Source of the DNA: Peptococcaceae bacterium | GTDB lineage: Bacteria; Bacillota; DSM-12270; Thermacetogeniales; Thermacetogeniaceae | Direction of reading: 5' to 3' | Length of the DNA: 64,000 nt | Assembly (NCBI GenBank): GCA_023249405.1 | Contig: JAHFCR010000005.1 | Location: forward strand, 1-64,000 | Shown here: piece after piece, positions 1 to 64,000 of the stretch | Layout of the letters: every line of letters begins with the position of its first letter | How positions within the stretch are numbered: the first letter of the stretch is position 1 | Translations under genes and position numbers: made by a program | Notes under the pieces: generated by a model | Database searches by the model: none | Told to the model about the DNA's origin: nothing | The model's input: only the letters and a program-made list of their open reading frames with translations

Positions 1-119
1 AAGCACTGGTCATAGACCTTGTTGACCAGGATGCAGTCCTTGGCGGTAAATGGCGGGCATGTCGGTATGGTCACCCCCGCGACTATAGTAAACCCGCATT
101 CTCCTGGTGTGATTGGCAT
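1..119 (-). CDS. Small cysteine-containing hypothetical protein, N-terminal part only
   Basis: The gene is cut by the window edge; 39 codons are visible. The ATG at 119 has a strong ribosome site (AGGAGGGG) about 7 bases upstream on the minus strand. The protein begins MPITPGECGFTIVAG, has Cys at residues 8, 21, 33 and 39 and carries the stretch ILVNKVYDQC. Short proteins with a VYDQC-like stretch occur in Peptococcaceae and resemble DUF3794/SipL-type spore proteins, but that link is only an impression from the motif. No function can be assigned from this fragment. Confidence 0.5.
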   Translation of the reverse strand, partial: MPITPGECGFTIVAGVTIPTCPPFTAKDCILVNKVYDQC

Positions 120-280
120 GTAAGATCCCCTCCTGTTGATCTATTTTTCAAGAATACAGTTAATTGGTTGAACGTGACGGGTAATACATTATATGGAAAA
201 AAAACAAAAATGTCCAGTCGCTTGCAGATGATGGGGATGTTTTTCAGGCGTTTATCCTTGGGCCAGGAATCTGCAATTGA

Positions 281-613
281 GGCGGGTGCGCTCATATGAT
301 CAAGGATGGCGGCAAGAACTTTTCAGGCGGGCAGAGACAGCGGTTTGAAATAGCCCGCGCCCTGGCCGGGGAGCCTGCCATAGTCATCCTCGACGAGGCT
401 ACCAGCGCTCTTGATGCGAAAACCGAATGGCTGGTAATGGAAGCGATCAGGGCCAGGGGCATTACTTCGATTATTATCGCCCACCGGCTTTCCGCCGTGC
501 GCGACTGCGACGAGATTATCGTCCTGGATCGGGGCCGGGTAGTGGAACGGGGAAGGCATGAGGAACTGCTGCAACAAGGTGGACGATATGCGGAACTGAT
601 CGCCACCGGGTAG
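281..613 (+). pseudogene. C-terminal remnant of an NHLP-type bacteriocin exporter ATPase (ABC transporter)
   Basis: About 105 codons from an ATG at 296 encode only the last part of an ABC nucleotide-binding domain. Visible are the signature [15 protein letters not shown], the Walker B and D-loop [12 protein letters not shown], and the H-loop histidine in IIAHRLS. Walker A, the Q-loop and the whole membrane and peptidase region are missing, and an in-frame TGA lies at 278-280, so it cannot work as a transporter. The wording [17 protein letters not shown] is typical of NHLP (nitrile-hydratase-leader-peptide) bacteriocin export ATPases. The next fragment matches the start of the partner protein, in the usual order. 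Confidence 0.75.
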
Positions 614-675
614 CCTGGTCTCTGCTCAGAGCCTAAGCTCAGGCTGGTGGCATAATTCTCTATCGTTGGGGACGG

Positions 676-912
676 TTGATCCAGATGAACTTCGAGAAGC
701 AGATCCAGAACCGGATGGAAAACAATCAGCAGGCGCTGGGGCATGCCTATTTAGACCTGGCCTTCATTGTCAGGCCGCCGGGCAAGAGCCCCCTGCCTCT
801 GGAGCATGAAGACCCGCCCTTTTTCATGCTTTCAATCGCTTTAAGATCGCGAACTGGTTCCACTGCGTTCATGCCGCTCACTCTCCTTCATCCCTTTTAT
901 ATACAGTCATAA
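676..912 (+). pseudogene. N-terminal remnant of the second NHLP-type exporter ATPase
   Basis: The reading frame starts at TTG 676 or ATG 685 and gives MNFEKQIQNRMENNQQALGH, which resembles the N-terminus of the second NHLP-family ABC exporter protein (typically a WFDEQI..R..ND start). The resemblance stops after about 30 residues. The rest of the 78 codons is unlike any family I recognise, so I read it as a truncated start fused to unrelated sequence. With the preceding fragment it suggests one large deletion removed the middle of a two-gene exporter operon. The identification rests on a short stretch and on gene order. Confidence 0.5.
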
Positions 913-1000
913 ATGGTGATGTCGCTAATCCTGACCGTCATATTCCCGGTGTGTTCAGCCGTCGTTTAAGGTCAAAAACATTCTGCATTGATCTGATATT

Positions 1001-1021
1001 TTATATCGTTCCTGATATAAT
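1001..1021. promoter_or_regulatory. Operator-like palindrome overlapping a -10 box, upstream of toxin-antitoxin pair
   Basis: A perfect 7-bp inverted repeat, TTATATC (1001-1007) and GATATAA (1014-1020), is separated by 6 bp and lies just before the toxin gene. It overlaps a consensus -10 hexamer TATAAT at 1016-1021. A TTGATC at 988-993 is too far (22 bp) to be a normal -35. In type II toxin-antitoxin loci the antitoxin usually binds such a site to repress its own operon; that role here is inferred. Confidence 0.55.
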
Positions 1022-1025
1022 AATA

Positions 1026-1415
1026 ATGGTGAGGGCGTTGAATAAAGAAGAAGTGCGCAAGCAGTTTGCCAAATTTAAAAACCTTGTGATCGCTCGGGAT
1101 GTGGCTGAATACTTCCTGTCTCACCCCCAGGCCAAAGTGGCGGCGAAAATGCTGCGGGACATTGCTCTGCTGGACGAGTTCGGGTTGAATTTATCTGATA
1201 AGTACATCCACAGAGTTTGGGGGAGCTCCATCAAGCTCTGGGAGCTAAGAACCTCATTTGCCAGCTTTAATGAACGAACACTGTTTGTCGCTCTCTCCGA
1301 AGGAAAGTTTTTGCTGATGAATGTTTTCCCGAAAAAAAGTAACAAGATTCCGCAGTCCGAAATTCGTAAAACAGAAAGCATTTATAAAAAATATCTTGAA
1401 AGCAGAGGGGAATAA
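1026..1415 (+). CDS. HigB-like (Gp49 family) type II toxin
   Basis: This 129-residue protein is a likely ribosome-dependent mRNA interferase or phage Gp49-like toxin. Family signs are the central IKLWELRTSFASFNERTLF segment, which places the basic and aromatic residues of the RelE/HigB fold, and the C-terminal LLMNVFPKKSNKIPQSEI segment that matches the usual F.KK..K.P..EI pattern. The reading frame is open back to 951, but the palindrome and -10 box at 1001-1021 make ATG 1026 or TTG 1038 the likely start. No clear ribosome site precedes 1026. The antitoxin gene follows 2 bases after the stop, the toxin-first order typical of higBA. Confidence 0.75.
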   Translation: MVRALNKEEVRKQFAKFKNLVIARDVAEYFLSHPQAKVAAKMLRDIALLDEFGLNLSDKYIHRVWGSSIKLWELRTSFASFNERTLFVALSEGKFLLMNVFPKKSNKIPQSEIRKTESIYKKYLESRGE

Positions 1416-1417
1416 CC

Positions 1418-1729
1418 GTGGACGAGTTCATAACTATGAATGAATTTGCAGATCAGTTGGCGGAAAAGCGTCCCGATATCCTGGATGAAATGGTGGCCAA
1501 CGAACCTGAGTACCAGATTGCCAGGTCGATTATCGCCGCCAGGCTAAAGCTCAAGTGGAGTCAACAGAAGCTGGCAGAAAGAGCAAAATTGACTCAGACA
1601 CAGGTCTCCAGGCTGGAGAGAGCGCAGATCGGATCATTTCGTGTTGTCATGAAAGCTTTCAATGCCCTTGGATTGGGATTCATGGTAGTTCCCCAGAAAA
1701 GGGAAACGGCAAAGCGGCGCCAGTCTTAA
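1418..1729 (+). CDS. HigA-like antitoxin, XRE-family helix-turn-helix
   Basis: This 103-residue protein neutralises the upstream toxin and represses the operon. GTG 1418 has AGAGGGG 6-12 bases upstream and lies 2 bases after the toxin stop. The DNA-binding helix-turn-helix is at about residues 38-75: LKWSQQKLAERAKLTQTQVS followed by RLERAQIGSFRVVMKAFNAL, with the usual Q residues at the start of the recognition helix. The N-terminal 35 residues (acidic, helical) probably form the dimer or toxin-binding part. The pair looks intact although its neighbours are decayed, as expected for an addiction module. Confidence 0.8.
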   Translation: MDEFITMNEFADQLAEKRPDILDEMVANEPEYQIARSIIAARLKLKWSQQKLAERAKLTQTQVSRLERAQIGSFRVVMKAFNALGLGFMVVPQKRETAKRRQS

Positions 1730-1752
1730 GGTTAGCTGAGAGGTGTTTTTCG

Positions 1753-1915
1753 TTGAAAAATGCTTATGCTTACGCCAGGGTGAGCACGAAGGACCAGGAG
1801 AAGCAGGGCAACTCCATCCCGGAGCAGTTGGACAGGATCTACGATTTCGCCGCCGGCAGAGATGTCCAGATCGTCAAGACTTATCAGGACGCGCTGTCGG
1901 CCTACCATGACGACG
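1753..1915 (+). pseudogene. Serine recombinase, truncated after about 50 residues
   Basis: From TTG 1753 (GAGAGGTG upstream) the frame reads LKNAYAYARVSTKDQEKQGN and then SIPEQLDRIYDFAAGRDVQI. This is the catalytic N-terminus of a large serine recombinase; YARVSTKDQ holds the nucleophile serine. Family resemblance ends abruptly around 1905-1915, where a glycosyltransferase-like frame begins; the recombinase frame itself stops at 1950. The rest of the resolvase domain, the zinc-ribbon domain and the coiled coil are absent. It is a remnant of an integrative element. Confidence 0.7.
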
Positions 1916-2307
1916 ATCAAAACTCAGTTCCTGGTATTCATCGACGATGACATCATCCCGCCGGACGACCTTTTGGATATGACTGCGACATCGTCGGCGC
2001 CCTTTGCTACGCCTGGGATATCCGCAGCGGTCCCTTTATCGTCGCCTATAGGCAGGACAGCGACGGCCGGTATTTTCGGGTGGGCAGGCCTGGCGGTGTG
2101 GAAAAAACCGGTCTGCAGGAAATGTCCCTGGTGGGTGGAGGCTGCTTCATGATGCACCGGCGGGTTCTGGAAGCCCTGCCCGCCCCCTGGTTTAGCTTTG
2201 AAACCGACGCCGCCGGACAAAAGGTCGTTCTGTCGGAAGGCTTCATTTTCTGCCAGACAGCTATCCGCCATGGCTTCAAAGTCTTTCTGGACACCGACCG
2301 CGTCTGA
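1907..2307 (+). pseudogene. Glycosyltransferase (GT-A type) fragment with one frameshift
   Basis: The frame from ATG 1907 gives TQFLVFIDDDIIPPDDLLDM, carrying the DDD motif that binds metal and the nucleotide-sugar in GT-A folds. The next part, CDIVGALCYAWDIRSGPF and then EMSLVGGGCFMMHRRVLEAL, continues in the +1 frame, so a single-base indel lies near 1980. The gene ends at TGA 2305-2307 after HGFKVFLDTDRV. The extreme N-terminus of a normal family 2 enzyme is missing, replaced by the recombinase remnant. It is probably inactive. The order recombinase-to-glycosyltransferase points to a deletion join. Confidence 0.65.
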
Positions 2308-2662
2308 GGCCATATAAAAAGAGTGGATTTACGGGATGTCGTCACCCATTCCACTCTGCGCAAGCGTAGCTCCCTGTTCGATCTGCTGGAATAGCTCCGG
2401 TTGAATAACGGTCGATAGCCTTGATTTATATTGCACTTAGACACCAGGAAGCCTTATCTCCTATTATGATGTATTTTTACTAAACGAGAGCGGCGATTGT
2501 TAAATAAAAGTTAATCGTTGCACAGTGATCCCTTGTCAACGTATTTGATCATCTAATTTGCCGGTGAAGGCCTGAAACTCTGTAACAGTGGCCGGGCGCG
2601 TCGAAGGCGGGCTTCTTGCTAGGCTGGCTTGTCAGGGATTGCGGTTGCCCCGCAAATTGCCC
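2308..2662. other. Gene-free stretch between decayed island and PHP gene
   Basis: No reading frame with a ribosome site or family resemblance is seen in these 355 bases. The only structure noticed is the minus-strand terminator-like hairpin at 2320-2357. The sequence from 2440 to 2560 is AT-rich. I see no RNA gene. Confidence 0.5.
2311..2357 (-). terminator. Rho-independent terminator, minus strand
   Basis: AGAGTGGA (2320-2327) pairs perfectly with TCCACTCT (2350-2357). Read on the minus strand the hairpin is followed by TTTTTATATGG. It lies about 300 bases beyond the end of the minus-strand PHP gene and could end that transcript. Confidence 0.5.
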
Positions 2663-3391
2663 CTAACTTGCAAGAGGCTTGGCAGCATGGTGGCGGGCCA
2701 AAAAATTCTTAACCAGATTTGCAGAGCTATTCAGGATATGATCTTCTTCTACACCCACTTCCTTGGCCAGTGCGATGGCTGTTTCGCATTCACCGACATC
2801 ATAGCAGATATGAGAGTCGCTGTTGATCGCCACCATCAGTTTGTGTTTGTGGGCCAGCTTGGCAATGAGCTTGCAGTTCGATGAACTGCCGGGGCGGAAG
2901 TCAAAGGACTTATTGTTAAGCTCCAATGCTTTTCCGTATGATTTTACGGCTAAAATGACCCTCTCCGCATCGATCGGAAAATGAGGATTCCCCGGGTGAA
3001 CGATGATGTGCACGTAGGGATTCTTGATCGCTCCAACCATTGCCCGCGTATTCTCTTCGACAGAGCCGCCAGAGTAGCCAGCCTCGCTGTGAAATCCGGC
3101 GAGTACGATATCGAGATCCTTCAACAACATTTCGGGCATATCGATACTGCCGTCACCGTCTATGATGTTAGCCTCAACTCCTCGCAGCACCTCCACGCCG
3201 GAGACCGCCCTTGGCCACATGCCGATATTGAGAAAATGATGTATACGGGGTCCTCCGTCCATCCTCAGCCCGTGATCGGTGATTGCAATAATCTTTAATC
3301 CCTTCTGCGCAGCGGACTCGACCATTTCTTTGAACGTGCTGTATCCATCGCTCGCTATGGTGTGGGTATGGAGATCGGCTTCTAGCTTCAA
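2663..3391 (-). CDS. PHP-domain phosphatase, YcdX-like
   Basis: This 242-residue metal-dependent phosphatase of the PHP (polymerase and histidinol phosphatase) superfamily is cytosolic with no signal peptide. Metal ligands are visible in order: DLHTHT (6-11), ITDHG (37-41), GVEAN (72-76), HSEAG (about 100), IVHPGNP (about 130) and NSDSH (about 191). Length and motif order match the trinuclear-zinc YcdX family. The start is TTG 3391 with GAGGAAGGG upstream. It is transcribed alone, away from the HigBA side. The natural substrate is unknown for this family. Confidence 0.85.
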   Translation of the reverse strand: MKLEADLHTHTIASDGYSTFKEMVESAAQKGLKIIAITDHGLRMDGGPRIHHFLNIGMWPRAVSGVEVLRGVEANIIDGDGSIDMPEMLLKDLDIVLAGFHSEAGYSGGSVEENTRAMVGAIKNPYVHIIVHPGNPHFPIDAERVILAVKSYGKALELNNKSFDFRPGSSSNCKLIAKLAHKHKLMVAINSDSHICYDVGECETAIALAKEVGVEEDHILNSSANLVKNFLARHHAAKPLAS

Positions 3392-3588
3392 GACAGCATC
3401 CCTTCCTCTACTTTATTATTCGTCATATAAATTCTATCAGATCATTGTTAACCCTAAATGACCACGGTGCTAAATTATCGTTAAGAACTATGAAAATATT
3501 TCCCTAACAACGGTAATATATGCCTTATGAACGGGGTAAAGCCCCGGATTTTAGCCCAGGCTTTTGATAGATAACGGCGCGGAGAACC

Positions 3589-3693
3589 TTAGTTGAGGCC
3601 CAGGATCAGCAGGATCAGGACCAGAAAAAGGGTGAACGCAAACATTGGGAACCATCACCCAATACCAGCCCCTAGCCCAGTGCCAGCTCCCAT
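3589..3693 (-). pseudogene. YjcZ-like small spore membrane protein with an in-frame TGA
   Basis: From ATG 3693 the frame gives MGAGTGLGAGIG, then a TGA stop (3657-3655), and continues in the same frame as WFPMFAFTLFLVLILLILGLN to TAA 3589. A Gly-rich start followed by FAFTLFLVLILLILG is the layout of YjcZ-type sporulation peptides of 25-40 residues. Either one base change has split the gene, or only the inner ATG 3645 product (18 residues, a bare membrane segment) is made. The ribosome site before 3693 is weak (AAAGAGAAG). A related gene lies at 4983. Confidence 0.5.
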
Positions 3694-3738
3694 TATTACT
3701 TCTCTTTGCGGCAAGTCAACGCTTGCCGTTTATCCGAT

Positions 3739-3928
3739 AGCTAACCGCCGCTAAGACTCCCGCTTCAAGAAGCGGGAGATAAGCGGCGCTAAGCCGGGTA
3801 CCCGGGTACCCTCTGGGTGGGGTGGGATAACATCTTCTAAGACACCACGCCGCCCGGCGGCGCCATCAGAGAATGAAAATGAACATTTTCAGAGCAGATT
3901 CAGATGGGGTTAAAATCCCACCTGAATC
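3739..3928 (+). repeat. Structured dispersed repeat, copy A (full, two modules)
   Basis: Module 1 (3739-3795) starts GCTAACCGCC and ends CGCTAAGCCGGG. CGCCGCT (3746-3752) can pair with AGCGGCG (3782-3788), enclosing the perfect hairpin CTCCCGCTTC/GAAGCGGGAG (3757-3778). After a GC-rich middle, module 2 (3897-3928) is a hairpin with arms GATTCAGATGGG and CCCACCTGAATC around GTTAAAAT. Both modules recur at 46859-46976, and module 1 recurs inverted at 59162-59224. It could be a relic of a mobile element end (for example IS200/IS605 type with a structured RNA) or a non-coding RNA; the sequence does not decide. Confidence 0.65.
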
Positions 3929-3989
3929 AAGAATTTGTTTATTAGCGCTGAATATCATATTCCCCCTTGCTGGGCACTTGTTAACAAGC

Positions 3990-4020
3990 AAAAACCCCCG
4001 GCAACCGCGATGCCTGGGGT
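3990..4020 (-). terminator. Rho-independent terminator of the small membrane-protein gene
   Basis: On the minus strand ACCCCAGGCA pairs with TGCCGGGGGT (one mismatch) across a 7-base loop and is followed by TTTTGC. It sits 30 bases after the stop of the minus-strand gene 4051-4299. Confidence 0.75.
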
Positions 4021-4050
4021 CTAACCGCCCTGCTGGAGTTCGGCGGTCAA

Positions 4051-4299
4051 TCATTTATTAAGCTTGCTCAATGCAAGAGATCTGTACGCAACAAAAATTA
4101 TTAATCCAGCGCTTATCAGCAGGCAAACCAGCCTTACCAGCATCCAAAAAAGAGTTGTGTAATGAGCAAGAGAGTTGCTTATGACGAGTAAAATTACACT
4201 GGCGGCTAAGAATAGCAGAAGTATGCCGTAAGCCCGCAGCAGGCTTTTCTTTGTGATCTGTTTCCCCCCAACCCCTGGCCGGTCAAATAGGGCAGGCAT
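4051..4299 (-). CDS. Small two-pass membrane protein, unknown function
   Basis: This 82-residue protein has an excellent ribosome site (AAGGAG, 8 bases before ATG 4299) and its own terminator, so it is likely a real single-gene unit. Two hydrophobic segments are clear, at about residues 24-42 (YGILLLFLAASVILLVI) and 51-72 (LFWMLVRLVCLLISAGLIIF). The N-terminus and the tail SLALSKLNK are basic, which suggests both ends face the cytosol. I recognise no family. Confidence 0.65.
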   Translation of the reverse strand: MPALFDRPGVGGKQITKKSLLRAYGILLLFLAASVILLVISNSLAHYTTLFWMLVRLVCLLISAGLIIFVAYRSLALSKLNK

Positions 4300-4551
4300 A
4301 AGATCATCTCCTTAGGTTTTATGGAAATAATATTTCTCTATCGTCCAGTCTTATCCTGCATTATGGGGCATCTGTATTAATGTCCTAAACAAGAAATGCC
4401 ATCCTTAAAAGTGCCGGGATGAATGGCTGACGGGCTTTTGGCGGCAGAAGAGCATGCCTTATTATTAGCGCATGTGGGAATGGTTTACATGTTTCACCAA
4501 AATGAGGAGATGGGCCTTTTCCATTCACCTGAGCAGCTGTGATCAGAAAGA

Positions 4552-4572
4552 AGCCCACCAGTTAGGTGGGCT
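4552..4572 (-). terminator. Rho-independent terminator of the DUF1540-type gene
   Basis: On the minus strand AGCCCACC pairs perfectly with GGTGGGCT around a 5-base loop and is followed by TCTTTCT. It lies 16 bases after the stop of the gene at 4589-4747. Confidence 0.7.
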
Positions 4573-4588
4573 GATTGCCGGGAGATCT

Positions 4589-4747
4589 TCAGGAGATCTT
4601 GGGTATAAAGGTCTCACAGCAAGTATTCTCTGACGTGTTGCATTTTTTATCGCTGACACTAGATCTGACCTCAATGTTGTCCGCACGGCATGCTCCGGCG
4701 GTGTTGTGATTGCACTCTTCTATCTTGCAGCTTATTTCCTTAGGAAT
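4589..4747 (-). CDS. DUF1540-type small cysteine-rich protein, probable ATT start
   Basis: The frame reads PKEISCKIEECNHNTAGACR, then ADNIEVRSSVSDKKC, and ends CCETFIPKIS. This is the DUF1540 pattern: C-x4-C-x2-N-x4-C-x-A-x2-I-x-V, then a Cys pair and TF.P. Such proteins of 45-60 residues are common in spore-forming Firmicutes, often in tandem copies, and their role is unknown. The ribosome site GGGAGG lies 8 bases before ATT 4747, where ATG would be expected. The only upstream start, GTG 4756, directly abuts that site. A dedicated terminator follows. The gene is too short and too odd in its start for most callers. Confidence 0.75.
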   Translation of the reverse strand: MPKEISCKIEECNHNTAGACRADNIEVRSSVSDKKCNTSENTCCETFIPKIS

Positions 4748-4982
4748 TGTAATCACCTCCCTTCAGGATTATTTTCTCCTGGAGGCGGTTGAATTATTTT
4801 GGACAACGCAAAGCATGAAGCCGTGCTTTTCGGGATCTATTGTATAATGCCATAAAGTACCAAAAAAATAGCTCCAACTATAATCATTCGGGGCTTTTTT
4901 AAGAAGCCGGATTATTGATCAACGCCATATCGTATCTGGATATGAACGTCAGGATGATTATTTGTTGGCTGGAGGGGCGACG

Positions 4983-5096
4983 ATGGATATCAAGGCCTTT
5001 TTAAAAGCGGACAGGGAAGATCTGGGCAATGGATGGCCTTACCCCACATTTGTTTTATTTCTCTTTCTGATTCTTCTGGTCCTGATTATGGATTAA
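4983..5096 (+). CDS. YjcZ-like single-span small protein
   Basis: The gene has 37 codons from ATG 4983, with GGAGGGG 5 bases upstream. It encodes MDIKAFLKADREDLGNGW followed by PYPTFVLFLFLILLVLIMD. A short charged head and a C-terminal membrane segment ending at the last residue match the architecture of YjcZ-type spore coat-associated peptides, although the usual Gly/Tyr-rich head is absent. A TATAAT at 4842-4847 is a possible promoter element. No terminator is evident downstream. Function unknown. Confidence 0.6.
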   Translation: MDIKAFLKADREDLGNGWPYPTFVLFLFLILLVLIMD

Positions 5097-5464
5097 CGGG
5101 GTTTTTGGAAGTAATTATGCAGGTTCTATATGCAATTGTTGGGAAGGGTGAACCGCCATTGTGCGGGGATAATAATTAAAAAACCCCGGATCGCCACTCC
5201 GGGGGTGATATGGAGGCACGTTATTATAATACCATATTATGCCGGTGTTGGTAAAAAAGTGACATAGCCCTGGTGATTCTAGCCAATAGTAGGACAAGGT
5301 TTGCATTCAGCTAGGGTGGTTAAAGGGTGATCGTGGATGCGGCCAGCGCTGCCGTTGTTTAGGTCTAATAGCCACAGGGAAAATCTCCTTCGAAAAACTT
5401 AGAGGAATAAACAGTTTTTTAGGCGAAAATATAAATACCATAGATAATCAACGGAAGGAGATCG
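5097..5464. other. Gene-poor stretch before upp with an orphan minus-strand terminator
   Basis: A clear minus-strand terminator lies at 5176-5206, yet no convincing minus-strand gene feeds it. The best candidate is a 22-codon frame from GTG 5375 (GAAGGAG 8 bases upstream) to TGA 5307, encoding a basic peptide beginning MAIRPKQRQRW. It resembles nothing I know. The plus-strand upp promoter presumably lies between 5380 and 5450, but no good pair of hexamers stands out. Confidence 0.4.
5176..5206 (-). terminator. Rho-independent terminator, minus strand
   Basis: CCCCGGA and TCCGGGG form a perfect 7-bp stem with a 7-base loop. On the minus strand TTTTTTAATTATTA follows directly. On the plus strand there is no T-run, so it serves minus-strand transcription. 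Confidence 0.7.
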
Positions 5465-6112
5465 GTGAGTAAATTGGGTTCAGTCTCCGTAATCGATCAT
5501 CCCCTGGCGGGGAATTATCTGAGGATACTGCGCAACCGGGAGATTCAGGTGGCTGATTTTAGGCAGGCGATGTACAAGCTGGGGCTGCTCCTGGCGGTGG
5601 AAGCCACCAGAGGGCTGCAGACCACCGAAGATCAGGTATGGACACCGCTGGATGTGCAGGCAACCTGCCGGTATGTTCAGGACGCCAGCGTCATGCTGGT
5701 ACCTATTCTTCGTGCCGGCCTCGGCTTCCTGGATAGTTTTATGGAGTTATTGCCAGCGGCCAAGGTGGCCCATATAGGCATCTCCCGGGATCACGCGACT
5801 CTTGAGGCCAAGCCCTATCTGGACAGCGTGCCCGAACAGACGGCTGATTTCGACCGGGTAATCATCCTGGATCCGATGCTGGCCACCGGAAACAGCACCA
5901 CCAAGGCCTTGGAGATCATCACCGGGAAAGGGTACGACCCCGGGCAGATCACTCTGGTCAACGCCTTAGCGGTGCAGCAGGGTATCGACCAGGTGCATTC
6001 GAAGTTTCCCGACATCAATATTATTACCGGAGTGATCGACCCGAAGCTGAATGATAAGGCCTATATCGTTCCCGGGCTTGGGGATGCCGGTGATCGGTTG
6101 TATCTTTTTTAG
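5465..6112 (+). CDS. upp: Uracil phosphoribosyltransferase
   Basis: The enzyme makes UMP from uracil and PRPP in pyrimidine salvage. The 215 residues are close to the usual 208-210. The PRPP-binding motif VIILDPMLATGNS is at about 132-144, the PRPP loop and dimer part VPILRAGLGFLDS at 79-91, and the C-terminal uracil-binding GDAGDR at about 206-211. The start is GTG 5465 with GGAAGGAG 4 bases upstream. It is a single gene: 265 bases of non-coding sequence follow before the exporter. No PyrR-type attenuator is visible upstream. Confidence 0.95.
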   Translation: MSKLGSVSVIDHPLAGNYLRILRNREIQVADFRQAMYKLGLLLAVEATRGLQTTEDQVWTPLDVQATCRYVQDASVMLVPILRAGLGFLDSFMELLPAAKVAHIGISRDHATLEAKPYLDSVPEQTADFDRVIILDPMLATGNSTTKALEIITGKGYDPGQITLVNALAVQQGIDQVHSKFPDINIITGVIDPKLNDKAYIVPGLGDAGDRLYLF

Positions 6113-6377
6113 AACTCTAAAATTAACGTTCTGCTGAGTTGCGGGAAAGGGCGGCAGGGCTCCACATATCGTTGGTGCTCTTGCCGTTTTCATTAAGGGA
6201 TGGCGGAAAGGAAATCAATATGTTCCAGCGAAAATCATCAGGATCAGGGGCTATGGGATGACTTATTGATCGACTTCTTGTCCAAGCGTTACTATAATAG
6301 ACAGGAATAGACAGGCGGAAGAGACCAGCAATTACTGGGAATAACCGGATCCGAGAACTTAGGGAGATGTATAGCCA

Positions 6378-7808
6378 ATGCAGCAACATTCCGCCGGCGG
6401 CGGGGCGCCGGCTGTAACCTATTCACTGGCCACCAGGAGGATTGTCCTGATCGTTTCCACGATGAGCGCCTTTATAACCCCCTTTTTGGTCTCCTCTGTC
6501 AATATTGCCCTGCCTACCATCGGAAAAGAGTTTGCGCTGGACGCCATTACGATGAGCTGGATTGTTACCGCCTACTTGCTGGCTGCAGCCATTTTCCTGG
6601 TTCCTTTCGGCAGGATTGCCGATATCTATGGGCGTAAGAAGATCTATATGATCGGCACGCTGGTGATCACCACCTCTTCGTTTTTAGCAGCGCATGCCAA
6701 CTCCAGCGTCATGCTGATCTCGGCACGGCTGTTGGAGGGACTGGGCGCCGCCATGTTCTTTGGCACCGGTATGGCTATTCTGATTTCGGTTTATCCGCTG
6801 CAAGAAAGAGGTCGGGTGATCGGGATCAACGTTGCCGGCACCTATTTGGGGCTTTCCCTGGGGCCCTTTATCGGCGGTTGGCTGACCAATTCCTTTGGTT
6901 GGCGCAGCATTTTCATGATCATTGTGCCGATCGGCATTATCATCCTGGCCCTGCTCTTCTGGAGGGTGACCGGAGAATGGTCGGATGCCAAAGGCGAGCG
7001 GTTCGATTTGGGCGGTTCCCTATTGTATAGCGTGGCCATCCTGGCGGTGATGTACGGGTTTTCCCAATTGCCCGCAATGGCCGGTTTTATCCTCATCCTG
7101 GCAGGAATTATCCTGCTGGCACTGTTCATTGCCTGGGAGCTGCGGTCGGATTTTCCAGTGCTGAATATGAAGCTGTTCCGTAGCAACATAGCCTTCACCT
7201 TCTCCAATCTCGCCGCCCTGATCAACTACAGCGCCACCTATGCCTTGACCTTTCTGCTCAGCCTGTATCTGCAGTATATAAAAGGTTTTAACGCTCAGCA
7301 TGCCGGTTACATCCTGATCTTCCAGCCGGTGATGATGTTCCTGTTCTCGCCATTTGCCGGCCGGCTATCGGACCGGGTGGAACCGCGCTTGGTGGCCTCA
7401 TTGGGTATGGGACTGACTGCCATCGGCCTGGCCATGCTGGTGTTGCTCGATAGCTCGACCGCTCTGACCTATATCATCGGCAGCCTGGTCTTGCTTGGTG
7501 TGGGTTTTGCCCTGTTTTCCTCCCCTAACACCAACGCCGTGATGAGTTCCGTCAGCAAGAGGTTTTACGGGGTGGCCTCGGGCACGCTGTCAACGATGCG
7601 CTTGACTGGGCAGATGTTGAGTATGGGGATCGTGACGATGATCATGGCCCTGTTTATAGGCAAGAACATGATCACGCCGGAGAACTTTATCATGTTCATC
7701 AAGAGCATAAAAATGGCTTTCACCGTCTTCGCCATCCTATGCGCCCTCGGGGTGTTGGCATCGCTGGCCCGGGGCCGGGTGCACACGGAGGAGCCGGGAC
7801 AGGGTTAG
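6378..7808 (+). CDS. MFS drug-type exporter, 14-TM DHA2 (EmrB/QacA) family
   Basis: This 476-residue membrane protein is a proton-driven exporter. It has the motif A loop GRIADIYGRKK (about 75-85) between TM2 and TM3, and the antiporter motif C stretch GTYLGLSLGPFIGGWL (about 155-170) at the end of TM5, typical of drug:H+ antiporters. Hydrophobic segments are consistent with 14 spans. ATG 6378 has GGGAGATG 8 bases upstream. Its last bases lie 14 nt before ruvC, so it may be co-transcribed with the ruv genes. The substrate cannot be told from sequence; no regulator is adjacent. Confidence 0.88.
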   Translation: MQQHSAGGGAPAVTYSLATRRIVLIVSTMSAFITPFLVSSVNIALPTIGKEFALDAITMSWIVTAYLLAAAIFLVPFGRIADIYGRKKIYMIGTLVITTSSFLAAHANSSVMLISARLLEGLGAAMFFGTGMAILISVYPLQERGRVIGINVAGTYLGLSLGPFIGGWLTNSFGWRSIFMIIVPIGIIILALLFWRVTGEWSDAKGERFDLGGSLLYSVAILAVMYGFSQLPAMAGFILILAGIILLALFIAWELRSDFPVLNMKLFRSNIAFTFSNLAALINYSATYALTFLLSLYLQYIKGFNAQHAGYILIFQPVMMFLFSPFAGRLSDRVEPRLVASLGMGLTAIGLAMLVLLDSSTALTYIIGSLVLLGVGFALFSSPNTNAVMSSVSKRFYGVASGTLSTMRLTGQMLSMGIVTMIMALFIGKNMITPENFIMFIKSIKMAFTVFAILCALGVLASLARGRVHTEEPGQG

Positions 7809-7822
7809 CCTATTCTGGAGGA

Positions 7823-8311
7823 ATGCGAGTGGTCGTTCTGGGTATTGATCCTGGTGTGGTGTCGACCGGATACGGGTTGCTATCGGTAGCCGGTGGACAA
7901 CCCCAAGTCCTGGATTATGGTGTCATCACGCTGGAAAGCAAGCTCGACCTGCCCAGTCGGCTGCAGAGGGTCTATCAGGGCCTGGCGGAGATCTGTGGGC
8001 AGCATCATCCCCAGGCCATGTCCATCGAAGACCTGTTTTACAACAAAAATGTGCGTACCGCCATGACTGTGGGGCACGTCCGGGGCGCCATCATCCTGGC
8101 CGGGATGCATCATGGATTGACCGTACATACCTACACGCCGCTGCAGATCAAACAGGCGGTGACCGGATACGGGCGGGCAGAGAAGGAGCAGTTGCAGCGC
8201 ATGTTAAAGCTGATCTTCAAGCTGTCCGTGATTCCCGAGCCAGACCATGCCGCTGATGCTCTGGCAGCAGCCTATTGCCACCTGAATTACGCCCGGGCGC
8301 CCTATCTCTAG
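7823..8311 (+). CDS. ruvC: Holliday junction endonuclease RuvC
   Basis: This is the structure-specific nuclease that resolves Holliday junctions in homologous recombination, working with RuvAB. The 162 residues are normal for the family. All four acidic catalytic residues are present: D9 (LGIDPG), E69 (MSIEDLFYNKN), and D141 and D145 (DHAADALAAAYCH). The reading frame is open far upstream, but homology begins at MRVVVLGIDPG. GGAGG at 7817-7821 sits too near ATG 7823 and better spaced to GTG 7829, so the true start may be GTG 7829. It heads the ruvCAB-queH run. Confidence 0.96.
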   Translation: MRVVVLGIDPGVVSTGYGLLSVAGGQPQVLDYGVITLESKLDLPSRLQRVYQGLAEICGQHHPQAMSIEDLFYNKNVRTAMTVGHVRGAIILAGMHHGLTVHTYTPLQIKQAVTGYGRAEKEQLQRMLKLIFKLSVIPEPDHAADALAAAYCHLNYARAPYL

Positions 8312-8392
8312 GCCGGGTGCTCCGTGAAAGTTAGATGCCTAATTGCTGGAGAACCGGGACCAGGAGTCTTCTGTCCTGCTGGGGGAGCATCG

Positions 8393-9001
8393 ATGATTGC
8401 TTTTGTACGGGGAGTTTTGAAGGGGATCGAGGATGGCCAGGTGCTGTTGGATGTGGATGGGATCGGCTATGAGGTGCTGGTTCCATCAGGCCTGGCCAGG
8501 ACCCTGCCTGCGGTCGGGCGGGAGGTGGAGATTCATACCTACCTCTATGTCCGGGAAGACTGTTTGCAGCTTTATGGTTTCCTGTCGGCTCAGGACCGGG
8601 CGCTGTTCCGGCTGTTGCTGCGAGCGCCGGGGATCGGCCCCAAGGTGGCCCTATCTATCCTGGACACCTTTAAGGGAGAGGAGCTGTTCGGTATCGTGTC
8701 CCGGGGCGATGCCCACAGCCTGCAACGGGTCCCCGGTGTCGGGGCGAAATCTGCCCAGCGCCTGGTCCTGGAGTTGAAAGGCAAGCTGGACGGGTTGTTT
8801 GAGGCTGCGTTGCCAGAACAGCGGCCTGACTCGCCGCCGGCCTTCGGCGAGGCCTTCCAGGCCTTGCTGGCCCTGGGGTACAGCCGTCAAGAGGTAGAAA
8901 CTGTAATGAAGCGGATGGCCGGGGGCCAGTCAGCGGCAATATCGGTCTCAGGGTTGGTACGCAGCGCCCTGAGGGATTTAGGAAAAGGGAAAGAGGAATA
9001 G
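8393..9001 (+). CDS. ruvA: Holliday junction branch-migration protein RuvA
   Basis: RuvA is a tetrameric DNA-binding protein that recognises four-way junctions and loads the RuvB motor. Of its 202 residues, the N-terminal OB-fold (1-62) begins MIAFVRGVL, two helix-hairpin-helix motifs lie at about 76-82 (RAPGIGPK) and 113-122 (VPGVGAKSAQ), and the RuvB-binding domain III covers about 150-200 after a Pro-rich linker. ATG 8393 follows GGGGGAG; the longer frame to 8324 has no family support. It lies 81 bases after ruvC and 3 bases before ruvB. Confidence 0.96.
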   Translation: MIAFVRGVLKGIEDGQVLLDVDGIGYEVLVPSGLARTLPAVGREVEIHTYLYVREDCLQLYGFLSAQDRALFRLLLRAPGIGPKVALSILDTFKGEELFGIVSRGDAHSLQRVPGVGAKSAQRLVLELKGKLDGLFEAALPEQRPDSPPAFGEAFQALLALGYSRQEVETVMKRMAGGQSAAISVSGLVRSALRDLGKGKEE

Positions 9002-9004
9002 GCC

Positions 9005-10051
9005 ATGGAGGAGAGGATCGTCTCTGCCGCCCGCGCCCCGCATGACGAGCCCGAGGTCTCGCTACGTCCGCGGCGGCTGCAGGATTTTATCGGGCAGCAA
9101 AAAACCAAGGACAACCTGCAGGTATTTATCGAGGCTGCCAGGAAGCGCGGGGAGCCGCTGGATCACGTCCTGCTTTACGGCCCGCCAGGTTTGGGTAAGA
9201 CGACCCTGGCCCATATCATCTCTCAGGAACTGGGCGTCCGTCTATATCCGACCTCGGGGCCGGCCCTGGAGCGCGCCGGAGATATGGCTGCCGTGCTGAC
9301 TAATATGGAAGCCCATGAGGTCCTCTTTGTGGACGAGATCCATCGGCTGCCCCGGGTGGTGGAGGAGATCATGTATCCGGCGATGGAGGATTTTTGCCTG
9401 GATATTATCATCGGCAAGGGGCCCGGCGCCAGATCGCTGCGCATCGATCTGCCGCCTTTCACCCTGATCGGGGCCACCACCAGGGCCGGTCTGGTCAGCC
9501 TGCCGCTCAGAGACCGCTTCGGCATCATCGTCAGGTTGGATTTCTATCCCCAGGAGGACCTGTTTGCCATTGTCGCCCGGGCGGCGGCATTGCTGGGGAT
9601 GAAGATGGAGGAGAGCGGCGCCTGGGAGATCGCCGGCCGGGCGCGGGGCACGCCGCGGGTGGCTACCAGGCTGTTGCGCCGGATCCGGGATTTTGCGGAA
9701 GTGGCCGAAGTGGATTACGTCTCCCGGCAGATCGTGCAGGCGGCTCTGGAGCGCCTGGAAGTGGATGAGGCCGGGCTGGATAAGGTTGACCGCATCCTGT
9801 TGGCCACCCTGATCGAAAAGTTTCAGGGAGGCCCGGTGGGGTTGGATACCCTGGCCGCAGCGGCGAGGGAGGAGTCCGGGACCATCGAAGATGTCTATGA
9901 GCCCTACCTGCTGCAGATGGGCTACCTGCAGCGCACTCCCAGGGGCCGGGTGGCCACCATATTAGCCTACAGCCACCTGGGCATCGCTCATCCGGACAAA
10001 ACGGTCACTACCGCACAGCAGGCCACGCTGTTTCCGGAGGCGCAGCCGTGA
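9005..10051 (+). CDS. ruvB: Holliday junction DNA helicase RuvB
   Basis: This AAA+ ring motor drives branch migration on RuvA-bound junctions. It has 348 residues with Walker [10 protein letters not shown] (59-67), Walker B LFVDEIHR (107-114), sensor 1 IGATTRAG and the arginine-finger region LRDRFG. The C-terminal winged helix contains [12 protein letters not shown] and the end [12 protein letters not shown] 9005 starts 3 bases after the ruvA stop and the last codons overlap queH by 4 bases, showing tight co-transcription. Confidence 0.97.
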
Positions 10052-10590
10052 AACTTTTGTTGCACGTCTGTTGCGGTCCCTGCGCCACCTGGCCGGCCCG
10101 GTCACTGCTGGAACAGGGAGTTGAACTGACCGGGTTTTTCTTCAATCCGAACATTCACCCTTACCAGGAGTACGTGAAGCGGCTGGAGGGGGCCAGGGAA
10201 CTGGCCAGGCGGCTGGGGTTCACGCTGCTGGAGAGCGGGGAGTATCAACCGGAACTCTATTTCCGGGACGTGACCTGGCATGAGCAGGAGCGCTGCCGGC
10301 TCTGTTACACCCTGCGCCTGCAGGAGGCGGCGGCCAAGGCGAAGGAGACGGGCTGCGAGGGGTTCACCACCAGCCTGCTGATCAGTCCCTACCAGAAGCA
10401 TGAACTGATTGGCGCCCTAGGCGCGGAGATCGGTCGACGGTTGGATGTTCCTTTTGTCTATTATGACTGGAGACCGGTTTTCTACGAAGGCCGGAGACAG
10501 GCCCGGGAGATGGGCCTATACAGCCAGCGTTATTGCGGGTGCCTGTACAGCGAGCACGAGCGTTTTCGGGAGGCCAAACCGCATGGATAA
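10048..10590 (+). CDS. queH: Epoxyqueuosine reductase QueH
   Basis: QueH reduces epoxyqueuosine to queuosine in tRNA anticodons, the last step of Q synthesis, replacing the cobalamin enzyme QueG. The 180 residues (former DUF208) show the conserved cysteines for the iron-sulfur/iron centre: CCGPC (8-12), CRLC (about 83-86) and RYCGC (about 163-167). It starts at GTG 10048 inside the ruvB stop (GTGA overlap). The pathway genes queA and tgt follow after spoIID, so three Q-modification steps are encoded within 4.6 kb. Confidence 0.93.
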
Positions 10591-10807
10591 TTTCACGTCT
10601 CTGGCCAGGATCGTCATGATCGCCGGCGCCCTCCTGTTTGGCGCCGGGGCGCTGCTGTTGCTGCTGGGCCACTTTCTGCCCCTGGGACGGTTGCCCGGCG
10701 ACATCCTCTGGCGCCGGGGTAGCTTCAGCTTTTACTTTCCTGTTGTCACCTGCCTGGTACTGAGCCTGTTGCTGACGCTGCTGCTTAATTTCATCTGGCG
10801 CCGCTAG
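10583..10807 (+). CDS. DUF2905 two-pass membrane protein
   Basis: This 74-residue protein has two membrane segments, about 8-30 (ARIVMIAGALLFGAGALLLL) and 52-70 (FYFPVVTCLVLSLLLTLLLN). The loop between them carries GRLPGDILWRRGSFSFYFP, the DUF2905 signature with its GDI...R pairing. ATG 10583 overlaps the queH end by 8 bases. This family commonly sits between ruvB/queH and queA in Clostridia. The biochemical role is unknown. Confidence 0.85.
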   Translation: MDNFTSLARIVMIAGALLFGAGALLLLLGHFLPLGRLPGDILWRRGSFSFYFPVVTCLVLSLLLTLLLNFIWRR

Positions 10808-10921
10808 GGAACTGCCACCGGTTGAGGCGAAAGATGGCAGGATTTTAGTTGTTTTGTCACGAACTTTGTAGAATATTCGTGTTGGCAATACGGGGAGAGT
10901 TTCAGAAACGGGGTTGGCTGA

Positions 10922-12451
10922 ATGACCGCGCAACAGGTTGGCAGATTGCTGCTCCTGTGCTTGTTGGTTGTGCTCGTCGCCTGTCTGGGGACGCCTTTGC
11001 GGGTGCAGGCTGCTGTTGCGGGAGCGACGACGAATACCGTAACGACAGCGAATAGCGCAGCGCCAGCGAACAATGCAGGCGCCGGAACAGGTTTGATGAT
11101 GCGGGTGGCCCTCAACGAGGGCGTTCCGGCGGCTTCGTTTCTGGTGAAGCAGGGGAGCTACACCTTCACCGACAGTTCGACAGGACTCCCGCTGGGCGCG
11201 GTGAAGGCCGGGGATACCTGGACCGTGACTGCTGTTGGTACTACCTTGCTGGTGCAGGGGCCTGGCCTCAAAGGCGCACAGCCTTTTAAGGGGCCGGTCT
11301 TGCTTCAGGATGCAGGTGGGGCGAGCAGTGATCATCCAAATTTATTTCAGTGTAACGGGACGCTTTACCGTGGCAGCCTGGCGATCCAGAATCTGAGCAA
11401 CAAATTGCTGGTACTAAACATATTGGATATGGAAAGTTATCTTTATGGCGTGGTGGGCAAGGAGATCGGCGGCGCTGCTTCAGCCGAGGCGTTATGCGCC
11501 CAGGCGGTGGTGTCGCGTTCCTATGCTCTCTCCATGCGGGGGTTGAGCGCCTGGTACGACATTGGGCATGATACCGATGCCCAGGTGTATGGCGGTTACT
11601 CCGGGGAGCAGGAGTTTGCCTCCGGCGGCGGCAATCCGGTAGTGACTGCCGTACAGCGCACCAGGGGCCAGGTGCTGGAGTATTCGGGTGCCCTGATCTG
11701 CGCCTACTTCACCGCCAATGCCGGAGGCTATACCGAAGACGCCGAGAATGTGTGGACGGAAAGCCGTCCCTACCTCAAAGGGGTGGCCAGCGACGAGGAC
11801 GCTTGCGTTGATACTATGGGAAGTTGGGCTCAGAGCACCTACCGCTGGACCAAGACCATCAGCCGGTCAGACCTGGGGACGCAATTAGGAGTGGGCAAGA
11901 TCCTGGATATCCAGGTCTCCCGCAACCGTACCCGGATCAGCACCGATCCGGTGACCGGAAGCATCAAGAGGGATTTTATACCGGGCAGTGTGACTGTTTC
12001 CGGCCGGGCTACCCAGGTTACCGTCACTGGCGCCGGCGGCTCCAAAACTTTTTACCGGGACAATATCCGCCAGGCCTTCGGCCTCAAGAGCACCCTGTTT
12101 GACCTGGATTTAGGCGGTCAACTGCAGGGGATGGATACACAGGGACAGCCGGTGGCCCTGACCGGGGACAAGATCTACGTTGAGGGCCAGGATGGTGTTC
12201 CGCTGACAGTGGCGCCGGGGGCCGGCAACCTGTATGCCATCGGTTCCGGAAGCGCTCAGGTCCTTCAAGGCGCTCCTGCGGATCAGGTCACCTTCAGCGG
12301 CCGCGGTTATGGCCACGGAGTGGGCATGAGCCAGTGGGGGGCGATCGGTCTGGCCATCAAAGGGTATAAGTATCAGGATATCCTGGAACTTTACTATAAT
12401 CAGGGGAAGCATGACGGTAATTTAAAACTGGTTGGCAATTATGGGAACTGA
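10922..12451 (+). CDS. spoIID: Stage II sporulation protein D-like peptidoglycan lytic transglycosylase
   Basis: SpoIID is a membrane-anchored lytic transglycosylase that, with SpoIIM and SpoIIP, degrades septal peptidoglycan to drive engulfment of the forespore. The protein has 509 residues: signal or anchor at about 8-32, a variable Ala/Thr-rich stretch, then the SpoIID domain with VVGKEIGG (catalytic Glu near 181), AVVSRSYALS, and the C-terminal GRGYGHGVGMSQWGA. It is longer than B. subtilis SpoIID (about 340), so it may be the SpoIID/LytB homologue of this locus rather than the engulfment copy itself. ATG 10922 lacks a strong ribosome site. Confidence 0.85.
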   Translation: MTAQQVGRLLLLCLLVVLVACLGTPLRVQAAVAGATTNTVTTANSAAPANNAGAGTGLMMRVALNEGVPAASFLVKQGSYTFTDSSTGLPLGAVKAGDTWTVTAVGTTLLVQGPGLKGAQPFKGPVLLQDAGGASSDHPNLFQCNGTLYRGSLAIQNLSNKLLVLNILDMESYLYGVVGKEIGGAASAEALCAQAVVSRSYALSMRGLSAWYDIGHDTDAQVYGGYSGEQEFASGGGNPVVTAVQRTRGQVLEYSGALICAYFTANAGGYTEDAENVWTESRPYLKGVASDEDACVDTMGSWAQSTYRWTKTISRSDLGTQLGVGKILDIQVSRNRTRISTDPVTGSIKRDFIPGSVTVSGRATQVTVTGAGGSKTFYRDNIRQAFGLKSTLFDLDLGGQLQGMDTQGQPVALTGDKIYVEGQDGVPLTVAPGAGNLYAIGSGSAQVLQGAPADQVTFSGRGYGHGVGMSQWGAIGLAIKGYKYQDILELYYNQGKHDGNLKLVGNYGN

Positions 12452-12465
12452 AAGGACCAGGCGAT

Positions 12466-13506
12466 GTGAAGGTCAGCAGCTTTGATTACGATCTGCCCCT
12501 AGAATTGATTGCGCAGTACCCGGTGCCGGAGCGACAAGATGCCCGGCTTCTTGTTTTAGGCCGCAGCACCGGCAAGATCGAACACGGGCGGTTTTCGGAC
12601 CTGTTAGATTATCTGGGGCCCGGAGACCTGCTGGTGCTCAATGAGACCAGAGTCTTTCCGGCCCGGCTATACGGCCGGAGGGTTGATACCGGCGGCAGGC
12701 TGGAAGTGATGCTGCTGCACGAGCGGCAGACTGGCATATGGGAGACCCTGGTGCAGCCGGGGCGCCGCGCCCTGCCGGGCGTGTCCATCATCTTCGGGGA
12801 CGGGTCATTGCAGGCGGAGGTGGTGGAGCGCACCTCTGAGGGTGGCCGTCTGCTCCACTTTACACCCGGCGACCGGAAACATTTCTGGGAACAGGTCTAT
12901 GCCCTGGGAGAGGTGCCTCTCCCGCCCTATATCAGGCGCCAGCCGGAACAGTCGGATCGGGAGCGCTATCAGACCGTGTATGCCCGGGTCACCGGCTCGG
13001 TGGCTGCTCCCACCGCCGGACTGCATTTCACTCCGGAGCTGCTTGAGCAGGCCCGGGAGCGGGGAGTGCGGACTGCGTTTGTGCTGCTTCACGTGGGACT
13101 GGGCACATTTCGGCCGGTCAGGGTCGAGGATGTGGAGGCGCACCCGATGCATGAGGAGTATTACCGCCTTGGACAGTCCGAGGCGGATCTGATCAACGAG
13201 ACCCGGCGCCGCGGCCGGCGCATTGTCGCCGTCGGCACCACCACCGTGCGGGTACTGGAGAGCGCTGCCGTTGACGCAGATGGCCTGATTGCGGCCGGGG
13301 AAGGCTGGACGCGCCTGTTCATCTATCCGGGCTACCGGTTCCAGGCTGTCGATGGGCTGGTGACCAACTTTCACCTGCCCCGCTCGACGCTGTTGATGCT
13401 CGTATCGGCTTTTGCCGGGCAGGACCGGGTTCTGCAGGCATATCAGGAGGCAGTCGGCAGGCGATACCGTTTTTTCAGCTATGGTGATGCCATGCTGATC
13501 ATCTGA
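12466..13506 (+). CDS. queA: S-adenosylmethionine:tRNA ribosyltransferase-isomerase
   Basis: QueA transfers and isomerises the ribosyl part of SAM to 7-aminomethyl-7-deazaguanine in tRNA, giving epoxyqueuosine. The 346 residues match the family. Characteristic segments are FDYDLPLELIAQYP at the N-terminus, LVLNETRVFPARL, GSVAAPTAGLHFTPELL and TNFHLPRSTLLMLVSAFAG near the end. GTG 12466 lies 14 bases after spoIID. tgt follows 12 bases downstream, and queH upstream encodes the next reaction. Confidence 0.96.
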   Translation: MKVSSFDYDLPLELIAQYPVPERQDARLLVLGRSTGKIEHGRFSDLLDYLGPGDLLVLNETRVFPARLYGRRVDTGGRLEVMLLHERQTGIWETLVQPGRRALPGVSIIFGDGSLQAEVVERTSEGGRLLHFTPGDRKHFWEQVYALGEVPLPPYIRRQPEQSDRERYQTVYARVTGSVAAPTAGLHFTPELLEQARERGVRTAFVLLHVGLGTFRPVRVEDVEAHPMHEEYYRLGQSEADLINETRRRGRRIVAVGTTTVRVLESAAVDADGLIAAGEGWTRLFIYPGYRFQAVDGLVTNFHLPRSTLLMLVSAFAGQDRVLQAYQEAVGRRYRFFSYGDAMLII

Positions 13507-14649
<1,143 letters not shown>

Positions 14650-14757
14650 AGGAGACAAATATTGCGGCAGGAACCATCTGGCGGTTGTCCAATTATGTCC
14701 AATATATGGCAACATTTTGGGACCGGGAGATGAACGCTGCATGGGCTTGGCCAACGG

Positions 14758-14967
14758 ATGGCGGGGGATGATGTCATGGAAGTGTTGGAAAGAGCGCATG
14801 TACCAGTTGTCCGGGTATTACCGGCTGCGGGCCGACTATCTGAAAATCGCCAATATGCCGTTTCGGATGTCCGGATTCTGGATGACCGGTGCAATGATGC
14901 TGCCGACGTTAAGCGAGAAAGAGGTGGAGACCGTTGGCAGCGCACCCTGCCAAGGAGAACTTTCTGA
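14758..14967 (+). CDS. Possible antitoxin-position small ORF upstream of the MazF-like gene
   Basis: This weak 69-codon frame starts at ATG 14758 (or ATG 14773) and overlaps the start of the toxin gene by 34 bases. The product is basic and has MEVLERAHVPVVRVL near its start; it does not resemble the AbrB, CopG or RHH antitoxins I know. There is no ribosome site at 14758. A competing frame at 14717-14971 is equally unsupported. A strong AAAGGAG at 14650-14656 leads into TTG 14662, whose frame stops at 14731. I list it because a MazF-like toxin normally has a partner here. Confidence 0.2.
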   Translation: MAGDDVMEVLERAHVPVVRVLPAAGRLSENRQYAVSDVRILDDRCNDAADVKRERGGDRWQRTLPRRTF

Positions 14968-15389
14968 TTGAGCGCGGGGATATCTATCTGCTGGAAATTA
15001 GCCATGAGGGTGGGCGGGAGCAAAGAAAACAGCCCGTGCTGGTGATCCAGAACGATATCGGAAACCGCTTTTGCAATTCGGTGATCGTGGTTCCCCTGTT
15101 TTCTAATCCGCGGTTAGGAAACCTGTTGCTTGGGGTATTACTAACTGCAGGTGGCGGCAACGGTCTTTCAGTCGACCATGTGGCGCTGTTTTCCCAGATA
15201 ATGACCGTTGATAAATCCCATTTCCGGAAGGATAATTTCATGGGACGCCCGGATGCCAAGGAACTGGGGCGGGTCGACGAGGCGATCAAACTGAGCCTGG
15301 GATTGAGCACGATTCAGCACTTGGAGACAAAACAGAAGCTTTGGCGAAAGTGGCAACTGTTTCGAAGAGAAAAAAATAAAGTTTGTTGA
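14934..15389 (+). CDS. MazF/PemK-family endoribonuclease toxin
   Basis: This 151-residue protein of the MazF/PemK family cleaves mRNA at short sequences. The core runs IERGDIYLLEI (about 13-23), REQRKQPVLVIQNDIGNRFC, the strand SVIVVPLFS and the ending SQIMTVDKSHF followed by DEAIKLSLGL. The conserved R in the RKQPVLV segment and the S/Q before the TVDK motif are present. A basic tail of about 30 residues extends beyond the usual 115. The start is TTG 14934, with AGGTGGAG upstream; AAGGAG at 14951 would better fit CTG or ATT within the codons before the core. It lies between tgt and an HD protein at the yajC position. Confidence 0.78.
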   Translation: MAAHPAKENFLIERGDIYLLEISHEGGREQRKQPVLVIQNDIGNRFCNSVIVVPLFSNPRLGNLLLGVLLTAGGGNGLSVDHVALFSQIMTVDKSHFRKDNFMGRPDAKELGRVDEAIKLSLGLSTIQHLETKQKLWRKWQLFRREKNKVC

Positions 15390-15469
15390 AAAGGATTCTT
15401 AGCGGTCGAAAGCGAATTATACAACGTTTTGGGGTCATGCAATTTCAGGCAATATTAAGGGGCAGCCAA

Positions 15470-16141
15470 GTGCAGTCAACCACAGTCACCCTGGAGGATG
15501 TTAAGAGGGACATCCTTACCGATACCTTGATCCGTACCGGAAATCGAAACTTAGGAGCCATGGGGTATACCGAGCACGGGTACCGGCATATCAACCTGGT
15601 TTCTAATATTGCTCAAAACGTGATCAAGCGGTTGGGGTTCTCCGGGCGCGAGGTGGAGCTTGTCGCTATTGCCGGGTACATGCATGATATCGGAAACGTC
15701 GTGAACAGAGACGGGCATCATATGTCTGGAGCTGTTCTTGCTTATTTGATCCTGAAGCGTCTGGGGATGCCCCAGGATGAGATCGGCACGGTGACGGCCG
15801 CCATTGGCAATCACGACGAGGAGGCCGGCTCTCCGGTGAACAGCACCGCCGCCGCTCTCATTCTGGCGGACAAGTCCGACGTTCACCGGACCAGGGTACG
15901 CAACACCGATATAGCCAGCTTCGATATTCACGACCGGGTCAACTATGCGGTGGAGCACTCTTTCTTACGGGCAATGGAGGAGGACCGGACAATTATCCTG
16001 GAGTTGGAGATCGACACGAGGATCTGCCCGGTGATGGACTATTTCGAGATCTTCTTGACCCGGATGCTTTTATGCAGGCGATCAGCCAGCTTTTTGGGCT
16101 GCCGCTTCGGCCTTCAGATTAACGGCAACAAATTGATCTAG
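15470..16141 (+). CDS. HD-domain phosphohydrolase of the secD neighbourhood
   Basis: This 223-residue protein has an HD metal-dependent phosphohydrolase domain. H40 in HGYRH and the HD pair at 72-73 (AGYMHDIGNVVNR) are followed by NHDEEAG and ILADKSDVHRTRVRN, the standard order of metal ligands. I chose GTG 15470, with AAGGGG 8 bases upstream; the frame is open to TTG 15383 overlapping the toxin end. A near-identical gene type sits directly before secD in other Peptococcaceae, which supports a real conserved link. The substrate (nucleotide or cyclic dinucleotide) is unknown. Confidence 0.82.
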   Translation: MQSTTVTLEDVKRDILTDTLIRTGNRNLGAMGYTEHGYRHINLVSNIAQNVIKRLGFSGREVELVAIAGYMHDIGNVVNRDGHHMSGAVLAYLILKRLGMPQDEIGTVTAAIGNHDEEAGSPVNSTAAALILADKSDVHRTRVRNTDIASFDIHDRVNYAVEHSFLRAMEEDRTIILELEIDTRICPVMDYFEIFLTRMLLCRRSASFLGCRFGLQINGNKLI

Positions 16142-16177
16142 TATCTTTCTTACTTTCTTTAAGGAGGGGAGCAAGCA

Positions 16178-17653
16178 TTGGCAGGCAAAAAACAGCAGCA
16201 GCGTAAGAACTCAAAAAAGGAGCAGCCGCAGAAAGCCTCGCCGGAGATCCAGCAGCAGACTGTGACTACGGCCAGTACCGGCAGCCAGCAGGAACTGAGC
16301 CCTCCACCGGCCCGGCCGGCCAGCGGCGGCGCCAGGCCTGATGGGTCCGGCGCAGTGCCGCCCAGCCGGTTGCGAACGAGGAAAACCGGCATTAACTGGG
16401 CGGATGCGGGCATCTTGGGCCTGATCTTTCTGGCCATTATCGCAGTGGCGATCTTTACGGCCAAGCCGATCGCCGCCGGATTGCAAAAACACCTGGGGCT
16501 CGACCTGCAGGGCGGTGTGCACGTGGTCTACCAGGCGGTGCCGACACCGGAGGCCCCGGTGACCAGGGATTCCATGAACAGCCTGCGCGATAATATCGAT
16601 AAACGTGTCAATGCCCTGGGCGTGAGCGAACCGGTGATCCAGATCGTGAACGGCAACCGGGTGCTGGTCGAGCTGGCTGGCGTCAAGGACCCGGAAGAGG
16701 CTGTGAACCAGATCGGCCGGACGGCGCACATGGAATTCAAGACCGAGGACGGCAAGGTGGTGCTGACCGGCAAGGACCTGACGGATGCCAAAGCCGAATT
16801 GAACCCGCAGAACAATCAGCCGGAAGTCGCTCTCAAATTCAATACAGCAGGCGCCAAAGTCTTTGCTGATGTCACGGCAGCTAACATCGGCAAGAAGATA
16901 GCCATCTATCTTGACGACCAACTGCTCACCGATCCGAAAGTCGAAACGGTTATTCCCGATGGCAATGCCGTGATCTGGGGTAGCTATAAGACGCTGCAGG
17001 ATGCGCAGGAAGACGCCCTGCTATTGAAGGCCGGCGCCCTGCCGGTGCAGGTGCAACTGATCGAAAAACGTACGGTGGGCCCAGTGCTCGGACAGGAATC
17101 CCTGGATCGCAGCCTGAAGGCCGGTATGATCGGGCTGGGGCTGATCTTCATCTTCATGCTGTTCTATTACCGGGTGCCCGGGATCGTGGCGGACCTGTCG
17201 CTGATAGTCTACACTCTGATCATGGCCGGCATCTATCTGGCAGTGCCGCACCTGACCCTGACCCTGCCGGGCATCGCCGCCTTCATCATCTCGGTGGGCA
17301 TGGCGGTCGATGCCAACATCCTGATCTACGAACGCCTGAAAGAGGAGCTGAGGCTCGGTAAAACCTTGCGAAGCTCCTTTGACGCCGGTTTCCGGCATGC
17401 CCTGAGAACGATCCTGGACTGCAACGTCAACACCCTGATCGGCGCCGCCGTGCTCTACTACTTCGGCAGCGGCGCCATTCGCGGTTTTGCCGTCACCCTG
17501 GCTATCGGAGTCTTCATGAGCCTGTTCACGGCGGTCACCTTCACCCGCTTCATCCTGCACATGCTGGTGAGCTCGCGGCTGGTGCTGGATCCGAAGTGGT
17601 ACGGACTGTCAAAGACTAAACTGAATACCGCCCTGGCCAAACCAGCGGTCTGA
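16178..17653 (+). CDS. secD: Protein-export membrane protein SecD with long charged N-terminal extension
   Basis: With SecF, SecD uses the proton gradient to complete translocation through SecYEG. It has 491 residues. Before the first membrane span (about 73-92) lies an unusual 65-70-residue cytosolic head rich in Lys, Gln, Pro and Gly (starts MAGKKQQQRKNSKKEQPQK). The periplasmic P1 region follows with LGLDLQGGVHVVYQ. Five C-terminal spans carry the RND motif around FIISVGMAVDANILIYERLKEE. TTG 16178 has AAGGAGGGG upstream. secF follows 17 bases later. Confidence 0.95.
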   Translation: MAGKKQQQRKNSKKEQPQKASPEIQQQTVTTASTGSQQELSPPPARPASGGARPDGSGAVPPSRLRTRKTGINWADAGILGLIFLAIIAVAIFTAKPIAAGLQKHLGLDLQGGVHVVYQAVPTPEAPVTRDSMNSLRDNIDKRVNALGVSEPVIQIVNGNRVLVELAGVKDPEEAVNQIGRTAHMEFKTEDGKVVLTGKDLTDAKAELNPQNNQPEVALKFNTAGAKVFADVTAANIGKKIAIYLDDQLLTDPKVETVIPDGNAVIWGSYKTLQDAQEDALLLKAGALPVQVQLIEKRTVGPVLGQESLDRSLKAGMIGLGLIFIFMLFYYRVPGIVADLSLIVYTLIMAGIYLAVPHLTLTLPGIAAFIISVGMAVDANILIYERLKEELRLGKTLRSSFDAGFRHALRTILDCNVNTLIGAAVLYYFGSGAIRGFAVTLAIGVFMSLFTAVTFTRFILHMLVSSRLVLDPKWYGLSKTKLNTALAKPAV

Positions 17654-17670
17654 GGAGAGGAGAGAGACTG

Positions 17671-18540
17671 TTGAACCTGATCAAAACCCGTAAATACTGG
17701 TACATCCTGTCCCTGCTGGTGATCATCCCCGGGCTGATTTCCCTCTGCACCCGCACGCTCAACTTTGGGATCGACTTTACTGGCGGCAGTCTGATCGAGG
17801 CCAAGTTCGACCGCCCGGTAAGTGTCGATGAGGTGAGGGTGGTGCTTGCCCAGCAAAATCTGGCCGACAAGAGCCAGATCCAGACATCTACCGACAACAC
17901 GGTGCTGATCAAGACTCCGGCGCTCGATCAGACCGAGAGCGCCAACCTGGTCAGTGGCCTGCAGCAGAAATACGGCAAGCTGGAACTGCTGCGCAACGAG
18001 AAGGTCGATCCGACTGTCAGTAAGGAATTGATGCGGAATGCCGCTCTGGCGGTGCTGATCGCCTTCGCCCTGATGCTCGTCTACATCGGTATCCGTTTCG
18101 AGTTCTATTTCGGATTGGCGGCGATCATCGCCATCTTCCACGACATCCTGGTGACAGTGGGCCTGGCATCGATCTTCTGGCTGGAGATCGACAGCACCTC
18201 GGTGGCCGCCATTCTGACCATCGTTGCCTACTCGGTGCACGACACCATCGTGATCTTCGACCGGGTGCGGGAGAATCTAAAAACGCGCAAGAAGGGCGAA
18301 CCGCTGGACGAGCTGATCCACCACAGCATCATGCAGACCCTGAACCGGTCGGTCAACACCGTCATGACCGTGATTTTCTGCCTGCTGGCCCTGATCTTCT
18401 TCGGGGGGGTCACCATCCGGACATTCATGATCATGCTGCTGATAGGGGTAATCAGCGGGGCCTACTCCTCCATCTTCAACGCCAGTCCGCTGTGGTTTGA
18501 TTTCAAGCGGCTGAAGGGGGATCCGGCAGCATCCCGTTAA
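17671..18540 (+). CDS. secF: Protein-export membrane protein SecF
   Basis: SecF is the partner of SecD in the Sec translocon accessory complex. The 289 residues have a first span at about 8-27, FGIDFTGGSLIEAKFD (the SecF-type GGS motif) at about 33-48, and five further spans with AYSVHDTIVIFDRVREN (about 185-200), the conserved RND aspartate region. TTG 17671 is preceded by GGAGAGGAGAGAG. The gene ends 149 bases before a strong terminator, closing the secDF transcript. Confidence 0.96.
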   Translation: MNLIKTRKYWYILSLLVIIPGLISLCTRTLNFGIDFTGGSLIEAKFDRPVSVDEVRVVLAQQNLADKSQIQTSTDNTVLIKTPALDQTESANLVSGLQQKYGKLELLRNEKVDPTVSKELMRNAALAVLIAFALMLVYIGIRFEFYFGLAAIIAIFHDILVTVGLASIFWLEIDSTSVAAILTIVAYSVHDTIVIFDRVRENLKTRKKGEPLDELIHHSIMQTLNRSVNTVMTVIFCLLALIFFGGVTIRTFMIMLLIGVISGAYSSIFNASPLWFDFKRLKGDPAASR

Positions 18541-18688
18541 GCAGATCCGCTTGAGGCCTCAGCGATTGACGATATCTATTTTCATTTAATTGTCAGGCGG
18601 GGAGCGATCTGCTAGAATTGATGTAAAAAGTCAGGCCTGGCGCAGGTCAGGCTGGGTCTGTCCAGGACAACGGCAATGATAATTCCGT

Positions 18689-18729
18689 GGGACTTCATCA
18701 AGTGTAGCTTGATGAAGTCCCCTTTTTTA
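18689..18729 (+). terminator. Rho-independent terminator of the secDF transcript
   Basis: This is a perfect 14-bp stem, GGGACTTCATCAAG (18689-18702) and CTTGATGAAGTCCC (18708-18721), with a 5-base loop, followed by CTTTTTTATC. It is the strongest terminator in the window. Confidence 0.92.
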
Positions 18730-18753
18730 TCTTTTGTTAAGGAGGGGCTCTGA

Positions 18754-19701
18754 TTGCTAGGGGTAGACCGCTCAGTAGGTGATCAGAAAAAGGCTGCCGC
18801 GCGCTTGTCGGTCTTATCTAACTCCGCGCTGGTATTGCTAAAGCTGATCGTGGGAGTCACCATCAACTCGGTGAGCGTCTTGTCGGAGGCGATTCATAGC
18901 GGCATTGACCTGCTGGCGGCGCTGCTGGCCTTATTCGCGGTCTCCAAAAGCGGTGAGCCGCCGGATGAGGAGCATAATTACGGCCACGGCAAGATCGAAA
19001 ACATCTCTGGAGTGGCGGAGGCGATCCTGATCTTCCTGGCGGCAGTCTGGATCGTCATCGAGGCGGGGCACAGGCTGATGAATGGAGCCGCAGTGGATGC
19101 CCCGCTATGGGGCCTGGCGGTGATGGGCCTGTCCGGTCTGGCGAACTTTTTCGTGTCCTCAGCCCTGATGAAGACAGCCAGGGCCACCGATTCTATCGCT
19201 CTGGAGGCCGATGCCTGGCATTTGCGGACCGACCTGTTCACATCATTCGGTGTGGCAGTGGGACTGTTGCTGATCTGGATTACCGGCCAGAGCCTGATCG
19301 ACCCCATCATGGCCATCATTGTGGCGCTGTTGATCATCAAGGCCTCCTATGAACTGACGATCAAGGCCTTTTTTCCGCTGCTGGACACCAGGCTGCCTCT
19401 GGATGAGGAACTGACGATCAAGCAGATCATCGATAATTATGGCACACAGTATATCGGTTTCCACGAACTGCGAACCAGAAAGGCCGGTTCTGAGCGCCAT
19501 ATCGACCTGCACCTGGTAGTGCCCAGGAATCAGAGTATCGCCAGGAGCCATCTGCTGTGCGATCAGATCGAACAGGCGGTCGGTGAGCGTTATCCGGGTG
19601 CCAATATCCTGATCCATGTGGAGCCCTGCCAGGAGGGAGACGACTGCCTTGTTTGCCCGGTCCGCTGCGAGTCCTCTTCGGATGACCCCTATGTTCGTTA
19701 A
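18754..19701 (+). CDS. Cation diffusion facilitator (CDF) metal efflux protein
   Basis: This 315-residue antiporter exports divalent metal ions (Zn, Fe, Mn or Co) against protons. About six membrane spans are visible. Span 2 holds the metal-site stretch SEAIHSGIDLLAA, with His/Asp in the FieF pattern, the loop DEEHNYGHGKIE follows span 2, and span 5 has ALEADAWHLRTDLFTS, the second HxxxD site. The cytosolic C-terminal domain ends in an unusual Cys-rich tail (DDCLVCPVRC). TTG 18754 has AAGGAGGGG upstream. The gene stands alone after the secDF terminator. Confidence 0.9.
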   Translation: MLGVDRSVGDQKKAAARLSVLSNSALVLLKLIVGVTINSVSVLSEAIHSGIDLLAALLALFAVSKSGEPPDEEHNYGHGKIENISGVAEAILIFLAAVWIVIEAGHRLMNGAAVDAPLWGLAVMGLSGLANFFVSSALMKTARATDSIALEADAWHLRTDLFTSFGVAVGLLLIWITGQSLIDPIMAIIVALLIIKASYELTIKAFFPLLDTRLPLDEELTIKQIIDNYGTQYIGFHELRTRKAGSERHIDLHLVVPRNQSIARSHLLCDQIEQAVGERYPGANILIHVEPCQEGDDCLVCPVRCESSSDDPYVR

Positions 19702-19915
19702 TTGGCGAAAAATCGACAATATTAAAGGAGTTTGATAAAACGAGGAGAATATTTTTAGGCTATATTCAGGCTGATCGCGCCTCGCATTATCACACCGTAT
19801 GCACAGCTATTAGAAATAGGCCTGCGATTCTTCCTTCTTGGCAAGAGGCCGTACTGAAACATACGATAATTCAAAAAAACTATCCAGATCCGTTGTCTAT
19901 GGGGAGTTGGTGATC

Positions 19916-22081
19916 ATGAGCCTCCAGCGGTTGTTCAATTTAGTAGAGAAGTATTCGCCTGACTATGATCAGAAGTTGCTGGAGCGCGCCTATTATTTTG
20001 CCCAGGGAGCCCATACCGGCCAGTACCGCAACTCCGGCGAGGAGTTCATCATGCACCCGTTGGAAGTGGCCTGTATCCTGGCAGAGATGGAGTTGGACCT
20101 GACCACGATCATCGGCGGCCTGCTGCATGACGTGGTCGAGGATACCCGGGTGACCACCGAGGAGATCGAAGCCCAATTTGGCCCGGAAGCGGCTTTTTTA
20201 GTCTCCGGGGTGACCAAGCTGGGCAAGATCGAATATAAGTCCAAAGAAGATCACCATGCGGAGAACCTGCGCAAGATGTTTTTGGCCATGGGCCGGGACG
20301 TCCGGGTGATCCTGATCAAACTGGCCGACCGGCTGCACAATATGCGCACCCTGATCCACCAGACGGTTCCCAAGCAGCGGGAGATTGCCCAGGAAACCTT
20401 GGAGATCTACGCTCCTCTGGCGCACAGGCTAGGAATCTATAAGATCAAGTGGGAATTGGAAGACCTTTCCTTGCGTTTCCTGGAGCCGGACTCCTATTAC
20501 AGCCTGGTGGAGCGGATCGCCAAAAAGCGCCGGGAGCGGGATGATTATATCAACCTGGTGATCTCGCAACTGCGGGGGAAGCTGGAGGAGGCCGGGATCA
20601 AGGCCGATATCTCCGGCCGGCCCAAAAATTTCTATAGCATCTATCAGAAAATGGTCAGCCAGGGCAAGGAACTGGCGGAGATATACGATCTGATCGCCGT
20701 CAGGGTGATTGTCAACTCGGTCAGGGATTGTTACGCCACTCTGGGGATCGTGCATACCATGTGGAAGCCGATTCCGGGACGTTTCAAGGATTATATCGCC
20801 ATGCCCAAGCAGAACATGTACCAGTCTCTCCACACCACCCTGGTGGGACCCTCCGGGGAGCCCTTCGAACTCCAGATCCGGACCTTAGAGATGCACCGTA
20901 CCGCTGAGTATGGGATTGCCGCTCACTGGCGGTATAAAGAAGGCGGACCTCCTTCCGATTCCCAGTTCGATGAGAAACTGGCCTGGTTGCGGCAGATCTT
21001 GGAATGGCAGCACGAGACCAGGGATGCCAAAGAGTTCATGGAAACCCTGAAGATCGATCTCTTTTCCGATGTAGTTTTTGTGTTCACGCCCAAGGGGGAT
21101 GTGATCGAATTGCCTGCCGGCTCAGGCCCCATCGATTTTGCCTACCGGATCCATACGGAGGTCGGGCACCACTGCATCGGGGCCAAGGTCAACAGCAGAA
21201 TTGTTCCCCTGGATTACGAACTGGTAAACGGGGACATCGTCGACATTCTGACTTCGAAGCAGAGCAACGGTCCAAGCCGGGACTGGCTCTCTATCGCCAA
21301 GACATCCCAGGCCAAGAACCGCATCCGGCAGTGGTTCAAGAAAGAGAATCGGGATGAGAATATCCTGCACGGCCGTGAACTGTTAGAGAAAGAGATTCGG
21401 CGCATTGGCGGTGAGCCGGCAGTATTCTTCAGGCCGGAAGTGATGGAGTTTCTGCCGCGGCGCCTGGGATTTCAAGCAGAGAGCGACCTCTATGCGGGAG
21501 TTGGCGACGGCACGGTGACCGCCACCCAGGTGGTCGGCAAGGTGCGCGACGAACTGTCCAGGAAAGAGGCGGCGATCTCTGCCGCAGAGTCCAAACTGCA
21601 GATACGCATGACGAATCAGCAGAACGATGCAGACAACGGGATCAGAGTCAAGGGTGAGAAAAATCTGGTAGTGCGCCTGAGTCACTGCTGTAATCCCTTG
21701 CCTGGAGACCAGATCATCGGTTATATTACTCGTGGTAGGGGTATTTCCGTACACCGTCCGGACTGCACCAACGTCGCCCATTACTATCTCAACGAGCCCG
21801 AACGGCTGATTGAGGTCAGTTGGGATTCGGAGACCCCATCCACTTACCAGGTGGAGATCGAGGTCAGCGCCCTGGATCGCCCCCGCCTGACGATGGATAT
21901 ACTGAACACCATCGCTGATACCAGGACAGTGATCAACGCAATCAACTCCAGGGCCAAGAAGAACAAGCTGGCACTGGTCAACTTAAAAATTGAGATTCGG
22001 GACCTGGAGCACCTCCTGGAAATTATGCGCAAGGTGAACCAGATCAGTGACGTCCTGAATGTGCACCGGGTAGTGCCTTGA
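19916..22081 (+). CDS. relA: Bifunctional (p)ppGpp synthetase/hydrolase, RelA/SpoT family
   Basis: The enzyme makes and degrades the alarmone (p)ppGpp. It has 721 residues from ATG 19916 (GGGGAG upstream; the frame runs open to 19838). The hydrolase HD domain is at about 25-180 with HDVVEDT (71-77). The synthetase domain is at about 225-370 with GRPKNFYSIYQK and DYIAMPKQNMYQSLHTTL. A TGS domain starts about 385 (VFVFTPKGDVIELPAGS), a Cys/His zinc region contains LSHCCNPLPGDQIIG, and an ACT domain covers the last 75 residues. Both activities look intact. dtd follows directly, the usual Firmicute arrangement. Confidence 0.96.
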   Translation: MSLQRLFNLVEKYSPDYDQKLLERAYYFAQGAHTGQYRNSGEEFIMHPLEVACILAEMELDLTTIIGGLLHDVVEDTRVTTEEIEAQFGPEAAFLVSGVTKLGKIEYKSKEDHHAENLRKMFLAMGRDVRVILIKLADRLHNMRTLIHQTVPKQREIAQETLEIYAPLAHRLGIYKIKWELEDLSLRFLEPDSYYSLVERIAKKRRERDDYINLVISQLRGKLEEAGIKADISGRPKNFYSIYQKMVSQGKELAEIYDLIAVRVIVNSVRDCYATLGIVHTMWKPIPGRFKDYIAMPKQNMYQSLHTTLVGPSGEPFELQIRTLEMHRTAEYGIAAHWRYKEGGPPSDSQFDEKLAWLRQILEWQHETRDAKEFMETLKIDLFSDVVFVFTPKGDVIELPAGSGPIDFAYRIHTEVGHHCIGAKVNSRIVPLDYELVNGDIVDILTSKQSNGPSRDWLSIAKTSQAKNRIRQWFKKENRDENILHGRELLEKEIRRIGGEPAVFFRPEVMEFLPRRLGFQAESDLYAGVGDGTVTATQVVGKVRDELSRKEAAISAAESKLQIRMTNQQNDADNGIRVKGEKNLVVRLSHCCNPLPGDQIIGYITRGRGISVHRPDCTNVAHYYLNEPERLIEVSWDSETPSTYQVEIEVSALDRPRLTMDILNTIADTRTVINAINSRAKKNKLALVNLKIEIRDLEHLLEIMRKVNQISDVLNVHRVVP

Positions 22082-22096
22082 TGGGGGATGGATGAT

Positions 22097-22546
22097 ATGC
22101 GGGCGGTTGCCCAGCTGGTAAGCCGGGGATGGGTAAGGATCGATGGCCGTGAAGTGGCGGCGATCGGCCCCGGGCTGGTGATTTTGCTGGGAGTCGGCAA
22201 GGATGACACTGAGACTGACGCCTCCTATGTAGCCAACAAAATCCTCAATCTGAGGGTTTTCCCCGATCATGATGGATGGTTCAATTTCTCGGTGCTGGAT
22301 GCGAGGGGAGAGTTGCTGGTGGTCTCCCAATTCACTCTCTACGGGGACTGCAGGAATGGCAGGCGCCCCAGCTTCAGCGGGGCCGCCTGCCCGGAGAACG
22401 CCCTGGGCCTGTATCAGAGCCTGGTCGGCCACCTGGAGAAGAGCGGTTTGAGGGTTGCCACCGGCGAGTTTCAGGCGATGATGTCGGTGGGGATCGTCAA
22501 TGACGGTCCGGTCACCATACTGATCGACAGCAAGAAAGTATTCTAA
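22097..22546 (+). CDS. dtd: D-aminoacyl-tRNA deacylase
   Basis: Dtd hydrolyses D-amino acids mischarged on tRNA. The 149 residues carry the two signature motifs [17 protein letters not shown] (about 78-94) and a C-terminal [10 protein letters not shown] holding the cis-Pro (Gly-Pro) motif. The start is ATG 22097, by homology to the usual MRAV start and because GGGGGA lies about 9 bases upstream; ATG 22088 is an alternative. It follows relA by 15 bases. Confidence 0.95.
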
Positions 22547-22603
22547 AGATAGGCGCTGAGGTCGCTGGGCGCGGACTCAAAATATACTGGCGCTAGTGGA
22601 GGT

Positions 22604-23233
22604 ATGGAGATGATCGTGAAAAGCCTGGCAGTTGGCTCGATGATGGCCAACTGTTATCTTGTCTGGTGCGAGGCCACGAAAGAGGCCCTGGTCATCGATC
22701 CCGGCGGGGAAGGCCGGCGGATTCTGGCTGAAATTGCCCAGGAGCACTTAAATTTGCGGTATATCGTCAACACCCACGGGCACGTGGACCACATCGCCGC
22801 TGATGCCGAGGTCCGCAGCGCTACCGGCGCCAAGTTGATGATCCATGAGGATGATGCACCCCTGCTGAGCGATTCCAACCTTAACCTGTCCCTTTATGTT
22901 GGCACGGCGCTGTCCATGCTGCAGCCGGATCAGCTGCTGCATGAAGGCGATGAGATCGCCTGCGGGGAGCAGGTAAGCTTGAAAGTATTGCATACCCCGG
23001 GCCATACCCGGGGCGGCATCTGCCTGCAGGGGAAGGATCTGATCTTTACCGGGGACACCCTGTTTGAGGGCTCCATCGGACGGACCGATTTTCCCGGCGG
23101 GTCTTATGAGGCGATCATCAAATCCATCAAGGATAAGATCCTTCCACTGGAGGATGCCTGTCTGGTCTATCCGGGGCACGGGCCCGCCACCACGGTCGGC
23201 CGCGAGCGGGCGCATAATCCCTACCTGGATTGA
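22604..23233 (+). CDS. Metallo-beta-lactamase-fold hydrolase, glyoxalase II-like (YcbL type)
   Basis: This 209-residue zinc hydrolase shows the metal-binding motif THGHVDH (57-63), HTPGHT (about 130-135), TGDTLFEGSIGRTDF (about 151-165) and a final YPGHGP. The compact size without the C-terminal glutathione-binding helices suggests a YcbL-like hydroxyacyl-thiol hydrolase rather than a classic GloB. It lies between dtd and hisS as in many Firmicutes. ATG 22604 has GGAGGTATGGAG upstream. Confidence 0.9.
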   Translation: MEMIVKSLAVGSMMANCYLVWCEATKEALVIDPGGEGRRILAEIAQEHLNLRYIVNTHGHVDHIAADAEVRSATGAKLMIHEDDAPLLSDSNLNLSLYVGTALSMLQPDQLLHEGDEIACGEQVSLKVLHTPGHTRGGICLQGKDLIFTGDTLFEGSIGRTDFPGGSYEAIIKSIKDKILPLEDACLVYPGHGPATTVGRERAHNPYLD

Positions 23234-23254
23234 CCTGGCAAGTGGTTTGCCAGG
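23234..23254 (+). other. Hairpin after the MBL gene, no clear T-tract
   Basis: CCTGGCAA (23234-23241) and TTGCCAGG (23247-23254) form a perfect 8-bp stem, but only GTTTTG follows 7 bases later. It may be a weak terminator or mRNA-stabilising hairpin between the MBL gene and hisS. No T-box features (stem I, T-box sequence UGGNACC) were seen before hisS. Confidence 0.4.
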
Positions 23255-23339
23255 AGTCAAGTTTTGCCTATGGCTGGATGACCGCAGAATAACAGCAGCC
23301 GACCTGTTTGATGTATGTTGATACTAAGGAGGGATCCGG

Positions 23340-24620
23340 TTGGTCATAGCGCCAAGAGGGACCAAGGACCTATTGCCCGGTGAAGTGGAAAAGTGGCAGT
23401 TCATTGAATGGGTGGCCCGGGATATCTGTGAAACCTATGGTTTTAAGGAGATCCGCACCCCGATCTTCGAATACACCGAGCTTTTCCTGAGAGGCATCGG
23501 TGATGCCACAGACATCGTTCAGAAAGAAATGTATACTTTTGATGACCGCGGTGGCCGGAGTATTACTCTGAGGCCTGAGGGCACCGCAGCAGTGGTCAGG
23601 GCCTATATCGAACATCACCTGGATGCTCAGCCGCAACCGGTGAAGCTCTATTGCCTGGGCCCGATGTTTCGCTACGACCGTCCGCAGGCTGGACGGTTTC
23701 GCCAGTTTCACCAGATGGACTTTGAGACTTTTGGCAGTCACGATCCGGCTGTGGATGCCGAGATTATAAGCTGTACCTGGGATTATCTCACCAGCCTGGG
23801 CCTGACCGGACTCCATATCGAGTTGAATAGCGTGGGTTGTCCTGACTGCCGGCCGGGCTTCACCACCGCCCTGAAGGAGTATTTCCGGCCACGGTTGGAT
23901 TCCCTCTGCGGCAACTGCCAGGTGCGGCTGGAGCAAAATCCCTTGCGCCTGTTGGACTGCAAGGTTCCCCAGTGCCGGGAACTGGGGGCCGGGGCCCCGG
24001 CGATCACCGATCACCTGTGCGAAGCATGCAGCGCCCACTTTGAAAAAGTGCAGCAGTATCTCCGCTTGCTGGAGATTCCTTTTCACCTCAACCCGGGACT
24101 GGTGCGGGGGTTGGATTACTACACCCACACTGCCTTCGAGGTCACCGTGGAAGGCCTGGGCGCCCAAAGCTCCGTGGCTGGAGGCGGGCGCTACAATAAT
24201 TTAGTGGAAGACTGCGGGGGACCCCCGGTGCCCGGCATCGGGGCAGCCATTGGTCTGGAGCGGGTCTTACTGGCCTTGGAGCACCAGCAGATCGAGTTGC
24301 CTATTCCGTCAGCCGGATTGGTCTTTGTGGCAACCACCGAAGCCTTGTCCGATCCCCTGGAGGGCGCCGCCCTCACTCTATTGATGGAGCTCCGGCGCTC
24401 CGGCTATGCGGCTGAAAAGGATTATGCGGGCAGGAGCCTGAAGGCCCAGATGAAGCAGGCCGGCAGGCTCGGAGCGAGATGGTGCGTCATTATCGGACCC
24501 GAGGAACTGGATGGGCATAAGGTGCTCCTGAGGGATATGTCCCAGGGCACACAGGTATCAGTACCGCGCCAGGAGTTGTTAGAATTGTTGGGGCGCATGC
24601 AAAACGGGGAGGCAGAATAG
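23340..24620 (+). CDS. hisS: Histidyl-tRNA synthetase
   Basis: This class II synthetase charges tRNA-His. It has 426 residues: motif 1 region PRGTKDLLPGEV at the start, motif 2 near FRYDRPQAGRFRQFHQMD (about 108-125), the histidine-specific LVRGLDYYTHTAFEV (about 255-270), motif 3 GIGAAIGLERVLLAL, and the C-terminal anticodon-binding domain. TTG 23340 has AAGGAGGGATC upstream. It abuts aspS with no gap, the usual Firmicute hisS-aspS operon. Confidence 0.96.
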   Translation: MVIAPRGTKDLLPGEVEKWQFIEWVARDICETYGFKEIRTPIFEYTELFLRGIGDATDIVQKEMYTFDDRGGRSITLRPEGTAAVVRAYIEHHLDAQPQPVKLYCLGPMFRYDRPQAGRFRQFHQMDFETFGSHDPAVDAEIISCTWDYLTSLGLTGLHIELNSVGCPDCRPGFTTALKEYFRPRLDSLCGNCQVRLEQNPLRLLDCKVPQCRELGAGAPAITDHLCEACSAHFEKVQQYLRLLEIPFHLNPGLVRGLDYYTHTAFEVTVEGLGAQSSVAGGGRYNNLVEDCGGPPVPGIGAAIGLERVLLALEHQQIELPIPSAGLVFVATTEALSDPLEGAALTLLMELRRSGYAAEKDYAGRSLKAQMKQAGRLGARWCVIIGPEELDGHKVLLRDMSQGTQVSVPRQELLELLGRMQNGEAE

Positions 24621-26426
24621 TTGGAAGACGAGAAAACTTTGGCAGCAGCCAGAAGAACACATGGATGCGGACAACTGACCGTGGACCAGATCGGCCAGGA
24701 TGTGGTGCTGATGGGCTGGGTCCAGCGGCGGCGCGACCACGGCGGAGTGATCTTTTTAGACCTGCGCGACCGGAGCGGGCTGGTACAGGCGGTGCTGAGC
24801 CCGGACCGCCAGCCGGGAGCTTTTGAGGCCAGCCAGGGGGTGCGCCATGAATACGTGGTAGCGGTCCGCGGCCAGGTCAGCCGGCGCCCGGAAGGAACCG
24901 TGAATCCGCACATGTCCACTGGGGAGATTGAGATCCTGGTAAGTGAGATCGATATTCTGAACACCTCCAAAACGCCTCCCTTCTATCCCGGAGAGGCGAT
25001 GGATGTGGACGAGGCTATCCGGCTGCGCTACCGCTACCTGGACCTGAGGCGTCCGGAGATGTGGGAGGTTTTTACCTATCGGCATCGGGCTTCCATGACG
25101 ATCAGAGAGTTTCTGGACAGCAAGGGCTTTCTCGAAGTGGAGACTCCCATGCTGACCCGCAGCACTCCCGAGGGCGCCCGGGATTACCTGGTGCCCAGCC
25201 GGGTCTATCCGGGCTATTTCTTTGCCCTGCCCCAGTCGCCGCAGCTATTCAAGCAGATCCTGATGGTGGCCGGTTTCGAGCGCTACTTTCAGTTTGCCAG
25301 GTGTTTTCGGGACGAGGACCTGAGAGCTGACCGGCAGCCGGAGTTCACCCAGATCGATATGGAAATGTCCTTCATCAACGAGGATGAGATCATGGAACTG
25401 ACCGAAGAGATGCTGGCCGTTCTCTTTAAGAAGCTGCTGGGCCAAGAAGTGCGCCGGCCTGTGACTCGCATGACCTACCGGGATGCCATGGCCGGTTACG
25501 GATCTGATAAGCCGGACCTGCGTCTGGGGATGAAGATTACAGATATAACGGAGTTCGCCGGCAAGACATCCTGTCAGGTCTTTTCCGGGGCGGTACAGGC
25601 CGGCGGGGTGGTCAGGGGCATCCGGGTGCCCGGGGCGGGCTCGCTGTCCCGCCGTGAGCTGGACGAACTGGCAAAGCTGGCTACCGGGTGGGGGGCAAAG
25701 GGGCTGGCCTGGTTTGTCCTGGGCGAGTCGGAGATCAGATCGCCGCTGGCCAAGCTGTTCCAGAACGAGGAACTGCAGGAACTGGTGTCCAGACTGGATG
25801 GTCTGCCCGGGGACCTGCTGCTGTTTATGGCTGACCGGGAACCGGTGGTCTCCTCTGTCCTCGGCCAGTTGCGGCTGGAGTTGGGTGAGCGCTTCAAGCT
25901 GGCAGATCCGGATCAATTTTCCTTTGTCTGGATCACCGAGTTCCCGCTCTTCGAGTATAATGATACGGAAAAACGCTTTGAGGCCATGCACCATCCCTTT
26001 ACCGCCCCGCGATCCGAGGACCTGCACCTGCTGGAGACAGTTCCCGACCAGGTCAGGGCCAGGGCTTACGACATAGTACTGAACGGCACGGAGATCGGCG
26101 GCGGCAGCATCAGGAACCACCGGCGGGACGTGCAGGACCGGCTGTTCAAGGCCATCGGCCTGGCCCCTGAAGAGATCGATCAAAAATTTGGCTATTTGCT
26201 TGACGCTCTGGATTACGGGGCGCCGCCTCACGGCGGGATCGCCTTCGGGTTTGACCGGATGATCATGCTGATGCTGCAGAGGGAGACGATCCGTGACGTG
26301 ATCGCCTTTCCCAAGACCCAGAGTTCAACCTGTCTGATGACCGGGGCTCCTGCCCCAGTTGCTCCCAAGCAGCTGGATGAACTGAAGATTGCCTGCACCT
26401 TGAGCAAGAAAAATGGCGGCAGATAA
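24621..26426 (+). CDS. aspS: Aspartyl-tRNA synthetase, bacterial type
   Basis: This class II synthetase for tRNA-Asp has 601 residues: an N-terminal OB-fold anticodon domain (about 15-110, with VLMGWVQRRRDHGGVIFLD), the catalytic core with RLRYRYLDLRRPEM (about 135), FALPQSPQLFKQIL (about 200) and RDEDLRADRQPEFTQID, the bacterial GAD insertion, and motif 3 GGIAFGFDRMIMLML near 540. TTG 24621 follows the hisS stop directly. The 6S RNA gene begins 40 bases downstream with its own promoter. Confidence 0.96.
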   Translation: MEDEKTLAAARRTHGCGQLTVDQIGQDVVLMGWVQRRRDHGGVIFLDLRDRSGLVQAVLSPDRQPGAFEASQGVRHEYVVAVRGQVSRRPEGTVNPHMSTGEIEILVSEIDILNTSKTPPFYPGEAMDVDEAIRLRYRYLDLRRPEMWEVFTYRHRASMTIREFLDSKGFLEVETPMLTRSTPEGARDYLVPSRVYPGYFFALPQSPQLFKQILMVAGFERYFQFARCFRDEDLRADRQPEFTQIDMEMSFINEDEIMELTEEMLAVLFKKLLGQEVRRPVTRMTYRDAMAGYGSDKPDLRLGMKITDITEFAGKTSCQVFSGAVQAGGVVRGIRVPGAGSLSRRELDELAKLATGWGAKGLAWFVLGESEIRSPLAKLFQNEELQELVSRLDGLPGDLLLFMADREPVVSSVLGQLRLELGERFKLADPDQFSFVWITEFPLFEYNDTEKRFEAMHHPFTAPRSEDLHLLETVPDQVRARAYDIVLNGTEIGGGSIRNHRRDVQDRLFKAIGLAPEEIDQKFGYLLDALDYGAPPHGGIAFGFDRMIMLMLQRETIRDVIAFPKTQSSTCLMTGAPAPVAPKQLDELKIACTLSKKNGGR

Positions 26427-26432
26427 GCTTTC

Positions 26433-26461
26433 TTGAAAGCCGGGGGATATTGTGCTACGAT
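26433..26461 (+). promoter_or_regulatory. Sigma-A-type promoter of 6S RNA
   Basis: TTGAAA (26433-26438) and TACGAT (26456-26461) are separated by exactly 17 bp, with the expected start about 7 bases later at 26467-26470, right at the predicted RNA 5' end. It lies just past the aspS stop codon. Confidence 0.8.
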
Positions 26462-26467
26462 AGGGGC

Positions 26468-26656
26468 AGTAAAAGTACCCTGCGATGTGCGTGTTTATTC
26501 GGGGAGTTTTGAGCCAACACCAAAACTTAGGAGCTTGGGCTCTGACTGCAGCTTGCATGCCCTTGATGGGGATCCGAAAAGCAGTCAGGCGGGTACCGCC
26601 GTTGTGAGCCGAGGTTCGAAAACACCCGATGGCACGGCAACCGTGGGGTATCTTTA
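26468..26656 (+). ncRNA. ssrS: 6S RNA (RNA polymerase-binding regulatory RNA)
   Basis: This RNA of about 188 nt folds into the long open-promoter mimic that traps sigma-A RNA polymerase in stationary phase. Hallmarks of the Firmicute type are seen: the ends pair (AAAGTACCC near 26471 with GGGGTATCTTT near 26645), and the upper part carries GAGCC paired to GGGCTC around the CTTAGGAGCTT stretch, followed by GCATGCCC and GGGGATCCGAAAAGC. Position behind aspS is common for clostridial 6S RNA. The 189 bases contain no coding frame with a ribosome site, and a good promoter precedes it. Confidence 0.88.
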
Positions 26657-26716
26657 TAGATGCAGATTATGGAATAATATGGGACATTCTATAATTCGGA
26701 CAAAAGGCGGCAACTG

Positions 26717-27553
26717 ATGTCATTATTTGATTATTTCTGGGTATTTCTAATTCTCATCGGTTTGATACCGGTCTTCAAACAGCAACAGTTAAGTATCTCC
26801 AGAACGAGATTATTCAGAAAGATCGAAGCTACCCGCGGCTCACGAGTCATCAGCCTGATTCACCGGCAGGAATCCGTCAGCCTACTGGGCATTCCTCTGG
26901 GGAGATACATCGATATTGAAGACTCCGAGCAGATTCTGCGGGCGATTCGCCTCACCCCTGACGATATGCCGATCGACCTGATCTTGCACACGCCCGGGGG
27001 CCTGGTGCTGGCTGCCGAGCAGATTGCTCTGGCCCTGCGCGGCCATCCGGCCCGGGTCACGGTATTTGTACCGCACTACGCCATGTCCGGCGGGACCATG
27101 CTGGCTCTGGCCGCAGACGAGATCTACATGGACATGAACGCGGTCTTAGGCCCGGTAGACCCCCAGATCGGGAATTACCCGGCGGTATCCATTCTGAAAG
27201 CGATCGAGCAGAAGAACAAGAACCGGGTCAATGACGAGACGCTGATCCTCGGCGATATTGCCCAGAAGGCTCTCCTTCAGGTGCATGACACACTGCGATC
27301 ACTCTTGGCAGACCGCTACAGCGAAGAAGAGGCTGAACGCATCGCCAGGGTATTCACGGAAGGCCGTTGGACCCACGATTACCCGATCACTTGCGGTATC
27401 CTGAAGGAGATCGGGGTATCCACCGTCTGCGACCAGTTGCCTATGGAGGTCTACGATTTGATGGCCCTGTACCCCCAACAGGGGCAACGCCGGCCGTCAG
27501 TACAGTTTATCCCTCTTCCCTATGGCAATCGCGACCAGCATGGAGGCAAATAA
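26717..27553 (+). CDS. Membrane-anchored Clp/SppA-like serine protease, SDH (DUF114) family
   Basis: This 278-residue protein has one N-terminal membrane span (about 6-19, [14 protein letters not shown]) and a ClpP/crotonase-fold protease domain. The oxyanion loop [17 protein letters not shown] (about 92-108) and the nucleophile S124 in [13 protein letters not shown] are present, with [17 protein letters not shown] following, as in the SDH proteinase family. It probably digests membrane or small proteins; substrate unknown. ATG 26717 follows the 6S RNA by 60 bases, so it may be fed by read-through from the 6S promoter. Confidence 0.85.
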
Positions 27554-27579
27554 AAAAAGATCATAAGGGGCGAGGTCAA

Positions 27580-28884
27580 TTGAGTCTGATCTGGAACGAG
27601 AAGTATGAGTGCATGCCGCGTGATGAGTTGCAGGCCATCCAGGAGGAACGGCTCCGGGAAACGGTAAACCGGGTTTTTTACGAAGTGCCTTTCTACCGTC
27701 GGGCTTTACAGGAGCGAGGCCTGGGGCCGGACTCTGTAAAATCCCTGGATGGTCTGTCAAAATTGCCATTCACTACTAAAGACGACCTGCGGGACAACTA
27801 TCCCTACGGGCTGTTTTCGGTACCGCTGAGCGAGATCGTCAGGGTGCACGCCTCTTCGGGGACCACTGGAAAGCCGGTGGTGGATGGCTACACCAGGCAT
27901 GATCTGGGAGTATGGGCGGAGGTGATGGCCCGCTCTCTCACTTGCTGTGGCGCCACCAAGAATTCCGTAGTTCATATCGCCTACGGCTATGGCCTATTCA
28001 CCGGAGGACTCGGCGCCCACGGCGGCGCCGAGCTGATCGGCGCCTCGGTGATTCCAGCTTCGGGCGGCCACACCAAACGCCAGATCATGCTCATGAAGGA
28101 CTTTGGCAGCACCATTCTGGCCTGCACTCCATCCTATGCCATGCATCTGGCCGAGGCGATGGCTGAGGCCGGTCTATCCAAGAGCGACCTCAAGCTGAAG
28201 GGCGGACTCTTCGGAGCCGAGCCCTGGTCGCAGAACATGCGGAGCCAGCTGGAAGCCCGCTTGGGGATCGTGGCCCTGGATGTGTATGGCCTGACTGAGA
28301 TCATCGGCCCCGGTGTAGCGGTGGAGTGCCCGGAGAAGCAGGGGTTGCACGTCTGGGAGGATCATTTCCTGCCCGAGGTGATCGATCCGGAGACCGGAAA
28401 GCAATTACCGGACGGGAGCTACGGTGAACTGGTGGTCACCACTCTGACCAAGCAGGGCATGCCCCTGATCCGCTACCGCACCAGGGATATCACCACGATC
28501 ATTTCGGAACTCTGCCCCTGCGGCCGCACCCACCGGAAGATCGCCCGGTTTGTCGGGCGCACCGATGACATGTTGGTGATCCGGGGCGTCAACGTCTTCC
28601 CGTCCCAGATCGAAGAGGTGCTGCTCAGGATCGCTCATACTGAACCCCAATATCAGATCATCGTGGAGCGCCGGGGACAGTTGGATGCGCTGGAGGTGCA
28701 GGTGGAGGTCTCCGAGCAGTTTTTCTCGGATGAAATAAGAATGCTGGAAACTCTCGAGCGGCAGATCCAGCGCCAGATTGAAGACGTGCTGGGCATCAAT
28801 GTGCGGGTAAAACTGGTTGAGCCCAAGACTATAGAGCGCAGTGAAGGCAAGGCCAAGCGAGTCATTGACCGCCGCCAACTTTGA
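27580..28884 (+). CDS. paaK: Phenylacetate-CoA ligase family AMP-forming enzyme
   Basis: The enzyme activates an aryl acid (phenylacetate or similar) to its CoA thioester with ATP. It has 434 residues from TTG 27580 (AAGGGGCGAGG upstream). Signature segments are [13 protein letters not shown] at the start, the AMP-binding [11 protein letters not shown] (90-100), AVYGLTEI-like [12 protein letters not shown] (about 230), [10 protein letters not shown] and [20 protein letters not shown], and the hinge before the small C-terminal domain. An ACT protein follows 16 bases later, a common pairing in anaerobes with 2-oxoacid:ferredoxin oxidoreductase pathways, but no iorAB is nearby. Confidence 0.9.
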
Positions 28885-28900
28885 TAGGAGGGGTAAGGCT

Positions 28901-29332
28901 ATGCCGATCAAACAGATCTCAGTATTTCTGGAGAATAAGTGTGGTCGCCTGTCGAGCGTGACCAGGGTGATTGGCGATCAGGGGATCAACATCCGGGCCT
29001 TCTCCATTGCTGACACCACGGACTTCGGTGTATTAAGACTGATCGTCAACCGGCCGGACGAGACCTTGAAGACACTGCAGGAAGCGGGTTTTACCGTGAG
29101 CATGACCGACGTGCTGGCCGTGGAGATACCGGACCATCCCGGAGGCCTGGCCAGTGTCCTGGAATTGATGCAGGACGCAGGCGTGAATATCGAATATATG
29201 TATGCCTTCAGCGCCAAGGTTTCCAAGGATGCCCTGGCGGTGTTCAGGGTGGAGAACTCCCAGGTTGCGGAACGGTTGATCGCCCAGAAGGGGATCAGGG
29301 TGCTGGGCGGGGAAGAAGTTTATAATTTGTAG
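28901..29332 (+). CDS. Tandem ACT-domain protein linked to PaaK
   Basis: This 143-residue protein is made of two ACT domains, about 3-68 (KQISVFLENKCGRLSSVTRV) and 72-140 (VLAVEIPDHPGGLASVLELM). ACT domains bind amino acids and usually regulate an enzyme allosterically. The placement 16 bases behind the PaaK gene suggests regulation by an aromatic amino acid, which is inference. ATG 28901 has GATAGGAGGGGTAAG upstream. Confidence 0.88.
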   Translation: MPIKQISVFLENKCGRLSSVTRVIGDQGINIRAFSIADTTDFGVLRLIVNRPDETLKTLQEAGFTVSMTDVLAVEIPDHPGGLASVLELMQDAGVNIEYMYAFSAKVSKDALAVFRVENSQVAERLIAQKGIRVLGGEEVYNL

Positions 29333-29371
29333 CAGGTGCCTGCATTCTGGACCTGCATGGAGGCGACAGAC

Positions 29372-30478
29372 ATGCCCATCAGTCCGGGCGGGTTACCAAC
29401 TGGCATCGGCAGCCTGCCGTATCTGGATGCGGCCGCGGCGGTGTCCCTGGTTAAAAAATATTTTCCCGCTGCCCCTCACTGGCCGCAGCTTCCCATGGCC
29501 AACAGGCGGGAATACTTCACACACCAGTTCCTGCAGTTGCTGCTGGATCTCGGCCTGTTGAGGGTCGAGCGGGAAACATGCGTTTCCTTTGCCTGTGATG
29601 ACCCAGAGTGGACGGATAGGCTGGCCGCTTTCTACGATATCTACCTGCAGGCCAGCGCAGGCAGCGATGAGGCCTTGGACAGGCTTGCTTTCCCGGTTGG
29701 CGCCGCCGATGGCTGGTACCGGTTCTACAATGAACTGGAGAAGCGGGGGACTGGTGGAGCGCGCTTCTTAAAGGGGCAGATAGTGGGGCTCTTGTCGGTG
29801 GGATTTCAGGTCACGAACACCGAAGGACGCCCTGCCTACTACGACCCGCAGTTACGGGACGTGCTGCTGAAGCAGCTCAGCCTGCAGGCGGCCTGGCAGG
29901 CCCGTCTTCTGGGCAGGTTTGGTTTGCCGGTGCTGATCTTCATGGACGACCCGGTGATCAGCAGCTGCGGCATGGGCGACCGGATCGGAGTCGACCGCGG
30001 AGAGGTCATTGCCGAATTGAATGAATTTGCATCTTTCGTACGCTCAGTCGGCGGTCTGGCCGGGGTGCACACCTGCGCCGAACTGGACTGGTCGATACTG
30101 TTGGAAGCCGAGTTGGACGTGATCAGCTTTGATGCCTACCAGTATGCCTCCGGCTTCGTCCTGTTTTCAGAACAGGTCCGATCATTTTTGGAACGCTCCG
30201 GGATCATCGCCTGGGGCATGATCCCGACTATACATTCCGGCGGGAAAGCCCTGGCCGAAGAGAGCCCGGAATCCCTGCGGGCCAGGACACGGCTGCTGCT
30301 ACAGAAACTGGAGGGAAAAGGCGTGGATCTCCGGATGGTGCAGTCCCAATCTCTGGTGACACCGGCTTGCGGAACCGGAATTCTGTCCGAGTCCGAGGCA
30401 GAACGCGCTTACGAATTGACCTCTTCCCTGGCAGCGTCGTGGGACAGCTTGTTCGCCTGCAGCTTTGAGCATCGTTGA
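29372..30478 (+). CDS. MetE/UROD-superfamily protein (cobalamin-independent methionine synthase C-terminal-like)
   Basis: The 368 residues from ATG 29372 follow GGAGGCGAC; ATG 29336 and 29357 are further upstream. The start SPGGLPTGIGSLPYLDAAAA and later stretches GGLAGVHTCAELDWSILLEA and DVISFDAYQYA match the TIM-barrel UROD/MetE superfamily, where the HTC segment holds two of the zinc ligands used for methyl transfer. It is half the size of MetE, lacking the N-terminal homocysteine/folate domain, so it likely moves a methyl group between a corrinoid or small thiol and another partner. Precise reaction unknown. Confidence 0.75.
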   Translation: MPISPGGLPTGIGSLPYLDAAAAVSLVKKYFPAAPHWPQLPMANRREYFTHQFLQLLLDLGLLRVERETCVSFACDDPEWTDRLAAFYDIYLQASAGSDEALDRLAFPVGAADGWYRFYNELEKRGTGGARFLKGQIVGLLSVGFQVTNTEGRPAYYDPQLRDVLLKQLSLQAAWQARLLGRFGLPVLIFMDDPVISSCGMGDRIGVDRGEVIAELNEFASFVRSVGGLAGVHTCAELDWSILLEAELDVISFDAYQYASGFVLFSEQVRSFLERSGIIAWGMIPTIHSGGKALAEESPESLRARTRLLLQKLEGKGVDLRMVQSQSLVTPACGTGILSESEAERAYELTSSLAASWDSLFACSFEHR

Positions 30479-30526
30479 TCTGGTAGGGGAAACGTGTTAA
30501 GATTGATAAAAATGGGAGGGAAAGGT

Positions 30527-30721
30527 ATGATCACCAAAGAGATGACTATCGCAGAAGTACTGGTGAGAAGTCCACAGACGGCAGTCGTCTTTCTCTCCTT
30601 GGGGATGGATTGCCTTGATTGCCCGACAGCAAGAGGCGAGAGCATCGAGGCTGCGGCAGAGGCCCATGAGATCGACCTGGACGACCTCCTCCACCAGTTG
30701 AACCGACTGGCTATCCATTAA
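30527..30721 (+). CDS. DUF1858 small redox-disulfide protein
   Basis: This 64-residue protein of the DUF1858 family, some members of which are called hybrid-cluster-associated redox disulfide proteins, has the conserved CLDCPTA stretch (C-x2-C, about 27-33). The DUF1858 start KEMTIAEVLVRSPQTAVVFL is clear. ATG 30527 is preceded by GGGAGGGAAAGG. A terminator follows 30 bases after the stop, ending the paaK-ACT-MetE-like-DUF1858 transcript. Confidence 0.85.
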   Translation: MITKEMTIAEVLVRSPQTAVVFLSLGMDCLDCPTARGESIEAAAEAHEIDLDDLLHQLNRLAIH

Positions 30722-30750
30722 TCAAACCGTCTGGAGATTGCTAAAGACAG

Positions 30751-30779
30751 GCCAGGAGCGACATGCTCCTGGCTTTTAA
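30751..30779 (+). terminator. Rho-independent terminator after the DUF1858 gene
   Basis: GCCAGGAGC (30751-30759) pairs perfectly with GCTCCTGGC (30765-30773) around 5 bases, followed by TTTTAAATTATTTT. Confidence 0.9.
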
Positions 30780-30884
30780 ATTATTTTATTGATGTAAAAA
30801 TAGCATGCATTACATAGACAAGATAAATAATGGGTATACTTGAAAAAGTTTTTAACACGAATCTATCAGGGGTGAATGTGAGGA

Positions 30885-31361
30885 ATGACGGCTAATCTGG
30901 GATGGCTGCTATTATTCGTGGTTGCCTGGGCCGTAGTGCTGCTGGTGGTACCCTGGGACCGGGTGATCGGCCTGTTGTTGCCGAGCTTTCTTGGCGGCAC
31001 GGTATTGGCGCTGATCATCAATCTCATCGGGGTGCCGGTCCTTGGGCTATGGCGTTTCCCGGCAACGTTGGTTTCGATGGTGGGAATCCCCATATTTCTA
31101 CTGCTAGCTTATTGGGCCGAGATGATCCTTTTTATTCACTACTGGGACCATCTGCCGGGCGGCAGCGCCGAAAAAGGCTTCTATTTGATAGTCTTCAGCC
31201 TGGCGACTACAGTACTGGCATACTTTGCATTGATGATGCGCTACGTGATCTTCTTTAACTGGAACCTGCTCTATTTCTGGCTGACCAGTTTTGTGGCGCA
31301 TGGCCTGACGATTTTATTTTACAATGCGCCTGGTCTCCGGGAATCATTTCGAAGAACCTAG
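30885..31361 (+). CDS. Multi-pass membrane protein of unknown function
   Basis: This 158-residue hydrophobic protein has about five membrane segments, near 6-24, 28-50, 58-78 (VSMVGIPIFLLLAYWAEMIL), 98-118 and 122-145. The aromatic patch IHYWDHLPGG lies in a loop after the third segment. I recognise no family. ATG 30885 follows GGGGTGAATGTGAGG. It is its own transcription unit, with terminators at 30751 and 31393 on either side, and it directly precedes the dcw cluster. Confidence 0.7.
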   Translation: MTANLGWLLLFVVAWAVVLLVVPWDRVIGLLLPSFLGGTVLALIINLIGVPVLGLWRFPATLVSMVGIPIFLLLAYWAEMILFIHYWDHLPGGSAEKGFYLIVFSLATTVLAYFALMMRYVIFFNWNLLYFWLTSFVAHGLTILFYNAPGLRESFRRT

Positions 31362-31392
31362 CGATTATATCCTCCTGTCTTATATATATAGC

Positions 31393-31421
31393 CCACCAAT
31401 CAAATTGGTGGAATTTTTTTT
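31393..31421 (+). terminator. Rho-independent terminator before the dcw cluster
   Basis: CCACCAAT (31393-31400) and ATTGGTGG (31404-31411) form a perfect 8-bp stem with a 3-base loop, followed by AATTTTTTTT. It insulates mraZ from the upstream membrane-protein gene. Confidence 0.9.
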
Positions 31422-31491
31422 AGGACTCCTGTTCTATTAAATTAGGACATTCCGACAAAGGATCTGCGAAGGGGGAGCAGAATAAGTAATT

Positions 31492-31538
31492 GTGGTACAA
31501 AGTGGTGGAAAGTGGTAGCATATTTGATTAGAGTGGAG
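31492..31538 (+). promoter_or_regulatory. MraZ operator repeats
   Basis: Three GTGGTR hexamers, GTGGTA (31492-31497), GTGGTG (31502-31507) and GTGGTA (31512-31517), are spaced exactly 10 bp apart, one helical turn. A fourth related hexamer, GTGGAG, is at 31533-31538 and doubles as the mraZ ribosome site. MraZ rings bind such repeats upstream of their own gene and repress the dcw cluster in characterised bacteria. Site and phasing are seen; the binding here is inferred. Confidence 0.8.
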
Positions 31539-31543
31539 AGCAA

Positions 31544-31984
31544 ATGTTTATCGGAGAGCACCAGCACAGTTTTGATGCCAAAGGACGGCTGATCATGCCG
31601 GTGAGGTTCCGGGCCCAGTTGGGTGAACGCTGTATTGCCACCCGGGGCATGGATCGCTCTCTATTTGTTTTTCCGTTCGATGAGTGGAATATGCTGGAGC
31701 AGAAACTTAGAAAATTGCCGCTTACCAGCCCGGAGGCCCGGGCCTTTACCAGATTTTTCTTCTCCGGCGCTACCGAGTGTGAACTGGATCCACAGGGAAG
31801 AATACTGATCCCGCCATCACTGAGAGAACACGCAGCTATCAACCGGGAGGTTGTGATCATCGGCGTGGCTTCGAGGATTGAGATCTGGGCCAAGGAGCGC
31901 TGGCTGGAGTACTCCGCTCCGGTGTCGGAGAACTTTGATGGTCTGGCCTCCAAGCTGGGAGAAGGCGATTTCTTCAGTGTCTGA
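31544..31984 (+). CDS. mraZ: MraZ, transcriptional regulator of the division and cell-wall cluster
   Basis: MraZ forms a ring of AbrB-like folds and binds the repeats in front of its own gene. The 146 residues hold two AbrB-type halves: MFIGEHQHSFDAKGRLIMPV (1-20) and the second DPQGRILIPPSLREHA (about 83-98), each with the DxxGRxxxP DNA-binding motif. ATG 31544 follows GTGGAGAG. The stop overlaps rsmH by 8 bases. Its own operator lies 6-52 bases upstream of the start codon. Confidence 0.96.
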   Translation: MFIGEHQHSFDAKGRLIMPVRFRAQLGERCIATRGMDRSLFVFPFDEWNMLEQKLRKLPLTSPEARAFTRFFFSGATECELDPQGRILIPPSLREHAAINREVVIIGVASRIEIWAKERWLEYSAPVSENFDGLASKLGEGDFFSV

Positions 31985-32912
31985 GCTTATACACCAGCCG
32001 GTAATGCTGGCGGAAGCTCTGGAGTTGTTGGCAGTCAAGGCTAATGGTATCTACCTGGATTGCACCCTGGGTGGTGGCGGCCACGCCCGGGAGATGATCC
32101 GCCGGGCCGGTCCTGGCGGGAGTCTGATTGGACTGGATCGGGATGAGGACTCCCTGACACGGGCGGCCGTGAACCTGTCGGATTTCAGTCGCCAGATGAC
32201 GCTGATCCACAGCGATTACCGGCTTATGGACAGGGTGCTGACGGAGTTGGGCATTTCCGGAGTGGACGGAGTCCTATTTGACCTGGGGGTTTCCACCTGG
32301 CAGGTGCTCGATCCGGAACGCGGCTTCAGCTATAGCTACGATGCAGCACTGGATATGCGGATGGACCGGAAAACTGATTTAACTGCCGCAGACCTTGTAA
32401 ATGGGTTAAAAGAGCAGGAATTAGCGGGATTGATCCAGCGTTTTGGCGAAGAAAGATGGGCGAAGAGAATCGCCTCTTTTATTACTGCAGCCCGGGTAAA
32501 ACAGCCGATTGCCACCACCGGGCAGTTGGTGGAAATCATCAAGGCAGCGATTCCAGCAGCGGCTCGCAGGAATGGTCCTCATCCGGCCAAGCGTACTTTT
32601 CAGGCCCTGCGGATTGCAGTTAACGATGAACTGAACGGACTGGAGCAGACTTTGAGGTTAGCAATCAGGAGCCTGAAGCCTGGTGGGCGAATAGTAGCGA
32701 TCTCCTTCCATTCGCTGGAGGACCGGATCGTCAAGAATAGTTTCAGGGATCGGGCGCTATCTCGCGACGGAATAGAACCTATAGCAGGTGAAGGCATCAG
32801 GATACTGACGAGGAAGCCTCTGAGACCGGATGCGATAGAAGTGGAACAAAATCCCCGGGCGCGCAGCGCCAGGTTACGGGCTGCAGAAAAGTTTGCTGAA
32901 GGGTTGCAGTAA
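31977..32912 (+). CDS. rsmH: 16S rRNA (cytosine-1402-N4)-methyltransferase RsmH
   Basis: RsmH methylates C1402 of 16S rRNA at the ribosomal P site. The 311 residues start at GTG 31977, inside the end of mraZ. The SAM-binding motif is LDCTLGGGGHAREM (about 27-40), followed by HQPVMLAEAL near the start, FDLGVSTWQVLDPERGFSY (about 100), and the C-terminal IVAISFHSLEDRIVKN and TRKPLRP segments. It is normal in length and domain order, and second in the dcw operon as usual. Confidence 0.96.
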   Translation: MSELIHQPVMLAEALELLAVKANGIYLDCTLGGGGHAREMIRRAGPGGSLIGLDRDEDSLTRAAVNLSDFSRQMTLIHSDYRLMDRVLTELGISGVDGVLFDLGVSTWQVLDPERGFSYSYDAALDMRMDRKTDLTAADLVNGLKEQELAGLIQRFGEERWAKRIASFITAARVKQPIATTGQLVEIIKAAIPAAARRNGPHPAKRTFQALRIAVNDELNGLEQTLRLAIRSLKPGGRIVAISFHSLEDRIVKNSFRDRALSRDGIEPIAGEGIRILTRKPLRPDAIEVEQNPRARSARLRAAEKFAEGLQ

Positions 32913-32938
32913 TATCCAAAAAATGAGGTGAATAATCA

Positions 32939-33403
32939 TTGGTAGTAGCTGAACTGAAACAACTGCCTAATATAGAGAGCGAGTTCAAGCCGAAACCTGC
33001 AGTTAGAACTAATGCGGCGCTAAAGAAATGTGCCTTGTTGACCATGGTGGTTTTAGCCGGTTTTGTGCTGTGCATGCTATACACGTACGAGGCGACCAGG
33101 ATCATTGCCCTGGGTTACCAGACAGATAATTTGCAAAATAGTGTTAACAAGTTGCAGGGAGAAAACAAACAATTGGGGTTAAAAATAGCGGAGCTTCAGG
33201 CGCCCGAAAGAGTCCAACAGATCGCCACAACTAAATTGGGGATGAAGGAGCCGCAGGAGTTCATGATTGCCTTTAGTTCCCCAGAGCAATTGTCGTCACA
33301 ACCAACACAGGTGCAGGCCGTGTCGCCCAAAAGCTCATGGAGCAGCCAGTTGCTGGCGGCGATTCCACGGTTTATAGGTCGGGCTGAAGCTTCGCCCCGC
33401 TAG
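32939..33403 (+). CDS. ftsL: FtsL-type cell division protein
   Basis: This bitopic membrane protein of the divisome interacts with FtsQ/DivIB and FtsB/DivIC. It has 154 residues: a basic cytosolic head (1-30), one membrane span about 32-52 (ALLTMVVLAGFVLCMLYTY), and a coiled coil about 60-85 (TDNLQNSVNKLQGENKQLGL) ending in ERVQQIATTKLGMKEP, the FtsL/DivIC signature. TTG 32939 follows GAGGTGA. The Ser/Gln-rich tail (about 110-154) is long for the family. Identified by topology and position; sequence is poorly conserved in this family. Confidence 0.85.
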   Translation: MVVAELKQLPNIESEFKPKPAVRTNAALKKCALLTMVVLAGFVLCMLYTYEATRIIALGYQTDNLQNSVNKLQGENKQLGLKIAELQAPERVQQIATTKLGMKEPQEFMIAFSSPEQLSSQPTQVQAVSPKSSWSSQLLAAIPRFIGRAEASPR

Positions 33404-33417
33404 CGGGGTGATCGGTT

Positions 33418-35553
33418 TTGTATAAGGGAAATATTGAGGTTCGTAAAAGAATTACCTTTCTTTTTTTTATCATCTTTGTTATTTTCATTCTTTTCGGCGT
33501 CCGCCTGGTGTGGCTGCAGCTGGTCCAGGGTACCTGGTACCAACAGCAGGCGATCCAGAACCGGATTAGCGAGATCACAGTCGATCCCAAGCGAGGAGAT
33601 ATTTTCGACCGCAATGGCAATGTGCTGGCCACCAGCATCAGCGCCGATGCGGTCTATGCTATTCCCGCCGAAGTAAAGCGTTCAAACCAGGCGCCCCAGA
33701 TCGCCCATTCCCTGGCGGCTATTCTTGGCCTGCCGGAGAGCGATATACTGAAGAGCATCACTCAGGAACAGCGATCGGTATGGCTCAAACTGAAACTGGA
33801 TCCAAACCAGGCTCAAGCCTTACGCCAGAGCCGTCTGCCAGGGATCGGCATCATCTCCAAGCCTCAGCGCTATTACCCTAAAAAGAATCTGGCGGCACAT
33901 GTCCTGGGCATTGCCGGTGATTACAATCAGGGGCTGGAAGGGATAGAAACCGCTTACGACAAGGAGCTGTCCGGCATCAGCGGGCGTTTGCTGGTGGAGA
34001 ATGACGCTGCCGGCCGGGAGATTCCGGAATCCTCCCGCCAATTTATCGAACCGGAACAGGGACTGAGCGTGGTCCTCACCATCGACCAGAACATCCAGTA
34101 CTTCGCGGAGCGCGAGCTGGATAAGGTAGTGCAGGAGCGTCATCCCAAGAGCGCCACCATGATCATCATGGACCCCAACACCGGGGAGATCCTGGCCATG
34201 GCCAACCGGCCCGACTTCGACCCCAACGAATATAAGAAATATCCCCAGTCAGCACGGCGCAATGCCGCCATCAGCAATAGCTACGAACCCGGCTCCACCT
34301 TCAAGATCGTTACCCTGGGAGCGGCTCTGGAAGAGAACCTGGTCAGCAAGAACGACCGTTTCTACTGTCCTGGCTTTATCATTGTGGCAGACAGGAAGAT
34401 CCACTGTTGGCTGGACGGAGGGCACGGGAGCGAATCGCTGGAGGAGGTCGTTCAGAACTCGTGCAACCCCGGTTTTATCACCATCGGGCTCCGGGAGGGG
34501 CTGCAGACATTCTATAAATACCTCGACGCCTTCGGATTTGGGAGTCAACTCGGCATAGACTTGCCCGGAGAGGCCGAGGGGATCATCGTGAACCAGAAAG
34601 AGGCCACGCAGGTGGACTTGGCCACCATGTCCATCGGCCAGGCCAACAGCGTGACTCCCCTGCAACTGGTGACGGCGATGAGCGCGGTTGCCAACGGCGG
34701 CAAGCTGATGCGGCCACACCTGGTCAAGGAGCTGCGCAACAGCCAGGGGGAAGTGGTCAAGCGGTTTGAACCCCAGGTGATCCGCCAGGTGCTCTCTGCG
34801 GATACCGCCCGGGAGGAGGGAGCGCTGCTGCAACGGGTGGTCGATTATGGCACCGGCAGCAATGCCCGCATCGCGGGTTATACCGTGGCCGGGAAGACTG
34901 GCACCGGCCAGAAGCCATCGCCGGGTGGCGGGTATTCGGATACCGATCACGTCCTCTCATTCCTGGGATTTGCTCCTGTCGAACAGCCGCGGTTGGTTGC
35001 CCTGGTGGTCATCGACACGCCACAGGGCTATCCACAATTTGGCGGTGTCATAGCGGCCCCCGTATTCCAGGCAGCGGTGAGCGACAGCCTGCGGTACCTG
35101 CGGGTCCCGGTGCGCTACCTGCCCAGCGGCATTACCCCGAATGACCAGATGACGGTGGTGCCTCCGGTAATCAATCTGCCGCTTCAGGATGCTCAGAAGG
35201 CCCTGTCTCAGGCCGGGCTGACCTGGGAGATCAGCGGCCAGGGGCCGATCGTTATGGACCAGACACCAGTGGACGGGGTGAAAGTAACCAGGGGCAGCAA
35301 GGTGTTGCTGAGCCTGGACGAATCTGGCAAAGCGCCCAGCGGAGACCGGATCGTTCCCAATTTGCAAGGAAAAAGCTTGCGTGATACGGCAGAGGTGCTT
35401 GCAGCCATGAACCTGCAACTGCTCCCTGAGGGAGGGCAGTTTCCTACCGGTAGAGCTACCTGGCAGGACCCGCCGGCAGGAACCAAGGTCAGCGCCGGAG
35501 CGCAGGTGAAGGTAAAATTTGAACCGCCGTTACCACTGACCAGCGGCCCGTAG
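33418..35553 (+). CDS. Class B penicillin-binding protein (PBP2/SpoVD-FtsI type) with two PASTA domains
   Basis: This septal peptidoglycan transpeptidase has 711 residues: one N-terminal span (about 12-33), a pedestal domain, and the transpeptidase with S293 in STFK (293-296), SCN (348-350) and KTGT (493-496). Two C-terminal PASTA domains follow (about 580-640, starting VPPVINLPLQDAQKALSQAG, and 645-705, starting IVPNLQGKSLRDTAEVLAAM). PASTA-tailed PBPs in this position are either the vegetative FtsI or the spore SpoVD; with no second copy in the window I leave it open. TTG 33418 follows GGGGTGATC. Confidence 0.93.
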   Translation: MYKGNIEVRKRITFLFFIIFVIFILFGVRLVWLQLVQGTWYQQQAIQNRISEITVDPKRGDIFDRNGNVLATSISADAVYAIPAEVKRSNQAPQIAHSLAAILGLPESDILKSITQEQRSVWLKLKLDPNQAQALRQSRLPGIGIISKPQRYYPKKNLAAHVLGIAGDYNQGLEGIETAYDKELSGISGRLLVENDAAGREIPESSRQFIEPEQGLSVVLTIDQNIQYFAERELDKVVQERHPKSATMIIMDPNTGEILAMANRPDFDPNEYKKYPQSARRNAAISNSYEPGSTFKIVTLGAALEENLVSKNDRFYCPGFIIVADRKIHCWLDGGHGSESLEEVVQNSCNPGFITIGLREGLQTFYKYLDAFGFGSQLGIDLPGEAEGIIVNQKEATQVDLATMSIGQANSVTPLQLVTAMSAVANGGKLMRPHLVKELRNSQGEVVKRFEPQVIRQVLSADTAREEGALLQRVVDYGTGSNARIAGYTVAGKTGTGQKPSPGGGYSDTDHVLSFLGFAPVEQPRLVALVVIDTPQGYPQFGGVIAAPVFQAAVSDSLRYLRVPVRYLPSGITPNDQMTVVPPVINLPLQDAQKALSQAGLTWEISGQGPIVMDQTPVDGVKVTRGSKVLLSLDESGKAPSGDRIVPNLQGKSLRDTAEVLAAMNLQLLPEGGQFPTGRATWQDPPAGTKVSAGAQVKVKFEPPLPLTSGP

Positions 35554-35653
35554 CAGGAAAAAAACACCACTGCTGGATGATATTATGTTAAATGATTTTA
35601 GTGGGAATAATAGAATTTATAACTAATCATATTCAGGCTCGCGGGGATGGATC

Positions 35654-37114
35654 ATGACCGTTACCTTCAGACAACTGCTAACAGGGATCGATATTGAAGC
35701 GGCGCAAGGCCTGGAGACGCCAGTGACCGGAATTTATTACGACTCCAGGCAGGTGCAGCCCGGGTCTGCCTTCGTCTGCATACCGGGCTACCGCACCGAC
35801 GGCCATTCCTATATCGAAGATGCCGCCAGCAGGGAGGCCGCTGCCCTGATCGTATCCCAGGATGCCTTGCTGCCGCCTGGTTTGGCCTGGGCGCGAGTCA
35901 GGGACACCCGCGCTGCGTTGGCGGCAGCGGCTGCCAATTGGTACGGACATCCCAGCCGCGAGTTGAGCCTGTTTGGGGTGACCGGGACCAATGGGAAGAC
36001 AACTACTACGCACCTGATCGAGGCTGTTCTGCAGGCCGGGGGCGAGTCGACCGCGGTGATCGGTACCATTTGGAATCAGCGTACGACCCCGGAATCCCTG
36101 GACTTGCAGCGCATGCTCCGGCAATGGGCCGGGCAGGGGATCCGATCGGTGGCGATGGAGGTCTCTTCACACGGTATCTATCTGAAAAGGGTCGCGTATT
36201 GTGAATTCGATGTGGCTGTGTTTACCAATCTGACCCAGGATCATCTTGACTTTCACCAGAATCTGAGGGATTATTTAGCAGTCAAGCTGCAGCTTTTTCA
36301 GGGGTTGGGCGGAAGCCGCAGCAAGCAGCGGCGCTGCTATGCGGTGATCAATATTGACGATCCGTCAGGGATCGAAGTGGTCAGGTCTACCAGGGTACCG
36401 GTGGTCACTTATGGTATCCAGGAAAAAGCTGACATACGGGCCCGGGATCTGCGCCTCTCGGAACGCGGCGCTGAATTTGCAGTATCCTATCAGGGGCAGG
36501 ACATGAACTTCAGGATCTCTCTGCCGGGCCGGTTCAATGTTTATAATAGTCTGGCGGCAATAGCGGTGGGATTGAGCGAAGGTGTGGCGCCGGCGCTTAT
36601 TGAGGAGACCCTGGCCAAGGTGGCGGGAGTGCCGGGCCGCTTTCAAGTGGTCGACCAGGGACAGGAGTTTACGGTGGTGGTGGACTACGCCCATACCCCG
36701 GATGGCCTGGAGAATGTGCTGCGCACTGCCAGGGATCTGACCAGTGGCCGGGTAATTGCCGTATTCGGCTGCGGCGGCGATCGCGATGCCGGCAAGCGGC
36801 CCTTGATGGGTAAGGTAGCCGGGCAGCTCAGCGATGTCGCCATCCTGACCTCCGATAACCCCCGGAGCGAGGAACCCCTGGAGATTATCAGGCAGATCGA
36901 GGCTGGAATCAGGGATGTTGACGACATTTATTACGAGGTGATCCCCGACCGCCGGGAGGCGATCCGTCAGGCGCTGCAGAGCGCCCAGGCGGGGGATTTT
37001 GTGGTTATCGCCGGTAAAGGGCATGAGACCTATCAGATTATCGGCGATCAGGCGCTGCCCTTTGATGATTACCAGGTGGCGAGGGAGATCCTGCAAAAGG
37101 AGAATATACTTTAG
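35654..37114 (+). CDS. murE: UDP-MurNAc-L-Ala-D-Glu:meso-diaminopimelate ligase
   Basis: MurE adds the third residue to the peptidoglycan stem peptide. It has 486 residues with the P-loop FGVTGTNGKTTTTH (107-120), the carbamylated Lys region and, near residue 400, SDNPRSEEP. The DNPR motif selects meso-diaminopimelate, so the wall is DAP type. ATG 35654 opens after a 100-base gap that could hold an internal promoter. murF overlaps its last base. Confidence 0.96.
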   Translation: MTVTFRQLLTGIDIEAAQGLETPVTGIYYDSRQVQPGSAFVCIPGYRTDGHSYIEDAASREAAALIVSQDALLPPGLAWARVRDTRAALAAAAANWYGHPSRELSLFGVTGTNGKTTTTHLIEAVLQAGGESTAVIGTIWNQRTTPESLDLQRMLRQWAGQGIRSVAMEVSSHGIYLKRVAYCEFDVAVFTNLTQDHLDFHQNLRDYLAVKLQLFQGLGGSRSKQRRCYAVINIDDPSGIEVVRSTRVPVVTYGIQEKADIRARDLRLSERGAEFAVSYQGQDMNFRISLPGRFNVYNSLAAIAVGLSEGVAPALIEETLAKVAGVPGRFQVVDQGQEFTVVVDYAHTPDGLENVLRTARDLTSGRVIAVFGCGGDRDAGKRPLMGKVAGQLSDVAILTSDNPRSEEPLEIIRQIEAGIRDVDDIYYEVIPDRREAIRQALQSAQAGDFVVIAGKGHETYQIIGDQALPFDDYQVAREILQKENIL

Positions 37115-38499
37115 TGATGGAACCGATCCGCGTCTTGGAGATCGTTACTGCCACCAATGGCCGTCTGCTTCAGGGCGACCCGGAGACAGTGGTTGGCGGT
37201 ATCGCTATCGACAGCAGGAAGGCTGAACGGGGACAGCTTTTTTTTGCTTTTCCCGGCAGCGCATCTGATGGGCATCTGCATGTTGATGATGCCTTGAACC
37301 GGGGAGCGGCGGCAGCGGTGATCTCCAGGCCGGTTTTCATAGACGGCGGCCAACCGTTGATCATGGTGGTTGACCCATTGCGGGCGCTTCAGGATCTGGC
37401 CCGCTATTACCGGCAGTTATTCACGCTGCCCGTGGTGGCTGTGACCGGAAGTACCGGCAAAACCACCACCAAGGACCTGATCGCCGGAGTGCTGGGGATC
37501 GGCCGGCGGGTATTGAAGACCGAAGGGAACCAGAACAACGAGATCGGGCTGCCCCTGACTATGTTGCGTCTGGACCGGGGCTACGGCGCTGTAGTTCTGG
37601 AGATGGCCATGCGGGGTCCGGGGGAAATTGCTGCCCTGTGCCGGCTCAGCCAACCCCGGATCGGTGTGATTACCAATATCGGAATGACTCATCTGGAGCG
37701 GTTGGGCTCCCAGCAGGCGATTGCCGAAGCCAAGGGCGAACTGCTGGATGCCTTGCCGCCTGAAGGATGTGCGGTTCTAAACGGAGAGGATGACTGGCAG
37801 CGGCAGTTGGCATTGAAATGCCGGTGCGAGGTGATCTTTTACGGCCCGGGCCCTGAATGGCCGGTGAACGCCAGCGATATCGTCATGAACGGCTTACGGG
37901 GGTCCGAATTTATGTTGCACACGCCGTTGGGAGAGGCTCATTGCCGGCTGACGCTGGCAGGACGCCACAATGTGTCCAATGCTCTGGCGGCGGCAGCGGT
38001 GGGCACCCGGTTCGGGATACACCCGGAACAGATTGCTCAGGGCCTGGAGGCGGCTTTTCGTACGGGGATGCGCCTGGAGATCAAGAAGGGGATCGCTGGC
38101 GCCACCATCATCGATGATACCTATAATGCCAGCCCGGACTCGGTCAAGGCCGGCCTGAGGTTGCTGGCGGATGTTCCCGACCGGGGCCGGACCATTGCAG
38201 TGCTGGGAGACATGTATGAGCTGGGGGCGGAAACGGTGACCGGACACCGCTCTGTGGGTGAGTGCGCCGCAGCCATGCAGGTCGATTACCTGTGTACGGT
38301 AGGGTCGCTGGCCCGGGAGATCGCTATCGGAGCGCGGGCCGCGGGTCTGTCCGATGTTAAGATCGGCATATTTTCTGACAACCAGGCTGCCATCGCCTTT
38401 ATGAGGGAGTTAATCCAGAGCGGGGACGTGATTCTGGTAAAGGGGTCGCGGGGCGCCAGAATGGAGCAGATCGTGGCGTCCCTGATTGAGGGTGGTTGA
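37114..38499 (+). CDS. murF: UDP-MurNAc-tripeptide:D-Ala-D-Ala ligase
   Basis: MurF completes the UDP-MurNAc-pentapeptide. The 461 residues include P-loop VVAVTGSTGKTTTKDL (about 106-121), EGNQNNEIGLPLTML (about 139), and the C-terminal YNASPDSVKAGLRLL and VLGDMYELG typical of MurF. The start is GTG 37114 (overlapping the murE stop) or ATG 37117; AAAAGGAG at 37095-37102 is nearer the GTG. mraY begins 1 base after its stop. Confidence 0.96.
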   Translation: MMEPIRVLEIVTATNGRLLQGDPETVVGGIAIDSRKAERGQLFFAFPGSASDGHLHVDDALNRGAAAAVISRPVFIDGGQPLIMVVDPLRALQDLARYYRQLFTLPVVAVTGSTGKTTTKDLIAGVLGIGRRVLKTEGNQNNEIGLPLTMLRLDRGYGAVVLEMAMRGPGEIAALCRLSQPRIGVITNIGMTHLERLGSQQAIAEAKGELLDALPPEGCAVLNGEDDWQRQLALKCRCEVIFYGPGPEWPVNASDIVMNGLRGSEFMLHTPLGEAHCRLTLAGRHNVSNALAAAAVGTRFGIHPEQIAQGLEAAFRTGMRLEIKKGIAGATIIDDTYNASPDSVKAGLRLLADVPDRGRTIAVLGDMYELGAETVTGHRSVGECAAAMQVDYLCTVGSLAREIAIGARAAGLSDVKIGIFSDNQAAIAFMRELIQSGDVILVKGSRGARMEQIVASLIEGG

Positions 38500-38500
38500 A

Positions 38501-39469
38501 GTGAACGAGATTGCCGGGGTGGGGATTGCCTTCCTGCTCAGCCTGCTGTTTACTCTGCTGCTGGGCAAATTGCTCGTACCCCTGCTGCATCGCCTGAAGT
38601 TCGGGCAGGAGGTCCGTGATGACGGCCCCAAGTCACATCTAAAAAAACAGGGCACTGCCACCATGGGTGGTCTGCTGATCATCGGAGGCACCGGCGTGGC
38701 CAGTCTGCTGGTCGCCGGTCAGGCCCGCGAGAGCCTGTTGCTGGTGGGGATGATGGTCGGTTGCGGGCTGCTGGGATTTGCTGATGACTTTTTGAAGGTG
38801 GTGTTGAAACGGTCTCTCGGCGTCAAGGCCCGCACCAAGTTTCTGGTGCAGATACTATTGGGTCTGGTGCTGGCCTGGGCTGTGTTCGCACTGCATCAGG
38901 AGACCACAGCGCTGATCCCCTTCGCCGGATTACGGGTTGACCTGGGGATATACTACTACGCCCTGGTGGTGTTTATCCTGGTCGCCTTCACTAATGCCGT
39001 CAATCTCACCGACGGCCTTGACGGCCTGGCCAGTGGGCTGATGCTGGTAGTGGCGGCAGCCTTTGTCCTGATCGCCTGGATGACCGGGCATGACACTGCG
39101 GCGATCTTTGCCGGGGCGCTCGGAGGCAGCTGTCTGGGGTTTCTATACTTCAATCACTACCCGGCACGAGTCTTTATGGGGGATACCGGTTCCCTGGCTC
39201 TGGGAGGGGCGCTGGCCACCCTGTCGGTACTGACCCATGCTGAGTTGATCCTGTTTATTTTAGGTGGAGTCTTCGTCCTGGAAACCCTATCGGTGATCAT
39301 CCAGGTGATCTCCTACCAACTCACCGGTAAGAGGGTGTTCAGAATGAGCCCTCTGCATCATCACTTCGAACTGTCGGGTTGGAAGGAAACCAGGGTTGTG
39401 CACTGGTTCTGGATGCTGGGATTATGCTGTGCCATTCTGGGTTTTTGGGCGATGCGAGGGCCCCATTAA
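38501..39469 (+). CDS. mraY: Phospho-N-acetylmuramoyl-pentapeptide transferase
   Basis: MraY transfers phospho-MurNAc-pentapeptide to undecaprenyl phosphate, giving lipid I. The 322 residues form about ten membrane spans. Catalytic sites are GFADDFLKVVLKRSLGVKAR (about 91-110, with the two aspartates), the Mg site NAVNLTDGLDGLASG (about 167-181) and the third motif MSPLHHHFELSGWKE near 285. GTG 38501 with GAGGGTGG upstream is preferred over TTG 38486 inside murF. Confidence 0.96.
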   Translation: MNEIAGVGIAFLLSLLFTLLLGKLLVPLLHRLKFGQEVRDDGPKSHLKKQGTATMGGLLIIGGTGVASLLVAGQARESLLLVGMMVGCGLLGFADDFLKVVLKRSLGVKARTKFLVQILLGLVLAWAVFALHQETTALIPFAGLRVDLGIYYYALVVFILVAFTNAVNLTDGLDGLASGLMLVVAAAFVLIAWMTGHDTAAIFAGALGGSCLGFLYFNHYPARVFMGDTGSLALGGALATLSVLTHAELILFILGGVFVLETLSVIIQVISYQLTGKRVFRMSPLHHHFELSGWKETRVVHWFWMLGLCCAILGFWAMRGPH

Positions 39470-39530
39470 ATCTTTATTCCGGCCTCGGGCCTCTTGTTTC
39501 TGACTTCCGAGTCCGGTAGGAGTGTGCTGT

Positions 39531-40910
39531 ATGTTGGACTTTGAAGGTAAAAGAGTGCTGATTATCGGAATGGCCCGCAGCGGCCAGGCGGTGGCGCGCT
39601 GGCTGACCAGGGCGGGTGCCCGCGTTACCGGCGCCGATATCAAAGAGGAACAGGAGTTGGGAGAGGGACTGGCCAAGCTTAAAGGGCTCCCGGTCGATCT
39701 GATCACCGGCGGTTATCCGGAATTAAAGCAGGGCCTGTTTGATCTGGTGGTGATCAGCCCGGGAGTGCCTCCGGCCATCCCGCCGGTGCGGGCGGCCGCC
39801 AGGCTGGGCGTTCCGGTCTGGAGCGAGTTGGAACTGGCAACCCGGTTTGTCCGGCAGCCGATCGTTGCGGTGACCGGTACCAACGGTAAGACCACCACTA
39901 CAGCCCTCATCGGATACATATTCCAACAGGCCGGACGCCGGGCGGTGGTAGCCGGCAACATCGGCGTCCCGGTCATTCAGGAAGTGGAGCGGTCACAAGA
40001 ACAGGGGATCGCCGTGGATGACTGGGTCTTAGAGGTCAGCTCCTTTCAACTGGAACACTGCTTCGAGTTTCACCCGCATATCTCTGTCTTGCTGAATCTT
40101 ACCCCGGATCACCTGGACCGGCATTCCAATATGGGCGAGTATGGCCGGGTCAAGACGCGAGTCTTTCAGAACCAGGGCCCGGAGGATTACGCCGTGTTAA
40201 ACCTGGACGACCCCTGGGTGGCAGCCAACGTCCACGGCCTGTCAGCCCGGGAGTGCTGGTTTTCGACAAGACAGGCGCCGGCCGGGGGTGTTGGTGTGGC
40301 CGACGGCAACATCGTCTACGAGAGCCGCGGTGCTAGAAAAATCCTCTGTCCGGTGCGGGATGTGCGCATCCCGGGGCAACACAATCTGGAAAACGCCCTA
40401 GCCGCCGTGGCGGCGGCAGCATTGGCCGGGATCGTTCCTGAAGCCATAGCGGCAGCGCTATCCAGCTTTCCGGGAGTGCCACACCGGCTGGAACCGGTCG
40501 CCGTGATCGGTGGCGTGCGGTATGTCAACGATTCCAAGGGAACCAACCCGGAATCGGTGCTGAAAGCCTTGGACTCCTACCGGGAACCGATCATCCTGAT
40601 CGCCGGAGGCAAGCCCAAGGGGAGCGACTTTACCGAACTGGCCAAGAGGATTAAGAGCCGGGTCAAGGCGCTGATCCTGCTGGGCCAGGCTGCTCCACAG
40701 ATCGAGCAGGCGGTGCGGGCTGCCGGGTATACGGTTATCTGGAATGAAAAAGACCTTGACGGTTGCGTCAGCACTGCCGCCCGGCTGGCTGCGCCGGGAG
40801 ACCTCGTCCTGCTGTCTCCTGCCTGTGCCAGCTGGGATATGTTTCGCGATTACGAGGAGAGAGGCGATCTCTTTAAAAAGCTGGTGCTTGGCCTTGGCGC
40901 TCCGATTTGA
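39531..40910 (+). CDS. murD: UDP-MurNAc-L-Ala:D-Glu ligase
   Basis: MurD adds D-glutamate, the second residue of the stem peptide. The 459 residues begin MLDFEGKRVLIIGMARSGQA, with the UDP-binding G-loop, then P-loop IVAVTGTNGKTTTTAL (about 112), FQLEHCFEFHPHISVLLNLT and the C-terminal YVNDSKGTNPESVLKAL. ATG 39531 with GTAGGAG upstream is preferred over the GTG at 39522. The catalytic Lys and His regions look normal. Confidence 0.96.
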   Translation: MLDFEGKRVLIIGMARSGQAVARWLTRAGARVTGADIKEEQELGEGLAKLKGLPVDLITGGYPELKQGLFDLVVISPGVPPAIPPVRAAARLGVPVWSELELATRFVRQPIVAVTGTNGKTTTTALIGYIFQQAGRRAVVAGNIGVPVIQEVERSQEQGIAVDDWVLEVSSFQLEHCFEFHPHISVLLNLTPDHLDRHSNMGEYGRVKTRVFQNQGPEDYAVLNLDDPWVAANVHGLSARECWFSTRQAPAGGVGVADGNIVYESRGARKILCPVRDVRIPGQHNLENALAAVAAAALAGIVPEAIAAALSSFPGVPHRLEPVAVIGGVRYVNDSKGTNPESVLKALDSYREPIILIAGGKPKGSDFTELAKRIKSRVKALILLGQAAPQIEQAVRAAGYTVIWNEKDLDGCVSTAARLAAPGDLVLLSPACASWDMFRDYEERGDLFKKLVLGLGAPI

Positions 40911-40958
40911 AGCACGCACTGAAGCTTCGCTTAGTCCTGCACACAGGGAGGTGCGACC

Positions 40959-42059
40959 GTGAAACCGTTCAAACAGCCACCTGATTTCGTGCTTTTTTTG
41001 GACATCCTGGTGCTGCTCACCATCGGCATTATCATGGTTTTTAGCTCCAGTTTTGTTACGGCGCAAACCACTACGGGCGATGGTTTTTACTATCTGAAGC
41101 GCCAACTGCTCTGGGCGCTGGTGGGAATCTTCGGCATGATCGCCCTGATGCGCTTTGATTACCGGATTTACAAGAAATGGGCCAAACCATTGTTCCTGGT
41201 GGCGATCCTGTTCCTGATCATCGTACTGATCCCCGGCGTGGGGATCAAGCACAACGGGGCCCGGCGTTGGCTGGGCACGGAGGCCCTCGGCTTCCAGCCC
41301 TCCGAGGTGGCCAAGCTGGCCCTGGTACTGTTTCTGGCCTGGTATCTCTCGGGGAATCAGGACAGCAGCAAGCAGTTCATCAAGGGTTTTGCCGTGCCCC
41401 TGTCGCTGGTCGGCCTGGTGTGCGGTTTAATGCTGCTGCAGCCGGACCTGGGGACGGCGGTCACCATCGCCCTGACCTCCTGCCTGATGATCCTGGCGTC
41501 GGGCGCCCGCAAGACGCACCTGGCGGGCCTTGCCCTGCTGGGGGTGGTCCTGCTGGGGGTGGCCATCGCGGCGGCGCCGTACCGCCTGGCCCGGTTTACT
41601 GCTTTTCTCAATCCCTGGGCTGACCCCCTGGGGAGCGGGTTTCAGACCATCCAGTCCCTTTACGCCATGGGATCGGGGAGGCTTTTTGGCATGGGGCTGG
41701 GGATGGGGCGGCAGAAGTTCCTGTACCTGCCTGAGGTGCAGACAGATTTTATCTACGCGGTGATCGGCGAGGAATTGGGCTTTATCGGGGCCGTTTTTGT
41801 GTTGCTGTTGTTTTTCGTATTTATGTGGCGAGGGCTGAAGATCGCTCTGAAGGCGCCGGATACCTTCGCTTCTCTGACCGCGGTAGGCATCACCATCAAC
41901 GTGGTGCTGCAGGCTTTCATCCACATAGGCGTAGTTACCGGCTCGCTGCCGGTCAAGGGGATCACGCTGCCCTTCATCAGCTACGGCGGTTCTTCTCTGA
42001 CCCTGACGTTATTGATGATTGGAATATTGCTGAACATCTCACATTATACAGAGGAATAG
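40959..42059 (+). CDS. ftsW: SEDS-family septal glycosyltransferase FtsW/SpoVE
   Basis: FtsW polymerises lipid II glycan chains at the septum with its cognate class B PBP. The 366 residues have ten membrane spans. Family marks are GAKRWLG-like NGARRWLGTEALGFQPSE (about 94-111), LLQPDLGTAVTI (about 155), the essential Asp after the large loop in PEVQTDFIYAVIGEELG (about 258-274), and the ending LPFISYGGSSLTLTLLM. GTG 40959 follows GGGAGGTGCGACC. SpoVE and FtsW cannot be told apart here. Confidence 0.94.
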   Translation: MKPFKQPPDFVLFLDILVLLTIGIIMVFSSSFVTAQTTTGDGFYYLKRQLLWALVGIFGMIALMRFDYRIYKKWAKPLFLVAILFLIIVLIPGVGIKHNGARRWLGTEALGFQPSEVAKLALVLFLAWYLSGNQDSSKQFIKGFAVPLSLVGLVCGLMLLQPDLGTAVTIALTSCLMILASGARKTHLAGLALLGVVLLGVAIAAAPYRLARFTAFLNPWADPLGSGFQTIQSLYAMGSGRLFGMGLGMGRQKFLYLPEVQTDFIYAVIGEELGFIGAVFVLLLFFVFMWRGLKIALKAPDTFASLTAVGITINVVLQAFIHIGVVTGSLPVKGITLPFISYGGSSLTLTLLMIGILLNISHYTEE

Positions 42060-42070
42060 GGGAAGCCAGT

Positions 42071-43201
42071 ATGCGTGTTATGATCACAGGAGGGGGAACC
42101 GGTGGCCATCTCTATCCGGCCCTTGCTGTTGCCGGGCAGTTGCAGGAGCAGGACCCTGGCGGCCGGATTCTTTTCGTGGGCACTGAGGACGGGCTGGAAT
42201 CCACGGTGGTGCCGGCCCGGGGGTTCGCCTTTCATCCTGTTTCTGCGGTCAAGTGGCCGCGCCATTTATCTGGACAGGCTTTTGCCTTTTTGCCCTCGTT
42301 GTTGAGGGGATACCGCCAGAGTCTGGCTATAATCCGGGAGTGGCATCCCCAGGCTGTTTTTGCCACCGGGGGCTATGTATCGGTACCGCTGGCCATGGCT
42401 GCGGTAAGGTTGCGCATACCCCTTTTTCTTCATGAACAGAATACGGTGCCGGGGATGGCCAACCGCTTATTGTCCCGCTGGGCGCGTGCGGTATTTCTAA
42501 CCTTTCCGGTGCCGGACGGCAAGCTCAATGGAGCGGCCAGGATCATTCATACCGGCCTGCCAATTCGCCAGGAGATCCTGAAGGTGGCCAGGACTGATGG
42601 CCTGAACTATTTGCATCTGAATCCGGGACTGCTGACCGTGCTGGTCACGGGAGGCAGCAGGGGGGCCCGACGCATCAACCAGGTGATGTTGGAACTCTAC
42701 CGGATGTTGGCCGAGAGCGAACACCGGCGGTTGCAGTTTGTACACCTGACAGGCAGGGTGGAGTATGAGGCATTATGCCAGCAGATGGCAGCGCAGGGAA
42801 TAAATGAAGGTAAAGTTGGAAAAATAGTAATGAAGCCGTATCTTGAAAAGATGGAGTATGGATTGGCGGTTGCCGATCTGGTGATCAGCCGTGCGGGGGC
42901 GGCCACCATAGCTGAATTGACAGCCCTGGGGATACCGGCGATTCTGATTCCGTACCCCTATGCAGCGGGCGACCATCAATATCAAAACGCCCTGCATCTC
43001 GCCAAAGAACAGGCAGCAGTATTGATTCCGGAATCGGAGCTGACTCCGGAGCGGTTGTTCGAGCAACTGCAGCAGATAATCGGAGACGATGCCCGTCGAC
43101 AAGACATGGGCCTGGCCGCGCGCCGCTTTGGCAGGCCACAGGCGGGAGAGGGCATTGCCCGTACCGTCCTGAAGGCTGGCCGCGGATTCCGTACAAGGTA
43201 G
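42071..43201 (+). CDS. murG: UDP-GlcNAc:MurNAc-pentapeptide-lipid GlcNAc transferase
   Basis: MurG makes lipid II from lipid I on the inner face of the membrane. It has 376 residues. The N-terminal G-loop MRVMITGGGTGGHLYPALAV (1-20) is followed by GGYVSVPLAMAAV and HEQNTVPGMANR (about 126-137). The C-terminal UDP-GlcNAc-binding half has VTGGSRGARRIN and ISRAGAATIAELTALGIPAI. ATG 42071 begins 11 bases after ftsW; the longer open frame upstream overlaps ftsW and has no support. Confidence 0.96.
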   Translation: MRVMITGGGTGGHLYPALAVAGQLQEQDPGGRILFVGTEDGLESTVVPARGFAFHPVSAVKWPRHLSGQAFAFLPSLLRGYRQSLAIIREWHPQAVFATGGYVSVPLAMAAVRLRIPLFLHEQNTVPGMANRLLSRWARAVFLTFPVPDGKLNGAARIIHTGLPIRQEILKVARTDGLNYLHLNPGLLTVLVTGGSRGARRINQVMLELYRMLAESEHRRLQFVHLTGRVEYEALCQQMAAQGINEGKVGKIVMKPYLEKMEYGLAVADLVISRAGAATIAELTALGIPAILIPYPYAAGDHQYQNALHLAKEQAAVLIPESELTPERLFEQLQQIIGDDARRQDMGLAARRFGRPQAGEGIARTVLKAGRGFRTR

Positions 43202-43304
43202 CAGACGCAGATAGTAACCTCCGAAAAGAGCGAAACATAGAATGTTGGTGCAAATGAGTTTGAAAAACGACGATAAGGTGCAAATTGAGGGAGGAGATGG
43301 AAAA

Positions 43305-44675
43305 TTGCAGGATAATTGGTATCATTTCATCGGGATCGGAGGCACGGGCATGAGCGGGCTTGCCAAGATCATGCTGGAACTGGGCAAGCGCGTAAGCGGC
43401 TCCGACCTGGTGCCGTCTGCCAATGTTAAACGCTTGATTGAAATGGGGGCGCAGATCTCTATTGGCCACGCTACGGAAAATATTTATCCGGATGTGGACA
43501 ATGTGGTCGTCTCTTCGGCGATTCCTCCCTCCAATGAAGAGCTAGACGCCGCCCGCAGTTTGGGCATCAATGTGATCAGCAGGGGTGAACTGTTGGCCCA
43601 GCTGATGAGAGAATCCAAGGGCATCGCTATCGTCGGTGCTCATGGCAAGACTACCACCAGTTCGATGATCTCACTCATGCTTTCCGCCAATGGTTTCGAT
43701 CCCACTTTCATCATCGGTGGAGAGGTTCATGACATGGGTGGCAATGCCAAATTGGGTACCGGCGAATACCTGGTGGCAGAAGCGGACGAAAGCGATGGCT
43801 CCTTTTTGAGGCTGGAACCCTATGGAGCGGTGATCACCAATATAGACAACGATCACCTGGATTATTATAAAAATCTTGCTACCTTGAAGCGGGCCTTCCA
43901 ACAGTTTGTCAACCAGGTCAGACCCGGTGGCTTTACGGTGCTGTGCACCGACAATGAGCATGTGTGCGGTCTCGACCCCGGCCAAAAGGAGTCTATCAGC
44001 TACGGTTTATCCGGTGAACCGGTGTATAAAGCTATCAACATGATCCGTAACGAATTCAGCACCACGGCTGAGGTGCTGCTCCGCGGACGCCCTCTGGGCC
44101 GGTTGACTCTGGCGGTGCCTGGTGTGCATAATGTTCAGAATGCGCTGGCGGCAGTAGCGGTGGGCATGCGCCTGGGTCTGACTTTTGACCAGTGCGCTGC
44201 AGCACTGGCCACCTTCACGGGCGCCCAGCGGCGGTTTCAACTGGTGGCGCAACTTGACGGCATCAAGATCGTCGACGATTACGCCCACCACCCCACGGAG
44301 ATCAGGGCGCTATTCAGGGCCAGCGAGGGCATCAGATGCCACCGGACGATCGCCGTGTTCCAACCGCATCGCTATACCCGGACTCAATTTCTCCAGGAGG
44401 AGTTCGGCAGGGCATTTCAGGGGGCGGACGTGATCATCGTCACTGATATTTACTCGGCGGGGGAGCAGCCGATTGAAGGGGTAACCGCCGACCTGATCGT
44501 CAAAGCCCTGCAGAGGAATGGAAAGGAAGTCATCTTTTTGAGGCGCCTTGATGAGGTGGTGGATTATCTAAGAAACCAGATCAGGTCGGGAGACCTGGTA
44601 TTGACCATCGGCGCCGGCAATGTCTGGACTGTCGGCAAAAATCTTGCCAGGGCGCTGGAGCTCACTGTCCAATGA
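43305..44675 (+). CDS. murC: UDP-N-acetylmuramate:L-alanine ligase
   Basis: MurC adds the first amino acid of the stem peptide. The 456 residues begin MQDNWYHFIGIGGTGMSGLA, with the UDP-binding glycine loop, then P-loop IAIVGAHGKTTTSSM (about 108-122), EADESDGSFLRL, and DDYAHHPTEIRALFRA in the C-terminal half. I chose TTG 43305 because GGGAGGAG stands 8 bases upstream and homology starts there; ATG 43242 would add 21 polar residues. murB overlaps the stop (ATGA). Confidence 0.94.
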   Translation: MQDNWYHFIGIGGTGMSGLAKIMLELGKRVSGSDLVPSANVKRLIEMGAQISIGHATENIYPDVDNVVVSSAIPPSNEELDAARSLGINVISRGELLAQLMRESKGIAIVGAHGKTTTSSMISLMLSANGFDPTFIIGGEVHDMGGNAKLGTGEYLVAEADESDGSFLRLEPYGAVITNIDNDHLDYYKNLATLKRAFQQFVNQVRPGGFTVLCTDNEHVCGLDPGQKESISYGLSGEPVYKAINMIRNEFSTTAEVLLRGRPLGRLTLAVPGVHNVQNALAAVAVGMRLGLTFDQCAAALATFTGAQRRFQLVAQLDGIKIVDDYAHHPTEIRALFRASEGIRCHRTIAVFQPHRYTRTQFLQEEFGRAFQGADVIIVTDIYSAGEQPIEGVTADLIVKALQRNGKEVIFLRRLDEVVDYLRNQIRSGDLVLTIGAGNVWTVGKNLARALELTVQ

Positions 44676-45586
44676 ATTGGGAACAGCTAGCCCATGAATT
44701 GCAAACAAGGGTGGCCGGCAGGGTCTTGGCCGGGGCTTCGATGAAGCAGTATACCACTTGGCGTATCGGCGGTCCCGCAGATCTGTTGTTGATTCCTCAG
44801 GCAGAGGATGACGTGGCGGCAGCCCTGGAGTTTAACGAGCGGCATGGCCTCCCGCTGACGGTGATCGGCAACGGCTCCAACCTGCTGGTCGGGGACGGCG
44901 GAATCAGGGGCCTGGCCCTGAGGATCGGGGGAGGGCTGCAAGAACTTCAGGTCGGAGAGAGGGAGATCGTGGCCGGGGCCGGGGTCTTTCTCCCGACCCT
45001 GTCTCGGGCGGCGTTACGGAGAAATTTGAGCGGCCTGGAATTTGGGGGTGGTATTCCCGCCTCTCTGGGCGGCGCCCTGATCATGAATGCAGGCGCCTTC
45101 GGCCAATACATCGGAGAGAGAGTCAGATCGGTTGACACCATTGATTTCAAGGGTACCCGGCAGACCTGGAAGGACTCGGAGTTAGAATTCGCCTACCGCT
45201 GCTCAACCCTGCAATTGCATGCTCTCATTATTATTAAGGCCAGTCTGGCGCTGCAGCCGGTGGAGCAGAAAGAGATCAGGGAACGCTTTGAATGCTATTT
45301 AGAGTACCGCAGCAGTCACCACCCGCTTGATCAGCCTTCAGCGGGCAGCGTTTTCCGTAATCCGTCAGACCAACCGGCCGGGCAGCTGATCGAAATGGCG
45401 GGGCTGAAGGGGTTCCGGGTAGGGGACGCCCAGGTATCGGCCAAACACGCCAACTTTATAGTGAACCTTGGAAGCGCTACGGCAACTCAGGTAAGAGCAC
45501 TCATAGAGATTATTCGGGAACGAGTTTTAGACCGGTTCGGCATCGACCTTGAAACTGAGGTGCGTGTGGTGGGGGAGGAAAGGTGA
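44672..45586 (+). CDS. murB: UDP-N-acetylenolpyruvoylglucosamine reductase, type II
   Basis: This FAD enzyme reduces enolpyruvyl-UDP-GlcNAc to UDP-MurNAc with NADPH. The 304 residues carry the FAD motifs TTWRIGGPADLLLIP (about 28-42), VIGNGSNLLVGDGGIRGLAL (about 68-87) and GIPASLGGALIMNAGAFGQY (about 128-147), the catalytic Ser in PSAGSVFRNP (about 223-232) and a final Glu. The size fits the short type II form found in Firmicutes. ATG 44672 overlaps murC by 4 bases. Confidence 0.96.
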   Translation: MNWEQLAHELQTRVAGRVLAGASMKQYTTWRIGGPADLLLIPQAEDDVAAALEFNERHGLPLTVIGNGSNLLVGDGGIRGLALRIGGGLQELQVGEREIVAGAGVFLPTLSRAALRRNLSGLEFGGGIPASLGGALIMNAGAFGQYIGERVRSVDTIDFKGTRQTWKDSELEFAYRCSTLQLHALIIIKASLALQPVEQKEIRERFECYLEYRSSHHPLDQPSAGSVFRNPSDQPAGQLIEMAGLKGFRVGDAQVSAKHANFIVNLGSATATQVRALIEIIRERVLDRFGIDLETEVRVVGEER

Positions 45587-45592
45587 GTTTGA

Positions 45593-46846
45593 GTGGAGCG
45601 GTTAATTATCTCTGGTGGATCCAGATTAAAAGGCGTTGTCACGATCAGCGGCGCCAAAAACGCCATTCTCCCAATTTTGGCAGCATCACTGTTGAGCGAG
45701 AGCCCCCTGGTGCTGGAAGGCGTTCCCTGCCTGGATGACGTCAAGATCATGAAGGATGTGCTGCAGGAACTTGGCGTCAAAGTCAATTGGGATGGGGACG
45801 CCATGGAGATCAATCCCTCAGGCATCAATTCCACGGAGGTATCGCCCTCTTTGATGAGGATGATGCGCGCCTCCAACCTGGTGATGGGGGCCTTGCTGGG
45901 ACGTTTTGGCAGAGTGCGGGTATCGCAGCCCGGCGGCTGCACCATCGGCTCGCGGCCAATGGATCTCCACCTGAAGGGATTTATAGCCCTGGGGGCGGAA
46001 GTGGGCCAGAAGCATGGCTTTATCGAGGTCAATTGCGCCAATTTGGAGGGCGCGGAGATCCATCTGGACTTTCCCAGCGTCGGGGCTACGGAGAATATTA
46101 TGATGGCTGCCGTTCTGGCCCAGGGGACCACGATCATCCGCAATGCCGCCCGGGAGCCGGAGATCATCGATCTGCAAAACTTCCTGAACAAGCTGGGAGC
46201 GCGGATCAAGGGGGCCGGCCTGGATATCATCCGCATCGACGGTGTTCTCAAGGTTGGACGGGAGATCAATTACCGGGTCATCCCTGACCGGATCGAAACC
46301 GGCACCTACATGGTAGCCGCGGCGGTAACCAGAGGGGACATCCTGATCAGGAACACCATTCCGGAACACGTGGAGCCGATCACTGCCAAGCTGCGGGAGG
46401 CTGGGATAGATATTAAAGAAAAAGAGGACTGGATCCATGTGCGGGGCGTTGATCGCTGGAATGCGCTGGACGTCAGAACCATGCCCTTCCCCGGCTTTCC
46501 AACCGACATGCAGGCCCAGATGATGGTTTTGCTCAGCCTGGCCAGGGGTACCAGCATCATCACCGAGAATATCTTCGAAAATCGTTTTCAGCATGTTGGG
46601 GAACTGCGGCGGATGGGCGCCCTGATCCGGGTCGAGGGGCGCAGCGCGGTGGTGGAAGGGGTAGAGCATCTGACCGGAGCGGTGGTGGAGGCCACCGACC
46701 TCAGGGCCGGAGCAGCCCTGGTGCTGGGGGGCCTGGCTTCGGATAATACCACCATCGTCGAGGGACTGCAGCATATCGACCGGGGTTATGAAAAACTGAT
46801 GTCAAAGCTTTCTATATTAGGGGCCAAGGTGCGCCGGGAATCCTAA
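45593..46846 (+). CDS. murA: UDP-N-acetylglucosamine 1-carboxyvinyltransferase
   Basis: MurA transfers enolpyruvate from PEP to UDP-GlcNAc, the first committed wall step and fosfomycin target. The 417 residues show ISGAKNAILPILAASLL (about 18-34) and the catalytic C116 in QPGGCTIGSRPMDLHL, so it is Cys-type and not the Asp-type resistant form. The C-terminal region has GFPTDMQAQMMVLLSLARGT. GTG 45593 follows GGGAGGAAAGG. The gene is followed by a 161-base spacer holding repeat copy B before ftsQ. Confidence 0.96.
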   Translation: MERLIISGGSRLKGVVTISGAKNAILPILAASLLSESPLVLEGVPCLDDVKIMKDVLQELGVKVNWDGDAMEINPSGINSTEVSPSLMRMMRASNLVMGALLGRFGRVRVSQPGGCTIGSRPMDLHLKGFIALGAEVGQKHGFIEVNCANLEGAEIHLDFPSVGATENIMMAAVLAQGTTIIRNAAREPEIIDLQNFLNKLGARIKGAGLDIIRIDGVLKVGREINYRVIPDRIETGTYMVAAAVTRGDILIRNTIPEHVEPITAKLREAGIDIKEKEDWIHVRGVDRWNALDVRTMPFPGFPTDMQAQMMVLLSLARGTSIITENIFENRFQHVGELRRMGALIRVEGRSAVVEGVEHLTGAVVEATDLRAGAALVLGGLASDNTTIVEGLQHIDRGYEKLMSKLSILGAKVRRES

Positions 46847-46858
46847 TTTTATTATCAG

Positions 46859-46976
46859 GCTAACCGCCACTAAGTCTTTTAGGGAGACAAGCGACGCTAA
46901 GTCGGCTGCACTGGCGGGTGCCTGGGCGCGATAGGTTCAGCTGAACTTTAGTTAGGGTTTTAACCCCAACTAAAGT
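46859..46976 (+). repeat. Structured dispersed repeat, copy B (between murA and ftsQ)
   Basis: Module 1 (46859-46903) starts GCTAACCGCCACTAAGTCT and ends GCGACGCTAAGTCGG, clearly related to copy A but with a different inner hairpin, GTCT/AGAC (46874-46889). Module 2 (46945-46976) has arms ACTTTAGTTAGGG and CCCCAACTAAAGT around the shared core. The arms differ from copy A yet still pair almost perfectly, so structure is kept while sequence changes. There is no coding frame. It splits the dcw operon at murA/ftsQ; effect on transcription unknown. Confidence 0.6.
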
Positions 46977-47007
46977 AAGTATCCTTTAGTCTGGGAGTGG
47001 ACAAGCC

Positions 47008-47799
47008 ATGGGCAATGCGCAACCGGCGGCCAGAAAACCCAGAAGAGCCAGCTCGAAGGGCTTCCTGAGGCGGCTCAGGATGATCCTGCTCGCCGCTTTT
47101 ATTATTTATGCCTGCTATTATTTCAGTCAATCCCCGTTTTTTTCCATTCAAAAGATCGAGGTTGCCGGGCAGAAGCACCTGTCCGCCACGGAGATCATCA
47201 GTGGAAGCGGCCTCCATACCGGGGTCAATATCTTTCAGGTCAATCTGGACCAGGCTGAAAAACGGCTGCTGGCCAACCCCTGGATCGAGAGCGTTGCCAT
47301 ACGGCGCAAACTTCCCCAGACGATCCAGATCGCCGTTAAGGAACGGCAGCCAAGCGCCATATTACTGACTGATCAGCGTTGGCTGGTGTTGGACCGCAAC
47401 GGTGTCTGCATCGACTCAGTGAACTCCCTGCGCCTGTATAACCTGCCAATCATTACCGGAATCAAGCCTGACTCCACGGAGCCGGGCAAACTGGCCAGCG
47501 CCAGCCCGCTCTTAAAGCCGGTCCTGACGGCCCTGGGCCTCGACGTGGAGAATTTTTTTTCCGAGGTCAACATTGCTGATGGCAACAATCTGGTAGCCTA
47601 TACCAGGGATAGTGTTCCAGTACTGCTCGGTAAGTGTGAGGGCCTGCACGCCAAGCTAGTTACAGCCCAATCACTTATGGTAAATAATAGCAACTCCGGA
47701 ACGGTAATGTACGTGGATCTCCGCTCTGCCCAGGCGCCGGCAGTCAAATATCTGGAAACAGGAAACCAACAAAACGAAAAATTGTTAAAGGGAGATTGA
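47008..47799 (+). CDS. ftsQ: FtsQ/DivIB-type cell division protein
   Basis: This bitopic divisome protein has 263 residues: a basic cytosolic head rich in Arg/Lys (1-28), one membrane span about 29-46 (LRMILLAAFIIYACYYF), a POTRA domain about 48-120 (IQKIEVAGQKHLSATEIISG, then NPWIESVAIRRKLPQTIQIA), and the beta domain to the end. The VAIRRKLPQTI stretch is the typical POTRA end in this family. ATG 47008 follows GGGAGTGGACAAGCC. The charged head without a long extension fits DivIB of Firmicutes. Confidence 0.9.
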   Translation: MGNAQPAARKPRRASSKGFLRRLRMILLAAFIIYACYYFSQSPFFSIQKIEVAGQKHLSATEIISGSGLHTGVNIFQVNLDQAEKRLLANPWIESVAIRRKLPQTIQIAVKERQPSAILLTDQRWLVLDRNGVCIDSVNSLRLYNLPIITGIKPDSTEPGKLASASPLLKPVLTALGLDVENFFSEVNIADGNNLVAYTRDSVPVLLGKCEGLHAKLVTAQSLMVNNSNSGTVMYVDLRSAQAPAVKYLETGNQQNEKLLKGD

Positions 47800-47865
47800 A
47801 CACAAAAAGGGAAATATTGATTTTACGTTGAATTAGAATATAAACATCCGGGTGGAGGTGCCAAT

Positions 47866-49095
47866 TTGGCCCGGGGAGACACCATGGTAGGACTGGACGT
47901 AGGAAGCACCAAGGTTGCAGTGATAGTGGGCAGCCTGGGATCGGACGGCCAACTGCAGATCATCGGATTTGGCTCGGCGCCATCTGCCGGAATTCGGCGG
48001 GGCAGTGTCATCGACATCGAAAACACCGTTCGATCTATTGAAGAGGCGATTGAAAAAGCCGAACAGATGAGCGGGCGATCGATCGATGGAGGGTACGTTG
48101 GCATCACTGCTACTTCAGTTGCTTCTATCAATAACCGGGGAGTGGTGGCGGTTGCCGATCCCGAACAGGAGATCACCCGGGATGATGTGGACCGGGTGCT
48201 TCAGGCAGCCCGTGTCATCGCCCTGCCTCATGACCGCCGGGTGGTGCATGTAATACCGCGGCAATTTATCGTTGACGGCAACGATAGCATTCTGGACCCG
48301 GTCGGCATGATCGGCGCCAGGTTGGAAGTAGAGACTCAGATCGTCACCATCACCAACGCTTCAGTGCAAAATCTGCTAAAATGTTGCGAGCGGGCAGGCT
48401 TTCGTGTTCAGGAGCTAGTGTTGAATTCCCTGGCCTCCGGAGAGGCAGTGCTGTTTCCGGCTGAGAAGGAACTGGGAGTGGTGCTGGTGGATATCGGTGG
48501 AGGCGCCACCGATATCGCTGTTTTTGATCAGGGATCGCTCTGGTATAGCGCGGTGCTGCCGGTCGGTGGGGATTACATCACCAGCGATCTGGCGGTGGGA
48601 TTGCGTACTCCCTTGAATCAGGCGGAAGAACTGAAGAAGCGAATGGGTTGTGCCCTGCCTGCATTGACCCCGGATAACGAGATCGTCGAGGTTCCCAGTG
48701 TGGGTGGTCAGAAGGCGCAGCAGGCCTCGAAAAAAATGATTGCCAGTATAATCCAGCCACGAGCGCAGGAAATACTTGGACTGGTGAAGAATCAATTGGA
48801 AAAGTCGCGGTATCAGGGATTACTGCCCGGGGGGATCGTGCTCACGGGAGGAACGGCCCTGACGGAAGGCATGGTGGAACTGGCAGCGGAAGAGATGGGA
48901 CAGCCGGTCCGGCTGGGATTTCCAGAGGCGGTGGGCGGCCTGGCGGATGTGATCCACAGCCCTGTTTTTGCCACCGGCATCGGGTTGCTGGCTTATGCAG
49001 CCAAGCGCCACACCACGGAAATGGAAAAAACCGAGGGACTCGCCTGGAAAGATAGTCTTGACAAACTTAAAAAATGGTTTAAAGATCTCTTTTGA
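47866..49095 (+). CDS. ftsA: Cell division protein FtsA
   Basis: This actin-like protein tethers FtsZ to the membrane. It has 409 residues: phosphate-1 loop [15 protein letters not shown] (8-22), the SHS2/1C insert about 85-165, phosphate-2 [17 protein letters not shown] (about 204-220), adenosine motif [15 protein letters not shown] (about 323-337), and a C-terminal amphipathic helix with [13 protein letters not shown] that would anchor it to the membrane. TTG 47866 follows GGTGGAGGTG. ftsZ starts 19 bases later. Confidence 0.95.
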
Positions 49096-49114
49096 AATGG
49101 GGATGAGTGGGGAG

Positions 49115-50155
49115 ATGTTGGAATTGGAGCTAGAGGTAAATCAGTTTGCCAATATCAAAGTGATTGGTGTGGGCGGCGGCGGCAATAACGCCGTAAACCG
49201 CATGATTCAGGCTGGCTTGAAGGGAGTCTTTTTCTACTCGGTGAATACCGATGCCCAAGCTCTGAACTTTTCTTTGACGGAACAGAAGATCCAGATCGGC
49301 GCAAAACTTACCAAGGGATTGGGCGCCGGAGCAGACCCGGAGATCGGCTTCAAGGCCGCCCAGGAGAGTCGCGATGAACTGAACCAGGTGCTGCGCGGGG
49401 CGGATATGGTCTTTGTCACAGCAGGCATGGGCGGCGGTACCGGAACAGGCGGGGCCCCGGTGGTGGCCGAGGTAGCCAAGGAATTGGGAGCCCTGACGGT
49501 GGGAGTGATCACACGGCCCTTTACTTTTGAGGGCAAGAAAAGAGCGCTCCAGGCCGAAAAGGGGATTCAGGAACTTAAGAGCAAGGTCGATACCCTGATC
49601 ATCATTCCCAACGACCGCCTGTTGCAAGTAGTTGACAAAAATACTTCGATCAACGAGGCCTTCCGGATTGCTGATGACGTCCTCAGGCAGGGTGTGCAGG
49701 GCATTTCGGACCTGATCTCGGTACCCGGCCTGATCAATTTGGACTTCGCCGACGTCAAGACCATCATGACAGAGACCGGTTCGGCCCTGATGGGAATCGG
49801 CAGCGCACAGGGTGAAAACAGGGCGGCGGAAGCGGCGCGCATCGCTATCTCCAGCCCCCTGCTGGAGACTTCCATCGAGGGGGCGAAGGGTGTCCTGTTG
49901 AATATCACCGGCGGGCCCAGCCTCGGACTGTTCGAGGTGAACGAGGCGGCGGAGATCATCCAACAGGCGGCAGACCCGGAGGCCAATATCATCTTCGGAG
50001 CAGTGATCGACGATAGTCTGGATGACGAGGTCCGGGTAACCGTGATCGCCACCGGCTTTGACGCCAAGCCGGCGGTCAAGGACTCCACTGTGGTCGACTT
50101 TAAGTCTTTTACTTCAGAGGATCTGGACATACCGGCCTTTCTACGTAAGCGGTAA
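49115..50155 (+). CDS. ftsZ: Cell division GTPase FtsZ
   Basis: FtsZ is the tubulin-like protein that forms the Z-ring. From ATG 49115 it has 346 residues with the GTP-binding [14 protein letters not shown] (18-31), the tubulin signature [13 protein letters not shown] (104-116), the T7 synergy region [11 protein letters not shown], and the C-terminal conserved peptide [11 protein letters not shown] that binds FtsA and SepF. The frame is open upstream, and ATG 49097 and 49103 are other options; homology starts at MLELELEV. A short linker (about 15 residues) precedes the tail. Confidence 0.96.
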
Positions 50156-50504
50156 TAGAAGGGAACCGGGTTTCCTGTTAGCCATGCCCAGTTCGGTATA
50201 GGGGCAGGATTTTTTATTCAGTTATTTAAAACCCACCCTATGGGATGGGCGATTGCTGCTATTTGGCTTTTTCAGTCAAATACGCAGCTTTTTTTATTTC
50301 GACGGCTGCACAAACAGACAATATTTACCAACTATTTCTTTTATAATTGACTGAGACGCAAACCGCTTGTCTTAACGCATTTAGGCCTCACGAAAGAGGA
50401 TGGGTCCGGAATGGAGATGGAACGGAGCGCATATAAATGGTAAACGAGAAAGCTGCAGGAACTGCCGGGATCTTTTTACGATGCCTTGATCTGAGGTGCA
50501 GATA
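50156..50504. other. Non-coding stretch between ftsZ and spoIIGA
   Basis: These 349 bases contain the ftsZ terminator (50255-50295) and a TATAAT at 50342-50347. CGTCGAAA read on the minus strand (about 50300) and TTGTCTTAA (about 50374) each differ from a Spo0A box by one or two bases. spoIIG in B. subtilis is Spo0A-activated, so a promoter here is expected, but no clear -35 is placed. No gene is seen. Confidence 0.45.
50255..50295 (+). terminator. Rho-independent terminator of the dcw/ftsZ transcript
   Basis: GCTGC-TATTTG (50255-50265) pairs with CAAATA-c-GCAGC (50277-50288) with one bulged base and an 11-base loop, followed by TTTTTTT. It separates ftsZ from the sporulation genes. Confidence 0.8.
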
Positions 50505-51413
50505 ATGCCCGAGCAACCCGTGATATACGTAGACGTGCTCTTCCTGATCAATTTTGTCATGGATTACGGAGTGCTGTGGACTGCTGCCAGGCTGTCCAGG
50601 ATCCGTTTCATCTCTTGGCGGTTGGCGGGCGCTGCTTGCCTCGGGGCGATCTACGGAATTCTGGTGCTGCTCCCGGATCTCTATTTCCTGCCGGCTATCT
50701 GGATGAAGTTTCTGATTTCCCTGGTCATGTTAGGCATTGCCTTTGCGCCGCTGACGTGGAAAAAGTTTGGGCAGGTGCTGCTGTACTTCTACCTGATCGC
50801 TTTCCTGATGGGTGGATCCGTACTGGGGTTTGTTTATTTTATGAACAATTTCGCCATTCAGCCGGTATTTAGCGGCGTGCCGCTCCCATACCTGTGGTTG
50901 GCGATCGCCCTGGGCACTGCAGTACTGCTTGGCAAGTGGGGAGTGGCATTTTTAAGGAAGACCTTTCTGCAGGATATGTTGAAGGTTCCGGTGCTGATCA
51001 GGCTGCAAAGCCATGAAATCAAAGTAGATGGCCTGGTGGATACCGGCAACCAGCTGGTGGACCCGCTTACGGGAGCGCCGGTAGTGATTGTGGAGTACGA
51101 TGTGCTGGCGCCCTACCTGCCCCCACAGGCAAAAAGTTTATTTTCCGGAGGGGGAGAGGCGGACCTGGAGAAGGTGGCCCAATGCTTTGCAGAGGCTGGC
51201 TATGTCCTTCCGATCAGGGTGATACCCTTTACGACCATTGGAAAACGGCATGGCATGCTGGTGGGATTCAAGCCGGATGAGATCATCATTCTAACCGGAG
51301 ACCAGAAGGTGCGCAACTCCAATGTGGTAGTAGGGATCTACAGCCGGCATTTATCACCCCGCGGCGCCTACCATGCTCTTTTGCACCCGGACCTGCTGCA
51401 GACACCGGCATGA
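50505..51413 (+). CDS. spoIIGA: Sporulation sigma-E processing peptidase SpoIIGA
   Basis: This membrane aspartic protease cleaves the pro-sequence of sigma-E in the mother cell when triggered by SpoIIR. It has 302 residues: five membrane spans in the first 150 residues (starting VIYVDVLFLINFVMDYGVLW), then the protease domain with the catalytic Asp in VDGLVDTGNQLVDPLTG (D179) as in B. subtilis SpoIIGA (D183). ATG 50505 is preceded by GAGGTG. sigE follows 34 bases later. Confidence 0.95.
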   Translation: MPEQPVIYVDVLFLINFVMDYGVLWTAARLSRIRFISWRLAGAACLGAIYGILVLLPDLYFLPAIWMKFLISLVMLGIAFAPLTWKKFGQVLLYFYLIAFLMGGSVLGFVYFMNNFAIQPVFSGVPLPYLWLAIALGTAVLLGKWGVAFLRKTFLQDMLKVPVLIRLQSHEIKVDGLVDTGNQLVDPLTGAPVVIVEYDVLAPYLPPQAKSLFSGGGEADLEKVAQCFAEAGYVLPIRVIPFTTIGKRHGMLVGFKPDEIIILTGDQKVRNSNVVVGIYSRHLSPRGAYHALLHPDLLQTPA

Positions 51414-51447
51414 TGGTGAGCACTCAATTTATTAAGGGGGGATAGGA

Positions 51448-52176
51448 ATGGAACTACCAAAGACCGATTGGCTAGAGTATTTTAGAAATATAATGGCCCG
51501 GCTCCTGAAAAAAATTGCGGACTCTCAGGAGATCTATTACATCGGCAATCATGAAGCATTGCCACCCCCGCTCACCACTGATGAAGAGATGGGTTTGCTG
51601 TCACGGCTGGAGACGGGCGACTCCAATGTCCGCAACGTGCTGATCGAACGCAATCTGCGGTTGGTGGTGTATATCGCCCGGAAGTTTGAAAACACCGGCG
51701 TGGGCATCGAAGACCTGGTTTCCATCGGCACCATCGGCCTGATCAAGGCAGTAAACACCTTCAAGCCCTCGCGCAAGATCAAACTGGCCACCTATGCCTC
51801 ACGCTGCATCGAGAATGAGATCCTGATGCACCTGCGCCGGAGCAACAAGATGAAGGCGGAGGTCTCCTTTGACGAACCGCTGAACATCGACTGGGACGGA
51901 AACGAACTGCTGCTCTCCGATGTGCTCGGAACCGAGAATGATATCATCTACCGGGAACTGGAGGAGGAGGTAGACCGAAACCTGCTGCACGGCGCTATTA
52001 ATAAACTGTCCGCCCGGGAGCGCAATATCATGGAACTGCGCTTCGGGCTGCGCGGGGAGAGCGAGAAAACTCAGAAAGAGGTGGCCGACTACCTGGGCAT
52101 TTCCCAGTCCTACATCTCCCGTTTGGAAAAACGGATCATCAAGCGTCTGCGCAAGGAGATCTGCCGCTTCGATTAG
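51448..52176 (+). CDS. sigE: RNA polymerase sigma-E factor (mother-cell, early)
   Basis: This pro-sigma factor drives the early mother-cell programme. It has 242 residues. The N-terminal pro-sequence [20 protein letters not shown] (about 1-25) is the part cleaved by SpoIIGA. Region 2 holds [20 protein letters not shown] and [17 protein letters not shown], and region 4 has [20 protein letters not shown]. The spacing and the [12 protein letters not shown] wording are specific to sigma-E. ATG 51448 follows AAGGGGGGATAG. sigG follows, separated by a terminator. Confidence 0.96.
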
Positions 52177-52295
52177 AATTGCCTTAATTATGGCGCTATG
52201 GAATTGTGAGGAAACAACGGCCTCAATCAGAGCATGAGGAAGATTATTACGCTAGCGCTGTGTAAATTGGAATAATTGAAAATTATGTTGCCTAT

Positions 52296-52320
52296 AAAAG
52301 GGGATTAGCCCCTTTTTTGT
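52296..52320 (+). terminator. Rho-independent terminator after sigE
   Basis: AAAGGGG (52297-52303) and CCCCTTT (52309-52315) form a 7-bp stem with a 5-base loop, followed by TTTGTTTTG. It ends the spoIIGA-sigE transcript and lets sigG be controlled by its own promoter. Confidence 0.85.
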
Positions 52321-52438
52321 TTTGTCCGATAGCTAAATGGCGATTGCGGTATAAATTGAGACCCCCAAGGTAATAATGAACTACGACCAGAGAGCCGGGC
52401 GCCCGCCCAAAAGGTGGTCGCGGGAGGATATATACTAC

Positions 52439-53209
52439 ATGGTTAATAAGGTTGAGATATGCGGCGTCAATACGTCCAAACTTCCGGTATTAACCAGCGC
52501 CCAGATGCGGGAACTGTTCCAATATATCCAGAGCGGAGATAAAACTGCTCGTGAGAAGCTGATCAGCGGCAACCTCCGCCTGGTGCTGAGCGTCATCCAA
52601 CGATTTATCAACCGCGGTGAATATGTCGACGACCTGTTTCAGGTGGGCTGCATCGGTCTGATCAAAGCGATCGACAACTTCGATCTGGGCCAGAACGTTA
52701 AATTCTCTACCTATGCCGTGCCGATGATTATCGGAGAGATCAGGCGCTACCTGCGAGACAACAATCCGATCCGGGTCAGCCGCTCTTTGCGGGATATCGC
52801 CTACAAGGCGATTCAAGTTCGGGAAACCCTGGTGAACCGGCATTCCCGGGAGCCATCCCTGAACGAGATCGCAGAAGAATTGAGCATCCCCAGGGAAGAG
52901 GTCATCTTCGCCATGGATGCTATCCAGGAGCCGGTCTCACTCTTTGAGCCGATCTATCACGACGGTGGCGACCCGATCTTCGTTATGGATCAGATCGGGG
53001 ACGAGAAGAACCACGACGGCAACTGGCTGGAGCGGATCTCGGTCCGGGACGCCCTCCGGAAGCTGAGCGACCGGGAAAAACTGATCCTCACGCTGCGTTT
53101 TTTTGAGGGCAAGACCCAGATGGAAGTCGCTGAGGAGATCGGGATTTCCCAGGCCCAGGTCTCCCGTTTGGAAAAAGCCGCTCTCAATCATATGAAGAAA
53201 TATGTCTGA
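52439..53209 (+). CDS. sigG: RNA polymerase sigma-G factor (forespore, late)
   Basis: This sigma factor directs late forespore genes. It has 256 residues from ATG 52439, with VNKVEICGVNTSKLPVL at the start, NNPIRVSRSLRDIAYKA in region 3, region 2 LVLSVIQRFINRGEYVDDLF, and region 4 GKTQMEVAEEIGISQAQVSR, all nearly as in B. subtilis. The frame is open to ATG 52376 (AAGGTAATA), which would add 21 residues not seen in relatives; GGGAGG 10 bases before 52439 supports the inner start. sigF-type promoter elements were not confidently found. Confidence 0.95.
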   Translation: MVNKVEICGVNTSKLPVLTSAQMRELFQYIQSGDKTAREKLISGNLRLVLSVIQRFINRGEYVDDLFQVGCIGLIKAIDNFDLGQNVKFSTYAVPMIIGEIRRYLRDNNPIRVSRSLRDIAYKAIQVRETLVNRHSREPSLNEIAEELSIPREEVIFAMDAIQEPVSLFEPIYHDGGDPIFVMDQIGDEKNHDGNWLERISVRDALRKLSDREKLILTLRFFEGKTQMEVAEEIGISQAQVSRLEKAALNHMKKYV

Positions 53210-53233
53210 TCACTCAAAAAGGGAGTCCTGAGC

Positions 53234-53917
53234 ATGAGACGCAGGGTCGGGATCGCTATACTCGTTGGTGTGTTGCTGACAGGATTGTTGGCGCCCTATA
53301 TAACACAGGTGTTTGCCAAAGAACAGGCTAGCAAGGCCTATAATCCGGAAAACCTGATCAGGCTGCATATCATTGCCAATAGCAACAACGCCCAGGATCA
53401 GGAATTGAAGTATCGTGTGCGCGATGCCATCGTGGCTGCCTTAAGGCCCGAGTTGTTGAAACTGCACAGCCGCCCGGAGGCCGAATCGCTGCTTACGGCT
53501 GAGCGGGACAAGATTGTCGGCATCGCCGAGCAGACTATCGCTGCCAACGGATATTCATATCCGGCCAGGATGGAGATCGGCAATTTTAATTTCCCAACCC
53601 GGGCTTACGGCAGCCTGGTGCTGCCTGCCGGCAGCTACAGGGCGGTGAGGATCGTGCTCGGGCAGGGCGCAGGAGCCAACTGGTGGTGTGTCCTTTTTCC
53701 TCCGCTCTGCTTCGTTGACGTTGCCGGATCGGGCGTTAAAACAGGCTATGCCGGTAAGGACCCGGGCGAGACCCTGGCCAAAGGAGCAACCACAATTGTG
53801 GCGGCCAATGATGATCTGGCCCCGGTGGCCGAAGGCGGCGGCGTGCAGCTCAGGCTGCGGATGTTGGACTGGCTGGAGACGGAATCGGGCTATATGGCCA
53901 GGCTGTTCAGCTCCTAA
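53234..53917 (+). CDS. spoIIR: Sporulation signalling protein SpoIIR
   Basis: SpoIIR is secreted from the forespore and activates SpoIIGA, coupling forespore sigma-F to mother-cell sigma-E. It has 227 residues: signal peptide 1-28 (GIAILVGVLLTGLLAPYITQ), then the conserved RLHIIANSNNAQDQELKYRV (about 43-62) and LPAGSYRAVRIVLGQGAGAN, then WWCVLFPPLCFVD. ATG 53234 follows AAAGGGAG 18-11 bases upstream. It begins 24 bases after sigG, so it shares a transcript with it, and all partners of the SpoIIR-SpoIIGA-sigma-E checkpoint lie within 3.4 kb. Confidence 0.94.
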   Translation: MRRRVGIAILVGVLLTGLLAPYITQVFAKEQASKAYNPENLIRLHIIANSNNAQDQELKYRVRDAIVAALRPELLKLHSRPEAESLLTAERDKIVGIAEQTIAANGYSYPARMEIGNFNFPTRAYGSLVLPAGSYRAVRIVLGQGAGANWWCVLFPPLCFVDVAGSGVKTGYAGKDPGETLAKGATTIVAANDDLAPVAEGGGVQLRLRMLDWLETESGYMARLFSS

Positions 53918-53994
53918 AAGATCATTGGCTATTGAGGCGATCAGAGGAACTAATCCTATCCCCTGCACATATAGTAGATCAGGGGGTGAAAGAT

Positions 53995-54261
53995 TTGGTC
54001 AAGATTTCGGAACTCCGTTTGCGCGATGTGATCAATATCATGGATGGGAAGCGGCTGGGCACTATCAAGGACATCGATTTTGACCTGGAGGCCGGCAAGA
54101 TAAAATCCCTGATCCTGCCGGGCAGCGGCGGCCGTTTTTTTAGCATGTTTGCACGGAGTGATGAAGTGGTGGTTCCATGGGAAAATATTACGAAAATAGG
54201 GGTAGACGTCATCCTGGTGAACCTGGGACCGGTGATCCAGCCAAATCACCTGCAAAAGTAA
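53995..54261 (+). CDS. PRC-barrel sporulation protein, YlmC/YmxH family
   Basis: This 88-residue PRC-barrel protein of the YlmC/YmxH family, often next to sigG in Firmicutes, reads VKISELRLRDVINIMDGKRL at the start, then GTIKDIDFDLEAGKIKSLIL, and ends with a PWENITKIGVDVILVNL strand. TTG 53995 has AGGGGGTG 8 bases upstream; GTG 53986 is the alternative and adds three residues. The role is unknown; it is thought to be expressed in sporulation. A terminator follows 29 bases after the stop. Confidence 0.88.
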   Translation: MVKISELRLRDVINIMDGKRLGTIKDIDFDLEAGKIKSLILPGSGGRFFSMFARSDEVVVPWENITKIGVDVILVNLGPVIQPNHLQK

Positions 54262-54289
54262 AAAAGAAAAAGAAGCATTAGAGACCTCC

Positions 54290-54314
54290 GTCCCAAAAAG
54301 TAGGGACTTTTTTT
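54290..54314 (+). terminator. Rho-independent terminator after the YlmC/YmxH gene
   Basis: GTCCC (54290-54294) pairs with GGGAC (54303-54307) around 8 bases, followed by TTTTTTT. It isolates the nrd block that follows. Confidence 0.7.
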
Positions 54315-54336
54315 ATGCCCGTAGGCAGGATTTATT

Positions 54337-54384
54337 TAACTATATGTAGTATAATTAAAAAAACGCACACCCAATATCTTGGGA
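54337..54384 (+). promoter_or_regulatory. Tandem NrdR-box-like operators upstream of nrdR
   Basis: Two near-palindromes fit the NrdR box core CWATATNTWG: CTATATGTAG (54340-54349) and CAATATCTTG (54372-54381). Their first bases are exactly 32 bp apart, close to the three-turn spacing of paired NrdR boxes in known bacteria. A TATAAT (54350-54355) overlaps the first box. NrdR bound here would repress its own operon, which includes nrdD and nrdG; that is inferred from motif and layout. Confidence 0.75.
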
Positions 54385-54433
54385 TTGTTAGCCTTTTACC
54401 GATGGTAATAGCTGTTTATCCGGAGGCGAGGGA

Positions 54434-54910
54434 ATGCGCTGTCCATACTGTAAAAGCAGTGATACCCGGGTGCTGGATTCCCGCTCCGCTGAGGAGCGGG
54501 ATACCATCAGGCGACGCCGGGAGTGTGCCGACTGCAACCGCCGTTTTACCACGTACGAAAGGATTGAAGAGGTGCCTCTCTGGGTGGTCAAGAAGGACAG
54601 GCGGAGGGAACTGTTCAGCCGGGAGAAGCTTCTACGCGGGATCATGAAAGCCTGCGAAAAGCGCCGGGCCACCCTGGAGACGATCTCCTCCCTGGTGGAT
54701 GATATCGAACGCACCCTGAAGGATGCGCCCAACTCCGAGGTGCCCAGCGTGGAGATCGGACGCCTGGTGATGGAGCACCTGCGTACCGTGGATAAGGTGG
54801 CCTACATCCGCTTTGCTTCGGTTTACCGCGAATTCAAGGATGTGGGGGAGATCCTCACCTGCCTGGAGGAGTTGAACCTGGAGAATGCGGCAGAAAATAA
54901 CAAGGCATAG
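54434..54910 (+). CDS. nrdR: Transcriptional repressor NrdR
   Basis: NrdR is an ATP/dATP-sensing repressor of ribonucleotide reductase genes. It has 158 residues: a zinc ribbon with C3, C6, C31 and C34 (MRCPYCKSSDTRVLDSR, CADC), then an ATP-cone domain (about 49-139) starting VKKDRRRELFSREKLLRGIM. ATG 54434 follows CCGGAGGCGAGGG. It heads an apparent operon with a protein kinase, nrdD and nrdG, behind two NrdR-type boxes. Confidence 0.96.
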   Translation: MRCPYCKSSDTRVLDSRSAEERDTIRRRRECADCNRRFTTYERIEEVPLWVVKKDRRRELFSREKLLRGIMKACEKRRATLETISSLVDDIERTLKDAPNSEVPSVEIGRLVMEHLRTVDKVAYIRFASVYREFKDVGEILTCLEELNLENAAENNKA

Positions 54911-54919
54911 GTAGACGGC

Positions 54920-55771
54920 ATGCATTTAGAGATCGGCACTGCGGTTTATGGCGCCAACAGAAATTGTTACAGAGTGGAAGGGCTGCTCGGGCGGGGGGCA
55001 TTTAGCGAGTTATACAGGATCATCTCGGATGATGGGCGGTCTTATGCCTTGAAAATGGCGTCGCCTCTGCAATTGCAGGAGGATGAACCGGATCTTCTCT
55101 TAAACGAAGGCAGAATGGCACCGCTCATCGATCATCCCCATGTGATCCGGGTCTACTATTTTCATGACGGCAGCGCGCATTCCGGCCTTCCTCCCTACCT
55201 GATCATGGATTACGCGGACGGCGGCTCGTTGCAGGATATGCTGGATTGCCGCAGGAGATCGGGGGTTCTGTTTGGCAGCCGGCCCGTGCGTGCGATGCTG
55301 TCCCAGTTAGCCGGAGGCATGATGGCCATCAACGAGGCGCTGATTCACGGCGATATCAAGCCGGATAACATCCTGGTTCAGGGCGGGATGCTGAAGATAT
55401 CCGACTTCGGGCTCGCTAGAATAATCGGGTCGGCAGACAGGTCGGCCACCAGGCTGCTGCAGCATGAGCGGTACCTGGCGCCAGAGGCCTGGAAGCGCCG
55501 GGAGGGCGCTATCCAGATGGACATGTACTCGATGGGGATTGTCTTTTATGAGTTGGCAACGCTGCAGCATCCTTATGAGGCGGGTTTGCGGGAGCAGTCG
55601 ATCGCTTCCTGGAGAGAGGCCCATCTGCACACTCCGGCACCGCCGCCGGACAGGCTCAATCCAGCATTACCGCCCGGCATTGCCCGGGTGATCCAAAGGA
55701 TGATAGCCAAGCTGCCGGAAGATCGCTATACTGCATGGAGCGAGATCGTTGACGTTTTAGAAGCTGGATAA
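54920..55771 (+). CDS. Soluble Hanks-type Ser/Thr protein kinase
   Basis: This 283-residue stand-alone kinase domain has no membrane span or sensor part. Motifs: glycine loop LGRGAFSELY (23-32), Lys45 in YALKM, catalytic loop HGDIKPDN (143-150; a Gly replaces the Arg of HRD, so the RD class control is absent), DFG (162-164) and APE (187-189). All catalytic residues are present. It begins 9 bases after nrdR and ends 56 bases before nrdD, so it is within the nrd operon. The target is unknown; the placement suggests a link to nucleotide reduction. Confidence 0.88.
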   Translation: MHLEIGTAVYGANRNCYRVEGLLGRGAFSELYRIISDDGRSYALKMASPLQLQEDEPDLLLNEGRMAPLIDHPHVIRVYYFHDGSAHSGLPPYLIMDYADGGSLQDMLDCRRRSGVLFGSRPVRAMLSQLAGGMMAINEALIHGDIKPDNILVQGGMLKISDFGLARIIGSADRSATRLLQHERYLAPEAWKRREGAIQMDMYSMGIVFYELATLQHPYEAGLREQSIASWREAHLHTPAPPPDRLNPALPPGIARVIQRMIAKLPEDRYTAWSEIVDVLEAG

Positions 55772-55826
55772 AAATAACACAATAGATGTGACAGCCAATA
55801 AGAGGAGACAGGGGGCGCGGCATTTA

Positions 55827-57839
55827 ATGTTTGCCAAAATTAGAAAGAGAGACGGAAGAGAAGCATCCTTCGACGATTCCAAGATCACCGACGCCATCTT
55901 CAAGGCAGCGCGGGCGGTAGGGGGAGAAGATCGGGAAACCGCCATGGAGTTGACTTTGGATGTGTTGCGGATGCTGAAACAGCAGTATAACGGGCAGGTC
56001 TTCGGGGTTGAAGACGTTCAGGATATGGTGGAGAAGATCCTGATCGAGAAGGGGCACGCCAAGACAGCCAAGGCCTATATCCTCTACCGGGACCGGCGCA
56101 CCCGGCTGCGCGACGCCAAGGGCGAACTGATGGATGTGGTGGAGGATATCATTGCCGAAACCGACCGGGACAACGCCAACGTGGGCAATAGCCCGTCTGC
56201 CAAGATGCTGCAGATCGCCAGCGCCGCCAGCCGGAGGTATTACCTGACGCGTCTGATCGATGAGGATTATTCCCTGGCCCACAGCCGGGGAGATATACAC
56301 ATCCACGATCTGGACTTCTATGCAACCACTCTTAATTGCTTGCAGATACCCCTGGAAAAGCTATTGTTGGAAGGATTCAACACCGGACATGGCTTCATCC
56401 GGCCGCCCAAGCGCCCGGCATCGGCCACCTCGCTGGCGGCGATCATTCTGCAGAGTTCGCAGAATGACATGTTCGGCGGACAATCCTTCCCCTTCTTTGA
56501 CAAGCAGATCGCCCCATCGATGGATGGTGCCGACGAGGACCAGGTGTACCAGGCGATGGAAGCGCTGGTCTTTAACCTGAACAGCATGCATAGCAGGGCG
56601 GGCAGTCAGGTTCCGTTTTCATCCATCAACCTGGGAACAGATACCAGCGAGGCGGGGCGGCGGGTGACCCGGAATTTCCTGCTGGCCTATGAGGCCGGCC
56701 TCGGCCGCGGGGAAAACCCGATCTTTCCCAACGTCATTTTCCGGGCCCAGAAAGGCGTCAATTTCGAACCGGGTGATCCCAACTACGACCTGTTCCAGCT
56801 CGCCGTCAGGGTGGCCAGCAAGCGGCTGAACCCGACCTTCAGCTTCATGGACTCCTCCTTCAATAAACCTTACGACGACCAGGTATCCTACATGGGCTGC
56901 CGCACCAGAACCATGGACAACCGCCGCGGCCCCTCCGTCACCACCGGGCGCGGCAATCTCTCCTTCACCACCATCAACCTGCCCCGGCTGGCGATCAAGG
57001 CGGAGCGCAACATGAAAAACTTCTGGCGGCTGCTGGAGGATGTGACCGAACTGACCATCAACCAGCTCTACCACCGCTTCCAGGTGCAGTGCCGGCTCAG
57101 GGTCAAGGACATGCCCTTTGTGATGGGCCAGCACCTCTACCTGGGTTCGGAGCAACTGAACCAGGATGACTCCATCGAGCCCGCCATTGTCAATGGCACT
57201 CTGACCATAGGCTTCATCGGGCTGGCCGAGACGCTGGTAGCCCTGACCGGCTACCACCACGGGCAGAGCAAGGAGGCTCAGGAGTTGGGACTCGCAATTA
57301 TAGCCTACCTGAGAAAGAAGGCGGATGAGGCGAGTGAGCGCTTCAACCTCAACTACACGCTGCTGGCCACGCCGGCCGAGGGGACATGCAGCAGGTTTAT
57401 CAAAATGGACCGCAAGGAATATGGGATCATCCCAGGGGTTACCGACCAGGAATATAATACCAATTCATATCACATTCCTGTTCATTTTCCGATCAGCAGC
57501 TTTGACAAGATCAGCCTGGAGGGGCCCTATCATAAGTTCTGCAATGCCGGGCACATCAGCTATGTAGAGTTTGCCTCGCCGCCGCAGAACAACCCGGAAG
57601 CGGTGGAGACGATCATCCGGCACATGGCGGAGAGCGATATGGGCTACGCCGGCATCAACTACCCGGTGGATTTCTGCTGCAACTGCGGTTTGCAGGGGGT
57701 CATCAACGATCCGGACTGCCCTCGCTGCGGTTCCGGCGATATACGGCGCATCCGGCGGATCACCGGCTATCTGAGCACCATCGACCGCTTCAACGATGGC
57801 AAGGTGGCAGAATTGAAACACCGGCTGCCTAACAGCTGA
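55827..57839 (+). CDS. nrdD: Anaerobic ribonucleoside-triphosphate reductase (class III)
   Basis: This glycyl-radical enzyme reduces NTPs to dNTPs without oxygen. It has 670 residues: ATP-cone (about 3-90, KIRKRDGREASFDDSKITDA), the catalytic barrel with IHIHDLDFYATTLNCLQIPL and MGCRTRTMDNRRGPS, zinc site cysteines near the end (CCNCGLQG, CPRCGSGD), and the glycyl-radical loop RITGYLS. ATG 55827 is preferred by homology; the open frame goes up to GTG 55788, which lacks a ribosome site. Its activase nrdG follows after 118 bases. Confidence 0.96.
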   Translation: MFAKIRKRDGREASFDDSKITDAIFKAARAVGGEDRETAMELTLDVLRMLKQQYNGQVFGVEDVQDMVEKILIEKGHAKTAKAYILYRDRRTRLRDAKGELMDVVEDIIAETDRDNANVGNSPSAKMLQIASAASRRYYLTRLIDEDYSLAHSRGDIHIHDLDFYATTLNCLQIPLEKLLLEGFNTGHGFIRPPKRPASATSLAAIILQSSQNDMFGGQSFPFFDKQIAPSMDGADEDQVYQAMEALVFNLNSMHSRAGSQVPFSSINLGTDTSEAGRRVTRNFLLAYEAGLGRGENPIFPNVIFRAQKGVNFEPGDPNYDLFQLAVRVASKRLNPTFSFMDSSFNKPYDDQVSYMGCRTRTMDNRRGPSVTTGRGNLSFTTINLPRLAIKAERNMKNFWRLLEDVTELTINQLYHRFQVQCRLRVKDMPFVMGQHLYLGSEQLNQDDSIEPAIVNGTLTIGFIGLAETLVALTGYHHGQSKEAQELGLAIIAYLRKKADEASERFNLNYTLLATPAEGTCSRFIKMDRKEYGIIPGVTDQEYNTNSYHIPVHFPISSFDKISLEGPYHKFCNAGHISYVEFASPPQNNPEAVETIIRHMAESDMGYAGINYPVDFCCNCGLQGVINDPDCPRCGSGDIRRIRRITGYLSTIDRFNDGKVAELKHRLPNS

Positions 57840-57957
57840 AACTTCGACGGACATTGACGGGCGATGCTCCTGAGAATCATGTTTCAAGCTTGAAGAATGC
57901 CTTTGGACAAGCAGGGAAGAACAACGTTTTTAAAGTGTCTTTAACGGGGGAAACAGC

Positions 57958-58461
57958 GTGAAGATCAGGGTGGCGGGTATAGACAGGGAGAGCGTGGTAG
58001 ACGGCCCCGGACTGCGGTTCGTCCTCTTTGCGCAGGGATGCCCGCATCGCTGTCCGGGCTGTCATAATCCTGACACCTGGGACTTTGAAGGCGGTCAGGA
58101 GATGGACACGGGAGAGATCCTGAGCCAGATCGAGGGGACCAGGTTGATCAGGGGTGTCACTCTTTCCGGGGGCGAACCCTTTGCGCAGGCAGGCGCCTGC
58201 GCCCTTATAGCGGAGCGGGTTAGGGCCATGGGCCTGGATACTGTCACCTATACAGGGAATACTTTTGAGGATCTGCTGGCCAGGTCAGAACGGGATCCTG
58301 ACGTGAAGCGGCTCCTGGAAGCGACGGATCTATTGGTGGACGGGCCTTTCATCGTCGAGGAGCGGGACTGGGACATCCCTTTCCAGGGCTCGCGCAACCA
58401 GCGACAGATCCTGGTGGCGGCATCCCTGACAGCAGGCAGGGTGATTCGAGTTGGCGCCTGA
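57958..58461 (+). CDS. nrdG: Anaerobic ribonucleotide reductase activating protein
   Basis: NrdG is a radical-SAM enzyme that makes the glycyl radical on NrdD. It has 167 residues with the radical-SAM cysteines C28, C32 and C35 in AQGCPHRCPGCHNPDTW, the SAM-binding GVTLSGGEPFAQ (about 63-74), and the glycine-rich start VDGPGLRFVLFAQ. GTG 57958 follows AACGGGGG. It is in the same operon as nrdD. Confidence 0.95.
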   Translation: MKIRVAGIDRESVVDGPGLRFVLFAQGCPHRCPGCHNPDTWDFEGGQEMDTGEILSQIEGTRLIRGVTLSGGEPFAQAGACALIAERVRAMGLDTVTYTGNTFEDLLARSERDPDVKRLLEATDLLVDGPFIVEERDWDIPFQGSRNQRQILVAASLTAGRVIRVGA

Positions 58462-58583
58462 GCGTTGAGTGGGATAGGCATTTCCGGAATAAGAGTGCTC
58501 ATGGTCTTCCTGCGTATTTCCCGACAGAGGAAGATAGATCGCGGAGGAAGATGCATCTGGATAAAGAGGGGGAGTAACGGAAC

Positions 58584-59159
58584 ATGCCGATCAATGTTGA
58601 TGATCTGATAAGAGATGCATTGGAGTCGGGGGCTGCGCATGCAGCGATGGCGGATACGTCTAAGATCGTGTTCCACGAGGAGTTCAGGCAGGCCTGTGAA
58701 AAAAACGTGTGCCGGAAATACAATACCAACTGGATGGGTCCGCCGGCGATCGGCCCGATATCCGAGCTGATGGAAAGGGCCAGGAAATACAGACAGGGGC
58801 TGCTGTTCCAGACGGTCCATCAGCTGGACAGAACCTTTGATTATCAGGGCATGCTTGAAGGCGGCAGGATCCACGAGCGGGTGTTCAGAACCCTCTTGGA
58901 AAAGATCAGGACAAAGTACGCATTCAGTGAGATGCTTCCCCTGAATGCAGGTTGTTGCAGTATCTGTGAGAGATGCGCCTATCTTGACCAGGAGCCGTGC
59001 CGCCACCCCGATCTGGCAGTTTCTTCGGTGGAGGCATACGGGATTGACGTGATGGCTCTGGAAAAAAGTGCCGGCATTCCGTATTATAATGGTAAAGATA
59101 CTGTTTCCTATGTCGGTCTGATCCTTTTTAATGAGGATGAAACGACGCCTGATACATAG
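58584..59159 (+). CDS. DUF2284 predicted metal-binding protein
   Basis: This 191-residue cysteine-rich protein has KIVFHEEFRQACEKNVCRKY (about 26-45), then the cluster CCSICERCAYLDQEPCRHPD near 120-140, the DUF2284 signature with likely iron-sulfur or metal ligands, and VEAYGIDVMALEKSAGIPYY. Family members occur in methanogens and anaerobes; the reaction is unknown. ATG 58584 follows AGAGGGGGAGTAACGG. It may be read through from nrdG. The stop is followed at once by inverted repeat copy C. Confidence 0.8.
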   Translation: MPINVDDLIRDALESGAAHAAMADTSKIVFHEEFRQACEKNVCRKYNTNWMGPPAIGPISELMERARKYRQGLLFQTVHQLDRTFDYQGMLEGGRIHERVFRTLLEKIRTKYAFSEMLPLNAGCCSICERCAYLDQEPCRHPDLAVSSVEAYGIDVMALEKSAGIPYYNGKDTVSYVGLILFNEDETTPDT

Positions 59160-59161
59160 GG

Positions 59162-59224
59162 CGGCGCCCGGCTTAAGCCGCTTATCTCCCGCTTGAGAGA
59201 GGCAGGAGTTTAATGGCGGTTAGG
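59162..59224 (-). repeat. Structured dispersed repeat, copy C (module 1 only, inverted)
   Basis: Read on the minus strand this gives CTAACCGCCATTAAACTCCT, then AAGCGGGAGATAAGCGGC (18 bases identical to copy A), then TTAAGCCGGGCGCC. The inner hairpin CTCCTGC/GCGGGAG is kept with a T.G wobble. Module 2 is absent. It lies between the DUF2284 stop and pgeF, opposite in orientation to copies A and B. Confidence 0.65.
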
Positions 59225-59255
59225 CACATCAAATAAAAGAAAAAAGGGACAGCGC

Positions 59256-60101
59256 ATGGAGTTTACATTAAAAACAGAGCCTGGTATGGTGCCATATCTG
59301 ACCTTGCCCGGTTTCGGCGGTGAGCAGGGCAACCATGGGGTGCTACTGGCCTTCACTACCCGCCGCGGCGGGGTCGGCACCGGGTCTTATGCTGAATTGA
59401 ACCTGGGCCTGAGCGCCGGAGATGAACCCGGGACGGTAGCCGAAAACCGGAGGCTGCTCTGCAATACGCTGGGCCTGGATGTTGGCCGGCTCTCCATTGT
59501 CAAACAGGTGCACAGCGACCGCGTGGTGGTTGTCGACGATGACCGGAGCAGCGCTGCTCCGGTCATCGAGGCGGATGCCCAGGTGACTGCCATCCCTGGT
59601 ATTCCCCTGTTCAGCCTGTTTGCGGATTGTCTGGCGGTTTACCTTTACGACCCGGTGTGCGGTGTTATCGGGCTGGCTCACGCCGGCTGGCGCGGCACGG
59701 TGGCGGGGATCGCCAGGAAGACGGTGGCAGTGATGGCAGAGCAGTTCGGCGTCAGGCCGGAGCACTGCCATGCCGCCCTGGCTCCGGCTGCGGGACCCTG
59801 CTGCTACGAGGTGGGGGATGAGGTGGCTGAGGCGGCCCGGGCGGTTTTTCCAAAGAGCTGGAACGTCTTGCGTCCGCGCCGGGGGGATACTGGCATCAAC
59901 AGACAGGCGCCTGGAGATCGGGGCAAGTGGACATTTGACCTCTGGGAAGGGAACGCCGGGTGGCTCCGGGAGGCGGGATTGAGGCGGGAGAATATTATTA
60001 TCAGCCGGTTTTGCACCATCTGCCGCCAGGATATGTTCTTTTCCCACCGGGGCAGCGGCGGCCTCACCGGCCGGATGGCGGCGCTGCTGATGTTATGCTA
60101 G
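59256..60101 (+). CDS. pgeF: Purine nucleoside phosphorylase / laccase-domain protein, PgeF/YlmD family
   Basis: This 281-residue member of the YfiH/YlmD family breaks inosine and adenosine and may proofread peptidoglycan intermediates; older records call it polyphenol oxidase. Motifs: TTRRGGVGTGSYAELNLGL (about 30-50), IVKQVHSDRV (about 80), FADCLAVYLYD (about 125), LAHAGWRGTVAGIARKTV and a late GPCCYEVGDEV, with the metal-ligand Cys and His. ATG 59256 follows AAAAAAGGGACA. Typical dcw-end location (ylmD-ylmE-sepF). Confidence 0.9.
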   Translation: MEFTLKTEPGMVPYLTLPGFGGEQGNHGVLLAFTTRRGGVGTGSYAELNLGLSAGDEPGTVAENRRLLCNTLGLDVGRLSIVKQVHSDRVVVVDDDRSSAAPVIEADAQVTAIPGIPLFSLFADCLAVYLYDPVCGVIGLAHAGWRGTVAGIARKTVAVMAEQFGVRPEHCHAALAPAAGPCCYEVGDEVAEAARAVFPKSWNVLRPRRGDTGINRQAPGDRGKWTFDLWEGNAGWLREAGLRRENIIISRFCTICRQDMFFSHRGSGGLTGRMAALLMLC

Positions 60102-60287
60102 GCTTATTGTGGCGTCGTGAAGCTGATTCCTGATGATGTGAACTGGAAAAAACGACAAGTAGAGATATGATAGACTGTTTAAACCTGAGCCGGTTGCATA
60201 TTGCGATCAGGGAATAACAGAGAGGAGAACAGAACCGGTCAATGGCAAATACTAATTGAAAATCCATTGAAGGGGGATGCTGACAAG

Positions 60288-60524
60288 ATGAACTGTAATG
60301 CAGATGGGGGATTGAAAACCCTGGCTGTAGTGGTGAGCGGCATGAGCTGCAGCCACTGCCAGCGGGCTGTTGAAGAGGCGGTATCTGCGGTGGATGGAAT
60401 CACCCACGCCAGCGCGGCATTGGAGACGGGGATGCTGACAGTTGTTTACGATCCCCGGAAGGTAGATTTCGCTAAAGTTCAGGATGCGGTGGTCAGATCC
60501 GGTTATGAAGCACGACAGGGATAG
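60288..60524 (+). CDS. CopZ-like heavy-metal-associated (HMA) domain protein
   Basis: This 78-residue copper-chaperone-like HMA domain has the metal motif GMSCSHC (18-24, C21 and C24) and DPRKVDFAKVQDAVVRSGYE near the end. ATG 60288 has GGGGGATGCTG upstream; the open frame extends to 60201. The HlyD-like gene overlaps its end by 20 bases, so the two are co-transcribed. No copper ATPase is near. Confidence 0.88.
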   Translation: MNCNADGGLKTLAVVVSGMSCSHCQRAVEEAVSAVDGITHASAALETGMLTVVYDPRKVDFAKVQDAVVRSGYEARQG

Positions 60525-61503
60525 CAGAGAGATCACGGCCAGGGCCAGAAAAAAGAGACTGGAGCGAGCCGAACTGCTCAGCCGGGTTCGGATCTGGGCC
60601 GGGCGCCTGGTGATCCTTGTTCTGGTCCTGGTAGTTCTAGCCTGGCTTGGCAAGCAGGCCTACGTCTTTTGTGTGGCCCAGGCGATTAGGACAGAAAGCG
60701 CCCAACTGTCAGTGCTGGACTCCGGTTATAGCGGAGAAGCCATCGTCATGCGCAATGAGAAGGTGGCCACGGCGCCGGTGGCCGGCAACGTGGAGCGGCT
60801 GGTCCCAGAAGGGGCCAGAGTGCATATCGGTACGGCTGTGGCCCGGATCACCGGTCCCGCCAGCCCCGAAAAAGATCGAGCAGCCGTGGAATTGACCAGT
60901 CCGGCGGCGGGCACCGTCAGCTATCAGCATGATGGCTGGGAAGGCATCCTCACGCCGGCCCAATACCAGCGGATGGACCTGTTCGCCCTGTTCGACGCCG
61001 TAAATAAAGGCCAGCCGGGCAACTTGCCGCAAACAGTTTCCAGGGGCGATCCAGTCTACAAGATTATCGATAATCTGGTCAACCCCGATCTTGTAATCAG
61101 GCTGGACAAGCAACCCCAGGATCTGGAGATCAAAGACTGGGTTGACCTGAACTGGAGCCAGGAAGGGCAAGGAAGGGGCCGGATCATCGGGTTGAGTTCC
61201 AAACCGGGAGCCTGGATTGTGACAGTGAAGGTCAGCCAGACCGACCAAGATTTTAACGCCGGCCGCACCCTGAGCGTTAAACTGATCAACAAGGAATACG
61301 AGGGGATCGTGCTTTCCGCCCGGGCTCTGGTAACTAAAGACAACCAACAGGGAGTTTGGACGAGGTCTCCCGTCGGATTCAAGTTCAACCGGGTTCGGGT
61401 GGTCGGAGCTGTGGGGGACAAGGTGGCTCTGCAGGGAATAGAACAGGGGCTGGACGTTGTCATCAATCCGGACCTGCTCAAAAAGATCAGCCGGGAAATT
61501 TAG
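60505..61503 (+). CDS. HlyD-family periplasmic-adaptor-like membrane protein
   Basis: The 332 residues comprise a basic head (about 1-30), a membrane span about 35-55 (RLVILVLVLVVLAWLGKQAY), then an adaptor-like outer domain with two lipoyl/barrel-sandwich halves (AIVMRNEKVATAPVAGNVER, then VELTSPAAGTVSYQHDG) and a beta-barrel part rich in VTVKV strands. This resembles HlyD/AcrA-type adaptors, but no ABC, RND or outer-membrane partner is nearby. Genes like it commonly lie before ylmE in Peptococcaceae. ATG 60505 overlaps the CopZ-like gene. Role unknown, perhaps wall-related. Confidence 0.75.
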   Translation: MKHDRDSREITARARKKRLERAELLSRVRIWAGRLVILVLVLVVLAWLGKQAYVFCVAQAIRTESAQLSVLDSGYSGEAIVMRNEKVATAPVAGNVERLVPEGARVHIGTAVARITGPASPEKDRAAVELTSPAAGTVSYQHDGWEGILTPAQYQRMDLFALFDAVNKGQPGNLPQTVSRGDPVYKIIDNLVNPDLVIRLDKQPQDLEIKDWVDLNWSQEGQGRGRIIGLSSKPGAWIVTVKVSQTDQDFNAGRTLSVKLINKEYEGIVLSARALVTKDNQQGVWTRSPVGFKFNRVRVVGAVGDKVALQGIEQGLDVVINPDLLKKISREI

Positions 61504-61558
61504 TTTCCAAAAAAGGAAAATAGACACCGTTGTCGAACGTGGAAGAAAGGAGCAGGTA

Positions 61559-62242
61559 ATGGAAGAAACTTTAGCAAAAAGGCTGGATCGCATCACCGAA
61601 CGCATCGCCGGAGCGGCGCAAAAAGGCGGGCGCCAGTTGGCAGATGTGCAGCTGGTGGCGGTGACTAAGATGGTGACGGTTGACCTGCTGGGAGAGGCCA
61701 TAACCTGCGGGCTCAAGGCCTTCGGGGAGAACCGGGTGCAGGATTGGCTCGCCAAGTACGAGGCCTGGGGGGACCGCGTGGAGTGGCACCTCATCGGGCA
61801 CTTGCAACAAAATAAGGCCCGGTACCTTACCGGCAGGATCTCTCTGATTCATTCCCTTGACAGCCAGAAGCTGGCCCAACAGCTTGATGGTTTGAGTGCT
61901 GTTCAGGGACGCCCCTGGCAGGTGCTGGTCCAGGTCAATGTATCCGGCGAGGCTACCAAGTATGGACTGAGCCCGGAGGAATTGCCGGACTTTCTGGATG
62001 CTACCCGCAGCCTGAAGGGGTTGGATATCTGCGGATTGATGACTATCGCCCCTTACGTGAAGGACCCGGAAGAGGTGCGGCCAGTGTTCCGGGGGCTGCG
62101 GTTGCTCCGGTCGGAAGTATCCCGGAGCAGGCCCTGGCTGAACCTGCGGCATCTGTCGATGGGCATGAGCAACGATTTTGAGATTGCGGTTGAGGAGGGT
62201 GCGACCCTGGTAAGAATCGGAAGCGCTCTTTTTGGATATTAA
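61559..62242 (+). CDS. ylmE: YggS-family pyridoxal-phosphate homeostasis protein
   Basis: This PLP-binding protein of alanine-racemase fold type III controls PLP and amino-acid balance and does not racemise. It has 227 residues with the PLP lysine K37 in LVAVTKMV, GENRVQDWLAKY, HLIGHLQQNKARY, ICGLMTIAPY and GMSNDFEIAVEEGATLVRIG at the end. ATG 61559 follows GAAAGGAGCAGG. sepF follows after 20 bases, the standard ylmD-ylmE-sepF order. Confidence 0.95.
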   Translation: MEETLAKRLDRITERIAGAAQKGGRQLADVQLVAVTKMVTVDLLGEAITCGLKAFGENRVQDWLAKYEAWGDRVEWHLIGHLQQNKARYLTGRISLIHSLDSQKLAQQLDGLSAVQGRPWQVLVQVNVSGEATKYGLSPEELPDFLDATRSLKGLDICGLMTIAPYVKDPEEVRPVFRGLRLLRSEVSRSRPWLNLRHLSMGMSNDFEIAVEEGATLVRIGSALFGY

Positions 62243-62262
62243 ACAAGGAAGGAGTGACCCTC

Positions 62263-62724
62263 TTGCCCGGTTGGCTGGATAAGGTCATGCATTTCATCGG
62301 CTTTTCGGATAACGATGCGGAGGAAGATGAGGATGAAACTCCTCAACTGCTCGAGAGCAGCAGTTCCCGCAAGAAAGCTCCGGTATTAAGCCTGCACTCG
62401 TCGCCTGATTTGAAGATTGTAGTGGTTTCTGCGGGGAGTTTTGAGGAATCGGAAAAATTGGCGGCTCATTTAAAAAACCGCAGGCCGGTGATCGTCAACT
62501 TTGACGGCGTTCCCAAAGAGATCGCCCAGCGGATCATCGATTTCCTGAGCGGGGCGGTTTTTGCCCTTAATGGCGGTACTTGGAAAGTGACCGCTGAAAC
62601 TTTCCTGTTCATTCCCAGCAATATTTCCGTCTACACCGAAGAGCAGCCCGGCGACCTGCGCGACCGGTTGCCTTTTAAATGGGATCAGGGAGGAATGAGG
62701 GAACGTATCCAGGAAAAGGGTTAG
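62263..62724 (+). CDS. sepF: Cell division protein SepF
   Basis: SepF tethers FtsZ to the membrane and bundles it in Gram-positives. It has 153 residues: an N-terminal amphipathic helix LPGWLDKVMHFIGF (1-14), an acidic linker (DAEEDEDETPQ), and the SepF domain about 50-140 with RRPVIVNFDGVPKEIAQRII and DFLSGAVFALNGGTWKVTAE. I chose TTG 62263 because GGAAGGAG lies 8 bases upstream; GTG 62254 is the other in-frame start. Confidence 0.93.
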   Translation: MPGWLDKVMHFIGFSDNDAEEDEDETPQLLESSSSRKKAPVLSLHSSPDLKIVVVSAGSFEESEKLAAHLKNRRPVIVNFDGVPKEIAQRIIDFLSGAVFALNGGTWKVTAETFLFIPSNISVYTEEQPGDLRDRLPFKWDQGGMRERIQEKG

Positions 62725-62854
62725 CAAATTATAAAAACCCGGTGATGCCAAGGCCGGGCAAAGTTTAGTCTATCTGTGCCGCCTCGGGCTTTGGATGCTG
62801 GACATGAACGAGGGATGTGAGCAAGCATTCTGGAATATAGGAGAATGAAATTAG

Positions 62855-62877
62855 AGCGCGGGAGGCCCGCGCTTTTT
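62855..62877 (+). terminator. Rho-independent terminator between convergent genes
   Basis: AGCGCGGG (62855-62862) pairs perfectly with CCCGCGCT (62866-62873) around AGG, followed by TTTTTA. It lies 131 bases after sepF and 38 bases from the end of the convergent methyltransferase gene. Confidence 0.8.
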
Positions 62878-62914
62878 ACCTATTTTATTCGGTGGCACGA
62901 AGATACGGCAGGCG

Positions 62915-64000
62915 TCAACTGCGAGTTTTCGCCGCCGGCACCCGCCCCCGGGCGGCTTCGTCAAAACCTATGTAAAGCTGTTTTTCTCTGGGAGTCTCGG
63001 CCGCAAGCCTCGCTCCATCCTCTTCCAGGCGCCGCATGATATTCCATCGCTCCTGAAAGGGCAGGCGACTGAAAATATTCTGGAAAATGGCCGCTCCTTT
63101 CACCATGAAAGCCAGGAAGCTTGTGTGATCCTCGGCAGAACAGATGGTTGGCACACCCCATATCTCGACCTCTTCCAGGTTCTTCTCAAACAACTCCTTC
63201 ATGAGGCCAACCGGCAAGCCGTTGTGCTCGCTGAACGGCGTCCCGAAGCGTTCGGCCATGCTGGTCAAAGGTTGAAACCATTGGGCCACCATCGGAGCGC
63301 CCCGCAGGTCAAATTCTGCCGGAGGGCACAAGGCGGCGACAAATCCCCCCGGCCTGGTAACGCGTGTCATCTCGGCGACTGCTTTCGGGGCGTCTGTGAA
63401 ATGGAGGGCGGCAACGGCAATTGTAGCGTCGAAACTACTATCGGGGAAGGGCAGGTTCTCAGCCATCCCCTGCACCGCCTCGACGTTTCTGATGCCCCGC
63501 TGGCAGCACTTGGCGGCTAATTTTTGTAGCAGGGCCGCCGCGGGGTCAAGGGCCACCACTGATCCGTCCGGCCCCACCAGGTCGCTGAGACCCAGGTCCA
63601 CCGTCACCCGGCCGGTGCCGGCGCCGACCTCCAGGACTTTCATGCCTTTCTGAAGCCCGAGGCGCTCAAGATATTCTCTTGTCCTCAGGCTGAGTTCGGG
63701 GAAAACCTTGCCGAAGATCTTATCGTAATCCGCTTCACTGAAGATTACCCACCGCTGGTTTTCCGACCGCCACTTGAGTTCCCCGGCGTCGCTCAAAATA
63801 CGGCGCAACATCGCCAGTACTGACTGACCGCGTTCAGTCAGGGTCAATACGGTCCCTTCGCCGGTGTAGGACGTCCTTATCAGTTTTATCTGCTCATAAA
63901 AATCCAGTGCGGGACTCAGGACCAGGTTCGACCATGGACGGTGGAGTTTGCCGAAAAGGAAGTCTTCTTTCTTCATCCAACCGTAATAGGCGATGGCATT
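62915..64000 (-). CDS. Class I SAM-dependent methyltransferase with N-terminal helical/winged-helix part (start beyond window)
   Basis: At least 361 residues are open to the window edge; reading back from ATG 63976 the frame continues NAIAYYGW with no stop, so the true start is probably outside. The first 100 residues look like a helical or winged-helix domain (VLSPALDFYEQIKLIRTSYT). The methyltransferase fold follows with motif I KVLEVGAGTGRVTVDL, motif II VALDPAAALLQKL, and FPDSSFDATIAVAALHF, as in UbiE/MenG-like enzymes. The last 80 residues are unusual. Substrate unknown. It converges on sepF across a terminator. Confidence 0.85.
   Translation of the reverse strand, partial: NAIAYYGWMKKEDFLFGKLHRPWSNLVLSPALDFYEQIKLIRTSYTGEGTVLTLTERGQSVLAMLRRILSDAGELKWRSENQRWVIFSEADYDKIFGKVFPELSLRTREYLERLGLQKGMKVLEVGAGTGRVTVDLGLSDLVGPDGSVVALDPAAALLQKLAAKCCQRGIRNVEAVQGMAENLPFPDSSFDATIAVAALHFTDAPKAVAEMTRVTRPGGFVAALCPPAEFDLRGAPMVAQWFQPLTSMAERFGTPFSEHNGLPVGLMKELFEKNLEEVEIWGVPTICSAEDHTSFLAFMVKGAAIFQNIFSRLPFQERWNIMRRLEEDGARLAAETPREKQLYIGFDEAARGRVPAAKTRS

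Follow-up and report, generated by a model that had tools for sequence, protein, structure and literature searches.

Three copies of a structured repeat in the window

The window analysed here, the first 64,000 nucleotides of contig JAHFCR010000005.1 from a Peptococcaceae bacterium, contains three copies of a structured repeat, hereafter A, B and C (Table 1). All three had been noticed in a first, sequence-only reading, and all three were retrieved by a covariance model, copy C weakly (E 0.002). The 18 bases reported as identical in copies A and C, AAGCGGGAGATAAGCGGC, are visible in the sequence. The interval first given for copy A, 3739-3928, does belong to a real copy, but the element proper extends further on both sides and starts directly after a target pentamer, TTTAT. 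Copy B, initially read on the minus strand, lies on the plus strand like A, and only the loop of its hairpin 2 is reversed (TTTTAA versus TTAAAA). According to Pfam, the neighbours of copy B are a murA-like gene (EPSP_synthase family) and an ftsQ-like gene, and those of copy C a DUF2284 gene and a Cu-oxidase_4 (laccase) gene. The initial remark that the copies have no transposase next to them holds for the window, and a search of the whole genome for a Y1 transposase was also without match.

Pairing in the three copies was compared with shuffled controls. Folded as single-stranded DNA, copies A and B beat all 200 shuffles (z −6.6 and −3.8, respectively), but copy C shows no excess (z −0.9, 38 of 200 shuffles being as good). 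Copy C is convincing in its left half only, and is a decayed remnant of that half. An Rfam scan of the window at gathering scores returned only a 6S / SsrS RNA (RF00013, 65 bits), at 26474-26653 on the plus strand.

Table 1. Coordinates of the repeat copies and of their parts in the window
Feature	Position	Strand	Evidence and remarks
Left target pentamer TTTAT of copy A	3729..3733	+	Part of the flank, kept after insertion; left-end alignment; empty sites of other copies retain exactly this pentamer
Copy A, complete element, long form with nested module	3734..3942	+	Covariance-model match 3729-3943, 94.9 bits, E 1.5e-19
Hairpin 1 (left end) of copy A, GCTAACCGCCGCTAAGACTCCCGCTT...AAGCGGGAGATAAGCGGCGCTAAGC	3740..3794	+	Covarying helices 2 and 3; DNA fold
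Nested extra hairpin module of copy A, ~54 nt	~3843..3896 (boundaries approximate)	+	Long versus minimal copies; missing from minimal ones
Hairpin 2 (right end) of copy A, GATTCAGATGGGGTTAAAATCCCACCTGAATC	3897..3928	+	Covarying helix 5; DNA fold
Element-carried right-end pentamer TTTAT of copy A	3938..3942	+	Right ends compared; elsewhere TTGAT or TTAAT beside a differing target
Copy B, decayed complete element	46851..46991	+	Covariance model 42.4 bits, E 1.3e-7; fold z −3.8
Hairpin 2 of copy B, reversed loop TTTTAA	46945..46976	+	Inverted repeat
Copy C, decayed left-half remnant	~59177..59226	-	nhmmer 59226-59177; covariance model 59112-59237, 23.8 bits, E 0.002

Copy number and distribution

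The genome-wide search proposed in the sequence-only reading revealed many more than three copies, and with the folds of A and B the outcomes named there as refuting were avoided for these two copies. Copy A gives 97 local blastn matches on many contigs of its own draft genome, with full-length copies 89-92% identical to it, and the covariance model gives about 76 matches, a few of which are opposite-strand echoes of palindromes. With the same model, 50 and 44 matches were obtained in the two congeners and a single one in each of two other family members, and none was found in the 15 remaining members of the family. In a survey of 399 genomes sampled evenly from the phylum (E up to 1e-5), 37 carried the element; they belong to 30 genera and, from the same table, to 21 families. 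Carriers among the matches listed by a pattern scan of named genomes include Thermincola, Desulfosporosinus, Syntrophomonas, Sporomusa, Pelosinus, Tindallia, Anaerovibrio and several Clostridium. Clostridium sp. OS1-26 (genome G405) has 63 matches and Pelosinus fermentans JBW45 has 19. The plasmids, phages and viral contigs searched gave no match, and a literature search with the element's own sequence strings retrieved no paper.

Anatomy and covariation

A minimal copy measures about 132 nt (128-139 nt) and is made of a left compound hairpin and a right hairpin. Its layout, starting from the flanking TTTAT, is CCGATA, hairpin 1, CCTGGATAAC, hairpin 2 and a terminal TTTAT. Hairpin 1 comprises an outer helix, an internal loop AAGA/GATA and an inner helix, and the outer helix of hairpin 2 takes in the right end of the element. 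Palindromes thus sit near both ends, but there are no terminal inverted repeats, the two extremities, TTTATCCGATAGC and ...AAGAATTTGTTTAT, being unrelated.

That the fold is kept while the sequence changes, as first suggested from the window copies, was confirmed by covariation on 27 diverse copies. The covariance model built from them (R1) has 134 positions and 45 pairs. Over the 27 sequences, 92% of the pair cells are paired and 22 pairs have changed on both sides, in both hairpins. Such both-side changes occupy 121 cells; shuffling gives 35±5 of them, and sliding the partners never more than 30.

Long forms reach about 340 nt. Extra hairpin modules were frequent among the 30 copies of the own genome that were read with their flanks, and occupy two sites, one in the 3′ arm of hairpin 1 (CGCCGTATCCGGGC...ACGGCACAGGT), the other before hairpin 2, as in copy A. 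Clostridium copies have a different insert in hairpin 1. The core of the module nested in copy A (GCCGCC..GGCGGCGCCATCAGAGAATGAAAAT) also occurs alone in other genomes of the same family, and in genome G005 it lies beside two CRISPR arrays (loci L036 and L045, near 1501). This core is probably a second small repeat family.

Mobility, target and ends

Aligned copies have sharp ends and unrelated flanks. To find empty sites, which had been put forward as a check for relatives, the joined flanks of 16 copies were compared with eight genomes and the junctions were then aligned. Precise empty sites were found in sister genomes. Three copies of G151 have theirs in the congener G034, for example ATATATGTTTAT/ACAACC, and those of the copies at L112 (genome G030) and L229 (G148) were recovered in G114. 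Another copy, placed inside a gene of G030 that we name tnpB-like from sequence reading, has four uninterrupted counterparts in the same genome. The remaining junctions were less exact, and one G148 site holds a short element remnant. From the empty sites, the inserted piece is CCGAT...TTTAT, located directly 3′ of a TTTAT-like pentamer.

The target and the right pentamer differ at L112 (TTTAT and TTGAT) and at L229 (ATTAT and TTAAT). In both cases the empty site has the target only; no target duplication has occurred, and the right pentamer is therefore carried by the element. Among 101 distinct copies, this right pentamer is TTTAT in 68, TTGAT in 11, TTGAA in 7 and TTAAT in 5, and the left one is TTTAT in 63, with several variants otherwise. 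Tandem copies, encountered in G360, in Pelosinus and in one Anaerovibrio genome, have one TTTAT in common, the arrangement predicted if a new insertion uses the right end of a resident copy as its target.

We conclude that the repeat is a non-coding mobile DNA element with two hairpins, which inserts 3′ of TTTAT or a close variant of it without duplication, has fixed ends and brings its own right pentamer. At the outset the repeat had been read in three ways: as an RNA, as a hairpin in DNA maintained by selection, or as a mobile element with hairpins at its ends. These readings are partly supported: the last one is borne out by the many copies, the sharp boundaries and the precise empty sites. 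A classical MITE, derived from a DDE transposon, was discarded, as neither terminal inverted repeats nor a target duplication were found.

Mismatches and loop inversions

A structured RNA that happens to be mobile, either a small RNA or the guide RNA of an IscB/TnpB-type nuclease, would account for the strong covariation, and the TTTAT at the left end followed by unrelated sequence past the right end would suit the target motif and guide of a TnpB-type system. Several observations make it very improbable. No copy reaches a gathering score in Rfam, HEARO included, and scans down to E 2-5 list no HEARO. The mismatches also differ from those of RNA, which is expected to tolerate G·U and to avoid A·C. 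The 101 distinct copies contain 94 G·T and 98 A·C cells, compared to 48 and 2 for the tRNAs of the same sequences. Because equal numbers of G·T and A·C are also expected from neutral decay of old copies, which may contribute to this balance, the consensus sequences of 14 groups were folded as well. They have 30 G·T in 671 pairs (4.5%), versus a share of about 7% in tRNAs, a mild difference.

Loops occur in both orientations. In the own genome, the hairpin 2 loop reads TTAAAA in 9 copies and TTTTAA in 6, with no intermediate, and that of hairpin 1 reads CTTCTTGAAG in 17 copies and CTTCAAGAAG in 2. Two orientations without intermediates make up a flip-flop pattern. In one copy, present in both L021 and L145 (L145, 1645-1778, minus strand), hairpin 1 has been perfected to a full-length palindrome. 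Template switching or cruciform processing of DNA hairpins would be expected to produce both loop inversion and a perfected hairpin 1, and copies differing only by the inversion of a loop would then offer a natural record of such processing. Taken together, the balanced G·T and A·C mismatches and the two loop orientations point to a DNA rather than an RNA.

As for nuclease guides, RRXRR (IscB/IsrB) was not found in the own genome by a search that does find one in the congener G002. The latter gene, of the IscB/IsrB type, lies at L091 (916-2142, minus strand), and its ends are unrelated to the repeat. A HEARO/IscB guide RNA was rejected on the Rfam and RRXRR searches and on the unrelated ends of this IsrB-like element. 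The copy at L145 gave a full-length, sub-threshold match to Rfam STnc400 (47 bits, gathering score 80). Both consist of two successive hairpins, and we treat the match as a likeness between long hairpins. When E. coli genomes and plasmids were searched with part of the STnc400 consensus, no repeat present in multiple copies emerged.

A proposed IS200/IS605-like route

In IS200/IS605 transposition by Y1 transposases (PMC6006769, PMC5934647), the element goes in 3′ of a short fixed target that stays on its left, it brings its right site along, it has hairpins just inside its ends, and guide segments precede the feet of these hairpins on the 5′ side. Forms devoid of transposase are called PATEs, for palindrome-associated transposable elements (PMC7290912, PMC3119063). 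As these published hallmarks match the ends, target and hairpins of the present element, mobility by an IS200/IS605-like route is favoured. We estimate at about two in three the probability that it is a non-autonomous, PATE-type element, moved as single-stranded DNA in the IS200/IS605 manner by a Y1 (HUH) transposase acting in trans. Catalysis by Y1 is likely, and we infer the single-stranded intermediate, the Y1 enzyme and the guide function alike.

In such a scheme, the hairpins at the left and right, once folded, would be the binding sites of a HUH transposase of the Y1 type acting in trans. As guides, GATA, 5′ of the foot of hairpin 1, would base-pair with the TTTAT target on the left, and GGATAA, likewise placed at hairpin 2, with the right pentamer that the element carries. 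The element would then be cut out as a single-stranded circle, and this circle re-inserted directly 3′ of another TTTAT. At the right end, 26 of the 27 sequences allow the pentamer to pair with the segment preceding hairpin 2, and the G051/G001/G002 group, whose right site is TTGAA, displays a compensatory A-T to T-A switch. At the left end, GATA or GATG is present 5′ of the foot of hairpin 1. The GGATAA segment can also pair with the left TTATCC, and by this complementarity one GGATAA may serve both ends.

Search for the transposase and for a parent element

No Y1_Tnp match was found in the own genome or its two congeners, nor in G360, G148, G291, G141, G025 and G368. Among the latter, G141 is a single-contig genome and G360 holds eight near-identical copies of the element. 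Altogether, 9 of the 39 carriers checked, the own genome included, have no detectable Y1 transposase. Y1_Tnp was present in 30 of these 39 carriers and in 32 of 51 non-carriers, hence without association with carriage.

A parent element was not detected either. None of the 657 half-element hits (some loci overlap) is a coding or ORF-bearing copy, and none has gene-size cargo in the searched sequence; long gaps at L396 and L050, considered as autonomous copies, were actually separate or deleted copies. Y1 loci were scanned with profiles of the whole element and of each end. They yielded no more than one truncated copy close to a tnpA (L280) and, as the closest sign of kinship, a left-hairpin likeness upstream of tnpA in the IS605 copies L282 and L283 that is statistically weak (E 0.07 and 0.007). 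The Y1 genes examined in G034, G051, G030 and G018 have no copy within about 2 kb. In G405, two IS200-type tnpA copies (L476 and L479) have a match split over two frames and are probably broken.

Replication-strand bias, in the form of a preference for the lagging-strand template, is absent. With origin and terminus placed from GC skew, 33 of 63 copies in G405 and 11 of 19 in G404 have the expected orientation. Together with hairpins longer than the 20-25 nt typical of IS200/IS605, this lack of bias speaks against the Y1 explanation, as do the carriers devoid of a Y1 match, the tally and the parent search above.

The same observations lend support to a different enzyme moving the same element, which could be an unrecognised HUH enzyme, a recombinase whose substrate is a single strand in folded form, or a pathway of host replication or repair. 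Nine carriers without Y1_Tnp, among them G360 and the single-contig G141, an orientation unbiased relative to replication and the missing coding parent would all fit. On the other hand, the ends, the target and the lack of duplication are those of IS200/IS605, and Y1 genes may have been lost since the last burst or sit in gaps of draft assemblies, so that we regard a non-Y1 enzyme as unlikely. Similarly doubtful, in our estimate, is a long-lived, phylum-wide family of two-hairpin DNA with a structure of its own and no parent IS, moved by something other than a known Y1, such as a replication factor of the host or a single-strand transposase yet to be described.

Another candidate is a REP/REPIN-like sequence mobilised by domesticated transposases of the RAYT (TnpA-REP) type. 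Such sequences also come as many intergenic hairpin copies, and several carriers do encode Y1 proteins of 250-300 aa, fitting RAYT-like enzymes. The element nevertheless has two unlike ends in fixed order, a length of about 132 nt and insertion directly 3′ of TTTAT; the GTAG or GTGG foot that is the published mark of REPs is absent; none of its copies adjoins a Y1 gene in G034, G051, G030 or G018; and some carriers are without any Y1 match. A REP/REPIN origin is thus quite improbable, and the trans-acting Y1 transposase is the reading that we retain in what follows.

Comparison with known systems

With REP/REPIN and their RAYT, the element shares many intergenic hairpin copies presumably moved in trans, but differs in size, in its two unlike ends, in the TTTAT target and in having no link to Y1 genes. 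HEARO and the IscB-IsrB guide RNAs likewise combine a conserved multi-stem structure with a link to IS200/IS605-type elements; in our case there is no Rfam match, and no nuclease gene lies beside the copies.

The likeness to IS200/IS605 elements such as IS608 and ISDra2 is closer in the following respects: insertion 3′ beside a target kept at the left, a right site within the element, subterminal hairpins, possible guides and no duplication. The present element lacks both tnpA and tnpB, its compound hairpins are much longer, and no replication-strand bias was found. The element behaves like an IS200/IS605 but is not one, being without the defining gene.

The PATEs of Haloquadratum walsbyi (PMC3119063) and the PATE-like sequence of Halanaerobium hydrogeniformans (PMC7290912) resemble it in being too short to code, in having near-terminal palindromes and no terminal inverted repeats, and in their many copies inserted at a fixed short target without duplication. 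Further likenesses are insertion polymorphism despite a broken or absent tnpA, and small repeats nested in the palindromes. All PATE features tested were observed here except the link to a parent IS, where the statistically weak left-hairpin likeness at L282 and L283 is what we found. Haloarchaeal PATEs are associated with IS605 elements resident in the genome and do not extend beyond their hosts, whereas the present family holds one structure and length across 21 bacterial families, with no parent element found.

The exact ends, target and empty sites allow the element to be annotated rather than mistaken for a small RNA. In Haloquadratum, strain-specific insertions were described even though one strain has only broken tnpA genes (PMC3119063). 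Transposase-less IS605-like elements are known to have moved in genomes without a working tnpA, and with several carriers here devoid of any Y1 match this puzzle is now testable, in what is apparently an undescribed, phylum-wide family of PATE-like elements in Firmicutes.
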